Source: Streptomyces camelliae (GTDB lineage Bacteria; Actinomycetota; Actinomycetes; Streptomycetales; Streptomycetaceae). Taken from it: a stretch of 64,000 nucleotides of DNA. The stretch's first letter is position 1; every line of letters starts with the position of its first letter. A program made the position numbers and the translations under genes. The stretch lies in the NCBI RefSeq assembly GCF_027625935.1, contig NZ_CP115300.1, positions 5,580,001-5,644,000 of the forward strand, written 5' to 3'. This document shows positions 1 to 64,000 of the stretch, piece after piece. Below the pieces are notes generated by a model. The model saw nothing but the letters and a program-made list of their open reading frames with translations. It was not told where the DNA came from and did no database searches.

Positions 1-1
1 C

Positions 2-985
2 ACGGTCGCCGAGGAGCTGCTGGCGACCTCGCTGCCGGAGGACCCGTACCTGCGCAGCCTGCTGCACGCGTACTTCCCGACGGCGCTGCGCGAGCGCTTC
101 ACCGAGGCGATCGACAACCACCCGCTGCGCCGCGAGATCACCACGACCGTGCTGGTCAACGACACGGTCAACACGGGCGGTACGACGTATCTGCACCGTC
201 TGCGCGAGGAGACCGGCGCCTCCCTGGAGGAGATCGTCCGGGCGCAGACCGCGGCCCGCGCGATCTTCTGCTCGGCACCGGTGTGGGACGCGGTGGAGGA
301 CCTGGACAACAAGGTCGACGCCGACGTCCAGACCCGGATCCGGCTGCACTCGCGCCGACTGGTCGAGCGCGGCACCCGCTGGCTGCTCAACAACCGGCCG
401 CAGCCGCTCCAGCTCGCCGAGACCGTCGAGTTCTTCGCCGAGCGCGTCGAGCGGGTCTGGCAGGAGCTGCCGAAGCTGCTGCGCGGCGCGGACCTGGAGT
501 GGTACCAGCACGTGTACGACGAGCTGTCCGCGGCCGGTGTCCCGGACGAGCTCGCCACGCGCGTGGCCGGGTTCTCCTCCGCCTTCCCGGCGCTCGACAT
601 CGTCTCGGTGGCCGACCGCACCGGCAAGGAGCCGCTCGACGTCGCCGAGGTCTACTACGACCTCGCCGACCGGCTGAACATCACCCAGCTGATGGACCGC
701 ATCATCGAGCTGCCCCGCGCCGACCGCTGGCAGTCCATGGCCCGCGCCTCCATCCGCGAGGACCTGTACGCGGCGCACTCGGCGCTCACCGCGGACGTCC
801 TCGCGGCCGGCAACGGCACGTCGACGCCCGAGCAGCGCTTCAAGGCGTGGGAGCAGAAGAACGCGCCCATCCTGAGCCGGGCGCGCACCACCCTGGAGGA
901 GATCCGCGGTTCGGAGACCTTCGACCTCGCCAACCTGTCGGTGGCGATGCGCACGATGCGGACGCTGCTGCGCACGCATTCGTAA
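2..985 (+). CDS. NAD-specific glutamate dehydrogenase (large, GDH2-type), 3' end only
   Basis: The frame is open from the first codon of the window (position 2), so this is the C-terminal ~327 residues of a much longer protein. The visible part contains VNDTVNTGGTTY, which resembles the C-terminal conserved region of the ~180 kDa NAD-dependent glutamate dehydrogenases of actinobacteria (Bac_GDH family). The remainder is helical and charged, as expected for their C-terminal extension. The family deaminates glutamate to 2-oxoglutarate with NAD in the cytoplasm. The GTG at 149 lies inside conserved sequence and is not a start. A strong hairpin follows the stop. The catalytic domain is outside the window. 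Confidence 0.85.
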   Translation, partial: TVAEELLATSLPEDPYLRSLLHAYFPTALRERFTEAIDNHPLRREITTTVLVNDTVNTGGTTYLHRLREETGASLEEIVRAQTAARAIFCSAPVWDAVEDLDNKVDADVQTRIRLHSRRLVERGTRWLLNNRPQPLQLAETVEFFAERVERVWQELPKLLRGADLEWYQHVYDELSAAGVPDELATRVAGFSSAFPALDIVSVADRTGKEPLDVAEVYYDLADRLNITQLMDRIIELPRADRWQSMARASIREDLYAAHSALTADVLAAGNGTSTPEQRFKAWEQKNAPILSRARTTLEEIRGSETFDLANLSVAMRTMRTLLRTHS

Positions 986-1011
986 GCCCGTGCGGCAGTG
1001 ACCGCACCGAT

Positions 1012-1043
1012 GACGCCCCGGGCACCCAGCGGCCCGGGGCGTC
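1012..1043 (+). terminator. Hairpin terminator after the glutamate dehydrogenase gene
   Basis: A 12-bp perfect GC-rich stem (1012-1023 with 1032-1043) around an 8-nt loop lies 27 nt past the stop codon. There is no U-tract, which is usual for Streptomyces terminators. Confidence 0.7.
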
Positions 1044-1050
1044 TCCCTGC

Positions 1051-1088
1051 TTGCCGACCCTCGGGGAACCTGGGCTAGGGTCGCAGGA
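1051..1088 (+). promoter_or_regulatory. Candidate leaderless promoter for the membrane protein gene
   Basis: TAGGGT (1076-1081) ends 6 nt before the ATG at 1088, and TTGCCG (1051-1056) lies 19 bp upstream of it. No Shine-Dalgarno sequence precedes the ATG. This geometry places transcription initiation at or next to the A of the start codon, as in leaderless Streptomyces mRNAs. Read by eye only. Confidence 0.4.
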
Positions 1089-2611
1089 TGCAAGCTGCAC
1101 CGTCTGACACCCAGCCCATGAGCCGGCCGGTGTCACCGCAGAACAACACCACCCGGCGGGCCGGCCGGGCGCTGCCGCAGGCCGCCGCCGTGCTCGTCGT
1201 GGTGTTGCTCCTCCTCGTGATCGTCCGGCTGCCGTGGGCGGGCGACCTCGGCATGCACGCGGCCACCGTCGAGCGGCTGCGCCACAACCTTCTGCATCCC
1301 GGCAATCCGCTGGTCGACGCGGACACGCCGAGCCCGTACTACTCGCCGTGGATGCTGGTGCTGGGCGTGGTCGCCAAGCTGACCGGCCTGTCGGTGTGGG
1401 TCGTGCTGCGCTTTGCCGCGGTCGTCGGACTGGGGCTGCTGATCACGGGGGTGTGGCGGTACGTCCGTACCCTCAGCGCCCATCGCGCGGCGCCCGCCCT
1501 CGCGCTGCTCAGCCTGGTCTTCCTCTGGGGCCCGGTGCTGTTCAACTGGTCCGGCTTCGTGGGCCTGAACTCCCTCGCGCTGACGGTGGCGTACCCCAGC
1601 GTGTTCGCGCTCGGTCTCACCTTCCACTTCTGGGCGTGGCTCACGCGCGCGATGCGTGAGCCCGAGCCGGCTTCGTGGGGGCGCTGGGCGGCGCTGGGCC
1701 TGCTGTGGGGGCTGATCCTGCTCTGCCACCAGTTCACCGGCGTCGTGGCGTCCCTGGGGGCGCTGGCGATGGTGATCGCGGCGCGGCCGGGCCGTGCGGT
1801 GCTGCTGCGGCTGGGTGCCGCGCTGGCGCTGGGCATGCTGCTGCTGGGCCTGTGGCCGTACTACGACTTCTTCTCGCTGTTCTCCGCGGGCGGGAACCTG
1901 GAGGCCATACACAAGCCGCTGTACGAGAACCTGGCCGAGCGCTTCGGGTTCGTCCTGCTGGGCGTCGCCGCGCTGGGCTTGCGCCTGCGCCGGGACCGCT
2001 GGGACCCGCTGGTGCTGTTCTTCGTCCTGGGCGCGCTGATGTTCGCCGCGGGCGGTCTGAGCGGCCACTACTCCTGGGGCCGCGCCATGCCCGCCGCGCT
2101 GATCCCGGCCCAGCTCGCTGCCGCGCTGGAGGCCGTGGCGGCGGGGCGGCGGGCAGTGCGGGCCGGCTGGGCGTGCGTGCTCGGCGTCGTGCTGGCCGCG
2201 GGGGCGTGGACGCAGGTCGGGACGCTCGGGTATGTGATCCCGAAGAGCGCGCTGCCGTCGGTCGTCGCGGACAAGTACCACACGCCGTGGGTGGGCTACC
2301 ACTGGATCACGCCCTGGGTGAAGTACGGCGACGTGGTGATGGCCAGGACGACCCCGGCGCGGCAGATCCCGGCCTACGGGCCGTACACCGTGGCCCCCGG
2401 GTATCCGGACTTCTTCCTGAAGGACGAGAAGAGCCGGAACGCGGCGGTGGACCGGTACTTCGCCGCCGGGACGTCCGCTGCCGAGCGGCAGGGGATTGCG
2501 CGGGAGTACGGGGTGCGGTGGGTCGTGGGACCGAAGCGGCTGGCCGGCCCGGGTCTGCAGAAGGTGACCACGGGCCCGGCCCACCAGGTCCTGTTCCGCG
2601 TGGTGCGCTGA
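1088..2611 (+). CDS. Polytopic integral membrane protein, probable GT-C-like glycosyltransferase
   Basis: 507 residues with a basic N-terminus, a first membrane helix at about residues 27-48 and roughly ten further hydrophobic segments up to about residue 380, then a soluble C-terminal domain of ~130 residues. A long extracytoplasmic loop after the first helix contains acidic residues (GDLGMHA, VDADTPSPYYS), the general arrangement of GT-C polyprenyl-phosphate-sugar transferases, but no family signature is certain. Its position beside a cell-wall polysaccharide locus supports a role in envelope glycan assembly. The ATG at 1088 is chosen because of the leaderless promoter; an alternative ATG lies at 1118. 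It converges on the glycosyltransferase gene across a 20-bp-stem terminator. Confidence 0.65.
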   Translation: MQAAPSDTQPMSRPVSPQNNTTRRAGRALPQAAAVLVVVLLLLVIVRLPWAGDLGMHAATVERLRHNLLHPGNPLVDADTPSPYYSPWMLVLGVVAKLTGLSVWVVLRFAAVVGLGLLITGVWRYVRTLSAHRAAPALALLSLVFLWGPVLFNWSGFVGLNSLALTVAYPSVFALGLTFHFWAWLTRAMREPEPASWGRWAALGLLWGLILLCHQFTGVVASLGALAMVIAARPGRAVLLRLGAALALGMLLLGLWPYYDFFSLFSAGGNLEAIHKPLYENLAERFGFVLLGVAALGLRLRRDRWDPLVLFFVLGALMFAAGGLSGHYSWGRAMPAALIPAQLAAALEAVAAGRRAVRAGWACVLGVVLAAGAWTQVGTLGYVIPKSALPSVVADKYHTPWVGYHWITPWVKYGDVVMARTTPARQIPAYGPYTVAPGYPDFFLKDEKSRNAAVDRYFAAGTSAAERQGIAREYGVRWVVGPKRLAGPGLQKVTTGPAHQVLFRVVR

Positions 2612-2627
2612 GCCACGTACGTCTGAA

Positions 2628-2670
2628 TGCCGGAAGGGGCGCGGGGAAGTTCCCCGCGCCCCTTCCGGCA
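2628..2670. terminator. Bidirectional terminator between convergent genes
   Basis: A perfect 20-bp inverted repeat (2628-2647 with 2651-2670) with a 3-nt loop fills the gap between the convergent stops at 2611 and 2688. Its symmetry lets it serve both strands. Confidence 0.85.
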
Positions 2671-2687
2671 CATCCGGCGCTAAGACG

Positions 2688-4367
2688 TCACCGCAGCACG
2701 CTCGACAGCAGCTTCGCCGCCTTGCGGATCTTCGGGCGGTCGACCTTCTGGACGACCGGGCGGATCACCTTGGCCGTGACCCCCACCGGGCGCCAGCGGA
2801 TCTGCAGGCGGCCGGGGTTGCGGCCCTCCGGCTCTATCGTCACGTCGTGCGGGGTCGCGCCGGAGCGGTAGTCCACGCGGGCCGTCATCGTCGGGAAGTC
2901 CAACGGGGCCAGCAGGATGCCCGAGTGGGCCAGGCCCTGCTGCTGGAGGCGGATCTGGGGGTGCCGCAGGCCCTCGAAGCCCTGGAGGGGGAGCGGGGCG
3001 GCCGACAGATCCAGGCGGACCGTGCCCTCGAAGAGACCCGGGCTGACCGGGTCCAGACGGAACGGCACCGTCATCCTCTTGTTGCCGGGGGACAGCAGGA
3101 GGCTCGCGCGCTGCGGGCCCACCGGCAGGCGCAGGCCCGGGTCGTACGTGCGGATCGACAGGGTCAGAGTCGCGCCCTTGCCCCGCTCCAGCCCCGTGAT
3201 CTCGTGCCGGAACTGTGCGCTCGGGAACGGCCGCGTGTCCAGCTCCAGGTCGGACAGGTCCAGTTCACGGCGGGCGCGGTCGGAGGAGGGGACCTCGGCG
3301 CCCCAGTAGGGAACGCCCGACGCGTCGGCCGTCACCTGGCGCGGTGCCACGCCGTTGCCGAGATCGCGCGCCGCGAGCTGGGCGTCGGCCAGGCGGCCGT
3401 CCCGCAGCAGCTCCAGCACGATCCGCTCCGGGCGCGGCAGCCGGGTGTACGCGCCGTCGGCCAGCGTCTCCAGGTACGGGTTCATGATCTCGGCGAAGGA
3501 GCGGATCCACTCCTCGTCGCGGTAGGGCAGGTCGCCGGCGTACAGGCTGAAGTCGTGCTTGAGGAACTTGAAGTCCTTGTCCTCGCGCAGCCCGGCGTGC
3601 TCGCTCCCCGCCAGGAAGTCGTCGATCATCCGGTGCACACGGATGCGGTCCTCGACATTGGAGATCTTGTGCCGCTGGTTGGAGATCGTGGCCGTGTCCG
3701 CGTCCGCGAACGGCTCGATGTACCAGAGGTACACCGGGTCCGGGATGATCGTGAACGCCTTCGCCAGACAGTACGACTGGATCGAGAACAGCTGGTCCTC
3801 GTAGTGGACCCCCTCCGGGAAGCGGAGGTTGTGGCGGTTCAGGAAGTCGGCGGTGTACATCCTGTTCGTCGACAGCGGCCAGAACAGCAGGTCCGGCTCC
3901 GACTCGATGTTCTCCACCGTGCGCCGCTCGGCGAACAGATGCGGCATCCAGGTGGTGCGGCGGCCGGTGTCCACCCGGAGGCGCTGGCAGGTGCCCATGG
4001 TGAAGTCCACCTCGCGCTCGCGGTGCGCGGCGAGCAGCACCTCCACCGCGTTGGCCGGGAGTTCGTCGTCGCTGTCGAGGAACATCAGATACGGCGCCCG
4101 GGCGATCTCGATGGCCCGGTTGCGCGGAGCGCTGCAGCCGCCGCTGTTCTCCGGCAGGCGGAGGTAGCGGATGCGCGCGTCCTGCGCCTCCAGCCGGCGC
4201 GCCACGGTGGGCGTGTCGTCGGTGGAGTGGTCGTCGCTGATGATGATCTCGATGTTCGCGTGCGTCTGCGCGCGCAGCGACTCCACGGCCCGGGGCAGGC
4301 GCTCCGCGTCGTTGAAGACGATGACCGTGACCGTGACGTCAGGGGTCGAGGTCGAGGTCGTGGTCAT
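2688..4367 (-). CDS. GT2-family glycosyltransferase with C-terminal beta domain (TarS/TarP-like)
   Basis: 559 residues. Residues ~10-240 form a GT-A fold: SDDHSTDDT near residue 45, ENSGGCSAPRN at 73-83, the metal-binding DSDDE at 98-102 and YED at 189-191. Residues ~330-540 are beta-rich. This layout matches enzymes that decorate wall teichoic acid with sugars (TarS/TarP type), so transfer of a nucleotide-activated sugar to a wall polymer in the cytoplasm is the likely job. The acceptor and sugar are inferred. Its ATG overlaps the stop of the upstream tagF-like gene by four bases (ATGA), indicating translational coupling. It is a paralogue of the product of 11499-13220, which has the same ENSGGC and DSDD motifs. 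Confidence 0.8.
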   Translation of the reverse strand: MTTTSTSTPDVTVTVIVFNDAERLPRAVESLRAQTHANIEIIISDDHSTDDTPTVARRLEAQDARIRYLRLPENSGGCSAPRNRAIEIARAPYLMFLDSDDELPANAVEVLLAAHREREVDFTMGTCQRLRVDTGRRTTWMPHLFAERRTVENIESEPDLLFWPLSTNRMYTADFLNRHNLRFPEGVHYEDQLFSIQSYCLAKAFTIIPDPVYLWYIEPFADADTATISNQRHKISNVEDRIRVHRMIDDFLAGSEHAGLREDKDFKFLKHDFSLYAGDLPYRDEEWIRSFAEIMNPYLETLADGAYTRLPRPERIVLELLRDGRLADAQLAARDLGNGVAPRQVTADASGVPYWGAEVPSSDRARRELDLSDLELDTRPFPSAQFRHEITGLERGKGATLTLSIRTYDPGLRLPVGPQRASLLLSPGNKRMTVPFRLDPVSPGLFEGTVRLDLSAAPLPLQGFEGLRHPQIRLQQQGLAHSGILLAPLDFPTMTARVDYRSGATPHDVTIEPEGRNPGRLQIRWRPVGVTAKVIRPVVQKVDRPKIRKAAKLLSSVLR

Positions 4368-6568
4368 GCCGAGGCCTCCTCGGGGGTCGGGGCGGGGGTG
4401 CGTTCCTCAAGCGGGAGCACCGGGGGCAGGGACTCCTCCGGCTCGCCCAGGAACACTCGGCGTACGACCCGTTCGGCGGCGCGTCCGTCGTCGTACTCGC
4501 AGAACCGGCGGCGGAACGCGGCCCGTGCCTTCGCCGCGCTCTCGTCGCGCCAGGCGCCGGAGACGAAGATCTCCGTCAGCTCCTCCTGGGTGCGCGCGAC
4601 CTGGCCGGGGTGCTCTTCCATCAGGTCGAAGTAGACGCCACGCGTGGTCCGGTACGTCTCCCAGTCGTCGGCGTAGACGACGATCGGGCGGTCCAGGTTG
4701 GCGTAGTCGAACATGATCGACGAGTAGTCCGTGACCAGCGCGTCGGCGGCCAGGCACAGCTCCTCGACGGGGTCGTAGGAGGAGACGTCGATGATCCGGC
4801 CGGAGCGGCGCAGGCCGGACAGGGGGGAGGCGGCGCCGCCGTAGAAGTAGTGGGCGCGTACCAGCAGGACCGTGTCCTCGCCGAGCCGGTCGGCGAGTTC
4901 GGCGAGGTCCAGGCGCGGGGTGAAGCCGGCCTCGTAGTCGCGGTGGGTCGGGGCGTACAGCACGGCCGTCTTGCCGGGGGCGATACCGAGGCGGCGGCGG
5001 GCGGCGCGCACGTCCTCGGCGGTGGCCGTGTAGAAGATGTCGTTGCGCGGGTAGCCGTAGTCCAGCGAGGTGTAGCGGGCCGGGTAGGCGCGCTCCCACA
5101 TGCGGGTCGAGTGGCTGTTGGCGCTGACGCTGTAGTCCCACTTGTCGATGCGGGCCAGCAGGGCGTTGAAGTCCAGGCCCTTGGCGGCGGCCGGGTGCTC
5201 CATCTGGTCCAGGCCCATGCGCTTGAGCGGGGTGCCGTGGTGGGTCGACAGGTGGATCGCGTCGGGGCGCTTGACCACCGCGTTGGGGAAGTTGACGTTG
5301 TTCACCAGGTACTTGGCGGTCGCCAGGGTCTCCCAGTAGCGGCGGGTGCCCGGGACGACGTAGTCGGTGCCGGGCGGCAGCAGCGCCGTGTTGTTCTTCG
5401 CCACCACCCACACCGGGTGGATGTGCGGGGCCAGCTCCGCCATCTTGGCGGCGATCGCGGCCGGGTTGCAGGCCACGCCGCGCTCCCAGTAGGCGGCGAA
5501 CACGGCCAGGTTCGGGTTGACCGGGCGGCTCAGGGCGCGCTGGTACTGCTGGTCGCGCAGCTTGGCGCCGAGCTCCTTCTTCCGCTCCTTCACGGCCTTC
5601 TTGGCGGCGCGGCGGGTGCGGTTGGCGGCCTGGAACGCGCGGTACTTGGTGTACGCGCCCTCCTCCAGCAGGGCGTGCCGTACGCCCTCCACGCCCGCGG
5701 GGCGCTCGTGGTTCTCGGGGCGCCAGCGGACCGCGGCGAGGGAGGCGCGGCGGAAGAACTCGCGCGCGACCGCGTCAGGCAGGTTCTCGCCGGCGAAGGT
5801 GCGCACCAGGTCGCGCATCATCAGGTCGTACAGCACCACGCGGGTGGCGCGGCGGTCCTTGGTGAGCGCGAGCAGCGACTCGTAGCGCTCGATGAGCGCG
5901 AAGCGGTCCTCGGGGGCGAGCGGCGGCAGGCTCTCGGGGCGCAGCTCGCGGTTCTCGTACGCCGCCTGGTTCAGGCAGGCGACGCGGCCGGCGTGCAGCA
6001 GGGTCGCGTGCGCGGCGTACGGCTCGTCGCCGGTGGTGAGCTGCTCCTCGTGCGCCCGCCAGAAGTCGGCGCGCAGCGCGCGGTTGCCGAGGATCGGGGT
6101 GAGGCGCACCAGGTCGGCGGCCTCGTTCAGGGGGAGGGCCTCGCGGCCGACGGCGGCGAGCAGGCGGCCGTCGCGGGAGGCGCGGGCGGCGGTCTGCCAG
6201 GTGGTGACGACGTGGTCGAAGAGGAGTACGTCGACAGGGGTGTCCGAGGCGTCGAGCTCGGCGGTGCGCTCGGCGATCTGACGCGGGGCGCCGGTCGGCA
6301 GGCCGTCCTTGGCGTGCACGAAGTGCAGCCAGCGGCCGGAGGCGCGGGCAGCGCCGGCCGCGCGGGCCTCGGCGTCGCCGGTGCCCTCCGGCAGGGGGAC
6401 GACGATCGTCTCGGGGGCGTGGCCCTCGGCCGTCTCCCGCGCCCAGTCGCCGACGGCGGCGACGACGATCTCGGCGTCGAGGAGGGGGTGGGCTTCCACG
6501 GAGTCCAGCAGCTCTGTCAGGTGCCCCTGTGCGTTCGGTCCGTAGACGATGACGCTGAGTTGGGGCAT
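4364..6568 (-). CDS. TagF-like CDP-glycerol glycerophosphotransferase with degenerate N-terminal GT domain
   Basis: 734 residues from the ATG at 6568, chosen because AAGGAGT sits 8 nt upstream; a longer frame would translate that Shine-Dalgarno sequence. Residues 350-710 are the glycerophosphotransferase domain: HHGTPLKR (443-450) holds the first catalytic-type His, APTHRD follows at 539-544, RAHYF (571-575) holds the second, and TDYSSIMFDY ends the core at 613-622. The family polymerises glycerol- or ribitol-phosphate chains of wall teichoic acid at the membrane. Residues 1-230 look like a GT2 domain, but the metal motif position reads VHAKDGL (84-90). From memory the S. coelicolor counterpart is SCO2997, reported to affect sporulation through wall teichoic acid. 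Confidence 0.82.
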   Translation of the reverse strand: MPQLSVIVYGPNAQGHLTELLDSVEAHPLLDAEIVVAAVGDWARETAEGHAPETIVVPLPEGTGDAEARAAGAARASGRWLHFVHAKDGLPTGAPRQIAERTAELDASDTPVDVLLFDHVVTTWQTAARASRDGRLLAAVGREALPLNEAADLVRLTPILGNRALRADFWRAHEEQLTTGDEPYAAHATLLHAGRVACLNQAAYENRELRPESLPPLAPEDRFALIERYESLLALTKDRRATRVVLYDLMMRDLVRTFAGENLPDAVAREFFRRASLAAVRWRPENHERPAGVEGVRHALLEEGAYTKYRAFQAANRTRRAAKKAVKERKKELGAKLRDQQYQRALSRPVNPNLAVFAAYWERGVACNPAAIAAKMAELAPHIHPVWVVAKNNTALLPPGTDYVVPGTRRYWETLATAKYLVNNVNFPNAVVKRPDAIHLSTHHGTPLKRMGLDQMEHPAAAKGLDFNALLARIDKWDYSVSANSHSTRMWERAYPARYTSLDYGYPRNDIFYTATAEDVRAARRRLGIAPGKTAVLYAPTHRDYEAGFTPRLDLAELADRLGEDTVLLVRAHYFYGGAASPLSGLRRSGRIIDVSSYDPVEELCLAADALVTDYSSIMFDYANLDRPIVVYADDWETYRTTRGVYFDLMEEHPGQVARTQEELTEIFVSGAWRDESAAKARAAFRRRFCEYDDGRAAERVVRRVFLGEPEESLPPVLPLEERTPAPTPEEASA

Positions 6569-6785
6569 CGCAGAGGACTCCTTAAAGTTATTGGTGTGGC
6601 CACTCTTCATAACATATGTTCACTCAGTGGACGAAAGCGATCATGCCACGTGGAGCAAGAGATGGCCCTAGGCAGGAAGACGAACTTCCGTGGCCTGGGG
6701 TTTCTTCCCGCGTAACTTTCCGGCCGCCTTCTTACCGGCGTTTCTTGCGTTGCGCTTACTGTATCGACCCGGCGAAGGGGGCCCT

Positions 6786-7670
6786 TCAGGCCGCCTTCTT
6801 CTTGTCGCCGGTGAAGGCCTCGTACTCCTTCATGACGTCCTCGGTCGGCCCGTCCATGCGCAGCTCGCCGCGCTCCAGCCAGATGGTCCGCTCGCAGGTG
6901 TCGCGGATCGACTTGTTGTTGTGGCTGACCAGGAAGACGGTGCCCGCCTTCTCGCGCAGCTCGCGGATCCGCTCCTCGGAGCGCATCTGGAACCTGCGGT
7001 CGCCGGTGGCCAGGGCCTCGTCGATCAGCAGGACGTCGTGGTCCTTCGCGGCGGCGATGGAGAAGCGCAGCCGGGCGGCCATGCCGGAGGAGTACGTCCG
7101 CATCGGAAGGGTGATGAAGTCACCCTTCTCGTTGATTCCGGAGAAGTCGACGATGTCCTGATAACGCTCCCTCACCTCCTCGCGGGACATGCCCATGGCG
7201 AGGCCGCCGAGCCAGACGTTGCGCTCGCCGGTGAGGTCGTTCATCAGGGCCGCGTTGACGCCGAGCAGGGAGGGCTGGCCGTTGGTGTAGATGTGACCGT
7301 TCTCCACCGGGAGCACGCCGGCGATCGCCTTGAGCAGGGTCGACTTGCCGGAGCCGTTGGTGCCGATCAGGCCGACCGCCTCGCCCTTGTAGGCGACGAA
7401 CGAGACCTTCTTCACTGCGTGCACCCGGCGCACGCCCGCCGCCTTCTCGGCCTGCTTGCGGCGCAGGATGCGGTTGAGGGCGGCGGTGGCGGAGCCGCGG
7501 CCGGAGCCGGTGCCGTGGACGCGGTACACGATGTCGACGTTGTCGACGACGATGGTGGGGATCTTCTCGCCGCTCGCGAGGCGCTCGCGCCGCTCACGCA
7601 TCAGGCGTTCGTCGGCGGTCTCTTCGACGGTCTCGGAGATCTCGGGGTTCTCGGGAGTCTGCTCAGCCAC
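6786..7670 (-). CDS. ABC transporter ATP-binding subunit, teichoic-acid/polysaccharide export (TagH/Wzt type)
   Basis: 294 residues. Walker A GTNGSGKS at 103-110, a modified signature SSGM at 194-197 in place of LSGG, and Walker B LLIDEA at 214-219 followed by the short C-terminus typical of TagH. The relaxed signature and the ~80-residue N-terminal extension are both usual in polymer exporters of this class. It would power flipping of the completed undecaprenyl-linked polymer across the membrane together with the permease encoded just upstream. It overlaps that permease gene by eight bases. A 217-bp gap separates its stop from the downstream tagF-like ATG at 6568; I saw no clear gene there, and it probably holds a promoter for the downstream pair. 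Confidence 0.88.
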   Translation of the reverse strand: MAEQTPENPEISETVEETADERLMRERRERLASGEKIPTIVVDNVDIVYRVHGTGSGRGSATAALNRILRRKQAEKAAGVRRVHAVKKVSFVAYKGEAVGLIGTNGSGKSTLLKAIAGVLPVENGHIYTNGQPSLLGVNAALMNDLTGERNVWLGGLAMGMSREEVRERYQDIVDFSGINEKGDFITLPMRTYSSGMAARLRFSIAAAKDHDVLLIDEALATGDRRFQMRSEERIRELREKAGTVFLVSHNNKSIRDTCERTIWLERGELRMDGPTEDVMKEYEAFTGDKKKAA

Positions 7671-8574
7671 GGCCGTACTTCTCCTCTGCCTTCCAGAAGT
7701 AGATGAAGCCGCCGATGCCGACGACCAGGGCCCAGCCGATCGCCGTGGGCCACACGTGCGGGGGCAGCTGCTTGGCGTGGAAGCTCTTGATCAGAGCGAA
7801 CCGCATGAGGTCGATGTAGACGGCGGCCGGGTTGGTCTCCAGCAGGACCGTGACGATGTGCGGCAGGTGGTCCTTCTTGGTGAGGCTGTGGATGCTCCAC
7901 ATCACACCGGACACGTACATCCAGGTGCGCAGCACGAACGGCATCAGCTGGGCGATGTCCGGGGTCTTGGCGCCCATCCGCGCCATGATCAGCGACATTC
8001 CCGCGTTGAACACGAACTGCAGGACCAGCGCGGGGATCACCAGCAGCCAGGAGAAGGAGATCGGCACGCCCAGGCTGAGCAGGATGACGACCAGTGCGGC
8101 CATCGAGAACAGCAGCTGCTGGAGCTGCTGGATGCAGAAGGAGATCGGCAGGGCGGCGCGCGGGAAGTGCAGGGCGCGGACCAGACCGAGGTTGCCGGAG
8201 ATCGCCCGGGTGCCGACCTGGATCGAGCTCTGCGTGAACGTCCAGACGAACACGCCCGTGACCAGGAACGGGATGTAGTCCGGGACGCCCTTCTTGGTGC
8301 CGAGCAGGACACCGAAGATGAAGTAGTAGACCGCCGCGTTCAGCAGCGGGGTCATGACCTGCCAGATCTGGCCGAGCTTCGCCTCGCTGTACTGCGCGGT
8401 CAGCTTGGCGGTGGCGAAGGCGGTGATGAAGTGACGCCGGGCCCACAGCTGGCGGACGTACTGGGGCAGGGTCGGGCGGGCACCGCTGACCGACAGGCCG
8501 TGTCGGGCGGCCAGCGCCGAGAGATCGTCGTCCGGGACCTGGGTGGGGGGCGGTGTGTGGAGGACCTGGCTCAC
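7663..8574 (-). CDS. ABC-2 type permease for wall polymer export (TagG type)
   Basis: 303 residues from a GTG start. A ~60-residue cytoplasmic N-terminus precedes six hydrophobic segments with the ABC-2 signature layout. Conserved family-like stretches include QLWARRHFI, KLGQIWQVM and the final helix ending in WKAEEKYGRG. It forms the membrane channel for the polymer exporter with the ATPase encoded downstream, and the 8-bp overlap implies coupled translation. It is transcribed divergently from a TetR gene, so the 206-bp gap at 8575-8780 should carry the promoters for both. Confidence 0.87.
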   Translation of the reverse strand: MSQVLHTPPPTQVPDDDLSALAARHGLSVSGARPTLPQYVRQLWARRHFITAFATAKLTAQYSEAKLGQIWQVMTPLLNAAVYYFIFGVLLGTKKGVPDYIPFLVTGVFVWTFTQSSIQVGTRAISGNLGLVRALHFPRAALPISFCIQQLQQLLFSMAALVVILLSLGVPISFSWLLVIPALVLQFVFNAGMSLIMARMGAKTPDIAQLMPFVLRTWMYVSGVMWSIHSLTKKDHLPHIVTVLLETNPAAVYIDLMRFALIKSFHAKQLPPHVWPTAIGWALVVGIGGFIYFWKAEEKYGRG

Positions 8575-8767
8575 ATCCGCTGCTTTCGCTCGGGGGAGGG
8601 GGGATGCCGCGTCCGGCTGGCCGCCGGGGCCGCGTCGAGTTCAGCCGTCCGACGTTTTCCTTACGCTTCTCTTCACGTTCTCTTACGTCGAGACGGAACC
8701 GTATCGTCGCAACGGTGAGAGTAGAACCAATCGACGTCGGAACGCAACCGTTTCGTCGTCACGCACC

Positions 8768-8781
8768 TATGCTGTGAGACA
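8768..8781 (+). promoter_or_regulatory. Candidate leaderless -10 box of the TetR gene
   Basis: TATGCT (8768-8773) ends 7 nt before the ATG at 8781, and no Shine-Dalgarno sequence is present. The upstream stretch carries repeated CGCAAC-G motifs (around 8708 and 8743) that could be regulator-binding half-sites. Confidence 0.35.
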
Positions 8782-9407
8782 TGACGACGAACGCCGACGA
8801 GATCCCGAAGCGTGAACGCCGCAGGGCGCCCGCGGGGGCCGCCGTGCTCCGGGAGGATGTGACCGAGGCCATCCGGGCTGCGGTCTTCGAGGAGCTCGCG
8901 GCGGTGGGCTACGCCCGCATGTCCATCGAGGGCATCGCGCGCCGCGCGGGCGTCGGCAAGACCGCGGTGTACCGCCGGTGGCGTTCCAAGCTGCACCTGG
9001 TCCTGGACGTCGTCTCGGCGATGGCGGTGCTGGGCCTCCCGGTACCGGACACGGGTTCGCTGGAGGGCGACCTCCGCCTGCTGTACGAGGTCACGTCCCG
9101 CGCCCTGCGCCACCCGGTCGCCTCCCAGATCATTCCCGACCTCCAGGCCGAGGCGGCCCGCAATCCCGAGATCGCCGAGGCCTTCCAGAAGGCCCTGCGG
9201 GACGGCCAGGAGGGCGTGGCCAGCAAGATCGTGGCAGCGGCGGAGGCACGGGGCGAGGTGCGGGCGGGCATCGACGGCGACCTCGCCCTGGACCTGATCT
9301 CGGGCCCCCTGTACTGGCGAGCGGTGGTCATTCGCTCCCCCAAGCTGCCGAAGGGGTACCTGGAGCAACTGGCCCGGGCTACGGCCGGGGCGCTGAAGGC
9401 GCTGTAG
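8781..9407 (+). CDS. TetR/AcrR-family transcriptional regulator
   Basis: 208 residues. The helix-turn-helix lies at about residues 45-70 (MSIEGIARRAGVGKTAVYRRW), the characteristic TetR pattern with a C-terminal ligand domain of the TetR_C_11 kind (LYEVTSRALRHPVASQIIPDL). It probably represses its own promoter and possibly the divergent exporter genes. Its last 29 bases overlap the 3' end of the convergent ADP-ribosylglycohydrolase gene, with no room for a terminator between them. Confidence 0.85.
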   Translation: MTTNADEIPKRERRRAPAGAAVLREDVTEAIRAAVFEELAAVGYARMSIEGIARRAGVGKTAVYRRWRSKLHLVLDVVSAMAVLGLPVPDTGSLEGDLRLLYEVTSRALRHPVASQIIPDLQAEAARNPEIAEAFQKALRDGQEGVASKIVAAAEARGEVRAGIDGDLALDLISGPLYWRAVVIRSPKLPKGYLEQLARATAGALKAL

Positions 9408-10350
9408 CGGGCTCGTCCGGGCCGAGAAGCCGCTCGGTCAGCCGGGCCAGGTCCCGCGCCCGCAGCACCCGCCCCGCGAACCCCGGCAGCGGCACGTGAA
9501 GGGGCTCGGTCCAGCGGGCCGGTATCGCGCCCAGGCCGTACACCGCGCCCGCCAGCGCCCCGGTGACCGCCGCCACCGTGTCCGTGTCACCGCCGAGATC
9601 GATCGCGGCGCGCACCGCCTCCTCGTACGAGCCCGTCGTCCGCAGCGCCCACACGGCCGAGCCCAGGCAGGGCCAGACCGCACCGTTGAACTCCGTCGCC
9701 TGATCCGGGTGCCAGCCGGGAGAGAGGACGACGGCGTAGCGCTGCCGGTGGGTGGGGTCCAGAGCGGACAGGGTGTCCGGTACGGCGGTGAGCGGGTCCG
9801 CACCCGTCAAGGCCACCCGGATCAGTTCGTGCAGGGCTGCCGTGCCCTCCCAGGCGGCCGGGTCACCGTGTGTGAGGGCGGAGAGGCGGCGGGCGGCGGT
9901 CATCGTCGTCTCGCGGCCGTGGCGGGCGAAGTGGACCGCGGAAGGGGCCGCTCGCATCAGGGCGCCGTTTCCCGCTGCCCGCTGGTTGAACCGGAAGTGC
10001 AGCGCCGCGGCCGTGTCCCAGGGGTCGCCGCTGGTCAGGACGGCTTCCGTCTGGAGGCCGATGTCCTTCGGGCCGGCCGCCGCCCAGCGCTGGAAGCGGT
10101 GGAAGACGTCCGGGAGGTTCAGGCCGCCGCACTCCACCAGGGACTCGGCGGTCAGGATCGCCATCTGGGTGTCGTCCGTAGCCTCGCCCGGGTCCCAGCC
10201 GCCGCCCCCGCACATCTCGGCGCCGTACCCAGGACAGGGGAAGCGGGCCGAGAAGGCGCCCTCGGGGCCGAACTCGAAGGGGGCTCCGAGGGCGTCGCCC
10301 ACGGCGGAGCCGAGTACGGCGCCCAGGGCGCGCTCGGTGAGACGGGTCAT
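9379..10350 (-). CDS. ADP-ribosylglycohydrolase family protein (DraG/ARH type)
   Basis: 323 residues. GDALGAPFE near the N-terminus, the metal/substrate motif ATDDTQM at 57-63 and DLGGDTDTVAAV near residue 250 are the two acidic dinuclear-metal motifs of the ARH fold. The family removes ADP-ribose from arginine or serine side chains, or hydrolyses small ADP-ribosyl compounds; the substrate here is unknown. It lies ten bases downstream of galE on the same strand, so the two may be co-transcribed, though no functional link is evident. The 3' end overlaps the convergent TetR gene. Confidence 0.85.
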   Translation of the reverse strand: MTRLTERALGAVLGSAVGDALGAPFEFGPEGAFSARFPCPGYGAEMCGGGGWDPGEATDDTQMAILTAESLVECGGLNLPDVFHRFQRWAAAGPKDIGLQTEAVLTSGDPWDTAAALHFRFNQRAAGNGALMRAAPSAVHFARHGRETTMTAARRLSALTHGDPAAWEGTAALHELIRVALTGADPLTAVPDTLSALDPTHRQRYAVVLSPGWHPDQATEFNGAVWPCLGSAVWALRTTGSYEEAVRAAIDLGGDTDTVAAVTGALAGAVYGLGAIPARWTEPLHVPLPGFAGRVLRARDLARLTERLLGPDEPATAPSAPRP

Positions 10351-10360
10351 ACCCGGCAGG

Positions 10361-11341
10361 CTAGGCGCGGGCCGCCTCGGGGTGGTGGTGGACCCAGCCC
10401 TCCCAGGCCGACGTGATCATGTCGTGGACGTCGTACTTGGCCTGCCAGCCCAGCTCCGTGGCGATGCGGTCCGCCGACGCGACCACGCGCGCGGGGTCGC
10501 CGGGGCGGCGCGGGGTGACCGTCGGCGGGCGGTCGTAGCCGGTGACGGCGTTGATGCGGTCGATCATCTCGCGCACCGACACGCCCTCGCCGCGGCCGAT
10601 GTTCACGGTCAGGTCCCGGCCGGGGGCCGAGCGCAGCGCGCGGGCGACGGCCACGTGGGCCTCGGCCAGGTCGACCACGTGGATGTAGTCGCGCACACAG
10701 GTGCCGTCGGGCGTGGCGTAGTCGTCGCCGAAGATGCGCGGCGCCGCGCCCTCGGTGAGCTTCTCGAAGACCATGGGGATGAGGTTGAACACGCCGGTGT
10801 CGGCGAGCTCCGGGGTGGCCGCGCCCGCCACGTTGAAGTAGCGCAGGGACGCGGTGGACAGGCCGGTCGCCTTGCCCGTCGCGCGGACCAGCCACTCGCC
10901 GGCCAGCTTCGTCTCGCCGTACGGGGACATCGGGACGCAGGGGGTCTCCTCCGTCACCAGGTCGACGTCCGGCATGCCGTAGACGGCCGCCGAGGAGGAG
11001 AACAGGAAGGACGGGACCTCGGCCGCCGTGACCGCCTCCAGGAGCGTGCGCAGGCCCTCCACGTTCTCCCGGTAGTAGTGCAGCGGGAGGTCCACCGACT
11101 CGCCCACCTGCTTCTTCGCCGCGAGGTGCACGACCCCGCTGATCTCGTGCTCGGCGAGGGTGCGGGCCAGCAGGTCCGCGTCCAGCGTGGACCCCTCCAC
11201 CAGCGGGACCTCCGCCGGCACGCGCGCGACGATGCCCGTGGACAGGTCGTCGTAGACGACCGCGCGTTCGCCCGCCTCGGTCATCGCTCGTACGACGTGT
11301 GCCCCGATGTATCCGGCACCGCCGGTGATCAGCCAGGTCAT
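10361..11341 (-). CDS. galE: UDP-glucose 4-epimerase
   Basis: 326 residues from the ATG at 11341, which is preceded by AAGGAG at a 9-nt spacing; an upstream in-frame start would lie before that site. The N-terminal Rossmann motif GGAGYIG (7-13) binds NAD. The SDR catalytic YxxxK appears as YGETK, after SSSAAVYG with the catalytic Ser/Thr region. It interconverts UDP-glucose and UDP-galactose, supplying galactosyl donor for the surrounding glycosyltransferases. It probably forms an operon with the ADP-ribosylglycohydrolase gene ten bases downstream. Confidence 0.92.
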   Translation of the reverse strand: MTWLITGGAGYIGAHVVRAMTEAGERAVVYDDLSTGIVARVPAEVPLVEGSTLDADLLARTLAEHEISGVVHLAAKKQVGESVDLPLHYYRENVEGLRTLLEAVTAAEVPSFLFSSSAAVYGMPDVDLVTEETPCVPMSPYGETKLAGEWLVRATGKATGLSTASLRYFNVAGAATPELADTGVFNLIPMVFEKLTEGAAPRIFGDDYATPDGTCVRDYIHVVDLAEAHVAVARALRSAPGRDLTVNIGRGEGVSVREMIDRINAVTGYDRPPTVTPRRPGDPARVVASADRIATELGWQAKYDVHDMITSAWEGWVHHHPEAARA

Positions 11342-11498
11342 TACGGCCGTCTCCTTGCTCAATCGGCCCGTGGAACCGCTCGGTGGAGCAGCGGGCGTGT
11401 CTCAGTGAAGCAGCAGGTGCGTGGCACCCGCGAAGCGGCAGGCGCGCGGCACGTGTACGACGGGTGTGCACAGGGGTACGCGCGCGCGTGCCGGCGGA

Positions 11499-13220
11499 CT
11501 AGCGCAGCAGGCGCTTCAGGCGTCGGCGCGCCACCCGTACCGCACCGCCCACGCCGCTCGCGACCCGCACGGCCAGCGCGCCGGAGTGGGTCGCGTACGG
11601 CTGGACCAGCAGCACACCGTGCCGGGGGCTCGGGACGGCGCGCCGGCTCAGCCGGCCGGCGCCCGTCAGGGCGTGCGCCGTGACCTCCCGCTGCGTGCCG
11701 TCCGCGAAGCGCACGGTCAGCCGCAGATCCCAGGTGCCCGCGCCGAGCGCGGCCAGGTCGACGGGCACTGCGGCCGTCCAGCTCTCCGGCTGCGCGTTCC
11801 CGCTCGCACCGGAGGGCGTGAGGGGGACCGTCGTGCGCGCTCGCGCGTGCTTCTCGTCCTCGCGCGCCGTCCACACCACGTCCACCTCGCGCGGCCCCGC
11901 CTCGGCCACCCGGCCGTACAGCTCGTGCAGCCGCAGGTGCAGACGCGAGCCACGCGCGCGTGGCCGCAGTTGCGCGTCCACCGCGATCGGGAGGGCCTCG
12001 GTGGGGCGGGTCAGGAACGGTGCCAGGCCGACCTGGGGGAGGTCGGCCGACCAGACGGGGGCGCCGTCGGCGTCCCGCGCGTACGGCGGCAGCAGCCGCG
12101 CCGGGCGCGCGGCCAGCTCCCGCAGCCGGGGCAGGTCGCGCGGCTCGGGCGACTCCAGCACGACCCGCGCGACCACCCGGCCCGGGGCGCCCGGGTTCAG
12201 CTCCCAGTCGGCCGCGTCATAGCGCGCGAGGTACTCCTGGGTGTGCGTCCACCACGCGCGCCGGTAGTCCGCGGTGCGCAAGCCCAGCTCGCGCACATAC
12301 ATCCGCACGTCGTGGTCGAGGAACTTCGCCCGCGCCGCCCGCGCCAGCTCCTTCTGCCCGGCGCCCAGCAGGGTCTCGTACGCCAGCGCGCACGCCTCCG
12401 TGCGCGCCTGCCAGTTCCCGATGCGCTCCCGGTCCAGCGAGATCGACAGCCGTTCCGCGGACCGGCGCACGTGCCACACGTACACGCGGTCCGGGACGAG
12501 CGCCATGCGCGGGCCGGCGGCCAGCACGCGCGAGGTGAAGACGATGTCCTCGTAGTGGAAACGGCCCTCGGGGAAGCGGATGCCGTGCTCACGCAGGAAG
12601 TCGGTGCGGTACAGCTTGTTGACGCACAGCGTGTCGTGGACCAGCCGGAGGCGCTCGGCGGGGCGCGCGAGGACCGTGTGGGCCGTGTAGAGAGGCGCCT
12701 GCCAGGGCGTCTCGCGCCCCGAGGGCAGCTCCCGGCGCACGCACAGCCCGGCCGCGACCTCGGCGCGCGCGCCCGTGGCCGCCGTCAGCAGCGCGTCCAC
12801 CGCACCGGGCGGCAGCACGTCGTCGCTGTCCAGGAACATCACATACGGCGCCGTCACCGCGTCGATGCCGTCGTTGCGCGGACTGCCGCAGCCGCCGCTG
12901 TTCTCCGTCCGGCGCAGGACCCGCAGCCGGGGCTCCTCGGCGGCCAGCCGCTCCAGCAGCTCGGCGCTGCCGTCGGAGGAGCGGTCGTCCACGGCGACGA
13001 CCTCGGCGACCGCGGCCCCCTGCCCGAGGGCCGACCGCACGGCATCACCCACATGGGCGGCGTCGTTGTAGCCGATGACGACGACGGCCACCTGCGCCGG
13101 GCGCGCCTGCTCGGCGTCACCGGCGGCGTCGGCCGTGTCGGCTATGTCGCCCGCGGCCGGCGCATCGGGGGCGTCGGCTGCGGCGGGTGTGCTGTGCGGG
13201 TCAGGTCGCATGGGATCCAC
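11499..13220 (-). CDS. GT2-family glycosyltransferase with C-terminal beta domain
   Basis: 573 residues from a GTG at 13220; an ATG at 13211 is equally possible because neither has a clear Shine-Dalgarno site. After a ~40-residue Ala/Asp-rich leader, the GT-A domain shows VDDRSSDGS (77-85), ENSGGCGSPRN (106-116), the metal-binding DSDD (131-134) and FHYEDI. The C-terminal half (about residues 340-560) is beta-rich and Arg-rich. It is a clear paralogue of the product of 2688-4367 and shares its domain layout, so it likely adds a different sugar or acts on a different wall polymer. It is followed 38 bp upstream by a membrane glycosyltransferase gene on the same strand. Confidence 0.8.
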   Translation of the reverse strand: MDPMRPDPHSTPAAADAPDAPAAGDIADTADAAGDAEQARPAQVAVVVIGYNDAAHVGDAVRSALGQGAAVAEVVAVDDRSSDGSAELLERLAAEEPRLRVLRRTENSGGCGSPRNDGIDAVTAPYVMFLDSDDVLPPGAVDALLTAATGARAEVAAGLCVRRELPSGRETPWQAPLYTAHTVLARPAERLRLVHDTLCVNKLYRTDFLREHGIRFPEGRFHYEDIVFTSRVLAAGPRMALVPDRVYVWHVRRSAERLSISLDRERIGNWQARTEACALAYETLLGAGQKELARAARAKFLDHDVRMYVRELGLRTADYRRAWWTHTQEYLARYDAADWELNPGAPGRVVARVVLESPEPRDLPRLRELAARPARLLPPYARDADGAPVWSADLPQVGLAPFLTRPTEALPIAVDAQLRPRARGSRLHLRLHELYGRVAEAGPREVDVVWTAREDEKHARARTTVPLTPSGASGNAQPESWTAAVPVDLAALGAGTWDLRLTVRFADGTQREVTAHALTGAGRLSRRAVPSPRHGVLLVQPYATHSGALAVRVASGVGGAVRVARRRLKRLLR

Positions 13221-13257
13221 GGGGCCGGGAGCGTAGAAATTTTTGAATAGTACCTGG

Positions 13258-14535
13258 TCAAGAAAGGCTTACGGCTCGGTCCCGATGTCGATCGGAACCG
13301 GGACGGGGTTCCGGCTTCTGCACGCTCTGCACCACCGGTTCCTCCGCCCGCGCCGCCTGCCACAACCGGACGAACGACAGTACCGCAGCGGCGGCCAGGA
13401 CTCCGTTGCGGGCCACCATCAGCAGACAACCGGTCCAGGTGCCGTCGACGACCTCGCCGTAGTTCATCGGGAACACCAGGGTGCTCAAGCCGGCCGCCGC
13501 CAGGATCAGCACCGCGACCGGGCGCTGGCTGGTGTGCCGTGACGTCAGGCACACGGCGGCCAGACCGATCAGCCAGATCATGTACTGCGGGCTGATGACC
13601 CGGCTGGTCACCGTGAACAGCAGCACCGCGCTCAGCGCCGCGTCGAACGGCGTCGCCTCGGTCCAGCGCCGCGCCCGCACCCGCCACACCACCAGCAGTC
13701 CGAAGCAGGCCGCCGTCAGCATCAGGCAGGCCAGGGCGACGGCGTGCACATGCGGGCCGACCAGCTCGACGGAGCCGTACTGCATGCGTGGCCGGCCGGA
13801 CCAGCCGGCGTGCCGCGCGAGGTTCAGCGCGGTACCGGCCAGCGACTCGATCTGCACCCCGCGCCCGCCCTGCTGCCGCAGGAAGGACAGCGGGTTGCGG
13901 AACAGCACGGCGAGCAGGCCCAGCGCGACGGCCCCCGCGCCCGCCGCCCACCTCCACGCCCCGCGCGTCACCGGCCCCCGGGGCGTGCCCAGCAGCACCA
14001 GCGCAGGCCACACCTTCACCAGCGCGCCGAGCGCGGCGAGCGCCCCGCCCGCGCGCGGGGAGCGTGCCGTCGCGAGCAGGGAGAGTACGGCCAGGGCGGT
14101 CACCTGTACGTCGTACCGGACGAGCGGGAGCTGGAGCAGCAGCGGCAGACCGCCCGTCCACAGGGCCGCGCCGAGCAGGCTGCGCCCCGGCCGCGTGCCC
14201 GCGCGGATCAGCGCCGCCGCGACCAGCGCGTCCACGGCCAGGGTCAGCAGCCCGAACGCCTGGAAGTACGTCAGCCACGGCAGCAGGGCCGGGGCCAGCA
14301 GTACGGCGCCGGCGCCCGGCGGGTACTGCCACAGCGTGTCGTGCGCCGGGAAGGCGCCGTGCGCGAGGACGCCGTACCAGTGGCCGTACAGGTACCAGAC
14401 CTCGCGGGCCACCGCGCCCCCGCCCAGCAGCGGGTGGCTGTCATGGGTGAGGAGCCACAGCATCAGAGCGCGGGTGGTCAGCCACGAGGCGGTGACCCAG
14501 AGGACCGGGCCGGTGTGGACACGGAGACGGTTCAT
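13258..14535 (-). CDS. Membrane glycosyltransferase, GT87/DUF2029-like (mannosyltransferase type)
   Basis: 425 residues from the ATG at 14535. About ten membrane helices; the loop after helix 1 carries DSHPLLGGGAVAREVWYL, and a later loop holds QYPPGAGAVLL. The core GALVKVWPALVLL and SPQYMIWLIGL match the polyprenyl-phosphate-mannose-dependent GT87 family, whose catalytic acidic residue lies in an extracytoplasmic loop. It would add sugars to a lipid-linked or wall acceptor outside the membrane. The upstream 285 bp (14536-14820) contains a dispersed repeat and no gene. Confidence 0.72.
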   Translation of the reverse strand: MNRLRVHTGPVLWVTASWLTTRALMLWLLTHDSHPLLGGGAVAREVWYLYGHWYGVLAHGAFPAHDTLWQYPPGAGAVLLAPALLPWLTYFQAFGLLTLAVDALVAAALIRAGTRPGRSLLGAALWTGGLPLLLQLPLVRYDVQVTALAVLSLLATARSPRAGGALAALGALVKVWPALVLLGTPRGPVTRGAWRWAAGAGAVALGLLAVLFRNPLSFLRQQGGRGVQIESLAGTALNLARHAGWSGRPRMQYGSVELVGPHVHAVALACLMLTAACFGLLVVWRVRARRWTEATPFDAALSAVLLFTVTSRVISPQYMIWLIGLAAVCLTSRHTSQRPVAVLILAAAGLSTLVFPMNYGEVVDGTWTGCLLMVARNGVLAAAAVLSFVRLWQAARAEEPVVQSVQKPEPRPGSDRHRDRAVSLS

Positions 14536-14700
14536 CGCATGGGAGCGTAAGCGGCACAGAACGTGTATCCGCGCTGATACACCGTTATGACTGCAAAAGG
14601 GTTGTCTCATCACAAAAGATGCAGACATCGCGGCCGTACGTCCGTGTCTCCGGCCCGCGCCGGGACCGCTCAGCCGGTTCCGGCGAAGTCGGCTGCGGTT

Positions 14701-14790
14701 CGGCAGTGCCCCGAAGGGGCGCGGGGCTGTATCAATATGCGGCTCCGCCGCGTGGGCGCGCCCGGCCACGACGGGCCCGCAGACGACCGA
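14701..14790 (+). repeat. Dispersed Streptomyces intergenic repeat, copy A
   Basis: The core (14716-14752) is a 37-nt segment that recurs in inverted orientation at about 63042-63078 with three mismatches. Flanking segments (CGGCAG upstream, CCACGACGG downstream) also recur. The core contains the small palindrome GCGGCTCCGCCGC. This is the kind of short non-coding repeat scattered between Streptomyces genes. Confidence 0.75.
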
Positions 14791-14820
14791 CGGCCCATTG
14801 CGGCACTTCCCGCGGAGCGC

Positions 14821-15309
<489 letters not shown>

Positions 15310-15342
15310 GGCTCAAGGGTAGCTCTTGCGGGCCATTCGGTT

Positions 15343-15363
15343 GCGCACAACTTAATTGCGTGC
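15343..15363. promoter_or_regulatory. Probable OhrR operator between ohrR and ohr
   Basis: A 21-bp imperfect inverted repeat centred on an AT-rich AACTTAATT core, with 15 of 21 positions symmetric. It sits in the divergent ohrR/ohr intergenic region and resembles known OhrR sites, which contain an AATT core. Confidence 0.6.
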
Positions 15364-15432
15364 TCTACTTGTGGTCGTGCGGCGGACAGGACAGGCCGCC
15401 GGAACACTCGATTTCTTAAAGGGATGGTCTTC

Positions 15433-15846
<414 letters not shown>

Positions 15847-15864
15847 TCCGCCGCGAAAAAGTGC

Positions 15865-18108
15865 TCACCGGCGCTCGGTGACAGGAAGCCGGCCGGAGGG
15901 CTGCGGCACGGTGGTCAGCGGGGAGCGCGCCCCCGCCGCCGGCACCGGATGACGCTCCGCCAGCGGCACCACCGGCGCCGGCGCCTCCGCCGGCTCGCCC
16001 AGCACCACATGCCGTACGACCCGCTCGGCGGCACGCCCGTCGTCGTACGGGCAGAACCGCTCCCGGAACGCCGCCCGCAGCTGGGCCGAGCGTGAGCCGC
16101 GCCAGTGGCCGGTGGCGAAGATGTCGATCAGCTCGTCCTCGCTGCGCGCGACCGCGCCCGGCGGGGCGGCGCGCAGGTCGACGTAGGCGCCGCGGACCGC
16201 CTCGTACGCCGCCCAGTCCTCGGTGTGCACCACGATCGGCCGGTCCAGGCCCGCGTAGTCGAACATCAGCGACGCATAGTCGGTGAGCAGCACGTCCGAG
16301 GCCAGACACAGGGACTGCACGCTCGGATGGTCGCGGACGTCGATGATCCGGCCGCTCCCGGCAGCCGGGTCGTAGGGCGTGTGGGCCAGGATCACGAAGC
16401 GCGGGCCGAGGCGGCGCACGATCCGCTCCAGGTCCAGCAGCGGGTGCTGGGTGCGCCGGTGGTCGCGGTGGGCCGGCGCGTACAGGATCGCGACCGCGCC
16501 GCGCGGGACGCCCAGCGACTCGCGCAGCCGGGTCACGTCCGCCGAAGTCGCCCGCTGGAAGACGTCGTTGCGCGGGGCGCCGTACTCCAGCGTGCGGTAC
16601 CGGCCCGGCAGGACCCGCTCCCAGACGAGCGTCGAGTGCCGGTTGCCGGACAGGACGTGGTCCCACTGGGCGGCGCCCCGCAGCAGCGCGGCGAAGTCGG
16701 TGTCCCGGGCCGCCGCCGGACGCTCCAGCAGGTCCAGGCCCATGTGCCCGAGCGGGGTGCCCTGCCCGGTCCTGATCACCACCTGCCCGCGCCGCTTGCG
16801 CAGCCGCGGCTCCAGTACGTCGTCGGTGACCAGGTACTTCGCGCGGGCCAGCGCCGTCCAGTAGGCGGCGCCACCGGGCCGGACGCGGCGCGGGCCGGGC
16901 GGCACCGCATGCTCGTGGCCGGGGCGGGTGATCCAGGCGGTGCGGATGTGCGGGGCGTGGGTGCGGAACGCCTCCTCCAGTGCGCCCGGGTCGCCGCCGT
17001 GCCCCTCGGCGGCGGTGAACACCGCACGGTCGGCACGCACCGGCAGCCGCAGCTGGACCTGGTAGTGCAGGCGCAACGCGCCGGAGCGCACGGCGCGGGC
17101 CAGCTTCACCGCCGCCTTCAGCGTGCGCCGGCGCACGGCCGAGGCGAGCTGGAGCGCGCGGAACGTGCGGCGCAGACCGAAGCGGACCAGGGCGTGGCCC
17201 GGCCGCATCCGGGTGCCGGGGACCCGGTGCCGCCGGTAGTGGGCGCGGGCCCGGCGCAGGAACTCGGCCCGGCTGCCGCGCGGCAGCCGGCCGCCCAGCG
17301 TGTACACCGCCGCGTAGTGGTCGACCATGCGGCGGAACAACTCCGTGCGCCACCGCGCCAGTTCGGGCCGCCCGGCGACGTACGCGAAGACCCGGTCGTA
17401 CTGCTCGAAGAGATCGACGTGCCGGCGGCTGCCGGTGCCGGGGACGGTGCCGCTCTGCGGGCGCTGCCGGTGGTGCACGCACACCCGGTCCAGTGTCCCG
17501 ATCGAGTCCGCCGCCATCAGCACCGGGAGGGTCCAGGGGGCGTCCGCGCAGGAGCCCGGCGGGAAGGTGAAGCCCTGCCGTGTGACGAACTCCCGCCGGC
17601 AGGCCGTGTTCCAGGCGGCCACCGGCATCCGCAGCAGCCCCGGCCGGTCCTCCAGCCGCAACGGCACCGGGCCCTGCTCGGTGAGCAGGCCGGCCGGCTG
17701 GTCGCGCACGGCCCGGCCGTCCCAGCACGTGCGCGCGGAGTCGTACACCAGGACGTCCGGCTCCCCGGCCTCCTTGATCCGGTCCGCGATCGCCCGCAGC
17801 GCGTCAGAGGTGAGCGTGTCGTCGCCGTCCAGGAAGACCAGGTAGTCACCGCTCGCCTCGGCCAGCCCCGCGTTGCGGGCACCGCCGAGCCCCCGGTTCT
17901 CCGCCAGGTGCACGGCCTTCACGCGCGCGTCCAGGGCCGCGTACTCGTCGACGATCGCGCCGCAGGAGTCCGGTGAGCAGTCGTCCACGGCGATCACTTC
18001 AAGATCGGGACACGACTGCGTGAGCACCGAGTCCAGGCACTCCGAGAGGTACGCCTGGACCTGGTACGCGGGGACGATGACACTGAACCGGGGCAAGGGG
18101 ACATCCAT
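15865..18108 (-). CDS. Bifunctional GT2 / TagF-like glycerophosphotransferase paralogue
   Basis: 747 residues. Residues 5-230 are an intact GT2 domain with VDDCSPDSC (41-49), NRGLGGARN (71-79) and the metal motif FLDGDD (92-97). Residues 350-720 are a TagF-like domain with APAHRD (544-549), AHTPYD (575-580) and TDYASLMFDY. Where the active paralogue at 4364-6568 has HHGTPLK, this protein reads GQGTPLG (448-454), so the first catalytic-type histidine is absent. It may therefore use only its GT2 site, use another acceptor chemistry, or be inactive as a polymerase. It converges on ohr with an 18-bp gap and stands apart from the other wall genes. Confidence 0.8.
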   Translation of the reverse strand: MDVPLPRFSVIVPAYQVQAYLSECLDSVLTQSCPDLEVIAVDDCSPDSCGAIVDEYAALDARVKAVHLAENRGLGGARNAGLAEASGDYLVFLDGDDTLTSDALRAIADRIKEAGEPDVLVYDSARTCWDGRAVRDQPAGLLTEQGPVPLRLEDRPGLLRMPVAAWNTACRREFVTRQGFTFPPGSCADAPWTLPVLMAADSIGTLDRVCVHHRQRPQSGTVPGTGSRRHVDLFEQYDRVFAYVAGRPELARWRTELFRRMVDHYAAVYTLGGRLPRGSRAEFLRRARAHYRRHRVPGTRMRPGHALVRFGLRRTFRALQLASAVRRRTLKAAVKLARAVRSGALRLHYQVQLRLPVRADRAVFTAAEGHGGDPGALEEAFRTHAPHIRTAWITRPGHEHAVPPGPRRVRPGGAAYWTALARAKYLVTDDVLEPRLRKRRGQVVIRTGQGTPLGHMGLDLLERPAAARDTDFAALLRGAAQWDHVLSGNRHSTLVWERVLPGRYRTLEYGAPRNDVFQRATSADVTRLRESLGVPRGAVAILYAPAHRDHRRTQHPLLDLERIVRRLGPRFVILAHTPYDPAAGSGRIIDVRDHPSVQSLCLASDVLLTDYASLMFDYAGLDRPIVVHTEDWAAYEAVRGAYVDLRAAPPGAVARSEDELIDIFATGHWRGSRSAQLRAAFRERFCPYDDGRAAERVVRHVVLGEPAEAPAPVVPLAERHPVPAAGARSPLTTVPQPSGRLPVTERR

Positions 18109-18245
18109 GGGTCGTCGGTCGGCGCGGGGGTCTGACCGGCAACGGCCGATGGAGTGAATCGGTTACGGCGCGTACGGCATGTGGGGGACCCGGGAGACAC
18201 GGCGAGGGGCAGGCCTGCTGCGGCCCACCCCCCGCACGACGGCGG

Positions 18246-19154
18246 CTACTTGACCGCGCCCGCCATCACGCCGGACACGAACTGCCGCTGGAACGCGAAG
18301 AACACGGCCAGCGGGATCACCATCGAGATGAACGCGCCGGGCGCCAGCACGTCGACGTTGTTGCCGAACTGCCGTACCTGCGTCTGCAGCGCGACCGTGA
18401 TCGGCTGGGTGCCCGACTTGGTGAACACCAGCGCCACCAGCATGTCGTTCCACACCCACAGGAACTGGAAGATGCCGAGGCTCGCGATCGCCGGACCGCC
18501 GAGCGGCAGCACCACCCGCGCGAACAGCCGCAGTTCACCGGCGCCGTCGAGCCGGGCCGCCTCCAGCAGCTCGCGGGGGATCTCCGCGAAGAAGTTCCGC
18601 AGCAGGAACACCGCGAACGGCAGCCCGAAGCCGGTGTGGAAGAGGATCACCCCGAAGATGGTCCCGAACAGACCGATCTTCCCGAAGAGTTCGGCGATCG
18701 GGATCAGCGCCACCTGCACCGGCACCACCAGCAGACTCACCACGCCCAGGAACCACCAGTCCCGGCCCGGGAACTCCATCCACGCGAACGCGTAGCCCGC
18801 GAGCGAGCCGACCACGACGACCAGGATTGTCGCCGGGACCGTGATCAGGACGGTGTTCCAGAGGGAGTTGGTGATGTCGCTGTTCTCCAGTAGCTTCTGA
18901 TAGCTGTCGAAGGTCAGCTGGGACGGCTTGGTGAACACCGTCCACCAGCCGCTCGCGCTCATGTCCTGCGGGGAGCGCAGCGAGGCCAGCAGCAGACCGA
19001 TGGTCGGCACCAGCCAGAACAGACCGACGAGGACGAGGAAGACACGGACCAGGCCGCCGCTCAGCTTGTCCGTGACGCGTGCGCCGAGGGACTGCTTCGC
19101 CTGCACCGTCCGGGCGGGACCGGCATTCGAGATACTCCCGGCGGTCGCCGTCAT
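18246..19154 (-). CDS. Sugar ABC transporter permease (MalG type)
   Basis: 302 residues from the ATG at 19154, preceded by GGGAGGT and overlapping the upstream permease stop as ATGA. Six membrane helices; the EAA loop reads ELLEAARLDGAGELRLFARVV, and the C-terminus ends in SGVMAGAVK as in MalG-like subunits. It is the distal gene of a three-gene importer operon (binding protein, MalF, MalG) without an ATPase gene. In Streptomyces such importers usually use the shared ATPase MsiK. No strong terminator was recognised in 18109-18245. Confidence 0.92.
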   Translation of the reverse strand: MTATAGSISNAGPARTVQAKQSLGARVTDKLSGGLVRVFLVLVGLFWLVPTIGLLLASLRSPQDMSASGWWTVFTKPSQLTFDSYQKLLENSDITNSLWNTVLITVPATILVVVVGSLAGYAFAWMEFPGRDWWFLGVVSLLVVPVQVALIPIAELFGKIGLFGTIFGVILFHTGFGLPFAVFLLRNFFAEIPRELLEAARLDGAGELRLFARVVLPLGGPAIASLGIFQFLWVWNDMLVALVFTKSGTQPITVALQTQVRQFGNNVDVLAPGAFISMVIPLAVFFAFQRQFVSGVMAGAVK

Positions 19155-20509
19155 CGCCGCACCTCCCGCTCCCGCCGCAGCCGACGAATGTTGAACGCCA
19201 TCACTGGGATCACCAGCACCAGCAGCAGCACCGCGATCGCGCTCGCGACGCCCGGCTGGTCCTCCGCGAAGCCCTTGCGGTACAGCTCCAGGGCGAGCAC
19301 GTTCGCGTCGGCCTGGGAGGAGCCCGGGGCGATGATGTAGACGAGGTCGAACACCTTCAGCACATTGATCATCAGGGTGACGGTGACGACCGCGAGGACC
19401 GGTGCCAGCAGCGGCACGGTGATCTTGCGGAACACCTGCCACTCGCTCGCGCCGTCCACCCGCGCGGCCTCCAGCAGCTCCCGGGGCACACCCGCGAGCC
19501 CGGCCGCGATCAGCACCATCGCGAAGCCGGCCCACATCCACACGTACGCCCCGATGATCGCCGGGGTGACCAGCGTCGGCCCGAGCCACGACACCCCGTT
19601 GTACGGCTCCCTGAAGTTGCTCGCCGGCAGTCGCAGCCGGGCCCCGTCGGCGGACGCGGGCAGGGTGAAGGTGCCGTCACCGGCCGCCTTGGTGGAGGCG
19701 ACCACCGTGCCGTCCTTCACCGCCTCGATCCGCATCCCGGCGTACCCCTGCTCGGACGGATCGGGCACGCCGAGCCGTCCGACGCCCTTGCCGCGGGTGA
19801 AGTCCTGCCAGGTGGTGCCGGTGACCTTCCCCGGCTCCGGCTTGGCCGCCACGGCCTGCTTGGCGCCGTCCGGCATCTGGTCGGGCGCGACGCCGACCAG
19901 GGGGAGGGCGACCGGCTGTCCGGCGTGGACGGTGGCCTTGGTGACGAAGCCTCCGTTCTGCGCGACGAGCGGCGACTCACGGCCGGGGTGGGCCTTCGGG
20001 AACGCCGAGGACTGGGCGAAGGTGTCGTGCACGCCCACCCACACCGCGTTCGCGACGCCCTTGTGCGGATCCTGGTCGTACACCAGCCGGAAGATGATCC
20101 CGGCCGCCAGCATCGAGATCGCCATCGGCATGAAGACGACCAGCTTGAACGCCGTTCCCCAGCGCACCTTCTCGGTCAGCACCGCGAAGATCAGTCCGAG
20201 CGCGGTGGAGACCGTGGGCGCGAACACCACCCAGATGACGTTGTTCTTGAAGGCGGTGCGGATGCCGTCGTCCGTGAAGAGGGTCCGGTAGTTGTCGACT
20301 CCGGCGAAACCGTGGCCGGAGTTGCCCACGAAGCTGCGGACGAGCGAGTACCCGATCGGGTAGACCACGAGCGCGCCGAGCAGCACCAGGGCCGGCAGCA
20401 GGAACAGCGCTGCCACCGCCCTGCGGGTGCCGGTCACGCTCTGACGGCTCTTGCGACCGCGGGGTGCGGCGGGGCCCGGTGGGGCGCCCGCCGTCGCTGC
20501 CGACGCCAT
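19151..20509 (-). CDS. Sugar ABC transporter permease (MalF type) with a large extracytoplasmic insert
   Basis: 452 residues from the ATG at 20509, seven bases after the binding-protein stop. Helices lie at about 31-56, 90-112 and 119-143. Residues ~145-310 then form a soluble insert before the remaining helices and the EAA loop (ELLEAARVDGASEWQVF from 344). The insert contains beta-rich segments such as VKDGTVVASTKAAGDGTF. Ordinary permeases of this family are about 300 residues with a short loop here; the second importer in this window (37668-38555) is an example. Position between helices 3 and 4 is that of the P2 domain of E. coli MalF, which contacts the binding protein. Confidence 0.9.
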   Translation of the reverse strand: MASAATAGAPPGPAAPRGRKSRQSVTGTRRAVAALFLLPALVLLGALVVYPIGYSLVRSFVGNSGHGFAGVDNYRTLFTDDGIRTAFKNNVIWVVFAPTVSTALGLIFAVLTEKVRWGTAFKLVVFMPMAISMLAAGIIFRLVYDQDPHKGVANAVWVGVHDTFAQSSAFPKAHPGRESPLVAQNGGFVTKATVHAGQPVALPLVGVAPDQMPDGAKQAVAAKPEPGKVTGTTWQDFTRGKGVGRLGVPDPSEQGYAGMRIEAVKDGTVVASTKAAGDGTFTLPASADGARLRLPASNFREPYNGVSWLGPTLVTPAIIGAYVWMWAGFAMVLIAAGLAGVPRELLEAARVDGASEWQVFRKITVPLLAPVLAVVTVTLMINVLKVFDLVYIIAPGSSQADANVLALELYRKGFAEDQPGVASAIAVLLLVLVIPVMAFNIRRLRREREVRR

Positions 20510-20516
20510 CGCCGGG

Positions 20517-21911
20517 TCAGCTCCCGCTTCCGTACGCCGCCGCCGCGTCCCTCTCCAGCTTCGCCTGGGTGCCCGCGACGTCCGACGGGTTGCGCAGGAA
20601 GTCCTGGAGATCCTTCCACTCGCCCTTGCCCGGGGTGCCGCCGAAGGCCTGCGGGGCCTGGTCGGACATGTCGAAGCGGAAGTCGTCACCGGACGCGATC
20701 AGCGCCTTGGCGATCTTCTGCTGCACCTCGTTCGGATACGCCGAGATCGGCACGCTCTTGTTCGGCGAGAGATAGCCGCCGAGCTTCGCCTGGATCGTCG
20801 CCGCGTCCGGGGAGGCGAGGAAGGTGACCAGGGCCTGGGCCGCCTTGGAGTCCTTGAGGATCACGGCCGCGTCGCCGCCGGAGACCACGGGCGCGTTCGC
20901 GCCGACGGCCGGGAACGGGAACACCTTCGCGTCCGTGCCCACCTTCGCCTTGGTCTCACCGATGTTGACCTGCACGAAGTCGCCCTCGTAGACCATCGCG
21001 GCCTTCGGCTGGTCGCCGCCGGTGAAGGTCTGGGTGACCGAGGCCGGGAACTCCGTCTGCAGCGCGCCGCTCTGCCCGCCCGCGAGATAGTCCTTCTTGC
21101 CCCAGATCTGCGCGAGCGTCTCCAGGGCCTGCCTGACCGACGGATCCGTCCACTTGATCTTGTGCTGCGTGAGCTGGTCGTACTTCTCCGGGCCGGCCTG
21201 GGACAGATACACGTTCTCGAACCAGTCCGTCAGCGGCCAGCCGTCCGCGCCCGGCACCGAGAACGGGGTGACACCGGAGTCGTACACCGCCTGCGCGCTG
21301 GTCAGCAGGTCCTTCCAGGTCTTCGGCTCCTTGGCGCCCGCGTTCTCGAAGACCTTGGCGTTGTACCAGATCAGCGACTTGTTGGCGGCCTTGTAGTAGA
21401 CGCCGTACTGCTTGCCGTCGACCTTCCCGATGTCCTGCCAGCCCTGCGAGTAGTTCTTCTGCAACTCCGCCAGCGCCTCGGGGCCGAGCGGCTTGGCCCA
21501 CTTCTGCCGCACCGCCTGCTTGATGGCACCGGGCTGCGGCAGCATCGCCACGTCCGGCGGCTGGCCGCCCGCGATCTTCGAACCGAGGAAGTTGATGATC
21601 GGGTCCTGGGCGGGTACGAAGGTGACCTTCGCGCCGGTCCGCTTCTCGAACTCGGCCAGCACCTGCTTGAAGTTCGCCTGCTCCTGGCCGGTCCAGACGG
21701 CGGCGATCTCCAGGGTGGTGCCGTTCAGTTTCGGCAGACTGACGGTGGAACTGGTGGGGGTACTGGCGGGGGTACCGCTGTCCGTTGTGTCCTTGCCGCT
21801 CTTGTTGTCGCTGCTGGAGCACGCGGAGAGCGCGAGGGCCCCCGTGAGCAGGGCGGCGAGTGTGGTGACGGTCCTGTGTGGCCGGATGGTGCTGCTGCTG
21901 TGAATGCGCAT
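20517..21911 (-). CDS. Sugar-binding lipoprotein of ABC importer (family 1)
   Basis: 464 residues from the ATG at 21911 (GGGGAAG upstream; a GTG lies three bases earlier). The signal peptide ends in the lipobox LSAC, followed by a Ser/Asp/Lys/Thr-rich linker. The body has family 1 solute-binding features: FEKRTGAKVTFVPAQD, PPDVAMLPQPG, WKDLLTSAQAV and AQALVTFLASPDAA. It captures an unidentified sugar outside the membrane for the two permeases downstream. It is the first gene of the operon; the upstream 176 bp to the FHA/FtsK stop should hold the promoter, but no LacI-type palindrome was found there. Confidence 0.9.
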   Translation of the reverse strand: MRIHSSSTIRPHRTVTTLAALLTGALALSACSSSDNKSGKDTTDSGTPASTPTSSTVSLPKLNGTTLEIAAVWTGQEQANFKQVLAEFEKRTGAKVTFVPAQDPIINFLGSKIAGGQPPDVAMLPQPGAIKQAVRQKWAKPLGPEALAELQKNYSQGWQDIGKVDGKQYGVYYKAANKSLIWYNAKVFENAGAKEPKTWKDLLTSAQAVYDSGVTPFSVPGADGWPLTDWFENVYLSQAGPEKYDQLTQHKIKWTDPSVRQALETLAQIWGKKDYLAGGQSGALQTEFPASVTQTFTGGDQPKAAMVYEGDFVQVNIGETKAKVGTDAKVFPFPAVGANAPVVSGGDAAVILKDSKAAQALVTFLASPDAATIQAKLGGYLSPNKSVPISAYPNEVQQKIAKALIASGDDFRFDMSDQAPQAFGGTPGKGEWKDLQDFLRNPSDVAGTQAKLERDAAAAYGSGS

Positions 21912-22087
21912 CACTTCCCCGTTCGTCGGCTGTCCCGTGCGCTCCGGTCTACGCCGGGCCGCTCAGGACGGGCAAGAGCCCCTGCGGCCTCTACGTGCCC
22001 ATCGTGACCGGCTCGTGACCGTGAGTGTATGCGTACGGGTGCGGATCGACCTCGGATCGGCGGGGCGGGGCGGAGCAGAGGGGCCGT

Positions 22088-25000
22088 TCAGAGGAGGGAC
22101 GGCACCCGTGCCGCCGACACCTCCCGGGCCGCCCGCTCCACCGCGCTCGCCAGCAGGGCCAGGTCGGTCGGACCGTTGCCCAGCTCCCGCACCGGCCGGC
22201 GGGCCGGCGGGTCGCCCATCCGTGCCCAGTCCAGCGGCACGACCGTCGGCCGCTGGGTCGCGGTCCGCGGGATACGGCCCGTCACCCGGCCCGCCTGGAA
22301 ACCGGTGACCCGGCCGTCCGCGTACGCCAACTGTCCGCGCCCCGGAGCCGGTTCGTCCGGCCCGGACGCCGGGGCGACCAGCGCGACCCGCAGCGTGGCC
22401 CGGCGCGCGGGCTCCGTCTCCGCCGTACGACCCCCCGTCCCGGCCGCCGCCACCAGATGCACGCCGAGCCGCGCACCCTCCCGGGCCACCGCCTCCAGCG
22501 CCCGCATCACCGAGCCCGCGGCGGGCCGGCCGGGCGAGCCGAGCGCGGGCGTGACCAGCGCGTCCAGATCGTCGACGACCACCACGAGCCGGGGCAACGG
22601 CGGTATGGCCTCGGCCCGTTGACGCGCTGCGGCGCCCGGCCGCAGCCGAAGGGTGGAACTGGGCGGCGCCTCTATGTCCCCCGAGGAGGCGGAGGCAGAG
22701 GTGGCGGCGGAGGAGGACGTGCGCTGCGCGACGATACGGCCCGACAGCGCGCGTCCCGCATGCCACTCGGCGAAGTCCGACCGGCCCAGCAGCTCCGCGC
22801 GCCGCTTCAGCTCGGCGGCCAGCGACTGGGCGAACTCCCGCATCCGTACGGGGTCGTTGGCGATGAGGTGGGTGGTCACGTGCGGTATGTCGGTACACAC
22901 CCGCAGCCCCTCACCGCGTCCGGCGCCCGTCCCGACCCCGTCCCGCCCGTCGATCAGCACGATGCCGAGCCGGTCCGGCCGCTCGGCGGCGGCCAGCGAG
23001 GCCACCACCGCCCGCAGCAGCTCCGTACGGCCGCTGCCGGCCGGTCCCTCGATCAGCAGATGGGGCCCGTCGGCCACCAGGTCGGCGGTGAGTGGCCCGC
23101 GCGGTCCGGCACCGAGCACCGCACGCGCCCGGCCGCCGAGCGCCTGGGTGTCGTCCGCCGCGTCCGCCCAGCGCGCCATCAGCGACGCCGGGGTGGCCCG
23201 GGCCAGCCCCAACTCGTCCAGCAGCCGGGCCGACTGGGGCAACGGCGTGGCCACGCGCGCGTGCGACCCGGCGACCGGGCCGTCCGGCCGCAGCGGCGCC
23301 AGCGCCCGCGCGAACCGCTCCGCCCAGGCGCCGGACACCGCGTCCACGCCCGCGAGTACACCGGGTCCGACGGGCCCGCTGGGCGCCACCCGCATCACAT
23401 GCAGCCCGGTGGCGACATCCCCGCCGAGCAGCGCCACGGCACCGCAGTGCCGGAACGTCGGCGTCACCGCGCAGGCGGCCTCGTACGCCACCGCCACGGC
23501 GGAGCCGGCCGACGCGGTCTCGGTCTCGGCGAGAGACACGACATGCACCCCGACCCGCGGCCCGGCCACGGCGAGCCGCGCGAGAGCCTCCTGCAGGGCG
23601 GCTCCGCCGGGATCACCGTCCACGACGACGATCGTGTAGGGCCCGGTGAAGCCACCGGTGCCCGGGGCTTCGGCGGTGTCCTTGGCCCAGGAGGGGCGAC
23701 GGGTGCGGGCCGAGTCGGCCGCGGGCTGGGGGATGCGTCCGGTGGGGCCGGTGGGGTCGGCCGGGGGGTGGTGGGGGGTGGCAGTGGAGTACGTGCCGTG
23801 GGTGGAGGCGGTCGGGGTAGTGGGGTGTCCGGCGGCGGTTCCCTGGGTGGGTGCGCCGGCCGAGGCATCCGGGGCGTGTCCGTGTGCGGGAGCGCCGGAG
23901 TGGCCGGATACCGCTCCCTGGGCGGGTGTGCCCGGGTGGCCGGAGGCTGTGGGCTGTGCGGGCAGCAGGCCGGGTGTGGAGTTGCCCGGCATACGGCGGT
24001 CGGCCGGGGCGTGGTCCGACAGGTCACGGGATCCGGCGGGTGAGCCGTGGGCGGACCGGCCCGGCGCGTCCGAGGACGACCCGGAGGCGGTGAAGCCTTG
24101 CGTCTCCGGCGCGGTGTCCCAGGCAGGGGCGGCAGGCGTGCCGGCCGCGGTGGGGCGGCTCGTGGTGCCGGGCGTGGCGGAGCCGCCCGGCACGGCTGCG
24201 GTGCCGGCTGCGGCGCGGGTGCCCGGGAGCGAGCCTTGGGCGAGGGCGTTCGGGAGGGTGCCGGGCGTGGCCGCGCTGGACGGTACGCCGGTGCCGGGCG
24301 CCGGGGTGCCGGTGGGGTGGGCCGTGGTTCTGGCCGTCGCCGCGTGGTCGTCCAGCCGGCGGAGCAGTTCCTCCGTGCGGGCCGCCGCCTGTTCGCGGTC
24401 GTAGGCCAGCAGCAGGCGGCAGTCCTGGCCGTGGCCGGGCCGGACATGGGGGAGCCAGCCCAGCCAGGACCACTCGGCGGTGCGCTCCGCCACCGGGCGG
24501 GAGCGGTCGGCGCTGATCAGCACGATCTCCAGCAGGTCGGGGGAGTGCAGCGCGGCGAGCTGGGCCAGCACCGCGCGGGCCAGCCCGGACAGCCGGGGGC
24601 GCGGGCCGGCCAGGCCCAGCGAGCCCGCCTCGCGCAGCGCCGCCGTCACCGGCACGGCGGGAACCAGACCCGAGCCGTCCGGCGCGCTCCGGTCGGCCGT
24701 GCCGAGTCGCACGGTCAGCGCCTCCGGGTGTCCCGGCCCGCGCTCCCACAGCCGGGGTCCGGGGCCCAGTGCCGTCAGCAGCAGGGCGGCGGGATCCGGC
24801 CAGGCCTCGGGCTGCGGCGGGGCACCGGCCGCCGGAACGGCACCGGGGGAGCGGGTCACCTGGGCGCCGTACGACTCCTCGCCGCCGGTCTGCTCCGACC
24901 GCCCGCCGGCCAGCCGTCGCGCCCACCTTCCGAGGCCGCGCCGCCGGGCACCCTGCGGCAGATCGCCGCCGACTCCGAACCGCCCCGCGTGCGTGTCCCC

Positions 25001-26341
25001 ACTGGTACCGGCACCGGTACGAGATCCCGCACCGGACGCGCTCTCGATCCGCGGCGCCCCACCTTGCCCGGGCACGAGAGCCGACTCCGCCCGCTGATGC
25101 TCCTGACCCCCGTCGAAGCCACCCGCGGACGACCCTTGCCCCGCACCGAAGCCACCGGCACCAGCCGTCGTTCCACTCCCACGAGGGCCACCACCGGACA
25201 CCCCACCGGCAGCCGCCGACGCTTGCCCCCGACCAGCGCCCCCGCCCCCCGACCGCGCACCCGCATCCGCCGAAGTCCCTCCACCCCGACCAGACCCACC
25301 GGCACCCGACAAGGCACCCGCACCCGCCGAACCAGGGCCACCCCCGGCCGACGCCCCACCGGCACCCGAAAGACCGCCCGCACCCGCCGAACCAGGCCCA
25401 CCAGCACCCGACGCCGTATCGCCCCCCGCCGAAGCCGCTCGACCCCCACCAGGCCGCCCCGCACCCGACGCCCCACCGGCACCCGGCAAACCACCCGCAC
25501 CCAGACCCGTACCAGCGCCCACACCTGCACCCAGACCCGTACCAGCGCCCACACCCACACCCGCCGCCGGCGCTTGCCCCCCACCGGGGCCGCCCGCACC
25601 ACCCGGCGACGAAACCCGCACGGGTGGTGCGGGTGGGAAACCGGAGCCGGTCGAAGGCCGGTCCCCGGACCCCCCGGCCAGGCCGACCCGAACGCACCCC
25701 TCCCCGTCCGGCACCCCCCGCACCCGCGCCCCCGGCCCCCCGGCCGGCGTCACCCGCAGCGCGGACTCACCGATCCGCAGCAGCCCCCCGGCAGGGACCC
25801 GCACCGGCCGCTCCCCGACCCGCACGCCGTCGAGCGTCGTACCGTTCGTGGAGCCCAGGTCGGCGACCGAGACGCGGCCGTCGGTGCCGACCGTGACCGC
25901 GCAGTGCAGCCGGGAGACGTCGGGGTCGTCCAGCGGCACGTCCGCGTCGGCGGAGCGGCCCACGCTGATCCGGCCGCCGTGCAGCAGATGGACCCCGCCC
26001 GCGTCCGGCCCCGCGACGACGTGCAGCTGGGTCGGCGCGTCGTCCAGCTCGGGATGCGGCTCGGGGGCCGCGGGGGCGCCCAGGGAGAGCACGGCGCCGT
26101 CGATCAGCGGGGGCTCGCCGAGGGTGCAGCGGCGCGGGTCCAGACGGTCGGCGCCGGCGTAGAGGACGACGGCCGCGCCACCGGTGTCCCGGCCCTCCCC
26201 GGTGACCGCCCCGGCCAGCGCGGACGCGACCGCGGCCAGGTCCGTGCCCGTGGGCGCCGTGACCAGCACGTCGCGGCTCGCGGCGCGACCCCGCTGCGGG
26301 GACGGGCCCAGCGGGTCTACGACGGTCAGCCGGATCTGCAT
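22088..26341 (-). CDS. Giant FHA-domain, EccC/FtsK-like ATPase
   Basis: 1417 residues from the ATG at 26341. Residues ~104-197 are an FHA domain with GRS (128-130), SRLH (143-146) and STNG (164-167), which binds phosphothreonine. Residues ~210-430 are Gly/Ala-rich low complexity. An EccC-like segment follows (LWERGPGHPEALTVRLG, LHSPDLLEIVLI, WSWLGWLPHV). It is interrupted by ~220 residues rich in Thr, Pro, Ala and His, then resumes (YTIVVVDGD). The C-terminal FtsK/SpoIIIE domain has GPAGSGRTEL, with Arg in place of the Walker A Lys, and Walker B LVVVVDDLD. No membrane helix is visible. No ESX partners are nearby. It is divergent from pkaA, a plausible phosphorylation partner. Confidence 0.82.
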   Translation of the reverse strand: MQIRLTVVDPLGPSPQRGRAASRDVLVTAPTGTDLAAVASALAGAVTGEGRDTGGAAVVLYAGADRLDPRRCTLGEPPLIDGAVLSLGAPAAPEPHPELDDAPTQLHVVAGPDAGGVHLLHGGRISVGRSADADVPLDDPDVSRLHCAVTVGTDGRVSVADLGSTNGTTLDGVRVGERPVRVPAGGLLRIGESALRVTPAGGPGARVRGVPDGEGCVRVGLAGGSGDRPSTGSGFPPAPPVRVSSPGGAGGPGGGQAPAAGVGVGAGTGLGAGVGAGTGLGAGGLPGAGGASGAGRPGGGRAASAGGDTASGAGGPGSAGAGGLSGAGGASAGGGPGSAGAGALSGAGGSGRGGGTSADAGARSGGGGAGRGQASAAAGGVSGGGPRGSGTTAGAGGFGAGQGSSAGGFDGGQEHQRAESALVPGQGGAPRIESASGAGSRTGAGTSGDTHAGRFGVGGDLPQGARRRGLGRWARRLAGGRSEQTGGEESYGAQVTRSPGAVPAAGAPPQPEAWPDPAALLLTALGPGPRLWERGPGHPEALTVRLGTADRSAPDGSGLVPAVPVTAALREAGSLGLAGPRPRLSGLARAVLAQLAALHSPDLLEIVLISADRSRPVAERTAEWSWLGWLPHVRPGHGQDCRLLLAYDREQAAARTEELLRRLDDHAATARTTAHPTGTPAPGTGVPSSAATPGTLPNALAQGSLPGTRAAAGTAAVPGGSATPGTTSRPTAAGTPAAPAWDTAPETQGFTASGSSSDAPGRSAHGSPAGSRDLSDHAPADRRMPGNSTPGLLPAQPTASGHPGTPAQGAVSGHSGAPAHGHAPDASAGAPTQGTAAGHPTTPTASTHGTYSTATPHHPPADPTGPTGRIPQPAADSARTRRPSWAKDTAEAPGTGGFTGPYTIVVVDGDPGGAALQEALARLAVAGPRVGVHVVSLAETETASAGSAVAVAYEAACAVTPTFRHCGAVALLGGDVATGLHVMRVAPSGPVGPGVLAGVDAVSGAWAERFARALAPLRPDGPVAGSHARVATPLPQSARLLDELGLARATPASLMARWADAADDTQALGGRARAVLGAGPRGPLTADLVADGPHLLIEGPAGSGRTELLRAVVASLAAAERPDRLGIVLIDGRDGVGTGAGRGEGLRVCTDIPHVTTHLIANDPVRMREFAQSLAAELKRRAELLGRSDFAEWHAGRALSGRIVAQRTSSSAATSASASSGDIEAPPSSTLRLRPGAAARQRAEAIPPLPRLVVVVDDLDALVTPALGSPGRPAAGSVMRALEAVAREGARLGVHLVAAAGTGGRTAETEPARRATLRVALVAPASGPDEPAPGRGQLAYADGRVTGFQAGRVTGRIPRTATQRPTVVPLDWARMGDPPARRPVRELGNGPTDLALLASAVERAAREVSAARVPSLL

Positions 26342-26652
26342 CCCCACCCCAACACGAGCACGTCGGCCAGTACTGGAGGCATCCTCGCACCTGCCACTGA
26401 CACAGCGCCCGGCACCCGGTAACAAGTGATCTTGATTGGTCGGCTCTGCCCCCAAAAGTGCCTGACCACCGGTCCCCCGACGATCACTTGAGATCGGTCA
26501 CGTCCGCTCTGCGGCAACCGACGAACCGACGGCAGCGTCTTTCTGTCGAACATGTGGTGCCCAGGAGGGCGGCACTACAGTGGGTCGGACAACCGGAACG
26601 ACAACCGGAATGCAGGCAAGCAAGCATCAGCAAGCAGCAGGGAGCGCGTGAC
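26342..26652. other. Divergent intergenic region between the FHA/FtsK gene and pkaA
   Basis: 311 bp with no convincing gene. It is less GC-rich than its flanks and includes GTAACAAGTGATC and TTGATTGG near 26420-26440 and ACAACCGGAACGACAACCGG near 26590, a short direct repeat. Promoters for both genes must lie here. The reading frame open upstream of pkaA has no start codon with a ribosome-binding site. Confidence 0.5.
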
Positions 26653-28326
26653 GTGCGGCCAGTCGGCAGCAAGTACCTGCTTGAGGAGCCGCTCGGACGC
26701 GGCGCCACAGGCACCGTCTGGCGTGCCCGCCAGCGTGAGACCGCGGGCGCCGAGGCGGCCGTGGCCGGCCAGCCCGGAGAGACGCTCGCGATCAAGGTCC
26801 TCAAGGAGGAGCTGGCGAGCGACCCGGACATCGTGATGCGCTTCCTGCGCGAGCGCTCCGTACTGCTCCGGCTCACCCACCCCAACATCGTCCGGGTCCG
26901 CGACCTGGTCGTCGAGGGCGATCTGCTGGCGCTGGTCATGGATCTCGTCGACGGCCCCGACCTGCACCGCTATCTGCGCGAGTACGGCCCGCTCACCCCG
27001 GTCGCCGCCGCCCTGATGACGGCCCAGATCGCCGACGCCCTCGCCGCGAGCCACGCCGACGGGGTCGTCCACCGCGACCTGAAGCCCGCCAACGTGCTGC
27101 TCGCGCAGTACAACGGCCAGATGCACCCGATGCTGACCGACTTCGGCATCGCCCGCCTCGCCGACTCCCCGGGCCTGACCCGCACCAGCGAGTTCGTCGG
27201 CACGCCGGCGTACGTGGCGCCGGAGTCCGCCGAGGGCCGCCCGCAGACCTCCGCGGTCGACATCTACGGCGCCGGCATCCTGCTGTACGAGCTGGTCACC
27301 GGCCGCCCGCCGTTCTCCGGCAGCACAGCCCTGGAAGTCCTGCACCAGCACCTGAGCGCCGAGCCGCGCCGCCCCTCCACCGTGCCGGACCCGCTGTGGA
27401 CGGTCATAGAGCGCTGCCTGCGCAAGAACCCCGACGAGCGGCCGAGCGCCGAGAGCCTCGCGCGCGGGCTGCGCGTCGTCGCCGAGGGCATCGGCGTGCA
27501 CGCGAACGCCGCGCAGATCGCCGCCGCCGAGGGCGTGGGCGCGCTGCTCGCCCCCGACCCGGCCCCGACGGCCGTACCGGGCGTGCCCGGCGCCGCCGAC
27601 CCCACCCAGGTGCTGCCGACGAACGCGCCGCAGCCGTCGTACGACCCGAGCGCGGCGACGAGCGTGCTGCCGCACACCGGCGGCCCGGCCGGCGCCGCCG
27701 ACCCCACCGCCGTACTGCCGAACACGGGCGCCGCCGACCCGACGGCGCTCCTGCCCAACACCGGCCCGCAGGGGCAGCAGCCCGAGCAGCCGCACCCCTG
27801 GCAGACCCAGCTGCGCGCGGCCCGCGACCGCAACGAGCAGACGCAGGTCCAGTACCTGGCCCCGGAGGACGACCCGCTGCGCCACCGCCCGCAGCGCCAG
27901 GTCGCCCGCCCCCAGCAGCAGCCGCGCCCGGCCCCGCAGCCCCGCACCCAGCAGCCGCAGCCGCGCGGCCGGCAGCAGGGCTACCAGCAGGGGTACGGCT
28001 ACGCGCCGCAGCAGCAGCCCCAGCAGTACGCCCCGCCGCAGCAACCGCAACAGCCCCAGCAGCCGCAGCGTCCCGCGCGTGAGCCGCGCGAGCCGCGTGC
28101 GCCCCGGCAGCGCAGCGCCAACCCGATGAAGATTCCGGGGCTCGGCTGCCTGAAGGGCTGTCTGTTCACGCTCGTCATCCTGGTCGTGGCGAGCTGGCTG
28201 ATCTACGAGCTGACCCCGCTGCACACCTGGATCGGCCAGGGCCGCAGCTACTGGCACGAGGTGAGCCACTGGGTCGGCCAGGTCAGCAGCTGGGTCAAGG
28301 ATCTGGGCGGCTCCTCGGGCAACTGA
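26653..28326 (+). CDS. pkaA: Membrane Ser/Thr protein kinase PkaA
   Basis: 557 residues from the GTG at 26653 (AGGGAG 8 nt upstream). The Hanks-type kinase domain spans ~8-275: Gly loop GRGATG (15-20), catalytic Lys48, HRD (140-142), DFG (163-165), and GTPAYVAPE in the activation segment. A Pro/Gln/Ala-rich linker follows, with four T-x-[VL]-L-P motifs (Thr318, 336, 352, 364). One membrane helix lies at about 498-520, then a short 37-residue external tail. It phosphorylates proteins on Ser/Thr in the cytoplasm. Tandem arrangement with pkaB matches the pkaA-pkaB pair described in S. coelicolor, whose PkaA is of similar length. Confidence 0.9.
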   Translation: MRPVGSKYLLEEPLGRGATGTVWRARQRETAGAEAAVAGQPGETLAIKVLKEELASDPDIVMRFLRERSVLLRLTHPNIVRVRDLVVEGDLLALVMDLVDGPDLHRYLREYGPLTPVAAALMTAQIADALAASHADGVVHRDLKPANVLLAQYNGQMHPMLTDFGIARLADSPGLTRTSEFVGTPAYVAPESAEGRPQTSAVDIYGAGILLYELVTGRPPFSGSTALEVLHQHLSAEPRRPSTVPDPLWTVIERCLRKNPDERPSAESLARGLRVVAEGIGVHANAAQIAAAEGVGALLAPDPAPTAVPGVPGAADPTQVLPTNAPQPSYDPSAATSVLPHTGGPAGAADPTAVLPNTGAADPTALLPNTGPQGQQPEQPHPWQTQLRAARDRNEQTQVQYLAPEDDPLRHRPQRQVARPQQQPRPAPQPRTQQPQPRGRQQGYQQGYGYAPQQQPQQYAPPQQPQQPQQPQRPAREPREPRAPRQRSANPMKIPGLGCLKGCLFTLVILVVASWLIYELTPLHTWIGQGRSYWHEVSHWVGQVSSWVKDLGGSSGN

Positions 28327-28469
28327 TCCCGGAACGCCCGTAACCGGACCGCGAGTTTGCGGATTTGTCGACATCTGACGGGTGATTTCCGTCTCCGCGG
28401 TGAAGGTTGGCTCGTCAGGCGCGTAGTTTTGTCGGCACCACGCGACAACGCGCGCCTGTAGGAGCAGTC

Positions 28470-29687
28470 TTGGCACGGAAGATCGGCAGCCGGTACACCG
28501 CGAACCAGATCCTGGGTCGGGGCAGCGCCGGCACGGTGTGGCTGGGCGAGGGGCCGGACGGGCCCGTCGCCATCAAGATGCTGCGCGAGGACCTCGCCTC
28601 CGACCAGGAGCTCGTCGGACGCTTCGTCCAGGAGCGCACCGCGCTGCTCGGCCTGGAGCATCCGCACATCGTCACCGTGCGCGACCTCGTGGTCGACGGC
28701 AACGACCTGGCCCTGGTCATGGACCTGGTGCGCGGCACCGATCTGCGCACCCGGCTGGACCGCGAGCGCCGGCTCGCCCCGGAGGCGGCCGTGGCGATCG
28801 TCGCCGACGTCGCCGACGCGCTCGCGGCGGCCCACGCGGCCGGTGTCGTCCACCGGGACGTCAAGCCCGAGAACGTGCTCCTCGACATGCAGGGCCCGCT
28901 CGGCCCCGGCGGCTCCCACCCGGCGCTGCTCACCGACTTCGGCGTCGCCAAGCTGATCGATTCGCCGAGACGGACGAAGGCCACGAAGATCATCGGCACC
29001 CCGGACTATCTGGCCCCGGAGATCGTCGAGGGCCTGCCCCCGCGCGCATCCGTCGACATCTACGCCCTCGCGACGGTCCTGTACGAGCTGCTGGCGGGCT
29101 TCACCCCGTTCGGCGGAGGCCACCCCGGCGCGGTCCTCCGCCGCCACGTCACGGAGACGGTCGTTCCCCTCCCCGGCATCCCCGAGGAGCTGTGGCAGCT
29201 GCTGGTGCAGTGCCTGGCCAAGGCGCCCGCCTCCCGGCTGCGCGCCTCGGAGCTGGCGGCGCGGCTGCGCGAGCAGCTGCCGTCGCTCACCGGGATGCCG
29301 CCGCTGGACGTGGACGAGCCGGACCAGACCGAGGAGCCCGCGCAGGAGCCGGCGGCCGAGCCCGCCGAGCCGGTACGGCGCCGGGGCGCGGTGTCGCTGG
29401 TTCCGGGCGCCAAGCCGGACTCCAACCGGGACACCCACACCTCGATGCGGGTGCCGGGGCCGGACGAGCTGGCGGGCGGCGCGCACGGCACCGCGCGCGC
29501 TCCCCGGGCCACCGGTGCGCCCCGGCCGGGCTCGGCGAGGCACCGGGCGGTGGTCCGGCGGCGCAGGGTGACTCTGGGAGTGGCCGGGGCGGTGCTGGCG
29601 GCCGTCGTGGGCGTCGGCGCGTACGTGGCGTCTTCCGGCGGCGACGACAAGCCGGCCCAGGACACCCACAGCACATCGGCACCCTGA
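28470..29687 (+). CDS. pkaB: Membrane Ser/Thr protein kinase PkaB
   Basis: 405 residues from a TTG start at 28470, chosen because AGGAG lies six bases upstream and the protein then begins at the kinase domain (ARKIGSRY). Gly loop GRGSAG (16-21), Lys36, HRD (128-130), DFG (156-158) and GTPDYLAPE are intact. A Glu/Pro-rich linker follows, then a single membrane helix at about 367-387 and an 18-residue external tail. Unlike PASTA kinases it has no external sensor domain. It lies 143 bp after pkaA. Two GC-rich hairpins follow its stop. Confidence 0.9.
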
Positions 29688-29693
29688 CCCACC

Positions 29694-29712
29694 CAGGGGG
29701 CTCCGCCCCCTG
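29694..29712 (+). terminator. GC-rich hairpin after pkaB
   Basis: An 8-bp perfect stem with a 3-nt loop, seven bases past the stop, of the GGGGGC/GCCCCC type that recurs between Streptomyces genes. A near-identical hairpin lies at 29809-29827 and a related one at 62915-62931. Confidence 0.65.
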
Positions 29713-29808
29713 TACCCCCATTTCCCATCCGCCCACCCGTATCTGTCAGCCGAGAGGGCACCCTCCCAGCCTGGCCGAGCCGGGTGGGACGGTGGGCAAG
29801 CCGAGGGT

Positions 29809-29827
29809 CTGGGGGCGGAGCCCCCAG
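29809..29827. terminator. Second GC-rich hairpin in the pkaB-prfB gap
   Basis: An 8-bp perfect stem (29809-29816 with 29820-29827) closely related to 29694-29712 in inverted form. It may reinforce termination before prfB, or be a mobile mini-repeat. Confidence 0.5.
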
Positions 29828-29893
29828 GGCGGTGACCGCAGTGCCGGGTGCTGCACGGGCCAGGTCGCTTGCAACAGCCGTTACGCTGGAACC

Positions 29894-31000
29894 GTGGCAG
29901 TCGTCGATGTATCCGAAGAGCTGAAGTCCCTCTCCTCGACCATGGAGTCGATCGAGGCCGTCCTGGACCTCGACAAGCTGAGGGCAGATATCGCCGTGCT
30001 TGAGGAGCAGGCGGCCGCGCCGTCCCTGTGGGACAACCCGGACGAGGCGCAGAAGATCACCAGCAGGCTCTCCCACCTCCAGGCCGAGGTCAGGAAGGCG
30101 GAGGCACTGCGCGGTCGGATCGATGATCTCGCCGTCCTCTTCGAGATGGCCGAGGAGGAGGACGACCCGGACACCCGTGCCGAGGCCGAGTCCGAGCTGG
30201 CCTCCGTCAAGAAGGCGCTGGACGAGATGGAGGTGCGTACCCTCCTGTCCGGCGAGTACGACTCCCGTGAGGCGCTCGTCAACATCCGCGCGGAGGCCGG
30301 CGGTGTCGACGCCGCCGACTTCGCCGAGAAGCTCCAGCGCATGTACCTGCGCTGGGCCGAGCAGCACGGCTACAAGACCGAGCTGATCGAGACGTCGTAC
30401 GCCGAAGAGGCCGGCATCAAGTCGACCACCTTCGCCGTCCAGGCGCCGTACGCCTACGGCACCCTCTCCGTCGAGCAGGGCACGCACCGGCTCGTCCGCA
30501 TTTCCCCCTACGACAACCAGGGCCGCCGCCAGACCTCCTTCGCGGGTGTCGAGGTGCTGCCGGTCGTCGAGCAGTCCGACCACGTCGAGATCGACGAGAG
30601 CGAGCTGCGGATCGACGTCTACCGGTCCTCCGGGCCCGGCGGTCAGGGCGTCAACACGACCGACTCCGCGGTCCGCATCACGCACCTCCCGACCGGCATC
30701 GTGGTCTCCTGCCAGAACGAGCGCTCGCAGATCCAGAACAAGGCCACGGCGATGAACGTCCTCCAGGCGAAGCTGCTGGAGCGGCGCCGCCAGGAGGAGC
30801 AGGCCAAGATGGACGCCCTCAAGGGCGACGGCGGCAACTCCTGGGGCAACCAGATGCGTTCGTACGTCCTGCACCCCTACCAGATGGTCAAGGACCTGCG
30901 CACCGAGTACGAGGTCGGCAACCCGGAGGCCGTGTTCAACGGTGAGATCGAAGGGTTCCTGGAGGCCGGTATTCGCTGGCGCAAGCAGCAGGAGAAGTAA
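29894..31000 (+). CDS. prfB: Peptide chain release factor 2
   Basis: 368 residues from the GTG at 29894. [13 protein letters not shown] carries the catalytic GGQ that promotes peptidyl-tRNA hydrolysis. The stop-codon-recognition loop reads [15 protein letters not shown], with SPY where E. coli RF2 has SPF. RF2 terminates at UGA and UAA. The reading frame is continuous: there is no in-frame UGA frameshift site near codon 26 as in E. coli prfB. TACGCT (29882-29887) ends six bases before the GTG and no Shine-Dalgarno sequence is seen, so a leaderless mRNA is likely. A strong hairpin follows. Confidence 0.95.
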
Positions 31001-31012
31001 CTTTGTCGACAT

Positions 31013-31043
31013 GACAACTGCCGCCCATGAGGCGGCAGTTGTC
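31013..31043 (+). terminator. Terminator of prfB
   Basis: A 13-bp perfect stem (31013-31025 with 31031-31043) with a 5-nt loop, followed by a moderately T-rich stretch, 12 bases past the prfB stop. Confidence 0.85.
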
Positions 31044-31299
31044 GTTATGTCTGGGTTTTACATCACAATTACAGCTGCCAAGCGCCCGCAAAAACACCCC
31101 CAATGGACAATGCGCCCGCAATGACCTTGACGTTGCTTTGAAAAATGGGAAGGGTTGCACGCGGCATGCGTACTTGCGGGGCGCATGTGAACCGGGGGAA
31201 TGAGTTGACGCGGACTTCGTCACCGGCTGCCTCCCGTCGATCACGGCAACGCCCCACGCGCCGCCTCATTGACGAACAGCTACTGGGGGTAGCAACCAT

Positions 31300-32256
31300 A
31301 TGACGAAGAAGACGCGGATCCGGGTCGCGCGGATAGCCGCGGGCGCCGTGATCGCGGCCGGTGCGTCCCTGACGGCCGCCGGCGCGGCCTCCGCCCTGGA
31401 CCTCAACGTCCAGGCGGGTCCGATCAGCCTGGGCGCGCACACGAACACCGACGACGGCGGCACCGACGGCGGCTGCCCGGTCGCCGTCTGCACCGACGGC
31501 GGCACGACCGACGGCGGCTCCACGACCGACGGTGGCTCCACCACGGACGGCGGTTCGACCACGACCGACGGTGGCTCCACCACGACCGGCGGCTCGACCA
31601 CGACCGACGGTGGCTCCACCACGACCGGCGGCTCCAGCACCACCGATGGTGGCATCGGCGGCACCGTCACCATCGGTGGCACCTCTGACGGCGGCTCCAC
31701 GACCACGACCGGTGGCACCACCGACGGCGGTTCGACCACGACCGGTGGCTCGACCACGACCGGTGGTTCGACCACGACCGGTGGTTCGACCACGACCGGT
31801 GGTTCGACCACGACCGGTGGCTCCACCACGACTGGTGGCTCGACCACGACTGGTGGCTCCTCCACGGACGGTGGCTCCAGCACCACCGGTGGCAACGGCA
31901 ACTCCGGCGGTAACGGCAACTCCGGCGGTAACGGCAACTCCGGCGGTAACGGCACCGGCGGCTCCAGCACCTCGGGCGGCTCGGGCAGCACCGGCGGCTC
32001 CACCACCGGCGGCAACAACGACAACCCGCAGGGCGGCAGCGGCAAGACCACCCAGGACGCCGGTTCCTCGACCCTGACCGACACGGGCTCCTCCGACAAC
32101 AACAACAAGGCCCAGGGCGGCGACAAGCAGCTCGCCGAGACCGGTGCCGGCCAGACCGCGTTCCTGGTCATCGGCGCCGCGACGATGATCGCCGGCGGCA
32201 TCGGCTTCCGCGTGCTGCCGCGCCTGGTGAACGGCCGGGGCGGCGCCGCCGCCTGA
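31300..32256 (+). CDS. LAETG sortase-anchored repeat-rich surface protein
   Basis: 318 residues. The signal peptide is cleaved near ASA-LD (about residue 32). A short mature N-terminus contains two Cys (GGCPVAVC). A low-complexity stalk of Thr/Gly/Ser repeats follows, including seven exact GGSTTT and three GGNGNS units. The cell-wall sorting signal at the C-terminus has LAETG (278-282), a hydrophobic helix and Arg-containing tail. LAxTG is the motif of class E sortases in Streptomyces, so the protein should be linked to peptidoglycan. The stalk has no predicted binding domain, so its role is unknown. The 299 bp upstream (31001-31299) holds the prfB terminator and an unusually AT-rich stretch. 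Confidence 0.8.
31726..31851 (+). repeat. Tandem 18-bp repeat (seven units) coding GGSTTT
   Basis: Seven near-identical 18-bp units in frame within the LAETG surface protein gene. Such arrays change copy number by slippage or recombination and would change stalk length in whole hexapeptide steps. Confidence 0.85.
31888..31941 (+). repeat. Tandem 18-bp repeat (three units) coding GGNGNS
   Basis: Three 18-bp units immediately downstream of the GGSTTT array, with the second and third identical and the first differing at one or two bases. Confidence 0.8.
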
Positions 32257-32298
32257 CCGTGACCCCACGGTCACGCAGCGCACGTACGCTGTGACACC

Positions 32299-32329
32299 GA
32301 GGGCCCGGAGCTTGGCGCTCCGGGCCCTC
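32299..32329. terminator. Terminator between the surface protein gene and the zinc-ribbon gene
   Basis: A 13-bp perfect stem (32299-32311 with 32317-32329) with a 5-nt loop between two convergent genes. Confidence 0.85.
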
Positions 32330-32377
32330 AGCCGTCTCTACGGCGTTCTCGCGGCCTGTCCGCCGCCGCGCCGCGCG

Positions 32378-32569
32378 CTATGCGGTCTGGTGCGCCAGCA
32401 GCGCCACCGCGGCGATCAGCACCGCCAGCAGCGCGATCAGCGCCATCGGGTTCACCCCGCCGAGGAAACCCTCGTGCTGCAGTCGCTCGCGGTTGGCACG
32501 GCACACCGGGCACCGGCCCTCGCTCACGGGCGCCGCACAGTTCGCGCACACCAACCGGTCGTACGTCAT
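32378..32569 (-). CDS. Small zinc-ribbon membrane protein
   Basis: 63 residues from the ATG at 32569, preceded by AAGGAGGG at good spacing, which makes translation likely despite its size. Two CxxC pairs (CANC at 8-11 and CPVC at 20-23) form a probable zinc ribbon; a single C-terminal helix ([18 protein letters not shown]) anchors it with the ribbon in the cytoplasm. Length, two CxxC pairs and tail anchor resemble small Streptomyces proteins of unknown function encoded beside ftsEX. It is divergent from ftsE across 273 bp. Confidence 0.75.
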
Positions 32570-32613
32570 GCGCTCGCCCTCCTTGCACCGGCCATCACTA
32601 CTAGAACGCTCAC

Positions 32614-32631
32614 GGGAACGAGAACGTTCCC
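32614..32631. promoter_or_regulatory. Inverted repeat between the zinc-ribbon gene and ftsE
   Basis: A perfect 7-bp inverted repeat (GGGAACG / CGTTCCC) around AGAA lies 45 bp upstream of the zinc-ribbon ATG. It could be an operator; the binding protein is unknown. Confidence 0.4.
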
Positions 32632-32842
32632 CCCACCACTGTGCCAGGTTCACGCAAGCCGTGCGCGGGGCCCCGGGAGAGCGGGACGGAGGCGGGGCGG
32701 AGGCGGTGAGGGAGGCGGAGACGGAAACAGCGCCCGGTACAAAAACGTACAAGTCTTGCCCAAGCTCTACCTGCGCCTGCACTTGCGCACCCGGTTCGCG
32801 TATGGTCACGCTCATCTACCCCCGGCGACCCGTGGTGCATCC

Positions 32843-33532
32843 GTGATCCGATTCGACAACGTCTCCAAGGTCTACCCCAAGCAGACCCGCCCCGCACTCA
32901 GGGATGTCTCCCTGGAGGTGGAGAAGGGCGAGTTCGTCTTCCTCGTGGGATCCTCCGGCTCCGGAAAGTCCACCTTCCTGCGGCTCATCCTCCGCGAGGA
33001 GCGGTGCAGCCACGGACAGGTGCACGTGCTGGGCAAGGACCTCGCGCGCCTCTCCAACTGGAAGGTGCCGCAGATGCGCCGCCAGCTGGGGACCGTCTTC
33101 CAGGACTTCCGGCTGCTGCCGAACAAGACCGTCGCGGAGAACGTGGCCTTCGCCCAGGAGGTCATCGGCAAGTCCCGCGGCGAGACCCGCAAGTCCGTGC
33201 CGCAGGTGCTCGACCTCGTCGGGCTCGGCGGCAAGGAAGACCGTATGCCCGGCGAGCTGTCCGGTGGTGAGCAGCAGCGCGTGGCCATCGCGCGGGCCTT
33301 CGTCAACCGGCCCAAGCTGCTCATCGCCGACGAGCCCACCGGCAACCTCGACCCGCAGACCTCCGTCGGCATCATGAAGCTGCTCGACCGCATCAACCGG
33401 ACGGGCACCACGGTCATCATGGCGACGCACGACCAGAACATCGTGGACCAGATGCGCAAGCGCGTCATCGAGCTGGAGAAGGGCCGCCTCGTCCGCGACC
33501 AGGCCCGTGGCGTCTACGGCTACCAGCACTGA
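32843..33532 (+). CDS. ftsE: Cell-division ABC ATPase FtsE
   Basis: 229 residues from the GTG at 32843, the usual FtsE length. It begins [11 protein letters not shown] and contains Walker [10 protein letters not shown], the Q-loop [12 protein letters not shown], signature LSGGEQQR and Walker B LLIADEP. With FtsX it forms the membrane complex that activates peptidoglycan hydrolases at the divisome. It lies 34 bp before ftsX in the same operon. Confidence 0.96.
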
Positions 33533-33566
33533 CCACGTCCACGACCGAAAGGCTTGACCAGACGCC

Positions 33567-34484
33567 ATGCGCGCCCAGTTCGTCCTGTCGGAGATCGGTG
33601 TCGGTCTCCGCCGCAATCTGACGATGACCTTCGCCGTCATCGTCTCCGTCGCCCTCTCCCTGGCCCTCTTCGGCGGCTCGCTGCTGATGAGCGATCAGGT
33701 GTCCACCATGAAGGGCTACTGGTACGACAAGGTCAACGTCTCGATCTTCCTGTGCAACAAGCACGATGCCGAGTCGGACGCCAACTGCGCCAAGGGCGCG
33801 GTCACCGATGACCAGAAGAAGCAGATCCTCGCCGACCTGCAGAAGATGCCGGTCGTCGAGAAGGTGTCGTACGAATCGCAGGACGAGGCCTACAAGCACT
33901 ACAAGGAGCAGTTCGGCAACTCCCCGCTGGCCAGCTCGCTGACGCCGGACCAGATGCAGGAGTCGTACCGGATCAAGCTGAAGGACCCGCAGAAGTACCA
34001 GGTCATCGCGAGCGCCTTCAACGGGCGTGACGGCGTGCAGTCGGTGCAGGACCAGAAGGGCATCCTGGACAACCTGTTCCAGCTGCTGAACCTGATGAAC
34101 CGCGGCGCGCTCGGTGTGATGGCGATGATGCTGATCGTCGCGCTGCTGCTGATCGTCAACACGGTGCGCGTCTCGGCGTTCAGCCGCCGGCGTGAGACCG
34201 GCATCATGCGCCTGGTCGGTGCATCGGGCTTCTACATCCAGGCGCCGTTCATCGCGGAGGCCGCGGTCGCCGGACTCATCGGCGGCGGTCTCGCCTGTGT
34301 GGCCCTGGTGGTCGGCCGGTACTTCACCATCGACCACGGCATGGACCTCGCCCACAAGCTGCAGCTCATCAACTTCGTCGGCTGGGACGCGGTGCTCACC
34401 AAGCTGCCGCTGATCCTCGCGACGAGCGTGCTGATGCCGGCGCTGGCGGCTTTCTTCGCCCTGCGCAAGTATCTGAAGGTGTGA
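33567..34484 (+). CDS. ftsX: Cell-division ABC permease FtsX
   Basis: 305 residues with four membrane helices: one near residues 20-42, then a ~130-residue external domain (KMPVVEKVSYESQDEAY), then three helices in the C-terminal half (FtsX fold). The external domain recruits cell-wall hydrolases or their regulators. It follows ftsE directly and ends 12 bases before a terminator hairpin. Confidence 0.96.
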   Translation: MRAQFVLSEIGVGLRRNLTMTFAVIVSVALSLALFGGSLLMSDQVSTMKGYWYDKVNVSIFLCNKHDAESDANCAKGAVTDDQKKQILADLQKMPVVEKVSYESQDEAYKHYKEQFGNSPLASSLTPDQMQESYRIKLKDPQKYQVIASAFNGRDGVQSVQDQKGILDNLFQLLNLMNRGALGVMAMMLIVALLLIVNTVRVSAFSRRRETGIMRLVGASGFYIQAPFIAEAAVAGLIGGGLACVALVVGRYFTIDHGMDLAHKLQLINFVGWDAVLTKLPLILATSVLMPALAAFFALRKYLKV

Positions 34485-34495
34485 CGCATGCCAAG

Positions 34496-34529
34496 AGGGG
34501 CCGTACGGGCAACCGCCCGTGCGGCCCTT
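34496..34529 (+). terminator. Terminator of ftsEX
   Basis: A 13-bp stem with one G-T pair (34498-34510 with 34515-34527) and an AACC loop, extended by A-T and G-T pairs at the base, followed by TTCG. Confidence 0.8.
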
Positions 34530-34539
34530 CGCGTTGTCC

Positions 34540-34553
34540 TAGACTCACCGCCA
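34540..34553 (+). promoter_or_regulatory. Candidate leaderless -10 box of the S41 peptidase gene
   Basis: TAGACT (34540-34545) ends 7 nt before the ATG at 34553, and no Shine-Dalgarno sequence is present. It sits directly after the ftsX terminator, so the peptidase is probably transcribed on its own. Confidence 0.4.
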
Positions 34554-35752
34554 TGTCAGGCCGAGAACTGTGCCGAGACCTGCTCTGTCCGCCCCGCCGC
34601 ATCCGCCGCGGGGCCGCCCTGACATTGGTCTTCGCCGGCGTCCTGGTCGCCGGCGCCGCCACCGGCTCCTTCCCGGAGACCGGCCAGACCGGCCAGCCCA
34701 CCCGGAAGGCCGCGTTCCGCCCGGCGGGCGAGGCCACCACCCCGCACGAGGACGTCCAGAAGGCCGCCGCCGACGCGATGGCCGACGGCAAGTCCCCGAT
34801 GGAGGCCGCCGAGCGGGCCGTCAGCCGCAGCGGCGACCGCTGGGCCGCGGTGTACTCCGAGGGCGCGTACCAGGAGTTCCAGGACGCCCTCGACGGCAGG
34901 TACACCGGTGTCGGCCTGTGGGCGAGCCGCGAGCAGGACGGCCGGATCGAGGTGACCAGGGTCCAGCCCGACTCGCCCGCCGCCCAGGCCGGCATCCGCG
35001 AGGGCGACCGGCTGACCAGTGTCGACGGCAGCAAGGTCGACGGCCGCCCGGTCACCGACGTCGTCTCCTTACTGCGCGGCGACGCCGACGACGCGGCCGC
35101 CGGTACGACCGTCACGCTGGGCCTTCAGCGCGGCACGCGCGCGTGGACGCGGAAACTGCGCCGGGCCAGCCTGTCCACCGACTCGGTGACCGTGCGCAAG
35201 CTGCCCGGCGGGGTCACCGTCATCAAGATCGCCGCGTTCACCAAGGGCTCCGGCGACGCCGTCCGCGCGGCGGTGCGTGAGGTCCCGGCCGACGGCGGGA
35301 TCATCCTCGACCTGCGGGGCAACTCCGGCGGCCTGGTCACCGAGGCCGTGGAGACCTCCTCCGCCTTCCTCGACGGCGGCCTGGTCGCCACGTACGACGT
35401 CGACGGCGCCCCGCGCTCCCTGCACGCCGACCCCGGCGGCGACACCGCCCGGCCCCTGGTCGCCCTGGTCGACGGCGGCACGATGAGCGCGGCCGAGATG
35501 CTCACCGGCGCCCTCCAGGACCGGGGCCGCGCGGTGGTGATCGGCTCCCGCACCTTCGGCAAGGGCTCCATCCAGATGCCGACCAGGCTGCCCGACGGCT
35601 CGGTGGCCGAGCTGACCGTCGGCCACTACCGCACCCCCTCCGGCCACGCGGTCGACGGCCAGGGCATCACCCCGGACCTGGAGGCGGGCCCGGGGGACGA
35701 CGCCCTCCGGCGGGCCGAGACGGTCCTCACCGGCCTCGGTGCTTCCTCTTAG
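34553..35752 (+). CDS. Carboxyl-terminal processing peptidase (S41, PDZ)
   Basis: 399 residues from the ATG at 34553. A membrane anchor or signal lies at about 19-37. The PDZ domain occupies ~115-195 (GVGLWASREQDG ... GIREGDRLTSVDG). The S41 protease domain has GNSGGL, the catalytic Ser312 in GGTMSAAEM and Lys337 in TFGKGSIQ. It should cleave C-termini of secreted or membrane proteins outside the cytoplasm. Codon 173 (35069-35071) is TTA, the rare leucine codon read by the developmental tRNA BldA, and is the only TTA noticed in the window's genes. Located between ftsX and smpB as in other streptomycetes. Confidence 0.9.
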   Translation: MSGRELCRDLLCPPRRIRRGAALTLVFAGVLVAGAATGSFPETGQTGQPTRKAAFRPAGEATTPHEDVQKAAADAMADGKSPMEAAERAVSRSGDRWAAVYSEGAYQEFQDALDGRYTGVGLWASREQDGRIEVTRVQPDSPAAQAGIREGDRLTSVDGSKVDGRPVTDVVSLLRGDADDAAAGTTVTLGLQRGTRAWTRKLRRASLSTDSVTVRKLPGGVTVIKIAAFTKGSGDAVRAAVREVPADGGIILDLRGNSGGLVTEAVETSSAFLDGGLVATYDVDGAPRSLHADPGGDTARPLVALVDGGTMSAAEMLTGALQDRGRAVVIGSRTFGKGSIQMPTRLPDGSVAELTVGHYRTPSGHAVDGQGITPDLEAGPGDDALRRAETVLTGLGASS

Positions 35753-35821
35753 CCCCACTGGTGGCCTCACGTTAATCGGCTGTACGCACACCCCCTCCGT
35801 GGTGCGAAAATGGTCGGCACT

Positions 35822-36301
35822 ATGGCTAAGGAAAAAGGGCGCAAGCTGATCGCGCAGAACAAGAAGGCGCGGCACGACTACCACATCCTCGACACCTACG
35901 AGGCCGGTCTGGTCCTCATGGGCACCGAGGTGAAGTCGCTGCGCCAGGGGCGGGCCTCGCTGGTCGACGGGTTCGTGCAGCTCGACGGCCACGAGGCGTG
36001 GCTGCACAACGTGCACGTCCCCGAGTACAGCCAGGGCACCTGGACCAACCACAGCGCCCGCCGCAAGCGCAAGCTGCTGCTGCACCGCGCGGAGATCGAG
36101 AAGCTGGAGTCCAAGTCCCAGGAGACGGGTCACACGATCGTGCCCCTCGCCCTGTACTTCAAGGACGGCCGCGCCAAGATCGAGATCGCGCTGGCGAAGG
36201 GCAAGAAGGAGTACGACAAGCGGCAGACCCTGCGGGAGAAGCAGGACCGGCGCGAGGCGGACCGGGCGATGTCGGCGGCCCGGCGCAGGCAGCGGGCCTA
36301 G
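35822..36301 (+). CDS. smpB: SsrA-binding protein SmpB
   Basis: 159 residues from the ATG at 35822 ([20 protein letters not shown]). An upstream in-frame ATG at 35810 is unlikely because it lengthens the protein beyond the family norm. [10 protein letters not shown], the OB-fold core and the basic C-terminal tail ([22 protein letters not shown]) are typical. It binds tmRNA and brings it to stalled ribosomes. ssrA follows 111 bp downstream, with two small hairpins (36358-36375 and 36382-36397) in the gap. Confidence 0.95.
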
Positions 36302-36412
36302 CGGCGGCGGTGGGAATACGCTGGCACCGACCTGCGTTGTTACCGTACGATGGCATCGCACTCCACAGAGAGTGCACACGCACCCTCTCCGGAGGGTTTG
36401 AAAAATCAACAT

Positions 36413-36781
36413 GGGGATGATCGGTTTCGACAGCGGCTGTCGAAGCAGGGGAAGCGTGTCGAGGAAGCGGCCATGATCTCGTAAACCACAGGCCGAAAAA
36501 AATAATCGCCAACACCAAGCGCGATTCCTTCGCCCTCGCTGCCTAAGTAGCGACTTGCGAAGTGTCAGCCCGGGGCTGTTCCCGACCCGGATCCTGGCAT
36601 CAGCTAGGGAACTAAACCTTGATCCCGGTCACGGGGTGAAAAGGGAAACCAAACAGTGACTGAGCCTGTCGGCGACTTGTTCGCGTGATCGCCGGGGCTG
36701 AGAAAAGCGCAGCGAACTGCACACGGAGAAGCCCTGATTCCGCACCGTTGGACGCGGGTTCGATTCCCGCCATCTCCACCA
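36413..36781 (+). ncRNA. ssrA: Transfer-messenger RNA (tmRNA)
   Basis: The 5' GGGGATG pairs with 3' CATCTCC before ACCA to form the alanyl acceptor stem, and GGTTCGATTCCCGCC near the 3' end is the T-arm. The tag reading frame is 36508-36546 and encodes ANTKRDSFALAA followed by TAA. It rescues stalled ribosomes and marks the product for proteolysis. The 12-residue tag is shorter than the 16-residue ANTKRDSSQQAFALAA I recall for S. coelicolor. CCA is encoded. smpB is immediately upstream and a terminator immediately downstream. Confidence 0.95.
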
Positions 36782-36810
36782 ATCCCTCCGGGGATACCCC
36801 ATGTGGGCAC

Positions 36811-36842
36811 AGGCCCCGTCGCTCCGCGCGGCGGGGCCTTTG
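36811..36842. terminator. Terminator of ssrA, shared with the convergent sugar operon
   Basis: An 8-bp perfect outer stem (36811-36818 with 36832-36839) followed by TTT. It lies between ssrA and the convergent permease stop at 36850. Confidence 0.75.
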
Positions 36843-36849
36843 TCATGCG

Positions 36850-37671
36850 CTACTTCACCGCCCCCGCCGCGATCCCCCGGGTGAGCGTCCGCTGGAAGAC
36901 CAGGAAGAACACGACCGCGGGGAGCACGCCCAGCAGGGCGGCCGCGTTGGTCATGGTGGCGTCCATCAGCCGCTGGCCCTGGAGGACGCCGAGGGCGACG
37001 GAGACGGTCTGGTTGTCGTTGGAGACGAGCATGACCAGCGGCAGCAGGAACTCGTTCCAGGTCCAGATGAAGAAGAAGACCAGCAGCACCCCGAGGGTCG
37101 GGCGGCTGACCGGCACGACGATCCGCCACAGCACCTGCCATGTGCCGGCCCCGTCGATCCGGGCCGCCTCGATGATCTCCCGGGGGAACTGGCCGAGGAC
37201 GGAGGAGAGCAGGTACGTGCCGAACGCGGAGTGGAGCACCGTGAACACGATGATCACGCTGAGCCGGGTGTCGTACAGGCCGGCCTGCTTGCTGAGGTAG
37301 TACAGCGGGTAGACCAGCGCCTCCTGCGGCAGCATGTTCGCGAGGACGAAGAAGGCCAGCACCCAGGTGCGGCCCCGGACCCGGCCGATGCCGATCGCGT
37401 AGGCGTTCAGCACCGACAGGACAGTGGCCAGGAGCGCCACCGAGCCGCTGATCAGCACGGAGTTGAGCAGCTTCTGCCCGTAGTCGACGCGCTGCCAGAA
37501 GTCCGTCAGCCCTTTGGTGTACAGGCCGTGGGGCAGGCTGAGCGGGCCGTGCTGGGAGTATTCGGCCGGGGACTTGACCGCGTTGACCACGACGATGGCG
37601 AACGGCACGATCATGAACAGGGCGGCGAGGCAGAGGGCGATCAGCACCGGGTAGCGGCGCAGGGCGGTCAT
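36850..37671 (-). CDS. Sugar ABC transporter permease (MalG type)
   Basis: 273 residues from the ATG at 37671, which overlaps the upstream permease stop as ATGA and is preceded by GGAGG. Six helices; EAA loop EIIEAARIDGAGTWQVLWRIV; C-terminus TRGIAAGAVK. It is the third gene of an ATPase-less importer operon and should share MsiK. Confidence 0.92.
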   Translation of the reverse strand: MTALRRYPVLIALCLAALFMIVPFAIVVVNAVKSPAEYSQHGPLSLPHGLYTKGLTDFWQRVDYGQKLLNSVLISGSVALLATVLSVLNAYAIGIGRVRGRTWVLAFFVLANMLPQEALVYPLYYLSKQAGLYDTRLSVIIVFTVLHSAFGTYLLSSVLGQFPREIIEAARIDGAGTWQVLWRIVVPVSRPTLGVLLVFFFIWTWNEFLLPLVMLVSNDNQTVSVALGVLQGQRLMDATMTNAAALLGVLPAVVFFLVFQRTLTRGIAAGAVK

Positions 37672-38555
37672 GCCTCCTCCGCACGGCTCTGCAGCTTCAG
37701 GCCGATGAGGGCCAGGGCCAGGATGATCACGGTCAGCACGGTGGAGATCGCGGCGCCGTAGCCGACCTGGGTCTTCTCGAAGAACGTGGTGAAGGAGAAG
37801 TACGACGGAACGTCCGTCGCGCCGCCCGGACCGCCCTTGGTGAGCACATACACCGCGCCGAACACCTTCAGCGCGGCGATCGTGCACCAGGTCAGCACGA
37901 CGTAGATCTCCGGCCGGATCCCCGGCAGCGTGATGTGCGCGAAGCGCCGCCACCAGCCGGCGCCGTCCAGCTCGGCCGCCTCGTACAGCTGCGGGTCGAT
38001 CCGGCCGAGGCCCGCCATGAACACCACCAGCGGAAAACCGAGCTGCACCCAGACCAGCACGCCCATGACGGTGTACAGCGCGAGGTCCGGGTCGCCCAGC
38101 CAGTCCTGCTGCCAGGAACCCAGCCCGACGGCCTTCAGCAGTGCGTTCAGGGTGCCGTCGTCGGGGGCCAGGATCCAGCTCCAGACGATGCCGGCGACCG
38201 CGACCGGCAGCACCTGCGGAAGGTAGAAGCAGGCGCGCAGGATCGACGCCAGGCGGGTGCCGAAGTGCTTGCCGACATAGTCGGTCAGGGCGGCGGCCAG
38301 CACGAGTCCGAGAGCGGTCGGTACGACGGCCATGGCGACGACCATGAACAGGCTGTGCCGGAACGACGCCCAGAACTCGGAATCGTGCGCGAGCTGACGG
38401 TAGTTGGCGAGCCCGGACCAGTGCGGGCTGCCCACGCCCTGCCAGTCGGTGAAGCCGAGCCCGGTGTTCATCAGGAACGGCACTACGACGACGGCCAGGA
38501 AGGCGAGGGCGCCGGGGAGGAGGAACAGGGTGTAGGAGTCGCGGGGGGCCTTCAT
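37668..38555 (-). CDS. Sugar ABC transporter permease (MalF type)
   Basis: 295 residues from the ATG at 38555, overlapping the binding-protein stop as ATGA. Six helices and EAA loop QLYEAAELDGAGWWRRFAHI. Normal length with a short helix 3-4 loop, in contrast to the MalF-type protein at 19151-20509. It pairs with the MalG-type protein downstream. Confidence 0.92.
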   Translation of the reverse strand: MKAPRDSYTLFLLPGALAFLAVVVVPFLMNTGLGFTDWQGVGSPHWSGLANYRQLAHDSEFWASFRHSLFMVVAMAVVPTALGLVLAAALTDYVGKHFGTRLASILRACFYLPQVLPVAVAGIVWSWILAPDDGTLNALLKAVGLGSWQQDWLGDPDLALYTVMGVLVWVQLGFPLVVFMAGLGRIDPQLYEAAELDGAGWWRRFAHITLPGIRPEIYVVLTWCTIAALKVFGAVYVLTKGGPGGATDVPSYFSFTTFFEKTQVGYGAAISTVLTVIILALALIGLKLQSRAEEA

Positions 38556-39847
38556 CGCTTGGGTACGCCCTGGTCGTACGCCTTCTGGAGATGGTCCAGG
38601 TAGGCGTCCGGTTTCTCGCTGCCGGTCAGCAGCCTCTGGGTCTCGGAGACGAGGGTGTCGTAGAAGCCGGGCACCGGCCAGTCGGGGTAGAAGGCGAGGC
38701 CGTCGCGGGCGGTGAGGGTGTTGAAGTTCGCGATCAGGGCCTTGGACTTGGGGTCGGCGATGGTGTCCGCGGCGGCGGCCACGGGGATGCCGCCCTTGTT
38801 GCCGAGCAGGGTCTGGATCTCCTTCGACAGGGTGATGTCGATGAAGTCGTAGGCGAGTTGCTTGTTCCTGGCGCCCTTGGGAACGACCCACAGATTGCCG
38901 CCGGAGCCGAGGGTGAGGTCGGAGCCGGGCCACAGGGTGGTGTCCCAGTCGAACTTCGCCTCGGTCTGGAAGCGGCCGTACCACCAGCTGCCGGAGAACA
39001 GGATCGGCGCCTTGCCCTGGATCCAGGACACGCCCGCGTCCTCGGCCTTGGCGCTGGTGGCGGTCTTGGCGAGGTAGCCCTTCTTCACCCAGTCGGCGAA
39101 GGTGGTCGCGGCGTAGGTCCAGGCGGCGTCGTGGAAGTCGGTCCTGCCCTTGTAGAGCTCGTAGGAGTCGACCCATGCGCGGTCGGCCTTGGACAGGGCG
39201 AGCTGGTAGAGGTACTGCTGGGCCATGTACTCGGCGCCCGAGTCGGCGAGCGGGGTCACGCCCTTGGCCACGAACTGATCCATGGCGGCGGTGAGTTGGT
39301 CGAAGGTCTTCGGCTCGGCGATGCCGTACTTCTTGAAGAGGTCCTTGTTGTAGAAGACCATCGTGTACTCGCCGTAGTCGGGCACGCCGTACCACGTGCC
39401 GGAGCCCATCACGCCGTTCGTGTCGTACATGCTGGTCGTCCGGACGCCCGCCGGGATCTTCTTGTCCCAGCCGCGCTTGGCGGCCTCCGCCGTCAGGTCG
39501 GTCAGCAGGCCCTGCTTGGAGAGCAGGCCGGCGGTCGCGTTGCCCTTGTTGTACTCCATGACGTCGGGGGCGTCGGAGGAGTTGAGGACCATCGGCGCGG
39601 TCTTCTGGATCTGCTCGAAGCCCTTCTCCTCGAACTTCACCTTCACGCCCGGGTGCTGGGCCTCGAACACCCTGATGGCCTCGTTCCAGGCCACGCCCAT
39701 CGCGCTGTCGGGGCCCTCGTAGTGCCAGAGCCGGAGGGTCTTGCCGTCGCCGGAGCCGCTGCCCGAGCCGCCGCAGGAGGCCAGCAGCAGGGATCCGGCC
39801 ACCACCACCGCGGCAGCCGCCGCCCGTCGCCTTCGTGCCGTCAACAT
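38552..39847 (-). CDS. Sugar-binding lipoprotein of ABC importer (family 1)
   Basis: 431 residues. The signal peptide ends in LLASC (lipobox), followed by a Gly/Ser linker. The body contains LRLWHYEGPDSAMG, FEAQHPGVKVKFEEKGF, PDVMEYNKGNA and GIPVAAAADT, as in glycerol-3-phosphate/maltose-type binding proteins; the sugar is not determinable. The ATG has GGAGG six bases upstream. It is the first gene of the operon, and a perfect 16-bp LacI-type palindrome lies 40 bp upstream of the ATG. Confidence 0.92.
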   Translation of the reverse strand: MLTARRRRAAAAAVVVAGSLLLASCGGSGSGSGDGKTLRLWHYEGPDSAMGVAWNEAIRVFEAQHPGVKVKFEEKGFEQIQKTAPMVLNSSDAPDVMEYNKGNATAGLLSKQGLLTDLTAEAAKRGWDKKIPAGVRTTSMYDTNGVMGSGTWYGVPDYGEYTMVFYNKDLFKKYGIAEPKTFDQLTAAMDQFVAKGVTPLADSGAEYMAQQYLYQLALSKADRAWVDSYELYKGRTDFHDAAWTYAATTFADWVKKGYLAKTATSAKAEDAGVSWIQGKAPILFSGSWWYGRFQTEAKFDWDTTLWPGSDLTLGSGGNLWVVPKGARNKQLAYDFIDITLSKEIQTLLGNKGGIPVAAAADTIADPKSKALIANFNTLTARDGLAFYPDWPVPGFYDTLVSETQRLLTGSEKPDAYLDHLQKAYDQGVPKR

Positions 39848-39886
39848 CCAGTGCCTCCGGGGGAGTCGAATCCGTTGATTCGTGAT

Positions 39887-39902
39887 GTCGAAGCGCTTCG
39901 AC
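39887..39902. promoter_or_regulatory. LacI-family operator of the sugar importer operon
   Basis: GTCGAAGCGCTTCGAC is a perfect 16-bp palindrome with the central GCGC/CG context typical of LacI/GalR-family sites in Streptomyces. A weaker related sequence (TGCAAGCGGTTCGA) lies at about 39957. No LacI-family gene is in the window, so the repressor is encoded elsewhere. Confidence 0.75.
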
Positions 39903-39944
39903 GCAGGACCGTAGGCGGGCGCTGGGCGGGGGTCAACAGATCTG

Positions 39945-41162
39945 TCAGGAATCGATGCAAGCGGTTCGACTGAGCCGCGTCGACGAGGCGTGGATGAGCA
40001 GCGCGAGCGTGGCCGCGGCGGCCGGGACGGCGAGGGCGGTGGCGGGGGAGAGGTGCTGGGCGGCCCAGCCGCCCGCCGCCGAGCCGCAGGCGATGCCGGT
40101 GAGCAGCCCGGTCACCACCAGGCTCATGCCCTCGTTGAGCCGGTCGGCGGGGGTGCGCCGCTGTACCAGGGTCATCGCCGTCACCATCGTCGGCGCGGTC
40201 GCCATGCCCGCGACCAGCAGCGCGCCGGCGAGCGCCGGCAGCGAACCGGCCACTCCGGCGGCCGCCCACGGCAGCGTCATCAGGACGGCCATCCCGGCCA
40301 GACAGTGGCCCAGCCGCACCCCGGCCGGCTTCCGCGCGCCGAACACCAGGCCCGCCCCGCAGGAGCCCGCAGCCTGGAGTGCGAGCACGGCGCCGGCTGC
40401 CGCGCGATGACCGTGCGCGTCGGCGTAGGCGATCGTGCCGACCTCCATCGAGCCGAACACCGCGCCGGTCGCGACGAAGCAGGCCAGCAGGGGCGGGATC
40501 CCCGGGCTGCGCAGCGGCGCCCTGGTGGAGCGGACGGCCCGCACCGGCGGCTCGGTGGCGCGCTGCGCGGTGAACAGCAGCATCCCGGCGAGCAGCAGCG
40601 CCGCCCCGGTGAGGGTGCCCGCCTCCGGGAAGAACGTGCCGGTCAGGAAGGACGCGAGCACCGGGCCGAGCATGAAGCACAGCTCGTCGGCGGCCTGCTC
40701 GAAGGAGTTGGCGGTGTGCAGCGCGCCCGGGTCGTCGCGCAGCAGATGGGCCCAGCGGGCGCGGGACAGCCCGCCGATGTTGGGGGTGGTCGCGGTCGCG
40801 GCGTAGGCGGCGAACAGGGTCCAGTCGGGGGCGTCGTAGCGCACGCACAGCAGCAGCGCGAGGCTGCCGAGCACGGAGACGAGCGTGGCCGGCACGGCGA
40901 TCCGGGCCTGCCCGTACCGGTCGATCAGGCGGGCGATCCACGGCCCGGCGAGTCCGGTCGCCGCGAGCCCGGTCGCGGTGACGGCGCCGGCGAGGGCGTA
41001 CGAGCCCCGGGACCCGGCGATCATCACGACGGCGCTCACGCTGAACATGCCCATGGGCAGCCGGGCGAGCAGATTGCCGCTGGTGAAGGCACGGGTACCG
41101 GGGAAGGAGAAGAGCCGGCGGTAGGCGTTCTGCCGCGCCGGTGCGGATATGAGAGGGGGCAT
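39945..41162 (-). CDS. MFS transporter
   Basis: 405 residues with twelve hydrophobic segments. The loop between helices 2 and 3 reads ARLIDRYGQARI, the MFS motif A region. The N-terminal segment RRLFSFPGTRAFTSGNLLARLP resembles the drug/sugar-efflux subfamily seen widely in actinobacteria. Divergent from a LysR gene across 84 bp, so the pair is probably regulator plus target. The substrate is unknown. Confidence 0.82.
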   Translation of the reverse strand: MPPLISAPARQNAYRRLFSFPGTRAFTSGNLLARLPMGMFSVSAVVMIAGSRGSYALAGAVTATGLAATGLAGPWIARLIDRYGQARIAVPATLVSVLGSLALLLCVRYDAPDWTLFAAYAATATTPNIGGLSRARWAHLLRDDPGALHTANSFEQAADELCFMLGPVLASFLTGTFFPEAGTLTGAALLLAGMLLFTAQRATEPPVRAVRSTRAPLRSPGIPPLLACFVATGAVFGSMEVGTIAYADAHGHRAAAGAVLALQAAGSCGAGLVFGARKPAGVRLGHCLAGMAVLMTLPWAAAGVAGSLPALAGALLVAGMATAPTMVTAMTLVQRRTPADRLNEGMSLVVTGLLTGIACGSAAGGWAAQHLSPATALAVPAAAATLALLIHASSTRLSRTACIDS

Positions 41163-41246
41163 GGATCCACCCTCGCCCGGAGGGGATCAAGGGGTCCAAC
41201 ACCTGCTCGGCGCCGATTCACGCACCCGTGTTGTAAATTCCCCGTC

Positions 41247-42227
41247 ATGCCCGCCCTGCCCGCCGACATAGAGCCGAGACTCCTGCGCGCCTTCGTCGCC
41301 GTCGCCGAGGAACTGCACTTCACCCGGGCCGCCGCCCGGCTGTACGTCGCCCAGCAGGCGCTCAGCCGTGATGTACGGCGGCTGGAGCGGGAGTTGGGCG
41401 CCGAGCTGTTCCTGCGGTCCACCCGGCAGGTGACGCTGACGGCCGACGGCGAGCGCCTGCTGCCGTACGCCCGCCGGGTCCTCGCGGCGCAGGACGAGCT
41501 GTTGGCCGTCTTCAGGCAGGCCCGCCCGCTGCTGGTGGACCTCAACTCGCCGGGCCTGGTCACCGGCCGCCGGGTGCTGCACCGGGCCCGGGAACTCGCC
41601 CCCGACTGCGAGCTGATGGCCCGCTACGAGAGCGGTCTGACCGGGGCGGCCGAGCTCATTCTCGCCGGCCGGCTGGACGTCTCCTTCGGCCGGTTCGCCG
41701 GCCTGGACCCGGCACTGCGGTCGGGGCTCTCCCAGCAGCCGCTGCGCTATGAGCCGATGGCCGTGATCCTCCCCGAGGACCACCTCCTGGCCGCGCTGCC
41801 CGAGGCGCCGTTGCCGGTGTCCGCGCTGGCCGGGGAGACGGTGTACGCCGGTGCCGGCAACCCGCGCACCCCGGAGTGGACCGACCTGGCGTCCCGCCTC
41901 TTCGCGGAGCACGGCATCCGGCTCGCCCCGCCCCTGCCGCTGGCCGTCGGGGACGAGGAGTTCGAGCGGATCATGGGCAAGAACGGCCATCCGATCCTGG
42001 CCGTGGTCGACTTCCCGCCCCTGCCCCGCACGGTGCTGCGCCCGCTGGTGGACCCGGTCCCCCTCTCGCCCGTCTCCTTGGTCTGGCGCAAGGGGCTGGC
42101 CCACCCCGGCCTTGCCGCGCTGCGGCGGGCGGCGACGGAGATCTCCCGGGCGCAGGGGTGGCTGCGGCGGCCTGCGCAGGGGTGGCTTCCAGGGGTCGAC
42201 AGCGAGGCGATGAGAGCGGGCGCCTGA
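41247..42227 (+). CDS. LysR-family transcriptional regulator
   Basis: 326 residues. The N-terminal winged helix is characteristic (LRAFVAVAEELHFTRAAARL ... QQALSRDVRRLERELG), followed by a periplasmic-binding-like ligand domain. TAAATT (41234-41239) ends 7 nt before the ATG, with no Shine-Dalgarno sequence, so the mRNA may be leaderless. It is divergent from the MFS gene, the usual LysR arrangement in which it controls the transporter. Confidence 0.87.
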   Translation: MPALPADIEPRLLRAFVAVAEELHFTRAAARLYVAQQALSRDVRRLERELGAELFLRSTRQVTLTADGERLLPYARRVLAAQDELLAVFRQARPLLVDLNSPGLVTGRRVLHRARELAPDCELMARYESGLTGAAELILAGRLDVSFGRFAGLDPALRSGLSQQPLRYEPMAVILPEDHLLAALPEAPLPVSALAGETVYAGAGNPRTPEWTDLASRLFAEHGIRLAPPLPLAVGDEEFERIMGKNGHPILAVVDFPPLPRTVLRPLVDPVPLSPVSLVWRKGLAHPGLAALRRAATEISRAQGWLRRPAQGWLPGVDSEAMRAGA

Positions 42228-42376
42228 GCCACCTCAGATGTTGCTCAAGCCTTCAAGGAAAGGGCTTCCTGGCACTCTGCCGGACTGTCATGATCTCGCC
42301 AGCAGGGCCGAGAAGCGCCTGTACATGGCCGAATCCCGCTCCCGGCTCCCTGCACCGAAACGAGGGGAAGACTTCC

Positions 42377-42808
42377 ATGCTCAAGAACATCAAGCGTGCG
42401 CTCACGGTCGTCGGCACGGCCGGTGCCGCGGTCACGCTGGCGGCGACCTCCGCCTTCGCGTCGGGCGGCGTCCACTACCCGACCCAGACGCACCAGTCCA
42501 CCTACAAGAAGTGCATCGACACCACGAGCGGGGGCAGCCGCTACAGCTCCACCTACGGCGGTTACGTCTTCGTCGCCGACTCCTTCGGTTCGGCTCCCGG
42601 TTGTGAATACTCGTACGTGGAAGTCGTCTACGTCGACAAGAGCGGCAACGAGCAGGTGAAGCGCGCCTCGGCCAAGGGAAGCCTCACCGACGGCCCGAAC
42701 ACGCACATCTTCCTCTACCCGAGCCAGTACAAGAAGGTGCTGGAGGTCATCGGTTCCAGCCGTGACTGGAGCGGCAACAGCTCGGGCGGGGTTTACCTGT
42801 ACTTCTGA
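42377..42808 (+). CDS. Small secreted protein of unknown function
   Basis: 143 residues from the ATG at 42377 (GAGGGGAAG upstream). A signal peptide with cleavage near SAFA-SG (about residue 29) leaves a ~114-residue mature protein rich in Ser, Tyr and Gly. Two Cys (CIDTT and GCEY) could form one disulfide. Tyr-rich segments (TYKKCID, SYVEVVYVDKSG, SGGVYLYF) suggest a beta-sandwich. I do not recognise the family. It stands alone between a LysR gene and a strong terminator. Confidence 0.7.
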   Translation: MLKNIKRALTVVGTAGAAVTLAATSAFASGGVHYPTQTHQSTYKKCIDTTSGGSRYSSTYGGYVFVADSFGSAPGCEYSYVEVVYVDKSGNEQVKRASAKGSLTDGPNTHIFLYPSQYKKVLEVIGSSRDWSGNSSGGVYLYF

Positions 42809-42863
42809 CCGGCATTTCCGGCCGGTATTTCTGACCGGCGCCGAGAATGTTCCGGCGTGAAAA

Positions 42864-42902
42864 GGGGCTTCTGGTGGACGGTACCTGTCCACCAGAAGCC
42901 CC
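42864..42902. terminator. Bidirectional terminator
   Basis: A 16-bp perfect stem (42864-42879 with 42887-42902) with a 7-nt loop and A- and T-rich flanks, between the convergent small-protein and binding-protein genes. Confidence 0.85.
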
Positions 42903-42924
42903 TGCTTTCCTATGTGCCGATCCG

Positions 42925-44010
42925 TCAGCCGTTGGCCCCGGCCGGGGTCGTGGTGGTCTTGAAGCCCTCCAGCTTGTTGGCCTGGATCGCGAAGTCGTTG
43001 GTGAACGTCTTGCTGAGGTCCACCGAACCCTTCACGTTGCCGACCAGCTGCTCCATCGCCAGCGCGGTCTTCGGGCCGCCGGCCGGCATGATGCCGTCCG
43101 GGAGGAACTGACCCTTGTCCTGGGTCAGGGCCTTGATGTAGTCGTCCTTGGTCACCAGCTGGTTCTGCACGAACGACTGCGGCAGCTTGTCGGCGATGTC
43201 GGCCGCGGTGTGCGTGTTGATCCAGTGCATGGTGGCGACGAGCGCGTCGACGACCTTCTGCGTCGCGTCCTTGTGCGAGTTCACCCACTCGCTGCGGGCG
43301 AGCACGCTGGCCCCCGGGAAGGCGCCGCCCAGCGCCGCCGTGGCACCCTCCGTGGTGGCCAGGTCGATCGCGGAGGTGCCGATGCCCTTCTTCTCGATCG
43401 CGGCGACCGTCGGCTGCGTCGTCATGACGCAGTCGATCTTGCCGTTCTGCAGGGAGGCGAGGGCGGTGGAACCCGCGCCGACCCCGATGCGGTGGAACTG
43501 GCCCACCGTGACGCCCTTCTTGGCGGCCATGAGCTGGGTGAGGACGTCGGTGCCCGAGCCCAGGTCGGTCACGCCGAGGGTCTTGCCCTTGAAGTCGGCG
43601 GCCGAGTGGACGCCCGATTTCGAGCTGCACATCTCGCGCTCGCCCGGGGCGCCGGAGAGCTGGACGACGTCGTCGACCGCCTTGCCCTTCGTCTGGAACT
43701 CGATCGTGTGGTTGTACCAGGCGCCCGCCATGTCGACCTGCCCCGAGATCATGGCATCCTCGGCGCCGATACCGCCGTTCTGCTCGGTGCTGAGCTCGAC
43801 GTTGACGCCGTACTTCTTGTAGAAGCCGAGCTGCTGCGCGAGCTGGAAGGGCAGGTAGATCTGCTTGTCGATGCCGCCGACCATCAGCTTGACGGTCGGG
43901 GTGCCGCCGGAGCCGCTCGAACCGGAGCTGCCGGAGCTGCTGGAACACGCGGTGGCCGCGCCGAGGGACAGGACGGTGACGAGCGATGCGGTGAGGGCTC
44001 TCTTCAGCAT
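42925..44010 (-). CDS. NitT/TauT-type ABC transporter substrate-binding lipoprotein
   Basis: 361 residues. Signal peptide with lipobox ending at ATAC, then Ser/Gly linker. KLMVGGIDKQIYLPFQLAQQLGFYKKYGVNVELS is the start of the NMT1/SsuA-like fold, and SGQVDMAGAWYNHTIEF and DLGSGTDVLTQLM follow. Members bind nitrate, sulfonates, taurine or pyrimidine precursors; the ligand here is not evident. The ATG has AAAGGAAAG upstream. It is the last gene of the operon, 87 bp after the permease stop. Confidence 0.87.
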   Translation of the reverse strand: MLKRALTASLVTVLSLGAATACSSSSGSSGSSGSGGTPTVKLMVGGIDKQIYLPFQLAQQLGFYKKYGVNVELSTEQNGGIGAEDAMISGQVDMAGAWYNHTIEFQTKGKAVDDVVQLSGAPGEREMCSSKSGVHSAADFKGKTLGVTDLGSGTDVLTQLMAAKKGVTVGQFHRIGVGAGSTALASLQNGKIDCVMTTQPTVAAIEKKGIGTSAIDLATTEGATAALGGAFPGASVLARSEWVNSHKDATQKVVDALVATMHWINTHTAADIADKLPQSFVQNQLVTKDDYIKALTQDKGQFLPDGIMPAGGPKTALAMEQLVGNVKGSVDLSKTFTNDFAIQANKLEGFKTTTTPAGANG

Positions 44011-44097
44011 GGCGGCTCTTTCCTTTCGGACATGCGAGGGGGACGCGAGGGGGACGCGGGGAGGGGAGGGGGGAGGGGGTGGTGAAAGGGGCGGGGA

Positions 44098-44973
44098 TCA
44101 GAGGCTGTTGGCCTCGGACGGGGTCGGCGGGCGCCAGGACAGCAGCCGGTGTTCGAGCTTGCTGATCAGCCACTCCGCGCCGAGCACGATGACCGCGATG
44201 ACGAGCATCGTGGCGAACACGCCGTTGGGGTCGAACTGGTCCTGCGCGGTCTTGATGACCAGACCGAGGCCCTTCTGCGCGCCGAGCACCTCGCCGACGA
44301 GCGCGCCGACGATGGCGAAGCCGAACGCGCTGTGCAGGCTGGCGATGATCCAGGTCAGCGCGGAGGGCACGATGACGTGCTGGGTGATCTGCAGCCTGGA
44401 GGCGCCGAGCACCTTGGCGTTGGCGAGGACGTTCCGGTCGACCTCGCGGACGCCCTGGAAGGCGTTGAAGAAGACGATGAAGAACACCAGCACGGCGGCG
44501 AGCAGGATCTTCGGCGTCAGACCGATACCGAAGGCGACGATGAAGATCGAGCCGAGGACGATGCGCGGGATCGCGTTGACGATCTTGATGTAGGGGCCGA
44601 GCACATCGGAGAGGAAGCGGCTCTGTCCGAGGGCGACGCCGAGAACGACGCCTGCGACGGTGCCGATGGCGAAGCCGACGAGCGCCTCCTGGATGGTGGT
44701 CCAGATGTTCGAGTAGAAGGAGCCGGTCTCGGTGCCGTTCTGGAAGAGCTCGATCAGCCGCTTCCAGATGCCCGACGGCTGTCCGAAGAAGAACTTGTCG
44801 ACGATGCCCCACGTGGTGAAGGCCTGCCAGCCGCCGATGATGATGACCGCGAGGCCCACGCGGCCCGCCCACACCGAGGCGACGCGTCGCCGGACGGCCC
44901 GCTTGGCGGCGGCGGCCGCCGAGCTCTGCCCGCCGTCTTTGACCTGCGCGGCGGAAGCGGTGGTCGTGCTCAT
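44098..44973 (-). CDS. NitT/TauT-type ABC transporter permease
   Basis: 291 residues from the ATG at 44973, overlapping the ATPase stop as ATGA. Six helices; the EAA-like loop reads LANAKVLGASRLQITQHVIVPSALTWI, as in SsuC/TauC. It forms the channel with the preceding ATPase. Confidence 0.9.
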   Translation of the reverse strand: MSTTTASAAQVKDGGQSSAAAAAKRAVRRRVASVWAGRVGLAVIIIGGWQAFTTWGIVDKFFFGQPSGIWKRLIELFQNGTETGSFYSNIWTTIQEALVGFAIGTVAGVVLGVALGQSRFLSDVLGPYIKIVNAIPRIVLGSIFIVAFGIGLTPKILLAAVLVFFIVFFNAFQGVREVDRNVLANAKVLGASRLQITQHVIVPSALTWIIASLHSAFGFAIVGALVGEVLGAQKGLGLVIKTAQDQFDPNGVFATMLVIAVIVLGAEWLISKLEHRLLSWRPPTPSEANSL

Positions 44974-45845
44974 GCCTTCTCTCCTGCCGTGCGTGCGTAC
45001 GCGCGCTCGACCTCTTCGCGCAGCGTGTCCCAGATCTGGTGCTGGAGTTCGATGAAGCGGGGCTGGAAGCGGATCTCCTGCACGGAGCCGCGGGGGCGGG
45101 GCAGGTCGATGTCGAAGACCGCCTTGACCGAACCGGGGCTGGAGGTCATCACGACGACCCGGTCGGCGAGCGCCACGGCCTCGTCGAGGTCGTGGGTGAT
45201 GAAGATGACGGACGGCCGGATCTGCTCCCACAGGCCCAGCAGCTCGGTCGACATGATCGCCTTGGTCTGCACGTCCAGGGCGCCGAACGGCTCGTCCATG
45301 ATCAGGATCTTGGGTTCGTTGATCAGCGCCGCGGCCATCGCCACGCGCTTGCGCATACCGCCGGAGAGCTGGTGCGGATAGCGGTCCTCGAACCCGGAGA
45401 GGCCGACCCGGCGCAGCCAGTCCCGGGCCGAGGCCTGCGCCTGCTGCTTGGGCACGCCACGGAAGATCGGGCCCATCAGCACATTGCCGAGGACGGTCTT
45501 CCAGGGCAGCAGCGCGTCGGCCTGGAACATGAAGCTGACGCCGTCGGTGATGCCGTCCACCTCGCGGCCGCCGACCTTCACCGAGCCCTCGCTGGGCCGG
45601 TCGAGCCCGGAGACCATGCTCAGGGTGGTCGACTTGCCGCAGCCGGTGGGTCCGACCACCGCGCAGAACTGGCCGGGCTCCACAGTGAACGACACGTCTT
45701 GCAGCGCCGTGAACACCTCACCGGCAGGGGTCATGAATCGCTTGGTGAGCCCGGAGATCTCGACGCGCGCATCCTCACGCGCTGCTGCGCCTGCGGTTGC
45801 CGTGCCGGTGATCGGGCTCTTCGCGACATCGTTTCGCGAAGCCAT
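44970..45845 (-). CDS. NitT/TauT-type ABC transporter ATP-binding subunit
   Basis: 291 residues from the ATG at 45845, chosen because AAGGAGAC precedes it by nine bases; a longer in-frame start would put that site inside the gene. Walker A GPTGCGKST, Q-loop FMFQADALLPWKT, signature LSGGMRKR and Walker B ILIMDEP are intact. It is the first gene of the operon. A 283-bp gap separates it from the divergent histidine kinase gene, so the kinase pair is the prime candidate regulator. Confidence 0.92.
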   Translation of the reverse strand: MASRNDVAKSPITGTATAGAAAREDARVEISGLTKRFMTPAGEVFTALQDVSFTVEPGQFCAVVGPTGCGKSTTLSMVSGLDRPSEGSVKVGGREVDGITDGVSFMFQADALLPWKTVLGNVLMGPIFRGVPKQQAQASARDWLRRVGLSGFEDRYPHQLSGGMRKRVAMAAALINEPKILIMDEPFGALDVQTKAIMSTELLGLWEQIRPSVIFITHDLDEAVALADRVVVMTSSPGSVKAVFDIDLPRPRGSVQEIRFQPRFIELQHQIWDTLREEVERAYARTAGEKA

Positions 45846-46128
45846 GGGGGGCCGTCTCCTTCCACGCCTTGAGGGGCGGGTTCCACACCTCGTCGGGTCG
45901 AGTTCCGCACCTCGTCGGGAGCGGGTGAAGGCAGACGCTAGAGGCCACCCGGTGTTACGTCGCTGTTTCCGAGGTATCCCGCGAAAGCCGCGTAAACCGG
46001 GGTTCTGCTCGTTCTGCTCAGTGAAACGGGGGTGGGCAGAATTCCGGCCATCGGGCACAATCGCGCCAACACGGGTCCGGCGTCAGGGCCGGCCCGGCAC
46101 CGATCGGAACAGGGGCGAAGAGGCACCT

Positions 46129-47784
46129 GTGACTCCCATCCGCATACGGATCGGGCGCGGCGGAAAGGGGAGACTGTCCGCGCGGATCCTCGTCAGCCAG
46201 CTCGCCATCCTGGCGCTCACGGGCCTCATCGGCTTCGTCCTGTTCGCCTTCGCACAGCGCTCGGCGCTCGACCGCACCTACGAGGAGCGGGCCGTCGCCA
46301 TCGCCAAGACGACGGCCGCCGACCCGCAGATCCGGCGGGCCATGCAGGACGACGGGGGAGGCGCCGTGGTGCAGGCCGTCGCCGAGCGCATCCGGCAGTC
46401 GTCGGGGGCGTCGTACGTCGTGGTCATCGACCTGAACGGAATCCGCCACTCGCACCCCATCCCGCGGCTGATCGGTTCGCCGGTGACCGAGCCGGTCGTG
46501 GCGCGGGACGGCCGGCCGCACGTCGGCACCGACCAGGGCGCCACCGGGCGGTCCGCCAACGGCAGGGTCCCGCTGTACGGGCCGACGGGCGAACTGGTCG
46601 GCGAGGTGTCGGTGGGCATGCCGGAGAACGACGTCCTCGGCGAGCTCTGGCGCGAGCTGCCCACCTTCGCCCTGTATACGGCGATCGCCACCGCAATCGG
46701 TTCGGTGGCCGCGTTCCTGCTGGCCGGGCGGCTGAAGCGGACCACGTTCGGGCTTGAGCTGGAGGAGATCGCCGGGCTGCTGCAGGACCGTGAGGCGATG
46801 CTGCACGGCATCCGCGAGGGCGTCATCGCCTTCAACCCGGACGGCAGGATCAGCGTGGTGAACGACGAGGCGCGCCGACTGCTCGGCCTCGGCACCGCGC
46901 TCGGCAGCACCCTCGACCAGGTCCTGCCCGACGGACGGCTGCGCCGGGCCCTGGACGGCACCCTGACCGGCACCGACATCAGCGTGCTGACCGACGAGCA
47001 CTGCCTGGTCGTCAACCGGATGCCGGTGACCCTGCACGGGCGGGAGCTGGGCGCGGTGGTGACCGTCCGGGACCGCACCGAACTGGTCGGGCTCCTGCGG
47101 GAGCTGGACTCCGTACGCGGTCTGACGGACGCCCTTCGAGCACAGCAGCACGAGTTCACCAACCGGATGCACACGCTCGCCGGGCTGCTGGACATCGGGG
47201 CGTACGACGACGCGTACGAGGTGGCCGTGGAGTCAGCTGGCGCCGGGCAGGCGCTCACCGAGTCCGTGCGCAAGCGGATCGGCAACCCGCTGATGGTCGG
47301 TCTGGTCGTGGCCAAGACGACGGTGGCCGCCGAGCGCGGGGTGTGGGTCGAGCTGGACACCGGCTCGGCGCTGGGCGAGGACCCGCCGCATCTGCCCCGG
47401 CTGCTGACGATCGTCGGCAATCTGCTGGACAACGCGATCGACGCGGCGGGCGACGGACCGCCCCCGGCGGGCGGACGCGCGGTACGGCTCACGCTCACCG
47501 AGGACGAGCAGGCGACGACCGTACGGGTGGCCGACACCGGCCCCGGTGTCCCGCCCGGCGCCCGGGACTCGATCTTCGAGGACGGCTGGTCGACCCGCCC
47601 CGACCGGGGCACCGCCCGGCGCGGCCTGGGCCTGGCCCTGGTCCACCGCCTGGTGTCGCGGCACGGCGGCACGATCACCGTCAGCGAGGGGCCGGGCGCG
47701 GTCTTCACCGTACGACTGCCCCTGCCGGATCCTGTGACGACCGGGGGAAGGAAGACGCTGTCTGTGGGAGGAGGTGACCGCTGA
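46129..47784 (+). CDS. Sensor histidine kinase, CitA/DcuS family
   Basis: 551 residues from the GTG at 46129 (AAGAGG upstream). Two membrane helices (about 18-42 and 180-200) flank a ~135-residue extracytoplasmic PAS-like sensor domain (RIRQSSGASYVVVIDLNGIRHSHP). A cytoplasmic PAS domain (~215-320) and the kinase core follow, with the phospho-acceptor His341 in QQHEFTNRMH, N-box NLLDNAIDAA and G-boxes ADTGPGVP and RRGLGLALV. Family members sense C4-dicarboxylates or citrate. Stop and start overlap with the regulator gene (TGATGA) shows translational coupling. Divergent from the ABC operon. Confidence 0.92.
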   Translation: MTPIRIRIGRGGKGRLSARILVSQLAILALTGLIGFVLFAFAQRSALDRTYEERAVAIAKTTAADPQIRRAMQDDGGGAVVQAVAERIRQSSGASYVVVIDLNGIRHSHPIPRLIGSPVTEPVVARDGRPHVGTDQGATGRSANGRVPLYGPTGELVGEVSVGMPENDVLGELWRELPTFALYTAIATAIGSVAAFLLAGRLKRTTFGLELEEIAGLLQDREAMLHGIREGVIAFNPDGRISVVNDEARRLLGLGTALGSTLDQVLPDGRLRRALDGTLTGTDISVLTDEHCLVVNRMPVTLHGRELGAVVTVRDRTELVGLLRELDSVRGLTDALRAQQHEFTNRMHTLAGLLDIGAYDDAYEVAVESAGAGQALTESVRKRIGNPLMVGLVVAKTTVAAERGVWVELDTGSALGEDPPHLPRLLTIVGNLLDNAIDAAGDGPPPAGGRAVRLTLTEDEQATTVRVADTGPGVPPGARDSIFEDGWSTRPDRGTARRGLGLALVHRLVSRHGGTITVSEGPGAVFTVRLPLPDPVTTGGRKTLSVGGGDR

Positions 47785-48473
47785 TGATCCGCACCCTGGT
47801 CGTGGACGACGACTTCCGGGTCAGCCACATCCACTGCGACTACGTGTCCCGGGTCCGGGGGTACGAGGTGGTGGGCGAGGCGGCGAGCGTGGCCGACGCT
47901 CTCCAGGCGGTGCACGACCTGCGCCCCGACCTGCTGCTGCTCGACATCTTCCTGCCCGACGGCAGCGGACTGGACGTGCTGCGCCGGCTCACCGGGGACG
48001 CGGGTGGCGCCCGCCCCGACGCCTTCGTGATCACGGCGGACCGGGACATCGCCTCGGTCCGCACCGCCATGAAGCTCGGCGCGGTCGGCTATCTGGTCAA
48101 GCCCTTCGGCGCCGCCGACCTGGCGGAACGGCTCACCGCGTACCGCGAGCTCCAGCACCGCGTCGACACCCTCGGGGAGACCACGGAGACCGAACAGGCC
48201 GATGTGGACGCCCTGTTCAGCGCGGTACGGCCGCCCGCCGTGCCCCGGGTCCCGGCCAAGGGGCACTCGGCGCCCACGCTCGCCCTGGTCCAGCAGACGC
48301 TGCGCACCGCCCACCGCGATCTGTCCGCCGCCGAGGCCGCCGAACTGACCGGGGTCTCCCGGGCCACGGCCCAGCGCTACCTCTCCTACCTCGTCAAGGA
48401 AGGAACGGTCCGCCTGATCCTGCGCTACGGGGCGACGGGCCGGCCGGAGCACCGGTACCGCATCGCGTCCTGA
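47784..48473 (+). CDS. Response regulator, CitB/DcuR family
   Basis: 229 residues. The receiver domain has the acidic pocket VVDDD and phospho-acceptor Asp54 in LLLLDIFLPDG, and Lys in LVKPFGAADL. The C-terminal helix-turn-helix reads LSAAEAAELTGVSRATAQRYLSYLV, typical of the CitB class. It begins within the kinase stop codon. It probably activates the divergent ABC operon in response to the kinase ligand. Confidence 0.92.
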   Translation: MIRTLVVDDDFRVSHIHCDYVSRVRGYEVVGEAASVADALQAVHDLRPDLLLLDIFLPDGSGLDVLRRLTGDAGGARPDAFVITADRDIASVRTAMKLGAVGYLVKPFGAADLAERLTAYRELQHRVDTLGETTETEQADVDALFSAVRPPAVPRVPAKGHSAPTLALVQQTLRTAHRDLSAAEAAELTGVSRATAQRYLSYLVKEGTVRLILRYGATGRPEHRYRIAS

Positions 48474-48544
48474 GGCGGTCCCGGCTCCCCTCACGGGTCC
48501 GCCTCCCCGTGAGTGAGAGCAAAGTTCCTTCCCGGTCACCCACA

Positions 48545-48560
48545 GCCACAGCGCGGAAAC
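48545..48560 (+). promoter_or_regulatory. GlnR-like half-site pair upstream of narK
   Basis: GCCAC-N6-GAAAC fits the GlnR a/b half-site pattern gTnAc-N6-GaAAc with one mismatch, about 90 bp upstream of narK. In S. coelicolor narK is a GlnR-controlled nitrogen gene. Confidence 0.4.
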
Positions 48561-48588
48561 GCGCCCTCCCTACCTTCGGCCTCAGTCA

Positions 48589-48613
48589 GTCGTATAGCGG
48601 ACCGCCGTATGAC
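48589..48613. promoter_or_regulatory. Imperfect 25-bp inverted repeat upstream of narK
   Basis: Arms of 12 bp (8 of 12 matched) around a central A, containing GTATAGCGG / CCGCCGTATGAC. It lies 39 bp upstream of the narK ATG. Candidate binding site for NnaR, encoded downstream, or another nitrogen regulator. Confidence 0.4.
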
Positions 48614-48651
48614 CTAGGCAGACCGAGCAGCCGGAGCCCCGTGGAGGCGTG

Positions 48652-50022
48652 ATGACAGCCCCAGCCGTACCCCGTCGCAGTGGCCGCTGGATCGAGCAGT
48701 GGGATCCGGAGGACGAGGGATTCTGGAAGGCGACCGGTGAGAAGATCGCCCGCCGCAACCTGTGGTTCTCGGTGCTGTCGGAGCACATCGGCTTCTCGGT
48801 CTGGACCCTGTGGTCCGTCCTGGTCCTCTTCATGGGCCCGAAGTACGGCCTGACCCCCGCCGACAAGTTCCTGCTGACCTCGATGGTCACGCTGGTCGGC
48901 GCCGTGGTCCGGGTCCCGTACACCTTCGCGGTGGCGGTGTTCGGCGGCCGTAACTGGACGATCATCTCGGCGAGCCTGCTGCTGGTGCCGACGGTGGCCG
49001 CGTACGCGGTGATGAAGCCGGGCACGTCCTTCAACACGTTCCTGCTGATCGGTCTCCTCGCGGGCATCGGCGGCGGCAACTTCGCCTCCTCCATGACCAA
49101 CATCAACGCCTTCTTCCCGCTGAAGAAGAAGGGCTGGGCGCTGGGCCTGAACGCGGGCGGCGGCAACATCGGCGTGCCGGTCATCCAGCTGGTGGCGCTG
49201 GCGATCATCGGCGCGAACGGCGGCCCGAGGCTGCTGCTGGGGATCTACATCCCGCTGATCGTGGTGGCCGCCGTACTGGCCTCGGTGTTCATGGACAACC
49301 TGTCGTCGGTGAAGAACGACACCGGCGCGGCGAAGGACGCGGCGAAGGACGCCCACACCTGGATCATGTCCTTCCTCTACATCGGCACGTTCGGCTCGTT
49401 CATCGGCTACAGCTTCGCCTTCGGCCAGGTGCTGACGAACCAGTTCGGCCGCACCCCGCTCCAGGCGGCGTACCTCACCTTCATCGGCCCGCTGCTCGGT
49501 TCGCTCATCCGCCCGGTCGGCGGCTGGCTGGCCGACCGCTACGGCGGTGCCCGCATCACGCTGTGGAACTACGTGGGCATGGCGGCGGCGACGGCGATCC
49601 TGGTCGTCGCGAGCATGCAGAAGTCCCTGCCGCTGTTCGTGAGCGTCTTCGTGGTGCTGTTCGTCCTGAGCGGTCTGGGCAACGGCTCGACGTACAAGAT
49701 GATCCCCGGCATCTTCCAGACGAAGGCGCTGGCCAAGGGGCTGGAAGGGGAGGAGGCGGTGTCCTACGGCCGCCGCCTGTCCGGTGCCTCGATGGGCCTG
49801 ATCGGCGCGGTGGGCGCGCTGGGCGGCGTCGGCATCAACATGGCCTTCCGCCAGTCCTTCCTCTCCTACGGCTCGGGGACGGGCGCGTTCGTCGCCTTCC
49901 TCGCCTTCTACGGCGTCTGCTTCGCGCTGACGTGGGCCGTATACCTTCGCCGTCCGGCGGGGCAGGCTGTAACGGAGGCGACTGCGGAGACAAAGCCGCA
50001 GCTCAGCTACGCGGAAGTGTGA
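48652..50022 (+). CDS. narK: Nitrate/nitrite transporter NarK
   Basis: 456 residues from the ATG at 48652 (GGAGG five bases upstream; a GTG at 48649 is too close to it). Twelve membrane helices of the MFS nitrate-nitrite porter family; LNAGGGNIGVPVIQ is the first nitrate-signature region, and GGWLADRYGGARI is the motif A loop of the second half. It imports nitrate or exports nitrite. nnaR follows 104 bp downstream. The S. coelicolor narK is under GlnR/NnaR control. Confidence 0.92.
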   Translation: MTAPAVPRRSGRWIEQWDPEDEGFWKATGEKIARRNLWFSVLSEHIGFSVWTLWSVLVLFMGPKYGLTPADKFLLTSMVTLVGAVVRVPYTFAVAVFGGRNWTIISASLLLVPTVAAYAVMKPGTSFNTFLLIGLLAGIGGGNFASSMTNINAFFPLKKKGWALGLNAGGGNIGVPVIQLVALAIIGANGGPRLLLGIYIPLIVVAAVLASVFMDNLSSVKNDTGAAKDAAKDAHTWIMSFLYIGTFGSFIGYSFAFGQVLTNQFGRTPLQAAYLTFIGPLLGSLIRPVGGWLADRYGGARITLWNYVGMAAATAILVVASMQKSLPLFVSVFVVLFVLSGLGNGSTYKMIPGIFQTKALAKGLEGEEAVSYGRRLSGASMGLIGAVGALGGVGINMAFRQSFLSYGSGTGAFVAFLAFYGVCFALTWAVYLRRPAGQAVTEATAETKPQLSYAEV

Positions 50023-50023
50023 C

Positions 50024-50061
50024 GTAACACCGGTGCAATGAAGTCGAACCGAGCCTGTCAC
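50024..50061 (+). promoter_or_regulatory. GlnR-like box in the narK-nnaR gap
   Basis: GTAAC, GCAAT, GAACC and GTCAC occur at exact 6-bp spacings, matching the four-part GlnR box arrangement, with the first element perfect and the others partial. nnaR of S. coelicolor is a reported GlnR target. The same stretch overlaps a hairpin (50051-50078). Confidence 0.45.
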
Positions 50062-50078
50062 GCGCTGTTGACAGGCTC
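50051..50078 (+). terminator. Hairpin between narK and nnaR
   Basis: A perfect 10-bp stem (50051-50060 with 50069-50078) with an 8-nt loop, 28 bases past the narK stop. It could terminate narK transcripts or regulate read-through into nnaR. Confidence 0.6.
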
Positions 50079-50126
50079 GGTATACCGGTCAGACGGGGCG
50101 TGCCGGTCAGCAAGGAGAGCCGAGCC

Positions 50127-51278
50127 ATGTACGACGAAGAGCAGCACCCGGAGCACGGTCCGCTCGCGGGCTTCACCGTGGGCGTCACCGCCGCGCGCCG
50201 GGCCGAGGAGCTGGGCGCCCTGCTCCAGCGGCGCGGGGCCGCCGTGCTGCACGCGCCCGCCCTGCGGATCGTGCCGCTCGCCGACGACGGGGAGCTCCTC
50301 GCCTCGACGAAGGAGATCATCGACCAGGTCCCGGACGTGGTCGTGGCCACGACGGCCATCGGCTTCAGGGGCTGGGTGGAGGCGGCGGAGGGCTGGGGCC
50401 TGGGCGACCCGCTGCTCGACCGGCTCCGCGAGGCGGAACTGCTGGCGCGGGGCCCGAAGGTCAAGGGCGCGATTCGCGCCGCGGGCCTGACGGAGGAGTG
50501 GTCCCCGTCCTCGGAGTCCATGGCGGAGGTCCTGGACCGCCTGCTGGAGGAGGGCGTGGAGGGCCGCCGTATCGCGGTGCAACTGCACGGCGAGCCCCTG
50601 CCGGGCTTCGTCGAGTCACTCCGGGCCGGTGGAGCGGAGGTCCTCCCGGTGCCGGTGTACCGCTGGATGCCACCGGAGGACACGACCCCGCTGGACCGCC
50701 TGCTGGACGCGACGGTGGCACGCTCGGTGGACGCCCTGACCTTCACGAGCGCCCCGGCGGCAGCGTCGCTTCTGTCGCGGGCGGAGGACAGGCGCCTGCT
50801 GCCGGAGCTGCTCTCGGCCCTCTCCCACGACGTCCTGCCGGCCTGCGTGGGCCCGGTGACGGCACTGCCCTTGCAGGCGCACGGCCTGGACACGGTCCAA
50901 CCGGAACGCTTCCGCCTGGGCCCGCTGGTGCAACTGCTCTGCCAGGAACTCCCGGGCAGGGCGAGGGCACTGCCGATCGCCGGACACCGGGTGGAGATCC
51001 GGGGCCACGCCGTCCTGGTCGACGGCGACCTCAAGCCGGTCCCCCCGGCGGGGATGTCTCTGCTGCGCGCTCTGGCCCGCCGCCCGGGGTGGGTGGTGCC
51101 GAGGTCGGACCTGCTGCGGGCGCTGCCGGGCGCGGGGCGAGATGAGCATGCGGTGGAGACGGCGATGGCTCGTCTCCGTACGGCTCTGGGGGCGCCGAAG
51201 CTGATCCAGACGGTGGTGAAGCGGGGGTATCGGCTGGCGTTGGATCCGGCGGCGGATGCGAAGTACGCGGACGCCTGA
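50127..51278 (+). CDS. nnaR: NnaR: HemD-like domain fused to winged-helix DNA-binding domain
   Basis: 383 residues from the ATG at 50127 (AAGGAG nine bases upstream). Residues ~10-270 are a uroporphyrinogen-III synthase fold (FTVGVTAARRAEEL ... VDALTFTSAPAAASLL). Residues ~290-375 are a winged helix of the OmpR/Trans_reg_C kind (LVDGDLKPVPPAGMSLLRALARRPG ... QTVVKRGYRLAL). This fusion is the NnaR protein reported as a GlnR partner activating nitrate/nitrite genes in S. coelicolor. Whether the HemD part makes uroporphyrinogen or senses a tetrapyrrole (nitrite reductase uses siroheme) is not settled by sequence. Confidence 0.9.
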   Translation: MYDEEQHPEHGPLAGFTVGVTAARRAEELGALLQRRGAAVLHAPALRIVPLADDGELLASTKEIIDQVPDVVVATTAIGFRGWVEAAEGWGLGDPLLDRLREAELLARGPKVKGAIRAAGLTEEWSPSSESMAEVLDRLLEEGVEGRRIAVQLHGEPLPGFVESLRAGGAEVLPVPVYRWMPPEDTTPLDRLLDATVARSVDALTFTSAPAAASLLSRAEDRRLLPELLSALSHDVLPACVGPVTALPLQAHGLDTVQPERFRLGPLVQLLCQELPGRARALPIAGHRVEIRGHAVLVDGDLKPVPPAGMSLLRALARRPGWVVPRSDLLRALPGAGRDEHAVETAMARLRTALGAPKLIQTVVKRGYRLALDPAADAKYADA

Positions 51279-51474
51279 GCCGCTCGATTTCCACTTGGGC
51301 CTGCCAGTAGGTGAGCCAGTACTGGAGATGGCCGATCTTTCCGTCCTGGAGAGCGGCCCCCAGAGCTTGCTCCTTGTGCCGTTCCATTTCGCCCAGTCGG
51401 TATGGGGCGATGCGCGCCAGCGCGATGCGAACGGCCGCCGGAGTGAGCAGGGCTGTGCCATGGTCGTCATGCAA
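51279..51474 (-). pseudogene. Truncated small hypothetical gene downstream of the ATPase
   Basis: From a possible TTG at 51474 the frame encodes HDDHGTALLTPAAVRIALAR then IAPYRLGEMERHKEQALG and QYWLTYWQAQVEIERL, a strongly protein-like, Trp/Tyr-containing sequence. It resembles small actinobacterial proteins often encoded beside ATPase/XRE/DUF397 sets, but those continue for another ~50 residues. Here the frame runs into Pro-rich antisense of nnaR (stop at 51031), so the C-terminal half seems lost. It overlaps the ATPase stop by eight bases. Family assignment is from memory. Confidence 0.4.
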
Positions 51475-51943
51475 AGGCCTGCCGTGCCCCTTCGGCCCGC
51501 CGCGCGCCCACCTCGAACCACAGCAACTTCCCCGCGCCCCGGTCCAGCCGACTGTCGCCGATGCGGAGGCCACCCCAGCAGTCCGCGTATTCCTGTACGA
51601 GCCCCAGCCCACGTCCTTGTTCGGCTTCCGCCGGGACGGGTGAGACAAAGTCCGACGGCGGCTCACCGAAAGGGGCGGGGATGCGCGGGTGACTGTCCCA
51701 CACCCCGACCCGAATCCGCCCGCAGGCGAGAGCGGTGAGCCGTAGCGAGGCGGGGCCGCTGGTGTGCCGGTAGGCGTTCGTGACCAGCTCCGATGCCAAC
51801 AGCTCGACGGCGTCGACGACTTTGGGTCTGCCGTGTCCGCTGAGTACTGCCCGTACGGTCATACGTGCGACACGTGCCGCGCGGGGATCATGGGGCAGGC
51901 GAAGGGCGTACACCCAGGTGTCGGGCAGGGATACGGTGCCCAT
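51467..51943 (-). CDS. ATP-binding protein, anti-sigma regulatory-factor fold
   Basis: 158 residues. A histidine-kinase-like ATPase (HATPase_c_2) with N-box ELLASELVTNAYRHTSG and G-box VWDSHPRIP ... GRGLGLVQEYAD. Streptomyces encodes dozens of these; some act as anti-sigma factors, and many sit beside XRE/DUF5753 and DUF397 genes as here. Divergent from the XRE gene across 228 bp containing two inverted repeats. Confidence 0.85.
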   Translation of the reverse strand: MGTVSLPDTWVYALRLPHDPRAARVARMTVRAVLSGHGRPKVVDAVELLASELVTNAYRHTSGPASLRLTALACGRIRVGVWDSHPRIPAPFGEPPSDFVSPVPAEAEQGRGLGLVQEYADCWGGLRIGDSRLDRGAGKLLWFEVGARRAEGARQAFA

Positions 51944-52077
51944 GAAAACCTCCGACGAGAGAAGGGACTTCGGGCTCGCTCAACCATCTCCACCGGCGGT
52001 GGCTTTGCCTGGGGAGGTGCGCTTCCGGCTTGGGGGTGGGGGGAGTTGGGCGGTGTGCTGTGTACGCTAGCGCAGCG

Positions 52078-52093
52078 CTGAGATACTTCTCAG
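52078..52093. promoter_or_regulatory. Inverted repeat upstream of the XRE gene (site 1)
   Basis: CTGAGA-TACT-TCTCAG, a perfect 6-bp inverted repeat in the divergent ATPase/XRE region. Candidate operator. Confidence 0.4.
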
Positions 52094-52119
52094 TGGATCG
52101 AGAGAATTTCATCAGTGAT

Positions 52120-52135
52120 TACCTCATGTGAGGTA
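52120..52135. promoter_or_regulatory. Inverted repeat upstream of the XRE gene (site 2)
   Basis: TACCTCA-TG-TGAGGTA, a perfect 7-bp inverted repeat 37 bp upstream of the GTG. Candidate autoregulatory site for the XRE protein. Confidence 0.5.
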
Positions 52136-52171
52136 CACCCAGGGTCGAGTCGGTGACTGGAAGGAGGCCCA

Positions 52172-53023
52172 GTGCCACCCAGCGGCAATCCCACCCTGCG
52201 TTCCCGGCGGTTGGGCGCTGAGCTGCGAAAGCTTCGTGAGCGAGCAGGCCTCACAGCCACTGGCGCCGCCGCCCGGCTCGGCGTCAACCAGGGACGCGTC
52301 AGCATGATCGAGACCGGGCGCAGTCCCCTGAGCGCCGACCGTGTCCGCTCACTTGCACGCGCCTACGATTGCAGCGATGTCGGCCTGGTCGATGCCCTTG
52401 CCGCGATGACCCAGCGCCCAGCGCATGGCTGGTGGGACAGTTACCGCGACTATCTGCCCGTCGGCCTGATTGACTTGGCCGAGCTGGAGTACCACGCGAC
52501 AGCGCTGCGTGTTGCCCTGGTCATCCACATCCCGGCCCTGCTTCAGACAACCGATCACGCGCGTGCCCTCTTCAAGGAGGCGGTACCCGCGCTACGGCAG
52601 TACGAGATCGAGCACCGGGTGAGTCACCGGATCAAGCGGCAAGAAATCCTCCACCGCGATAACCCACCTCCGTACACGGCGGTGATCCACGAGTGCGCGC
52701 TGCACATGGGTTACGGCGGCCCCGAAATTGTGCGTGCCCAACTTCACCACCTCGTGGAGATGAGCGAGTTGGACCACGTGACCGTGCGGGTCATCCCGTT
52801 CGGCAAGGGCTCCTTTCCCGGCACGGGACAGTCCATCGACTATCTGGCCGGGTCGGTGCCGCAGCTCGACACCGTCCAGTTGGATGCCCACCATGGCTGC
52901 GAGTTCCTCGATGCCGAAGCCCAGTTGGAAAAGTACCGGCTCGTTCTCGACCGCATGGAGGACAACGCCCTGAAGCCCGCAGAGTCCCGTGACCTGATCC
53001 GCCGCATCGCGCAAAGCATCTGA
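52172..53023 (+). CDS. XRE-family regulator with DUF5753 domain (Scr1-like)
   Basis: 283 residues from the GTG at 52172 (AAGGAGG five bases upstream). The N-terminal helix-turn-helix (RAGLTATGAAARLGVNQGRV) is followed by the DUF5753 domain (~95-280), with GWWDSYRDYLP, EYHATALRVALVIHIPALLQT and VRVIPFGKGSFPG. Such proteins pair with a DUF397 protein encoded directly downstream, and commonly sit beside an anti-sigma-like ATPase. The role is thought to be regulatory, possibly toxin-antitoxin-like. A ~140-bp segment of this gene (52271-52411) recurs degenerated at 55631-55770. Confidence 0.88.
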   Translation: MPPSGNPTLRSRRLGAELRKLRERAGLTATGAAARLGVNQGRVSMIETGRSPLSADRVRSLARAYDCSDVGLVDALAAMTQRPAHGWWDSYRDYLPVGLIDLAELEYHATALRVALVIHIPALLQTTDHARALFKEAVPALRQYEIEHRVSHRIKRQEILHRDNPPPYTAVIHECALHMGYGGPEIVRAQLHHLVEMSELDHVTVRVIPFGKGSFPGTGQSIDYLAGSVPQLDTVQLDAHHGCEFLDAEAQLEKYRLVLDRMEDNALKPAESRDLIRRIAQSI

Positions 53024-53030
53024 GGTACCC

Positions 53031-53222
53031 GTGCCCGAACTCCACTGGAAAAAGTCCAGCTGCAGCCCCGACGCCTCCAACTGCGTGGAAGTGGCCCCCA
53101 CCGCCACCACCATCCACATCCGCGACTCCAAAACCCCCACCACCCCCCACCTCACCGTCACCCCCTCCACCTGGGCGGACTTCCTCCGGTACGCGGAAAC
53201 CCACTTCAGGGAAGAGGGGTGA
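53031..53222 (+). CDS. DUF397 protein
   Basis: 63 residues from a GTG. WKKSSCSPDASNCVEVAP, IHIRDSKTP and WADFLRYA are the DUF397 signatures. The partner of the XRE/DUF5753 protein, seven bases downstream of it. Its last codons form the left arm of the terminator hairpin. Confidence 0.9.
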   Translation: MPELHWKKSSCSPDASNCVEVAPTATTIHIRDSKTPTTPHLTVTPSTWADFLRYAETHFREEG

Positions 53223-53241
53223 CCCTCTTTCCCGAAGTGGG
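53200..53241. terminator. Long hairpin at the end of DUF397
   Basis: A 19-bp stem with one mismatch (53200-53218 with 53223-53241) enclosing the DUF397 stop codon. It also faces the convergent DUF899 gene. Confidence 0.75.
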
Positions 53242-53273
53242 CGGCCGTCGGTCGTGATGGTCAGGAGCCTGGC

Positions 53274-54041
53274 TCACTCCTCGTCGTACTCATCGTGCCG
53301 CCTCCACCACACGCCCTTCTCGTTGCGGCCAAGGGGAGCGCGGTCGAGCCATTGGTACATGCCCCAGAGGGCGTCCAGTCCGCGGGCGTAGGACGAGTAG
53401 GTGTGGTAGACCGTGCCGTCCTCCAGCACGAACGCGCTCATGCCGGGGCCCTCTCGGCGGTAGGTCTCCCAGTCCGTGCCGACCATCGACTCGCTGAAGG
53501 TGTCGTGGGAGGTCTTCTCCTCGGGCGTTGCCGGACGCAGGTCCTGCTCGCCGAAGTTGTACGCGACGACTCCCGCTTCCCACTCCTCCTTGGTGTGTGC
53601 CACCCCGAAGTCGAAGTTGAAGTCGCTGCCGTGGGACGACGCCCAGGGGAAGGTCCAGCCCATCCGCTCCCGGTACGCGTGGAGCTTGGCGAGCGGGGCA
53701 CGTGACACCGCCCAGAACATGACGTCGTGGTGGGCGAGATGGGTCACGGTGTCGTTGAAGCCGTCGGCGATCGCCGAGCAGGACGGGCATCCGGCGGTGT
53801 AGTCGGGGCCGAACATGAAGTGGTAGACGAGGAGCTGAGAGCGGCCCTGGAACAGGTCGGCGAGCGACGCCGTACCCTCCTCGGTCTCGAAGCGGTAGTC
53901 CTTGTCGACCCGGACCCAGGGCAGTTCCTGCCGACGCCGGGCCAGCTCGTCGCTGCGCCGGGTCAGCTCCTTCTCCGCGTCGAGCAGTTCCAGCCGCGCG
54001 GCGAGCCACTCCTCGCGTGTTCCTGTCTTGTGACTGGTCAT
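53274..54041 (-). CDS. DUF899 thioredoxin-like protein
   Basis: 255 residues. YHFMFGPDYTAGCPSCSAIADGFN carries the CPSC motif of this family, and WVRVDKDYRFETEEG and WASSHGSDFNFDFGV are other family blocks. The fold is thioredoxin-like, so a redox or peroxidase-like role is possible, but no reaction is established. It is the last gene of a four-gene operon starting with the SRPBCC gene; Streptomyces often places DUF899 in such ArsR/SRPBCC clusters. Confidence 0.85.
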   Translation of the reverse strand: MTSHKTGTREEWLAARLELLDAEKELTRRSDELARRRQELPWVRVDKDYRFETEEGTASLADLFQGRSQLLVYHFMFGPDYTAGCPSCSAIADGFNDTVTHLAHHDVMFWAVSRAPLAKLHAYRERMGWTFPWASSHGSDFNFDFGVAHTKEEWEAGVVAYNFGEQDLRPATPEEKTSHDTFSESMVGTDWETYRREGPGMSAFVLEDGTVYHTYSSYARGLDALWGMYQWLDRAPLGRNEKGVWWRRHDEYDEE

Positions 54042-54078
54042 GGCCTGTCTCCGTCTCTTGGTCTCTTGCTTCGCGTCG

Positions 54079-54744
54079 TTACATCCCTGGTGACATGAGC
54101 CCCGGAACCAGCGAGGGCTCGACGACGATCACGAGTCCGAGCCCGACGATCGCCAGTGCCAGCGGAACGTCGACCACGCTCCTCGCGGGCAGCAGCTTCT
54201 GGGCGGAGACGAGGACGGCGACCACCGACATCCACACCAGGCTCATCACGCCCAGCGCCAGCAGCATCGCCATCAGTCCGATGGTCGAGCCGGTGCAGTA
54301 CAGCCCGAAGACGATCCCGGAACCGGTGTCCTCGCGGCAGCGCGAGCGGAAGTACCGCTTGACCGGCGTGAGTTCGTAGACGCCCGCAGCGATCACCACC
54401 GCGCCGGCGACCGGCGATCCGTGCGGCCGGTCCAGCGCGTACGCCACGACACCCGCCAGCGCCCAGACGGCCAGGTAGCCTCCGGCGAAGGGCAGCGCGG
54501 CGCGCAATCCGCCGGTCGCGCGGACGTGCCGGGCGACGGCCGGAGCCGCGCCCGGCAGCATCATCGCCGCCATCATCGTCGTCCACGTCGCGGCGAAGAA
54601 CCTCGATGGGCCGGGGCTGGTCGCCGTCCCCATGTCCACGCCGTGCATCAGCCCGGCCGCGGCTGCCCAGCATGCCGCGGCGAGCCCGAGCGTCACCCCC
54701 AGCGCGATCGCCGGCCCGGCCGGCCGGCGGAGTTCCGCGTTCAC
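54079..54744 (-). CDS. DUF2182 integral membrane protein
   Basis: 221 residues from a GTG (GGGAGA eight bases upstream). Six or seven hydrophobic segments; the family signature is WTTMMAAMMLPGAAP, and a second block reads ELTPVKRYFRSRCRE. DUF2182 proteins are proposed metal-binding membrane proteins of unknown function; Cys and Met residues (SRCRED) are consistent with this. Lies between ArsR and DUF899 genes in one operon. Confidence 0.82.
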   Translation of the reverse strand: MNAELRRPAGPAIALGVTLGLAAACWAAAAGLMHGVDMGTATSPGPSRFFAATWTTMMAAMMLPGAAPAVARHVRATGGLRAALPFAGGYLAVWALAGVVAYALDRPHGSPVAGAVVIAAGVYELTPVKRYFRSRCREDTGSGIVFGLYCTGSTIGLMAMLLALGVMSLVWMSVVAVLVSAQKLLPARSVVDVPLALAIVGLGLVIVVEPSLVPGLMSPGM

Positions 54745-54788
54745 TGTCGGTTCTCCCTACGCGGTGGGCGCGGCCGCGCCGGATCCCG

Positions 54789-55139
54789 TCACGTGGATCC
54801 GCGTGCCTGCCCGTCGAGGTGGTCTTTCAGCGCGTCGAGCGGGCTGTCCCAGTCACGCGCCAGCGCGGCCAGGAACTGCTGGGCTATTCGCATCGGCGCG
54901 GACCTCAGCCGGTACCGCACCCGGCGTCGTTCACCCGGTTCGGCCGTGACCAGGCCGGCCTCGGCCAGCAGGGCCAGGTGTTTGGCGATCGCCTGCCGGG
55001 TGATCGGCAGCCGGCCGGCCAGGTCCGTGGCCGTGGCCGGGCCGCCCGAAGCGAGCGCGGCCAGGATGGCGCGCCGGCTCGGGTCGGCCAGGGCGGCGAA
55101 GACCTGCTCGGCGATCGCCTCGATGTCAGGCTGCGACAT
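54789..55139 (-). CDS. ArsR-family transcriptional regulator
   Basis: 116 residues. Winged helix (ADPSRRAILAAL ... ITRQAIAKHLALLAEAGLV); no metal-binding Cys, so it belongs to the AHSA1-associated non-metal ArsR group. It starts inside the 3' end of the SRPBCC gene (14-bp overlap) and likely autorepresses the operon through the two palindromes at 55582-55622. Confidence 0.9.
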   Translation of the reverse strand: MSQPDIEAIAEQVFAALADPSRRAILAALASGGPATATDLAGRLPITRQAIAKHLALLAEAGLVTAEPGERRRVRYRLRSAPMRIAQQFLAALARDWDSPLDALKDHLDGQARGST

Positions 55140-55560
55140 CGAGGTGGTCGACCAGCTCGCCCAGTTCGCGCGCCCAGCCCTCGGTGTGGTCGTCGTACTC
55201 CTTGCGGCGGGTGTCGTCCGGCAGCTGGGCGAAGCCGGTCTCGACCACCGTCAGCCGGGTGCCGGAGGCGACCGGTTCGAGGGTGAACTCCACGTAGGTG
55301 CGGCGCGGGTCGTCCTCGGGCAGTCCGGGCACGCGCCACGTGTAGCCGAACACCGTCGGCTCCTCCACCCGCTCCACCCGCATGTCGGCGAAGTGCCCGC
55401 CGTCCCACTTCATCCAGGCCGAACCGCCCGGGCGCAGATCGATCTCGGCCTGCTGGCCGAACCAGGCGCTCAGTCCCTCGGCCGTGGTGAGCGCCGCCCA
55501 CACCGTGGCCGGGGGGTGCGCGATCTCGACGGTCCGCTCGATGCGATCAGGGAATGCCAT
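55126..55560 (-). CDS. SRPBCC/AHSA1-domain protein
   Basis: 144 residues from the ATG at 55560 (GGAGGC upstream; a longer in-frame start would include that site). IERTVEIAHPPATVWAAL, the AWF and GHFADMRV blocks and the terminal helix GWARELGELVDHL are typical of the AHSA1 ligand-binding fold. The ligand is unknown. First gene of the operon; ArsR/AHSA1 pairs are common in actinobacteria. Confidence 0.88.
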   Translation of the reverse strand: MAFPDRIERTVEIAHPPATVWAALTTAEGLSAWFGQQAEIDLRPGGSAWMKWDGGHFADMRVERVEEPTVFGYTWRVPGLPEDDPRRTYVEFTLEPVASGTRLTVVETGFAQLPDDTRRKEYDDHTEGWARELGELVDHLDVAA

Positions 55561-55581
55561 GACTGCCTCCATAGAGTTATA

Positions 55582-55622
55582 GCAACCATCTGATTGCGAC
55601 ATTATGGCAACCGATCGGTTGC
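55582..55622. promoter_or_regulatory. Twin ArsR-type operators of the SRPBCC-ArsR operon
   Basis: GCAACCGATCGGTTGC (55607-55622) is a perfect 16-bp palindrome. GCAACCATCTGATTGC (55582-55597) is a close imperfect copy 25 bp away, within 22-62 bp of the SRPBCC ATG. Identical arms GCAACC...TTGC and their spacing point to cooperative binding by one dimeric regulator, most simply the encoded ArsR. Confidence 0.75.
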
Positions 55623-55630
55623 GTCAAGTC

Positions 55631-55770
55631 TGCTCGGCTCGGTGCCGGCCAAGGCTGCGTCGGCGTGATCGAGGCAGGTCGCAGTCCCTTGAGTGCCGAC
55701 CGCGTCCGCTCTCCGGCACGCGCCTACGATTGCGGAGACGTGTCCCTGGCGGACGCTGTCGTCGCGATGA
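55631..55770 (+). pseudogene. Degenerate fragment of an XRE/DUF5753 gene
   Basis: About 140 bp matches 52271-52411 of the intact XRE gene. The translated segment includes ARLGAGQG, GVIEAGRSPLSADRVRS and ARAYDCGD, against ARLGVNQG, SMIETGRSPLSADRVRS and ARAYDCSD. The first helices and the DUF5753 domain are missing. It begins nine bases beyond the ArsR palindrome and its end coincides with the ATG of the next gene. Confidence 0.75.
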
Positions 55771-56198
55771 CTCAACTCCAGAAGGCCAACACCTCGGCCT
55801 CGGCCTGCGTCCTCGACACCACGATCGAGGACTGGCGGCGCATGTTCGACGGGCTGCGTGTGGTCCCGGGGAACCATGTCCTTACCTGGACGCTCTCCAG
55901 CACCACGGAGAGCGGCGTCTTGGACGCCTCTGTCGTATGGTCCCGACTTGAGCAGGACCCGGAGGAATCGGCGAGCCTGGCCATCGACGTCGACGGGGTG
56001 TGGTTCACCTGCTATTTCTTCGATGTCGAAGAGATCGAGTTCACGTTCGATCCGTCTGGCGTGGCTGACAAGGCGACCTTCGCTCCGGTTCGCGCCTTCG
56101 TGACCTGGCTCGGAACCGTGACGGGCAGGGAAGTCATCGTGACGATGGAAGGCACCGATCACGCTGCCATGCCTGCCCTCATCCGGTGGCGGCCGTGA
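55767..56198 (+). CDS. Hypothetical protein fused in frame to XRE fragment
   Basis: 143 residues from the ATG at 55767; the frame is open upstream through the XRE remnant to a GTG at 55665, which would give 177 residues. The sequence is acidic with Trp/Phe-rich segments (TTIEDWRRMFDGL, DGVWFTCYFFDVEEIEFTFD), and I do not recognise the family. Its composition resembles immunity-type small proteins, but that is only an impression. A second unknown gene follows 56 bp downstream. Confidence 0.55.
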   Translation: MTQLQKANTSASACVLDTTIEDWRRMFDGLRVVPGNHVLTWTLSSTTESGVLDASVVWSRLEQDPEESASLAIDVDGVWFTCYFFDVEEIEFTFDPSGVADKATFAPVRAFVTWLGTVTGREVIVTMEGTDHAAMPALIRWRP

Positions 56199-56254
56199 AG
56201 CTTCCAAACCTTGAAAAGAGGATGACGTGAACCGATAGGAAAGGGCCACACCCC

Positions 56255-56692
56255 GTGATCACTGTGCAGTTCACCGTGCGGCCCGGCCAGGGCGATGCCA
56301 GCGGTTTCGATCTGGGGGACATGGCCGTCACCGGGGGCCTCGGCACGGCCGACTCGGCCGGCCACGTTCCCGATCAGGGCATGATGATCTACCTTTCGGT
56401 CGTCCAGTTGCTGGACAGCCTGGGTGCCTTTCTCCAGGGCAACGCCCGTGTGCTGAGCTTCACCGGTGCCGACACCTCCTTCGGTCTTGTCGTGCGACGG
56501 ACCAAAGACGGCCTGTCGGTCGCTGGCAGGAGCGGCGTCGTCGCACGGACGACGGCGCCGGAGCTCGCCTCAGCCGTGCTACGCGCGGCAGAAGACCTGG
56601 GTCCCGCCCTCCCCCCGGAAGACCCGGTCGCATCCGACTGGGAAGCTGCCCTCGCCGCATTCCGTCCCCTCGTACCGAGCAGGAAGGGGTGA
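56255..56692 (+). CDS. Hypothetical protein
   Basis: 145 residues from a GTG (AAAGGG upstream). No signal peptide or membrane helix. DQGMMIYLSVVQLLDSLG and FTGADTSFGLVV suggest a mixed alpha/beta fold. Family not recognised. Same strand as the gene 56 bp upstream, possibly an operon. Confidence 0.55.
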   Translation: MITVQFTVRPGQGDASGFDLGDMAVTGGLGTADSAGHVPDQGMMIYLSVVQLLDSLGAFLQGNARVLSFTGADTSFGLVVRRTKDGLSVAGRSGVVARTTAPELASAVLRAAEDLGPALPPEDPVASDWEAALAAFRPLVPSRKG

Positions 56693-56906
56693 GTGCCGGC
56701 AATCGACACCTCGCCGCCGGGACGCACGGGCCGTCCCCGCTGATCGATATCGCCTTCGCCGCGACCTGAAATCGCCCTTCATGTACCGGGTGAGCGCCGC
56801 CTTCCGGGCGAGCTTGACGCCGAACTCGACGCGTTCAAGGAACGGCCACTGGGTCACACCGTCTTCCCGCCAAGCCGTTCTGGACGAAGTTCGCCTGCCT
56901 CACCGC
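56693..56906. other. Gene-poor stretch between unknown genes
   Basis: 214 bp between the hypothetical gene and the Cys-domain gene. No convincing complete gene. One + strand frame reads GELDAELDAFKERPLGHTVF near 56800-56855, reminiscent of IS256-type transposases, and then ends; too short to call. Confidence 0.4.
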
Positions 56907-57416
56907 TCAGGAGTAGGTCCAGCGCCACCTGCTCCCGCTGAGGGCGCACGTGATGCTCGTGCCGGAGGCGTCCGTCGTCGTCGCTCCGTGGTCGCTGTTG
57001 CGGCAGAACTCGCCGGCGGAGTAGCAGTTCCCCGCGTTGGAGACGATGGAGCAGGTGCCGGATGCGCTCTGGCTGCCAGTGTCGCCTGAGCTGCCGTCAC
57101 CGGAACCGGAGCTGTTGTCGGTCGACGCCTGGGCGGTGACCGTCACCGTCGCCTTGACCGTCTTCGTCACGGTCGGTCCAGGTACGGGCTTCGCGGTGGC
57201 CGTCGCCGTGGCGGTGGCGGTGACGGTCGCGGTCGGCCGGGGTTGGCTGGCCGCTGTTTTCACGCTGTTGCCGTCGCTGTGCTGACCGCCGGCGCCCGCG
57301 CCGATTCCCAGGAAGAAGGCGAAGCCGATCACGGGCAGTACGTAGCGCTTCCGGGCCCACTTGGGAGCCGGGCGGACCGGTGGGGTGGGTGGCGGCGGCA
57401 TGTATGGGCTGGTCAT
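56907..57416 (-). CDS. Membrane-anchored protein with C-terminal four-Cys motif
   Basis: 169 residues. A Pro-rich N-terminus (MTSPYMPPPPTPPVRPAPKW), one membrane helix (about 27-46), a Thr/Ala/Val-rich external linker (~50-110), and a C-terminal Cys module: GTCSIVSNAGNCYSAGEFC then ITCALSGSRWRWTYS. The Y-x-AG-x-FC and GS-x-W motifs recur at the C-termini of many actinobacterial exported proteins. Function unknown; probably displayed outside the membrane. Confidence 0.7.
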   Translation of the reverse strand: MTSPYMPPPPTPPVRPAPKWARKRYVLPVIGFAFFLGIGAGAGGQHSDGNSVKTAASQPRPTATVTATATATATAKPVPGPTVTKTVKATVTVTAQASTDNSSGSGDGSSGDTGSQSASGTCSIVSNAGNCYSAGEFCRNSDHGATTTDASGTSITCALSGSRWRWTYS

Positions 57417-57510
57417 TCGTCCCCCCTGGGAAGTTTCAGGAGCGACGACGGTAGTCCTGCGGCGCCAGATCTGTGGGGAGTGCGGAGGAGAGGTGATGGA
57501 TTCGTGATGA

Positions 57511-58251
57511 TCACGGGCTGACGTGATCGGCGACTTCGCGGAACTCGTCCTCGGTCAGCTGCCGGTCCGCTGCCTGGACACTGATGGTGTATCCGGCGGC
57601 GTACCAGGTCAGAGACCATCCACCCGGCGGGGTTCCCGGTCTGTGGGTGAGCCGTCCGGTGGTCTGGGTGATGCTCAAGGAGCCTGTGCCCCCTCCCTGC
57701 CCCGGGTTCCGGAGGTAGGTGACCGTCCATGAGGGCGTTCGGGTGCGCCGGTACGGGGGTGTCGTGATGTCGCCCGGTCCGAGAGGTCTGTCGGACGGTG
57801 TGTAGCCCTTGGGGAGGTAGCGGGGGTGGGCGAGGTGGGTGGCCTCGAAGGGGCTGATGGTGTCGTGGGAGACGGCGTCGGAGAGCGTCCTGGCGCCGAG
57901 CGGTCGGTCCAGGGTCGTGGTGAGCAGCCGCTGGCCGCCTTCTCCTCCGCTGCCGACGCATACGGCGTTCTCGGGCAGCCCGGCGTGCCGCTGGTGCGCC
58001 AGCTCCAGTGAGACCGTCCGGGCGGATTCGTGTGCCACCAGACGAGGCTCGTCCTCGCAGCCGGTCCAGATCACCGGGGTGGTCAGAGTGCGTCCGTCGG
58101 CGCTGATCAGCACATCGCCCGGTACGGACGTGTCGTAGGTGTGCGAGCGATCCCGCAGTGCCCAACCGGCCACGACCGTGATCAGGCAGGCCGATGCCAC
58201 CGCGGCCCATGCCGTGCGGGGGCGCAGGCGCCGTCGGCCGTTGTGGGACAT
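57511..58251 (-). CDS. Membrane-anchored extracellular protein of unknown function
   Basis: 246 residues from the ATG at 58251 (GAGGAG seven bases upstream). One N-terminal helix (about residues 13-31) with basic flank, and the rest outside. The body contains two Cys (GCEDEP and VCVGSG), TSVPGDVLISADGRTLTTP and a beta-rich C-terminus (WSLTWYAAGYTISVQAADRQL). No family recognised. Between the Cys-module protein and the protease gene on the same strand. Confidence 0.6.
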   Translation of the reverse strand: MSHNGRRRLRPRTAWAAVASACLITVVAGWALRDRSHTYDTSVPGDVLISADGRTLTTPVIWTGCEDEPRLVAHESARTVSLELAHQRHAGLPENAVCVGSGGEGGQRLLTTTLDRPLGARTLSDAVSHDTISPFEATHLAHPRYLPKGYTPSDRPLGPGDITTPPYRRTRTPSWTVTYLRNPGQGGGTGSLSITQTTGRLTHRPGTPPGGWSLTWYAAGYTISVQAADRQLTEDEFREVADHVSP

Positions 58252-58322
58252 GGTCACGCTCCTCTGTATGTGTGGTGGGCCGCCGGTCCGGCCCGGCGGC
58301 CCACCGGTCGTTCAGCCGGCGG

Positions 58323-59729
58323 TCACTGGGTCACCAGGGTCCAGTGCATGTCCTGCAGGGTCTGGAAGATCGGTACGAAGTACACACCCTGGACGCACCA
58401 CGGCGTGCGCACGCCGCTGTCGAGGACGTACTCGGACGACGGGCAGGTGACCGTGCGGTCGAGGGCTGTGATCATGCCGCGTGCCTCGTCGGAGGTGTAG
58501 TTGTTCACGCCGGCGAAGACCGGTCCGCCGCTGTCGCCGTTCGCCGCCGCGATGTGGTCCTTCGTACGGGACGTGGAATAGGCGAGGTCGGTGTCCGGCC
58601 GGTAGACGCCGTTCGCTCCGGTGACCCCGATGTCCGTCGCGGAGATCTGCACGCCGCAGTGCACACCCGAGTTGGCGCCGTCGGTGCAGACGTAGTCGCC
58701 CACGTTGTTGTGGCCCCAGCCGGAGACGGGCTTGGAGTACCCGTCGGTCTCGTTCGCCGGACCGTCGTACAGACGCCCGGCGGACTGTCCGGACGGCAGG
58801 CTGATGCCCAGGGCGTCGTCCGACGCGAGCCGCTGGGCGGTGTCGGTGGTGCCGATGAGTCTGTTGCCCCAGTAGGTGTGCCACACACCGCCGCTGCCGT
58901 CGCAGTGGTAGGCCGCGCTGAGCTCGTACCGCCCGGTGGAGGTCTTGACGCTGAACGCACTGGAGCAGACGCCCCCGCCGGGGTTGCGCAGGGCCGCCCC
59001 GCCGTGCCACGGGGTGTCGTCCTCCTGCCGGGAGGAGAGGTCCACGCTCAGCGGCTGGTAGGCCACGGTGGTACGGACTCCGGTCAGGCGGTCGGTGGCG
59101 GCCTTGACCTCGCTCGACCTGTCCTGGCGAGCGGCCGACGCCAGCGGGTCCATCCGGTCGCTCTTGCCCACGCCCCGGTCTTCGTCGTAGCCGATCCGCA
59201 GTCCGCTTCCGTCGACCGCGGGGGCGATGCTGGTGATGCGGAGGGGGGTCGACGTGCCGGAGACGCGCAGATCCGCGGGCTTTCCGCCGTGAAGAAGCCT
59301 GTTCCGGGCCGCGTGCAGATCGGCCTTGGAGTAGCGGGCCGGAAGCACCGAGGCGTGCACGCCCTCGGGCAGGTGGGCGAGGATGCGCCGTACCCGCTGC
59401 GGCGGGTCGCCCTTCCAGTGCAGACGCAGGCTGTTGTGGAGGGAGTCGACTTCGATGTCGGTGAAGCCGGGGATCCTGGCGCGGTCCGATTCGGAGAGCC
59501 CCTCGGTGATGCGGCCGGCGATCTTGTCGAGGGTTTCCTGGTTCTTCTCGATCGTCTGACCGCCCGAGCCCGAGCCCGAGCCCGCGGCCGTTGCCGTTGC
59601 CGGGGCGGTGAGCGCCGATCGCGTCGACGCACCCGCGGAAGGCGACGCGATGAAGGGAAGGGACAGGGCCAGCGCCGCGACGGGGAGGGCTATGACCGCC
59701 CGTCTGCGGCCTCTGCCGGATTTCTTCAC
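58323..59729 (-). CDS. Secreted trypsin-like serine protease (S1 fold) with propeptide
   Basis: 468 residues. Signal peptide with cleavage near SAGA-ST (about residue 34). Residues ~35-240 form a propeptide-like region with a Gly/Ser tract. The protease domain follows from ~245: SAAYHCDG (His275), DDALGIS (Asp304 or 305) and NGDSGGPV (Ser400), with Cys pairs at 255/276 and 348/358. It should cleave proteins outside the cell. The His context AYHC is less usual than AAHC/AGHC. It is near sigU, whose S. coelicolor regulon is rich in secreted proteins, but no sigU promoter was identified here. Confidence 0.82.
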   Translation of the reverse strand: MKKSGRGRRRAVIALPVAALALSLPFIASPSAGASTRSALTAPATATAAGSGSGSGGQTIEKNQETLDKIAGRITEGLSESDRARIPGFTDIEVDSLHNSLRLHWKGDPPQRVRRILAHLPEGVHASVLPARYSKADLHAARNRLLHGGKPADLRVSGTSTPLRITSIAPAVDGSGLRIGYDEDRGVGKSDRMDPLASAARQDRSSEVKAATDRLTGVRTTVAYQPLSVDLSSRQEDDTPWHGGAALRNPGGGVCSSAFSVKTSTGRYELSAAYHCDGSGGVWHTYWGNRLIGTTDTAQRLASDDALGISLPSGQSAGRLYDGPANETDGYSKPVSGWGHNNVGDYVCTDGANSGVHCGVQISATDIGVTGANGVYRPDTDLAYSTSRTKDHIAAANGDSGGPVFAGVNNYTSDEARGMITALDRTVTCPSSEYVLDSGVRTPWCVQGVYFVPIFQTLQDMHWTLVTQ

Positions 59730-59818
59730 AGGGCCTCATTTCCTCAGTTGTCTCCCCCGAAGCGGGGGTCCGTCGTAAATGACGTGCGCACGGGCACTGC
59801 CGTTGGCACGCTGCCCCG

Positions 59819-60562
59819 GTGAATCGCGAACAGATCTCCCGCATCGCTCATGCCGAACACCCCGTCAAGTCCCCGCTCGACGACGACTCCGTGCGCCGGC
59901 TGCTGGAACGAGGCCTGCCGAAGGGGACCGAGCGGGTGCTCGACCTCGGCTGCGGCCAAGGGGAATGGCTCCTGCGTGCGCTGGCCACGCGGCCGGACGT
60001 GCACGCCGAGGGGGTGGACCTCTCCGAGGACGCCCTGGCCCAGGCGGACGCGGCGGCGCGCGAGCTCGGGGTGCGGGACCGTCTCGTCCTGCACCACCAG
60101 AAGGCCGAGGAGTTCGTGTCCGCGGAGCCGTTCGACGTGGTCCTCAGCTTCGGGGCCGCGCATGCCTTCGGCGGCCTGCTGCCCACCCTCGCCGCGGCCC
60201 GCGAGCACCTTGCTCCGGGTGGCCGTGTCCTCGTCGGGGACGGCTTCTGGGAGCGTCCGCCGTCACCGGAGGCCGTCGAGATGCTCGGGGACTTCACCGA
60301 CCTGGCGGACACCGTGGACCGGGTCGTCGCCGACGGATGGATCCCGGTCGACGGGCACGTCAGCACGCGCCGGGAGCTGGACGACTACGAATGGGCCTGC
60401 TGGGGCTCGCTCGCCGCCTGGGCCCTGGACCACCCCGACGATCCGGACAGCGCGGAGGTGCTGGAGACGGCCCACGCCCGCCGTACCGAATGGCTGCGCG
60501 GCTACCGGGACAGCTGGGGGTTCGTCTCCCTGGTCCTGCGCCGGACACCTGGTGCCGACTGA
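59819..60562 (+). CDS. Class I SAM-dependent methyltransferase
   Basis: 247 residues from a GTG. Motif I VLDLGCGQGEWLLR binds S-adenosylmethionine, then VDLSEDALAQA (acidic end of beta-2) and PFDVVLSFGAAHAFGG (motif IV region). Small-molecule type, substrate unknown. Divergent from the protease gene across 89 bp. Confidence 0.85.
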   Translation: MNREQISRIAHAEHPVKSPLDDDSVRRLLERGLPKGTERVLDLGCGQGEWLLRALATRPDVHAEGVDLSEDALAQADAAARELGVRDRLVLHHQKAEEFVSAEPFDVVLSFGAAHAFGGLLPTLAAAREHLAPGGRVLVGDGFWERPPSPEAVEMLGDFTDLADTVDRVVADGWIPVDGHVSTRRELDDYEWACWGSLAAWALDHPDDPDSAEVLETAHARRTEWLRGYRDSWGFVSLVLRRTPGAD

Positions 60563-60647
60563 GGGCTTCCGGCGCGGCGTCCGGGCGGGCACTGTGAGGA
60601 GGAGAGCCCACGGTTCCTGCGGTTCCTGCCTAGGCGGTGACAGGCAC

Positions 60648-61211
60648 ATGGCATTCGACGCCGGACGGATCTGTCTCGATCTCCTCGCCACCTCGCATCC
60701 GGGCGAACGGCTGGACGGCGTCGGGGCGTTGGGTGCGTGGATCGGGGGCGTGGGCCTGGTGCCGAGCGGTACGTCGCTCGCTCACGCCGAGGGGTCCTGG
60801 GTGGTCCGGTTCCAGGAACTCCGGGGGCTCGTCCGGCTGTTGGTGCTGCCCAGCGGCACAACCCCGGACACCGGCTCGTACGACCGGGCACTCGCCCGCG
60901 TCAACGGCCTCGCCCGTTCCGCGCCCCCGGCTCCCCGTGCCGTACGCGGTGCGGACGGCCGGCTCGCCAGGGAGCTGGCCGACCCGCCCTCCTGCTCCGC
61001 GCTCCTCGCCCTCGTCGCCCGGGACGCCGTCGAGCTGCTCACCGATCCCGTCGCGCGGGCCGCCGTACGGGAGTGTGAAGGGGACAACTGTCCGCTGGTG
61101 TACCTGGATACGTCCCGGGGGCGGCGCAGGCGCTGGTGCTCCAGTGAGGTCTGCGGGAACCGGGAGCGGGTGGCCCGGCACCGGCGGCGGGCCGCCCTGA
61201 CGCGGGCGTGA
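60648..61211 (+). CDS. CGNR zinc-finger (ABATE domain) protein
   Basis: 187 residues from the ATG at 60648. N-terminal ABATE-like domain (DLLATSHPGERLDGV) and C-terminal CGNR zinc finger: CEGDNCPLVYLDTSR then RRWCSSEVCGNRERVARHRRR, four Cys and a basic tail. These are probable transcriptional regulators or RNA/DNA-binding proteins; role unknown. Lies 85 bp after the methyltransferase gene on the same strand. Confidence 0.87.
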   Translation: MAFDAGRICLDLLATSHPGERLDGVGALGAWIGGVGLVPSGTSLAHAEGSWVVRFQELRGLVRLLVLPSGTTPDTGSYDRALARVNGLARSAPPAPRAVRGADGRLARELADPPSCSALLALVARDAVELLTDPVARAAVRECEGDNCPLVYLDTSRGRRRRWCSSEVCGNRERVARHRRRAALTRA

Positions 61212-61445
61212 TGTGCGTAACACCGGGTTTCCCGGCCGCCCTGCGCGGGCAGCCCGGGCGTCCCGAAGCCGCCCCCTCCGATGTGTCGGAAATGCAAAGA
61301 TCATGCGGTGGGAATGTGTGCTCATGTCCCGCTCGGCCCGTCGTCCTCAAGAAAAACGCCAACTCCGTTTGAACACGTCGGCCCCCACTTCCGTACGGGT
61401 GGGCGAGCGACCGACTGGGGGAACCCCCGGACACCGGAGGTGGGC

Positions 61446-62027
61446 GTGCGCAAGGATGCGGCCGTGGCCAATGAACGTGGATCGAGGGCCCGACATCGCA
61501 TGTCCTCATCACAGCCCTCGGAACCAGATGAGGAGCTGATGCGTGCGCTGTATCGAGAGCACGCCGGACCTCTGCTCGCGTATGTCCTGCGGCTGGTCGC
61601 CGGTGACCGGCAGCGCGCCGAGGACGTCGTACAGGAAACGCTCATCCGTGCCTGGAAGAACGCCGGTCAGCTCAATCGGGCGACCGGTTCGGTACGCCCC
61701 TGGCTGGTGACGGTCGCGCGCCGCATCGTCATCGACGGCCACCGCAGCCGGCAGGCCCGGCCGCAGGAGGTCGATCCGTCGCCGCTGGAGGTCATCCCCG
61801 CGGAGGACGAGATCGACAAGGCGCTGTGGCTGATGACGCTGTCGGACGCGCTCGACGACCTGACCCCGGCCCACCGGGAGGTCCTCGTCGAGACGTACTT
61901 CAAGGGGCGTACGGTCAATGAGGCGGCCGAGACGCTGGGCATTCCCAGCGGCACGGTGCGCTCTCGGGTGTTCTACGCCCTGCGATCGATGAAGCTGGCA
62001 CTGGAGGAGCGGGGGGTGACGGCGTGA
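61446..62027 (+). CDS. sigU: ECF RNA polymerase sigma factor SigU
   Basis: 193 residues from a GTG at 61446, chosen for the GGAGGTG five bases upstream; an ATG at 61500 is weaker. Region 2 (~30-100: LMRALYREHAGPLLAYVLRL ... QRAEDVVQETLIRAW) and region 4 (~135-188: LTPAHREVLVETYFKGRTVNEAAETLG then SGTVRSRVFYALR) are intact. Translationally coupled to the anti-sigma gene (TGATG). Position and partner match sigU/rsuA of S. coelicolor, where sigma-U is autoregulated, controls many secreted proteins and blocks aerial growth when unrestrained. Upstream 234 bp holds no gene and should carry the autoregulated promoter. Confidence 0.85.
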   Translation: MRKDAAVANERGSRARHRMSSSQPSEPDEELMRALYREHAGPLLAYVLRLVAGDRQRAEDVVQETLIRAWKNAGQLNRATGSVRPWLVTVARRIVIDGHRSRQARPQEVDPSPLEVIPAEDEIDKALWLMTLSDALDDLTPAHREVLVETYFKGRTVNEAAETLGIPSGTVRSRVFYALRSMKLALEERGVTA

Positions 62028-62860
62028 TGAGCAACGGTTACGGGGGAATGCAGGGATATGGCCCTGGTGGTCCGGGTATGTCTGGGCCCATGAGTCCCGG
62101 TTCAGGTTCTTCGGTGCCCAGCGAACACGAGACCGTCGGCGCCTATGCCCTCGGGATTCTCGATGACGCCGAGGCAACCGCTTTCGAGGCGCATCTCGCC
62201 GGCTGCGAGTGGTGCGCCCAGCAGCTGGACGAGCTGGCCGGGATGGAGCCGATGCTCGCCGCGCTCGCGGATCTGCCGGGCTCCGGCAGTACGCCCGCGA
62301 TCGGCGACTCGCTGTCCGCCAGGCCCAGCCCGCGGATCGTGGAGAAGCTGGTCGACGAGGTGGCGGAGAAGCGCGCCCAGAAGCGGCGCCGCTCCTTCTA
62401 CATGATCGCCGCGGCCGCCGCGCTGATCATCGCCGGGCCGCTGGCCGCCATCGCCGCCAACAGCGGCAACAGCTCCGGCGGCGGGCAGGTCACCGCCTCG
62501 TCCGCCCAGACGACGTTCTCCGCCATGCCCGACAAGAAGTCGGCCACCGACCCGGCGTCCCAGGCCAGCGCGACCGTCGCCATGGAGCAGAAGGAGTGGG
62601 GCACCCAGGCCGTCCTGGAGCTGAAGAACGTCAAGGGGCCGCTCAAGTGCTCCCTGGTGGCCGTCGCCAAGAACGGACAGCGCGTGACCATGTCGTCGTG
62701 GTCCGTCCCGAACTGGGGCTACGGCATCCCGGACGCGCAGACCGAGGAGTCCAAGAAACCGCTCTACATCGGCGGCGCCACGGCCTTCAAGCCGAACGAG
62801 ATCGACCACTTCGAGGTCGTCACCTTCGAGGGCAAGAAGCTGGTGCAAGTGAACGCGTAG
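62027..62860 (+). CDS. rsuA: Membrane anti-sigma factor RsuA
   Basis: 277 residues from the ATG at 62027 (overlapping the sigU stop; a GTG three bases earlier is possible). A Gly/Met-rich start, then the zinc-binding anti-sigma (ZAS) motif HLAGCEWC (H-x3-C-x2-C) in the sigma-binding helix bundle. A membrane helix follows at about residue 125-145 (SFYMIAAAAALIIAGPLAAIAA) and an external RskA-like beta domain of ~120 residues. It holds SigU inactive at the membrane until an envelope signal releases it, probably by regulated proteolysis. Confidence 0.87.
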   Translation: MSNGYGGMQGYGPGGPGMSGPMSPGSGSSVPSEHETVGAYALGILDDAEATAFEAHLAGCEWCAQQLDELAGMEPMLAALADLPGSGSTPAIGDSLSARPSPRIVEKLVDEVAEKRAQKRRRSFYMIAAAAALIIAGPLAAIAANSGNSSGGGQVTASSAQTTFSAMPDKKSATDPASQASATVAMEQKEWGTQAVLELKNVKGPLKCSLVAVAKNGQRVTMSSWSVPNWGYGIPDAQTEESKKPLYIGGATAFKPNEIDHFEVVTFEGKKLVQVNA

Positions 62861-62914
62861 CGCCTGCGGCGGGCTTGGCCGGAATTGGTGCTGTTGGCAG
62901 GGGGTGCCGCCTTA

Positions 62915-62931
62915 TGGGGGCTGCGCCCCCA
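62915..62931. terminator. GC-rich hairpin after rsuA
   Basis: A 7-bp stem with a 3-nt loop of the GGGGGC/GCCCCC mini-repeat type, 55 bases past the rsuA stop. Confidence 0.5.
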
Positions 62932-62944
62932 GGCCCCCCGTGCC

Positions 62945-63105
62945 GGATCCGGGTGCGTCCTGCCGTGCCTCGCCGGCGGGTCCGTCGTGGTTGTTCGCTC
63001 CCCCAAGTTCTCGGCTTCGCTCGAACAGCGGGGACCCCCATCGCGGCGGAGCCGCATATCGACACGGCCCCGCGCCCCTGGGGAGTTGTCCTGCCGTAGC
63101 TTTCA
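62945..63105 (-). repeat. Dispersed Streptomyces intergenic repeat, copy B, with nested insertion
   Basis: The inverse of copy A (core 63042-63078, three mismatches in 37). A ~44-bp segment (about 62999-63041) beginning CTCCCCCAAG and ending GGACCCCCAT interrupts it. The insert can fold into a hairpin through GGGGG/CCCCC arms and resembles another common streptomycete mini-repeat. Confidence 0.7.
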
Positions 63106-63159
63106 TGGCGCCCCTTCGCGTACGGTTGACGGCTGCCCAGCACGTCAGAAGGGGGCCCG

Positions 63160-64000
63160 GTGGCCGCTCAGGTTCAGCAGTCCGCGGTCGGCTCGGTACA
63201 CGGCGCACACGATTCCGTCCGTGACCGGGAGATCAGCGTCGAACAGGAACACCTGGACCGGGTGTACCGGCGGCTGGAGGAGAAGATCCACGAGGCCGAG
63301 TTCCTGATGAACGACGCGGCCAAGCGCGGCCAGGTCGGCACCCCGGGTGCGCTGGCCGAGCGTGACGCGCAGGTCTTCCGGGCGGGGATCCATCTCAACC
63401 GGCTCAACAACGAGTTCGAGGACTTCCTCTTCGGGCGCATCGATCTTCTTCTCGGCAAGGACGGGAAGAAGGGGCCCGACGGGGCCTACACGGCGGTGGA
63501 GCCGGCCGAGGGTGCCGTGCGGGACGACAACACCGCCGACATCGCCGAGACCCTGCACATCGGCCGCATCGGTGTTCTCGACGAGGACTACGCGCCGCTG
63601 GTCATCGACTGGCGCGCGCCCGCCGCCGCGCCGTTCTACCGGTCCACCCCGGTCGACCCCGGGCGGGTCGTACGGCGCCGGGTCATCCGGTCCAAGGGGC
63701 GGCGCGTGCTCGGCGTCGAGGACGATCTGATGCGGCCCGAGCTGACCGCCCGCCTCGACGGCCGTGAGCTGCCCGTCATCGGCGACGGCGCCCTCATGGC
63801 CGCCCTCGGCCAGGCCCGCACCCACACCATGCGGGACATCGTCTCCTCCATCCAGGCCGAGCAGGACCTGGTGATCCGGGCTCCCGCCGCCTCGATCACC
63901 TACGTCGAGGGTGGACCCGGGACGGGGAAGACCGCCGTCGCGCTGCACCGGGCCGCCTATCTCCTGTACCAGGACCGCCGGCGGTACGCCGGTGGCATCC
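63160..64000 (+). CDS. helD: HelD-like RNA polymerase-associated helicase, 5' part
   Basis: 280 codons visible from the GTG at 63160 (AGAAGGGGG just upstream); the gene leaves the window. An N-terminal coiled-coil-like segment (EQEHLDRVYRRLEEKIHEAEF) precedes the superfamily 1 core; Walker A GGPGTGKT lies at 251-258. DFLFGRIDLL and LVIDWRAPAAAPFYR are HelD-family blocks. HelD removes or recycles stalled RNA polymerase. The helicase motifs beyond I are outside the window. Confidence 0.9.
   Translation, partial: MAAQVQQSAVGSVHGAHDSVRDREISVEQEHLDRVYRRLEEKIHEAEFLMNDAAKRGQVGTPGALAERDAQVFRAGIHLNRLNNEFEDFLFGRIDLLLGKDGKKGPDGAYTAVEPAEGAVRDDNTADIAETLHIGRIGVLDEDYAPLVIDWRAPAAAPFYRSTPVDPGRVVRRRVIRSKGRRVLGVEDDLMRPELTARLDGRELPVIGDGALMAALGQARTHTMRDIVSSIQAEQDLVIRAPAASITYVEGGPGTGKTAVALHRAAYLLYQDRRRYAGGI

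Follow-up and report, generated by a model that had tools for sequence, protein, structure and literature searches.

A conserved threonine motif array in the linker of the Streptomyces kinase PkaA and a divergently encoded FHA protein as its candidate reader

In Mycobacterium tuberculosis, the phosphorylated juxtamembrane linker of the kinase PknB interacts with FhaA (Rv0020c) (PMC12077195), and FhaA binds a CwlM peptide phosphorylated at T382, which has Phe at +3 (PMC6180346). Kinase and FHA partner are encoded at one locus in the case of PknF-Rv1747, PknH-EmbR and PknQ-MupFHA, the docking residues of the last pair having been placed in the activation loop (PMC4238996). A Hanks kinase and an FHA scaffold also belong to one system in type VI secretion (PpkA-Fha), although this is a Gram-negative secretion system in which Agrobacterium Fha binds phosphorylated TssL (PMC3953482). 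Because PknB-FhaA, PknF-Rv1747 and PknH-EmbR have already been described, the reading developed below for PkaA varies a known type of kinase-FHA docking, and its principle is not new. PkaA would resemble PknB in combining a kinase linker with an FHA protein partner (PMC12077195), and resembles PknF, PknH and PknQ in that kinase and candidate partner are encoded at one locus. The candidate partner of PkaA differs in its degenerate FtsK/EccC-like domain; PknF, PknH and PknQ are paired with an ABC transporter, a transcription regulator or an FHA protein that has no ATPase of this kind. The PkaA linker carries a repeated motif array.

The window, meaning the whole 64,000-nucleotide stretch of Streptomyces camelliae DNA that was analysed, contains pkaA and a divergent FHA gene (see the table). 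PkaA is composed of a kinase domain, a Pro/Gln/Ala-rich linker and a single C-terminal transmembrane helix, and its HRDLKPAN and DFG motifs are consistent with a Hanks-type kinase. The GTG at 26653 was taken as the start from the residue numbering of a preliminary description of this DNA, the full open reading frame extending from 26458 to 28326. Since the hydrophobic segment of PkaA is presumably transmembrane, we read the linker as cytoplasmic. The preliminary description had pointed to four T-x-[VL]-L-P motifs in this linker, three of them preceded by Asp-Pro and all with Leu at +3. We recovered all four at residues 383, 401, 417 and 429 of the open reading frame, equivalent to Thr318, Thr336, Thr352 and Thr364 from the GTG start, with three DPT and one AAT; Leu occupies +3 throughout the window motifs, while orthologues also use other residues. 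The array exceeds chance: when the 213-residue linker was shuffled 200,000 times, two motifs arose in 9 cases and three or more in none.

Features of the pkaA locus, in coordinates of the window
Feature	Coordinates	Strand	Remarks
Divergent FHA/FtsK gene	22088..26341	-	Open reading frame spans 22088-26455; Pfam FHA and FtsK_SpoIIIE
Walker B-like VVVVDDLDAL	22556..22585	-	Asp in place of catalytic Glu
Walker A-like GPAGSGRTE	23021..23047	-	Arg in place of Lys
FHA domain	25769..25969	-	Contacts R129, S143, H146, N166 (counted from MQIRLT)
5' part of published sco2975 sigma-E promoter (CGTGACCGATCTCAAG)	26487..26502	-	Identical (PMC6767563)
pkaA sigma-E-type promoter, GGCAAC-N17-CGTCTT	26513..26541	+	Form matches published sco2974 promoter (PMC6767563)
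pkaA, Hanks-type Ser/Thr kinase	26653..28326	+	Pfam Pkinase, E 1.2e-52; start inferred
PkaA kinase domain	26680..27459	+	
Linker motif 1, D-P-T318-Q-V-L-P	27598..27618	+	
Linker motif 2, A-A-T336-S-V-L-P	27652..27672	+	
Linker motif 3, D-P-T352-A-V-L-P	27700..27720	+	
Linker motif 4, D-P-T364-A-L-L-P	27736..27756	+	
PkaA hydrophobic segment CLFTLVILVVASWLIY	28159..28206	+	Presumably transmembrane; well conserved in alignment
pkaB, sister kinase of PkaA	28407..29687	+	Pfam; tails served as negative control

The strict motif was kept in 121 of 123 PkaA orthologues (81/81 in Streptomyces, 10/10 in distant Streptomyces, 18/20 at other loci of the family and 12/12 at other loci of the order), and a relaxed form that also accepts V, I or F at +3 was kept in 123/123, raising the other family loci to 20/20. 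The sampling took in 20 of 66 sampled family genomes outside the genus and 12 of 15 from the remaining order, and alignment A1 comprised 30 of 33 prepared sequences; because the sequences are related, the retention counts are not independent. Each linker has 1 to 5 motifs, and among 388 orthologue motifs the +3 residue was L in 76%, M in 23% and V in 1%, Pro at +4 being fixed by the pattern. Where 2.6 strict Thr copies would be expected, the orthologues hold 385, compared with 1 copy of the Ser version (1.8 expected) and 0 of the reversed Thr motif (2.7 expected). PkaA thus has the conserved linker sites, Thr and not Ser, that are looked for in a kinase linker-FHA docking pair. FHA domains select for phosphothreonine, a selectivity that the near-absence of Ser fits. 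The PkaB tails of Streptomyces lacked the motif (0/79), and one family locus (L211), with two T-x-A-L-P words in the PkaB reading frame, counts against this control.

These counts bear on two other explanations. The sites could be phosphorylated yet have no FHA reader, and tune in cis the activity of PkaA, its dimerisation or its accessibility to phosphatases. Juxtamembrane threonines of kinases can indeed be phosphorylated, as at seven sites of StkP (PMC12077195), but the conserved +2 and +3 residues and the preference of Thr over Ser suggest a reader, and thymidylate kinase, which is not a protein kinase, bears the same motif; we consider a purely cis role improbable. Alternatively, a partner without an FHA domain could recognise the array as a linear motif, phosphorylation playing no part. 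The constant Pro at +4 argues for such a partner and, to our knowledge, is not an FHA requirement; however, the near-complete failure of Ser to replace Thr would be puzzling if the residue stayed unmodified, making this the least probable explanation of all.

The divergent gene is assigned, from promoter similarity and position, as the SCO2975 orthologue, and its product consists of a small N-terminal domain, an FHA domain, a long low-complexity region and a degenerate FtsK/EccC-like ATPase domain. The phosphothreonine-contact residues expected of an FHA partner are present, and the R-S-H-N set is unvarying in all 118 evaluable proteins of the order (76/76, 10/10, 20/20 and 12/12). The FHA fold is predicted to be canonical, with the GarA, OdhI and FhaA structures close to the model. 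On the other side of the protein, the earlier designation as an FHA ATPase was not borne out, the catalytic motifs being degenerate in this lineage. At the Walker A Lys and the Walker B Asp-Glu that are canonical for EccC and EssC, the window protein reads GSGRTE and VDDL, and a Walker B Asp-Glu was found in none of 112 evaluable rows. Nor did a simple scan of the window protein find the membrane helix expected of EccC/EssC, the top 19-residue hydropathy being 1.55. Calling it EccC-like is only loosely right: Pfam detects an FtsK_SpoIIIE domain, but the NCBIfam equivalog scores fall below their cut-offs for both EccCa (138.1 against 509.15 bits) and EssC (68.7 against 778.4). From its sequence, the neighbour looks like a pseudo-ATPase. 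EccC/EssC and the multi-domain FHA-FtsK proteins of other Actinomycetes share with it the succession of FHA and FtsK-type ATPase. Those proteins, however, keep the Walker A Lys (31/31) and the Walker B Asp-Glu (30/30), with a neighbouring kinase mostly undetected; the two of them compared with Pfam match further ATPase regions, whereas the three Streptomycetales proteins so compared match one FtsK domain.

The divergent arrangement reported for the window held there and at 121 of 122 pkaA loci (79/80 in Streptomyces, 10/10 in distant Streptomyces, 20/20 in the family and 12/12 in the order), the remaining locus stopping at a contig edge, and the FHA gene was present in 81/81 sampled family genomes. 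The preliminary description had suggested comparing motif conservation with FHA gene presence. Motif and pair are co-retained, but the comparison does not discriminate: PkaA without the FHA gene occurred at none of the examined loci where the neighbour is visible, and a search for the motif without the gene is powerless because the gene was never seen absent. Of the 40 prfB loci inspected in other families of the class, a number of which are short contig ends, 2 have an FHA-FtsK gene nearby. Apart from the pkaA pair, a neighbouring kinase was detected at 4 of 32 FHA-FtsK loci (31 from other families plus a second copy from a Streptomyces genome; short contig ends are among them). One of these four (L183/L280) has a T-x-A-V-P site, and the kinases of L140, L186 and L190 have no Thr motif by the patterns used. 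L140 is the one case outside the order in which a kinase and an FHA gene were found to diverge, and its lack of motifs counts against the docking reading. The sigma-E regulon paper names both genes, sco2974 and sco2975, in its Table 1 (PMC6767563). The sigma-E promoter pattern of pkaA was found in 78 of 80 loci, and the sco2975-type core GTGACCGATCTCAAG was exact in 38 of 80.

The exclusivity that had been implied for the PkaA-FHA pair did not withstand a search of the genome, given the array of thymidylate kinase, the presence of several FHA proteins and other kinases near FHA genes. Scans for D-x-T-x-[VL]-[LIM]-P and [DE]-T-x-V-[LIM]-P returned 21 and 19 matches against 7 and 5 for the backward patterns; both are limited to these sub-patterns, and other carriers may have escaped. 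The first scan led to the thymidylate kinase tail, whose Thr-only array occurs in 29 of 30 loci (83 Thr copies where 0.9 would be expected, 0 Ser), and we rejected a motif private to the pkaA-FHA pair as too narrow. One more frame with two words came from the second scan (L317); it is a class-III aminotransferase by Pfam, and we take its words for chance occurrences within a folded domain. FHA domains were matched 10 times in the genome, read as eight proteins, and kinase domains 48 times. Kinase L002 has two FHA genes at a distance of about 5 kb and L014 another at about 2.4 kb, so that an FHA neighbourhood is not special to PkaA. A scan of the genome's kinases for T-x-[VLIFMA]-[LM]-P, covering 30 of the 48 matches and 18 frames from 17 stretches spanning the other 18 (L276 and L277 without a re-detected kinase), gave four words in PkaA and at most one in every other frame; with V, I or F also accepted at +3, two words each appeared in L012 (the same as L271), L013 and L262.

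It is quite possible, if doubtful, that several Hanks kinases of the Streptomycetaceae write this phosphothreonine motif as a general one, that shared FHA proteins, for instance of FhaA or FhaB type, read it, and that PkaA and thymidylate kinase are two carriers among others, the adjacent FHA protein not being the main reader. Besides the thymidylate kinase tails, two related sites in the N-terminal tail of a DoxX-family protein and single related sites in further kinases, such as L002 and L007, argue for it, as do three upregulated phosphosites of S. rimosus dTMP kinase, which may or may not fall in the motif (PMC9600765). PkaA is missing from the four S. coelicolor kinases that the same paper names as phosphorylated (PMC9600765). 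On the other hand, of the two carriers with at least three copies, PkaA is FHA-paired wherever its neighbour is visible, thymidylate kinase being judged by FHA positions in its own genome only. Moreover, the residue at -1 is mostly E in the thymidylate kinase array and P or A in PkaA, so that the two arrays may be read differently. Since thymidylate kinase carries the same Thr-only array, the reader of PkaA may itself be another FHA protein or several.

We tentatively propose, giving it slightly less than an even chance, that the phosphorylated linker threonines of PkaA constitute a multivalent membrane dock, bound by the neighbouring FHA pseudo-ATPase, which would be held there as a scaffold or regulator. 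Envelope stress would, through sigma-E, raise the divergent neighbour together with PkaA. Either PkaA itself or another kinase would phosphorylate the T-x-[VA]-[LM]-P sites of the cytoplasmic linker, which lies between the kinase domain and the membrane anchor, and the SCO2975-type FHA domain, chosen among several, would bind them. The neighbour would thereby be kept at the membrane, as scaffold or regulator and not as motor. It is the leading, though unproven, candidate reader of the linker. The module first suggested, in which PkaA autophosphorylation recruits an FHA ATPase to the membrane, is partly supported, by the Thr-only motifs, the invariant FHA contacts, the pairing and the sigma-E co-listing, and gives way in its ATPase label and its implied exclusivity.

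The recruits of long-linker bacterial Hanks kinases are rarely known. With a short conserved motif, a co-listed FHA neighbour and thymidylate kinase as a further carrier, phosphopeptide binding could match each FHA domain to its targets. The locus further hints that an ATPase of FtsK/EccC type has become a scaffold that binds phosphorylated partners. A broader reading, which we regard as unlikely, is that Streptomycetales share a phosphothreonine code, arrays of T-x-V-[LM]-P on the stress-induced PkaA and on thymidylate kinase, and that its reader is an FHA pseudo-ATPase whose EccC-like ancestor was a motor and which became a phospho-scaffold. If such a shared code were true, envelope stress would decide whether thymidylate synthesis is brought to the membrane machinery or kept away from it.

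The linker of the Hanks-type Ser/Thr kinase PkaA had been proposed to carry four T-x-[VL]-L-P motifs (Thr318, Thr336, Thr352 and Thr364); all four were found, and this numbering is consistent with translation from a GTG at 26653. Among 200,000 shuffles of the linker, two motifs arose in 9 and three or more in none. In the 9.6-Mb genome around the window, kinase frames contain four strict words (T-x-[VLIFMA]-[LM]-P) in PkaA and at most one in any other, and single related sites occur in further kinases, such as those of loci L002 and L007.

We counted this strict pattern in PkaA linkers of four sets, with expected values obtained by shuffling: the window together with 80 close Streptomyces loci, which were the best among 401 confirmed; 10 more distant Streptomyces loci; 20 loci representing 16 further genera of Streptomycetaceae, drawn from 66 sampled family genomes outside Streptomyces; and 12 loci, out of 15 sampled, from elsewhere in the order Streptomycetales. 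The motif was present in 81/81, 10/10, 18/20 and 12/12 linkers, respectively, and in 20/20 family linkers when V, I or F was also allowed at +3. Threonine copies numbered 297, 32, 44 and 12 (1.77, 0.25, 0.38 and 0.21 expected), counts that measure retention rather than independent events because the linkers share common descent. The corresponding serine copies numbered 0, 0, 1 and 0 (0.95, 0.20, 0.30 and 0.37 expected). The reversed threonine pattern was absent from all four linker sets, and the reversed serine pattern occurred once, in the order set. Each linker of the window and the 80 Streptomyces loci has between 2 and 5 motifs. For the window and the 32 loci of family and order, the motifs follow the aligned end of the kinase at distances of 17 to 145 residues. 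Taken over all motifs, the most frequent letters spell A-A-D-P-T-x-V-L-P.

The tails of the sister kinase PkaB contained no motif in 79 cases from the 80 Streptomyces loci (1.39 expected); outside this count, the PkaB frame of one family locus (L211) has two T-x-A-L-P words. Across the S. camelliae genome, D-x-T-x-[VL]-[LIM]-P gave 21 matches against 7 for a backward control. One in-frame match was the tail of thymidylate kinase (loci L235/L283, near 4156145 of contig G000:C1), with three copies (AADETAVLPQ and relatives). This long, charged, disordered-looking C-terminal tail carries an array of E-T-x-V-L-P-x-V, with threonine only. Thymidylate kinase was present in 46 family genomes; in the best 30 of these loci, 29 tails had the motif, with 83 threonine copies (0.89 expected) and no serine copy (0.65 expected). 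The dTMP kinase of S. rimosus has three upregulated phosphosites (PMC9600765), which may correspond to the motif threonines. The genome scan also matched in frame a DoxX-family membrane protein (L237, near 5021599 of the same contig), whose N-terminal tail has two T-x-[VL]-[IL]-P sites.

The divergent FHA gene noted beside pkaA in the preliminary description accompanies it in 79/80 Streptomyces, 10/10 distant Streptomyces, 20/20 family and 12/12 order loci, the remaining Streptomyces locus having only 345 bases upstream of pkaA. As far as the stretches extend, pkaB and prfB usually come next, and the FHA gene was present in all 81 family genomes sampled. PkaA is not the sole kinase near an FHA gene in this genome, as two FHA matches lie about 5 kb from L002 and another about 2.4 kb from the kinase locus L014. 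Beyond the order, FHA-FtsK genes are common, mostly without a detected adjoining kinase. In two genomes of another family (L279 and L280), the gene next in tandem after FHA-FtsK encodes a kinase whose domain resembles that of PkaA; this single gene seems also to encode a degenerate kinase-like domain, fused to the PkaA-like kinase. Such a second arrangement hints at a functional link. In one Streptomyces genome (L192, G012) there is an additional and longer FHA-FtsK gene, beside which no PkaA-like kinase was detected, and in L212 (G330) the neighbour's FHA and FtsK parts fall in different reading frames, through a frameshift or an assembly error. Elsewhere in the window, the LAETG and hydrophobic end of a Thr/Gly-rich protein is presumably a sortase signal; this protein had no Pfam match.

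The neighbour had been called an FHA ATPase, a name that its sequence does not support for the ATPase part. Arg129, Ser143, His146 and Asn166 of the FHA domain are kept in 76/76, 10/10, 20/20 and 12/12 evaluable proteins of the close Streptomyces, distant Streptomyces, family and order sets, and in 24/32 distant proteins beyond these sets. The predicted structure (mean pLDDT 87.6) matches the FHA structures of GarA, OdhI and FhaA, and residues 1-90 make up a separate small domain, read as a beta-grasp. The ATPase part has lost catalytic residues within the order. The Walker A Lys is Arg in 70/70 evaluable close Streptomyces proteins; the position is K in 6 and R in 3 of 9 more distant Streptomyces proteins, K in 15 and R in 4 of 19 family proteins, and Val or Ile in 11/12 order proteins, one being gapped. 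The Walker B Asp-Glu was found in 0/112 rows from the order, about seven of them poorly aligned. Distant proteins have the Walker A Lys in 31/31 and the Walker B Asp-Glu in 30/30. A simple hydropathy scan gave no clear membrane helix in the window's neighbour protein. Retention of the FHA pocket together with loss of catalytic residues argues for a putative phospho-binding scaffold rather than a motor.

Both sco2974 (pkaA) and sco2975 are listed in Table 1 of the sigma-E regulon of S. coelicolor, whose targets come from ChIP-seq followed by a promoter search (PMC6767563). The match to the sco2975 promoter and its position identify the divergent gene as the sco2975 orthologue. The pkaA promoter pattern occurs in 78/80 loci, against 0/80 control stretches taken from within the kinase gene. 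An exact sco2975 promoter core is present in 38/80 loci.

Features of the pkaA region and of other genes in the window
Feature	Position	Strand	Description
PkaA ORF	26458-28326	+	Kinase domain, 213-residue linker, one hydrophobic segment near C-terminus
pkaA promoter	26513-26541	+	GGCAAC-N17-CGTCTT; same form as published sco2974 promoter (PMC6767563)
sco2975-type promoter start	26487-26502	-	Identical to start of published sco2975 promoter (sequence match)
Thr/Gly-rich protein	31300-32256		LAETG and hydrophobic stretch at end
Glycosyltransferase fusion	15865-18108		Glycosyltransferase family 2 fused to CDP-glycerol glycerophosphotransferase; teichoic-acid type enzyme

Threonine is used almost exclusively, residues +2 and +3 are hydrophobic and the motifs are arrayed in a membrane-tethered linker, all of which fits putative phosphothreonine ligands of FHA domains. 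T-x-V-hydrophobic phosphopeptides are described in mycobacteria (GarA ETTSVF, Rv2536 EAPTEVIR; PMC4322841), and a CwlM peptide phosphorylated at T382, in which the +3 residue is Phe, is bound by FhaA (PMC6180346). Since the gene pairing is conserved, the neighbour leads as the candidate among possible FHA readers of the motif. The literature searched, with many subscription papers outside it, gave no description of this kinase-FHA module or motif, no match to six motif strings and one paper mentioning SCO2975. A phosphorylated kinase linker is reported to interact with an FHA protein in PknB-FhaA (PMC12077195) and kinase-FHA pairs encoded at one locus are already known (PMC4238996), so the proposal is a variant of a known scheme; what is new in it is the motif array, the putative pseudo-ATPase partner, the sigma-E listing and the motif shared with thymidylate kinase.
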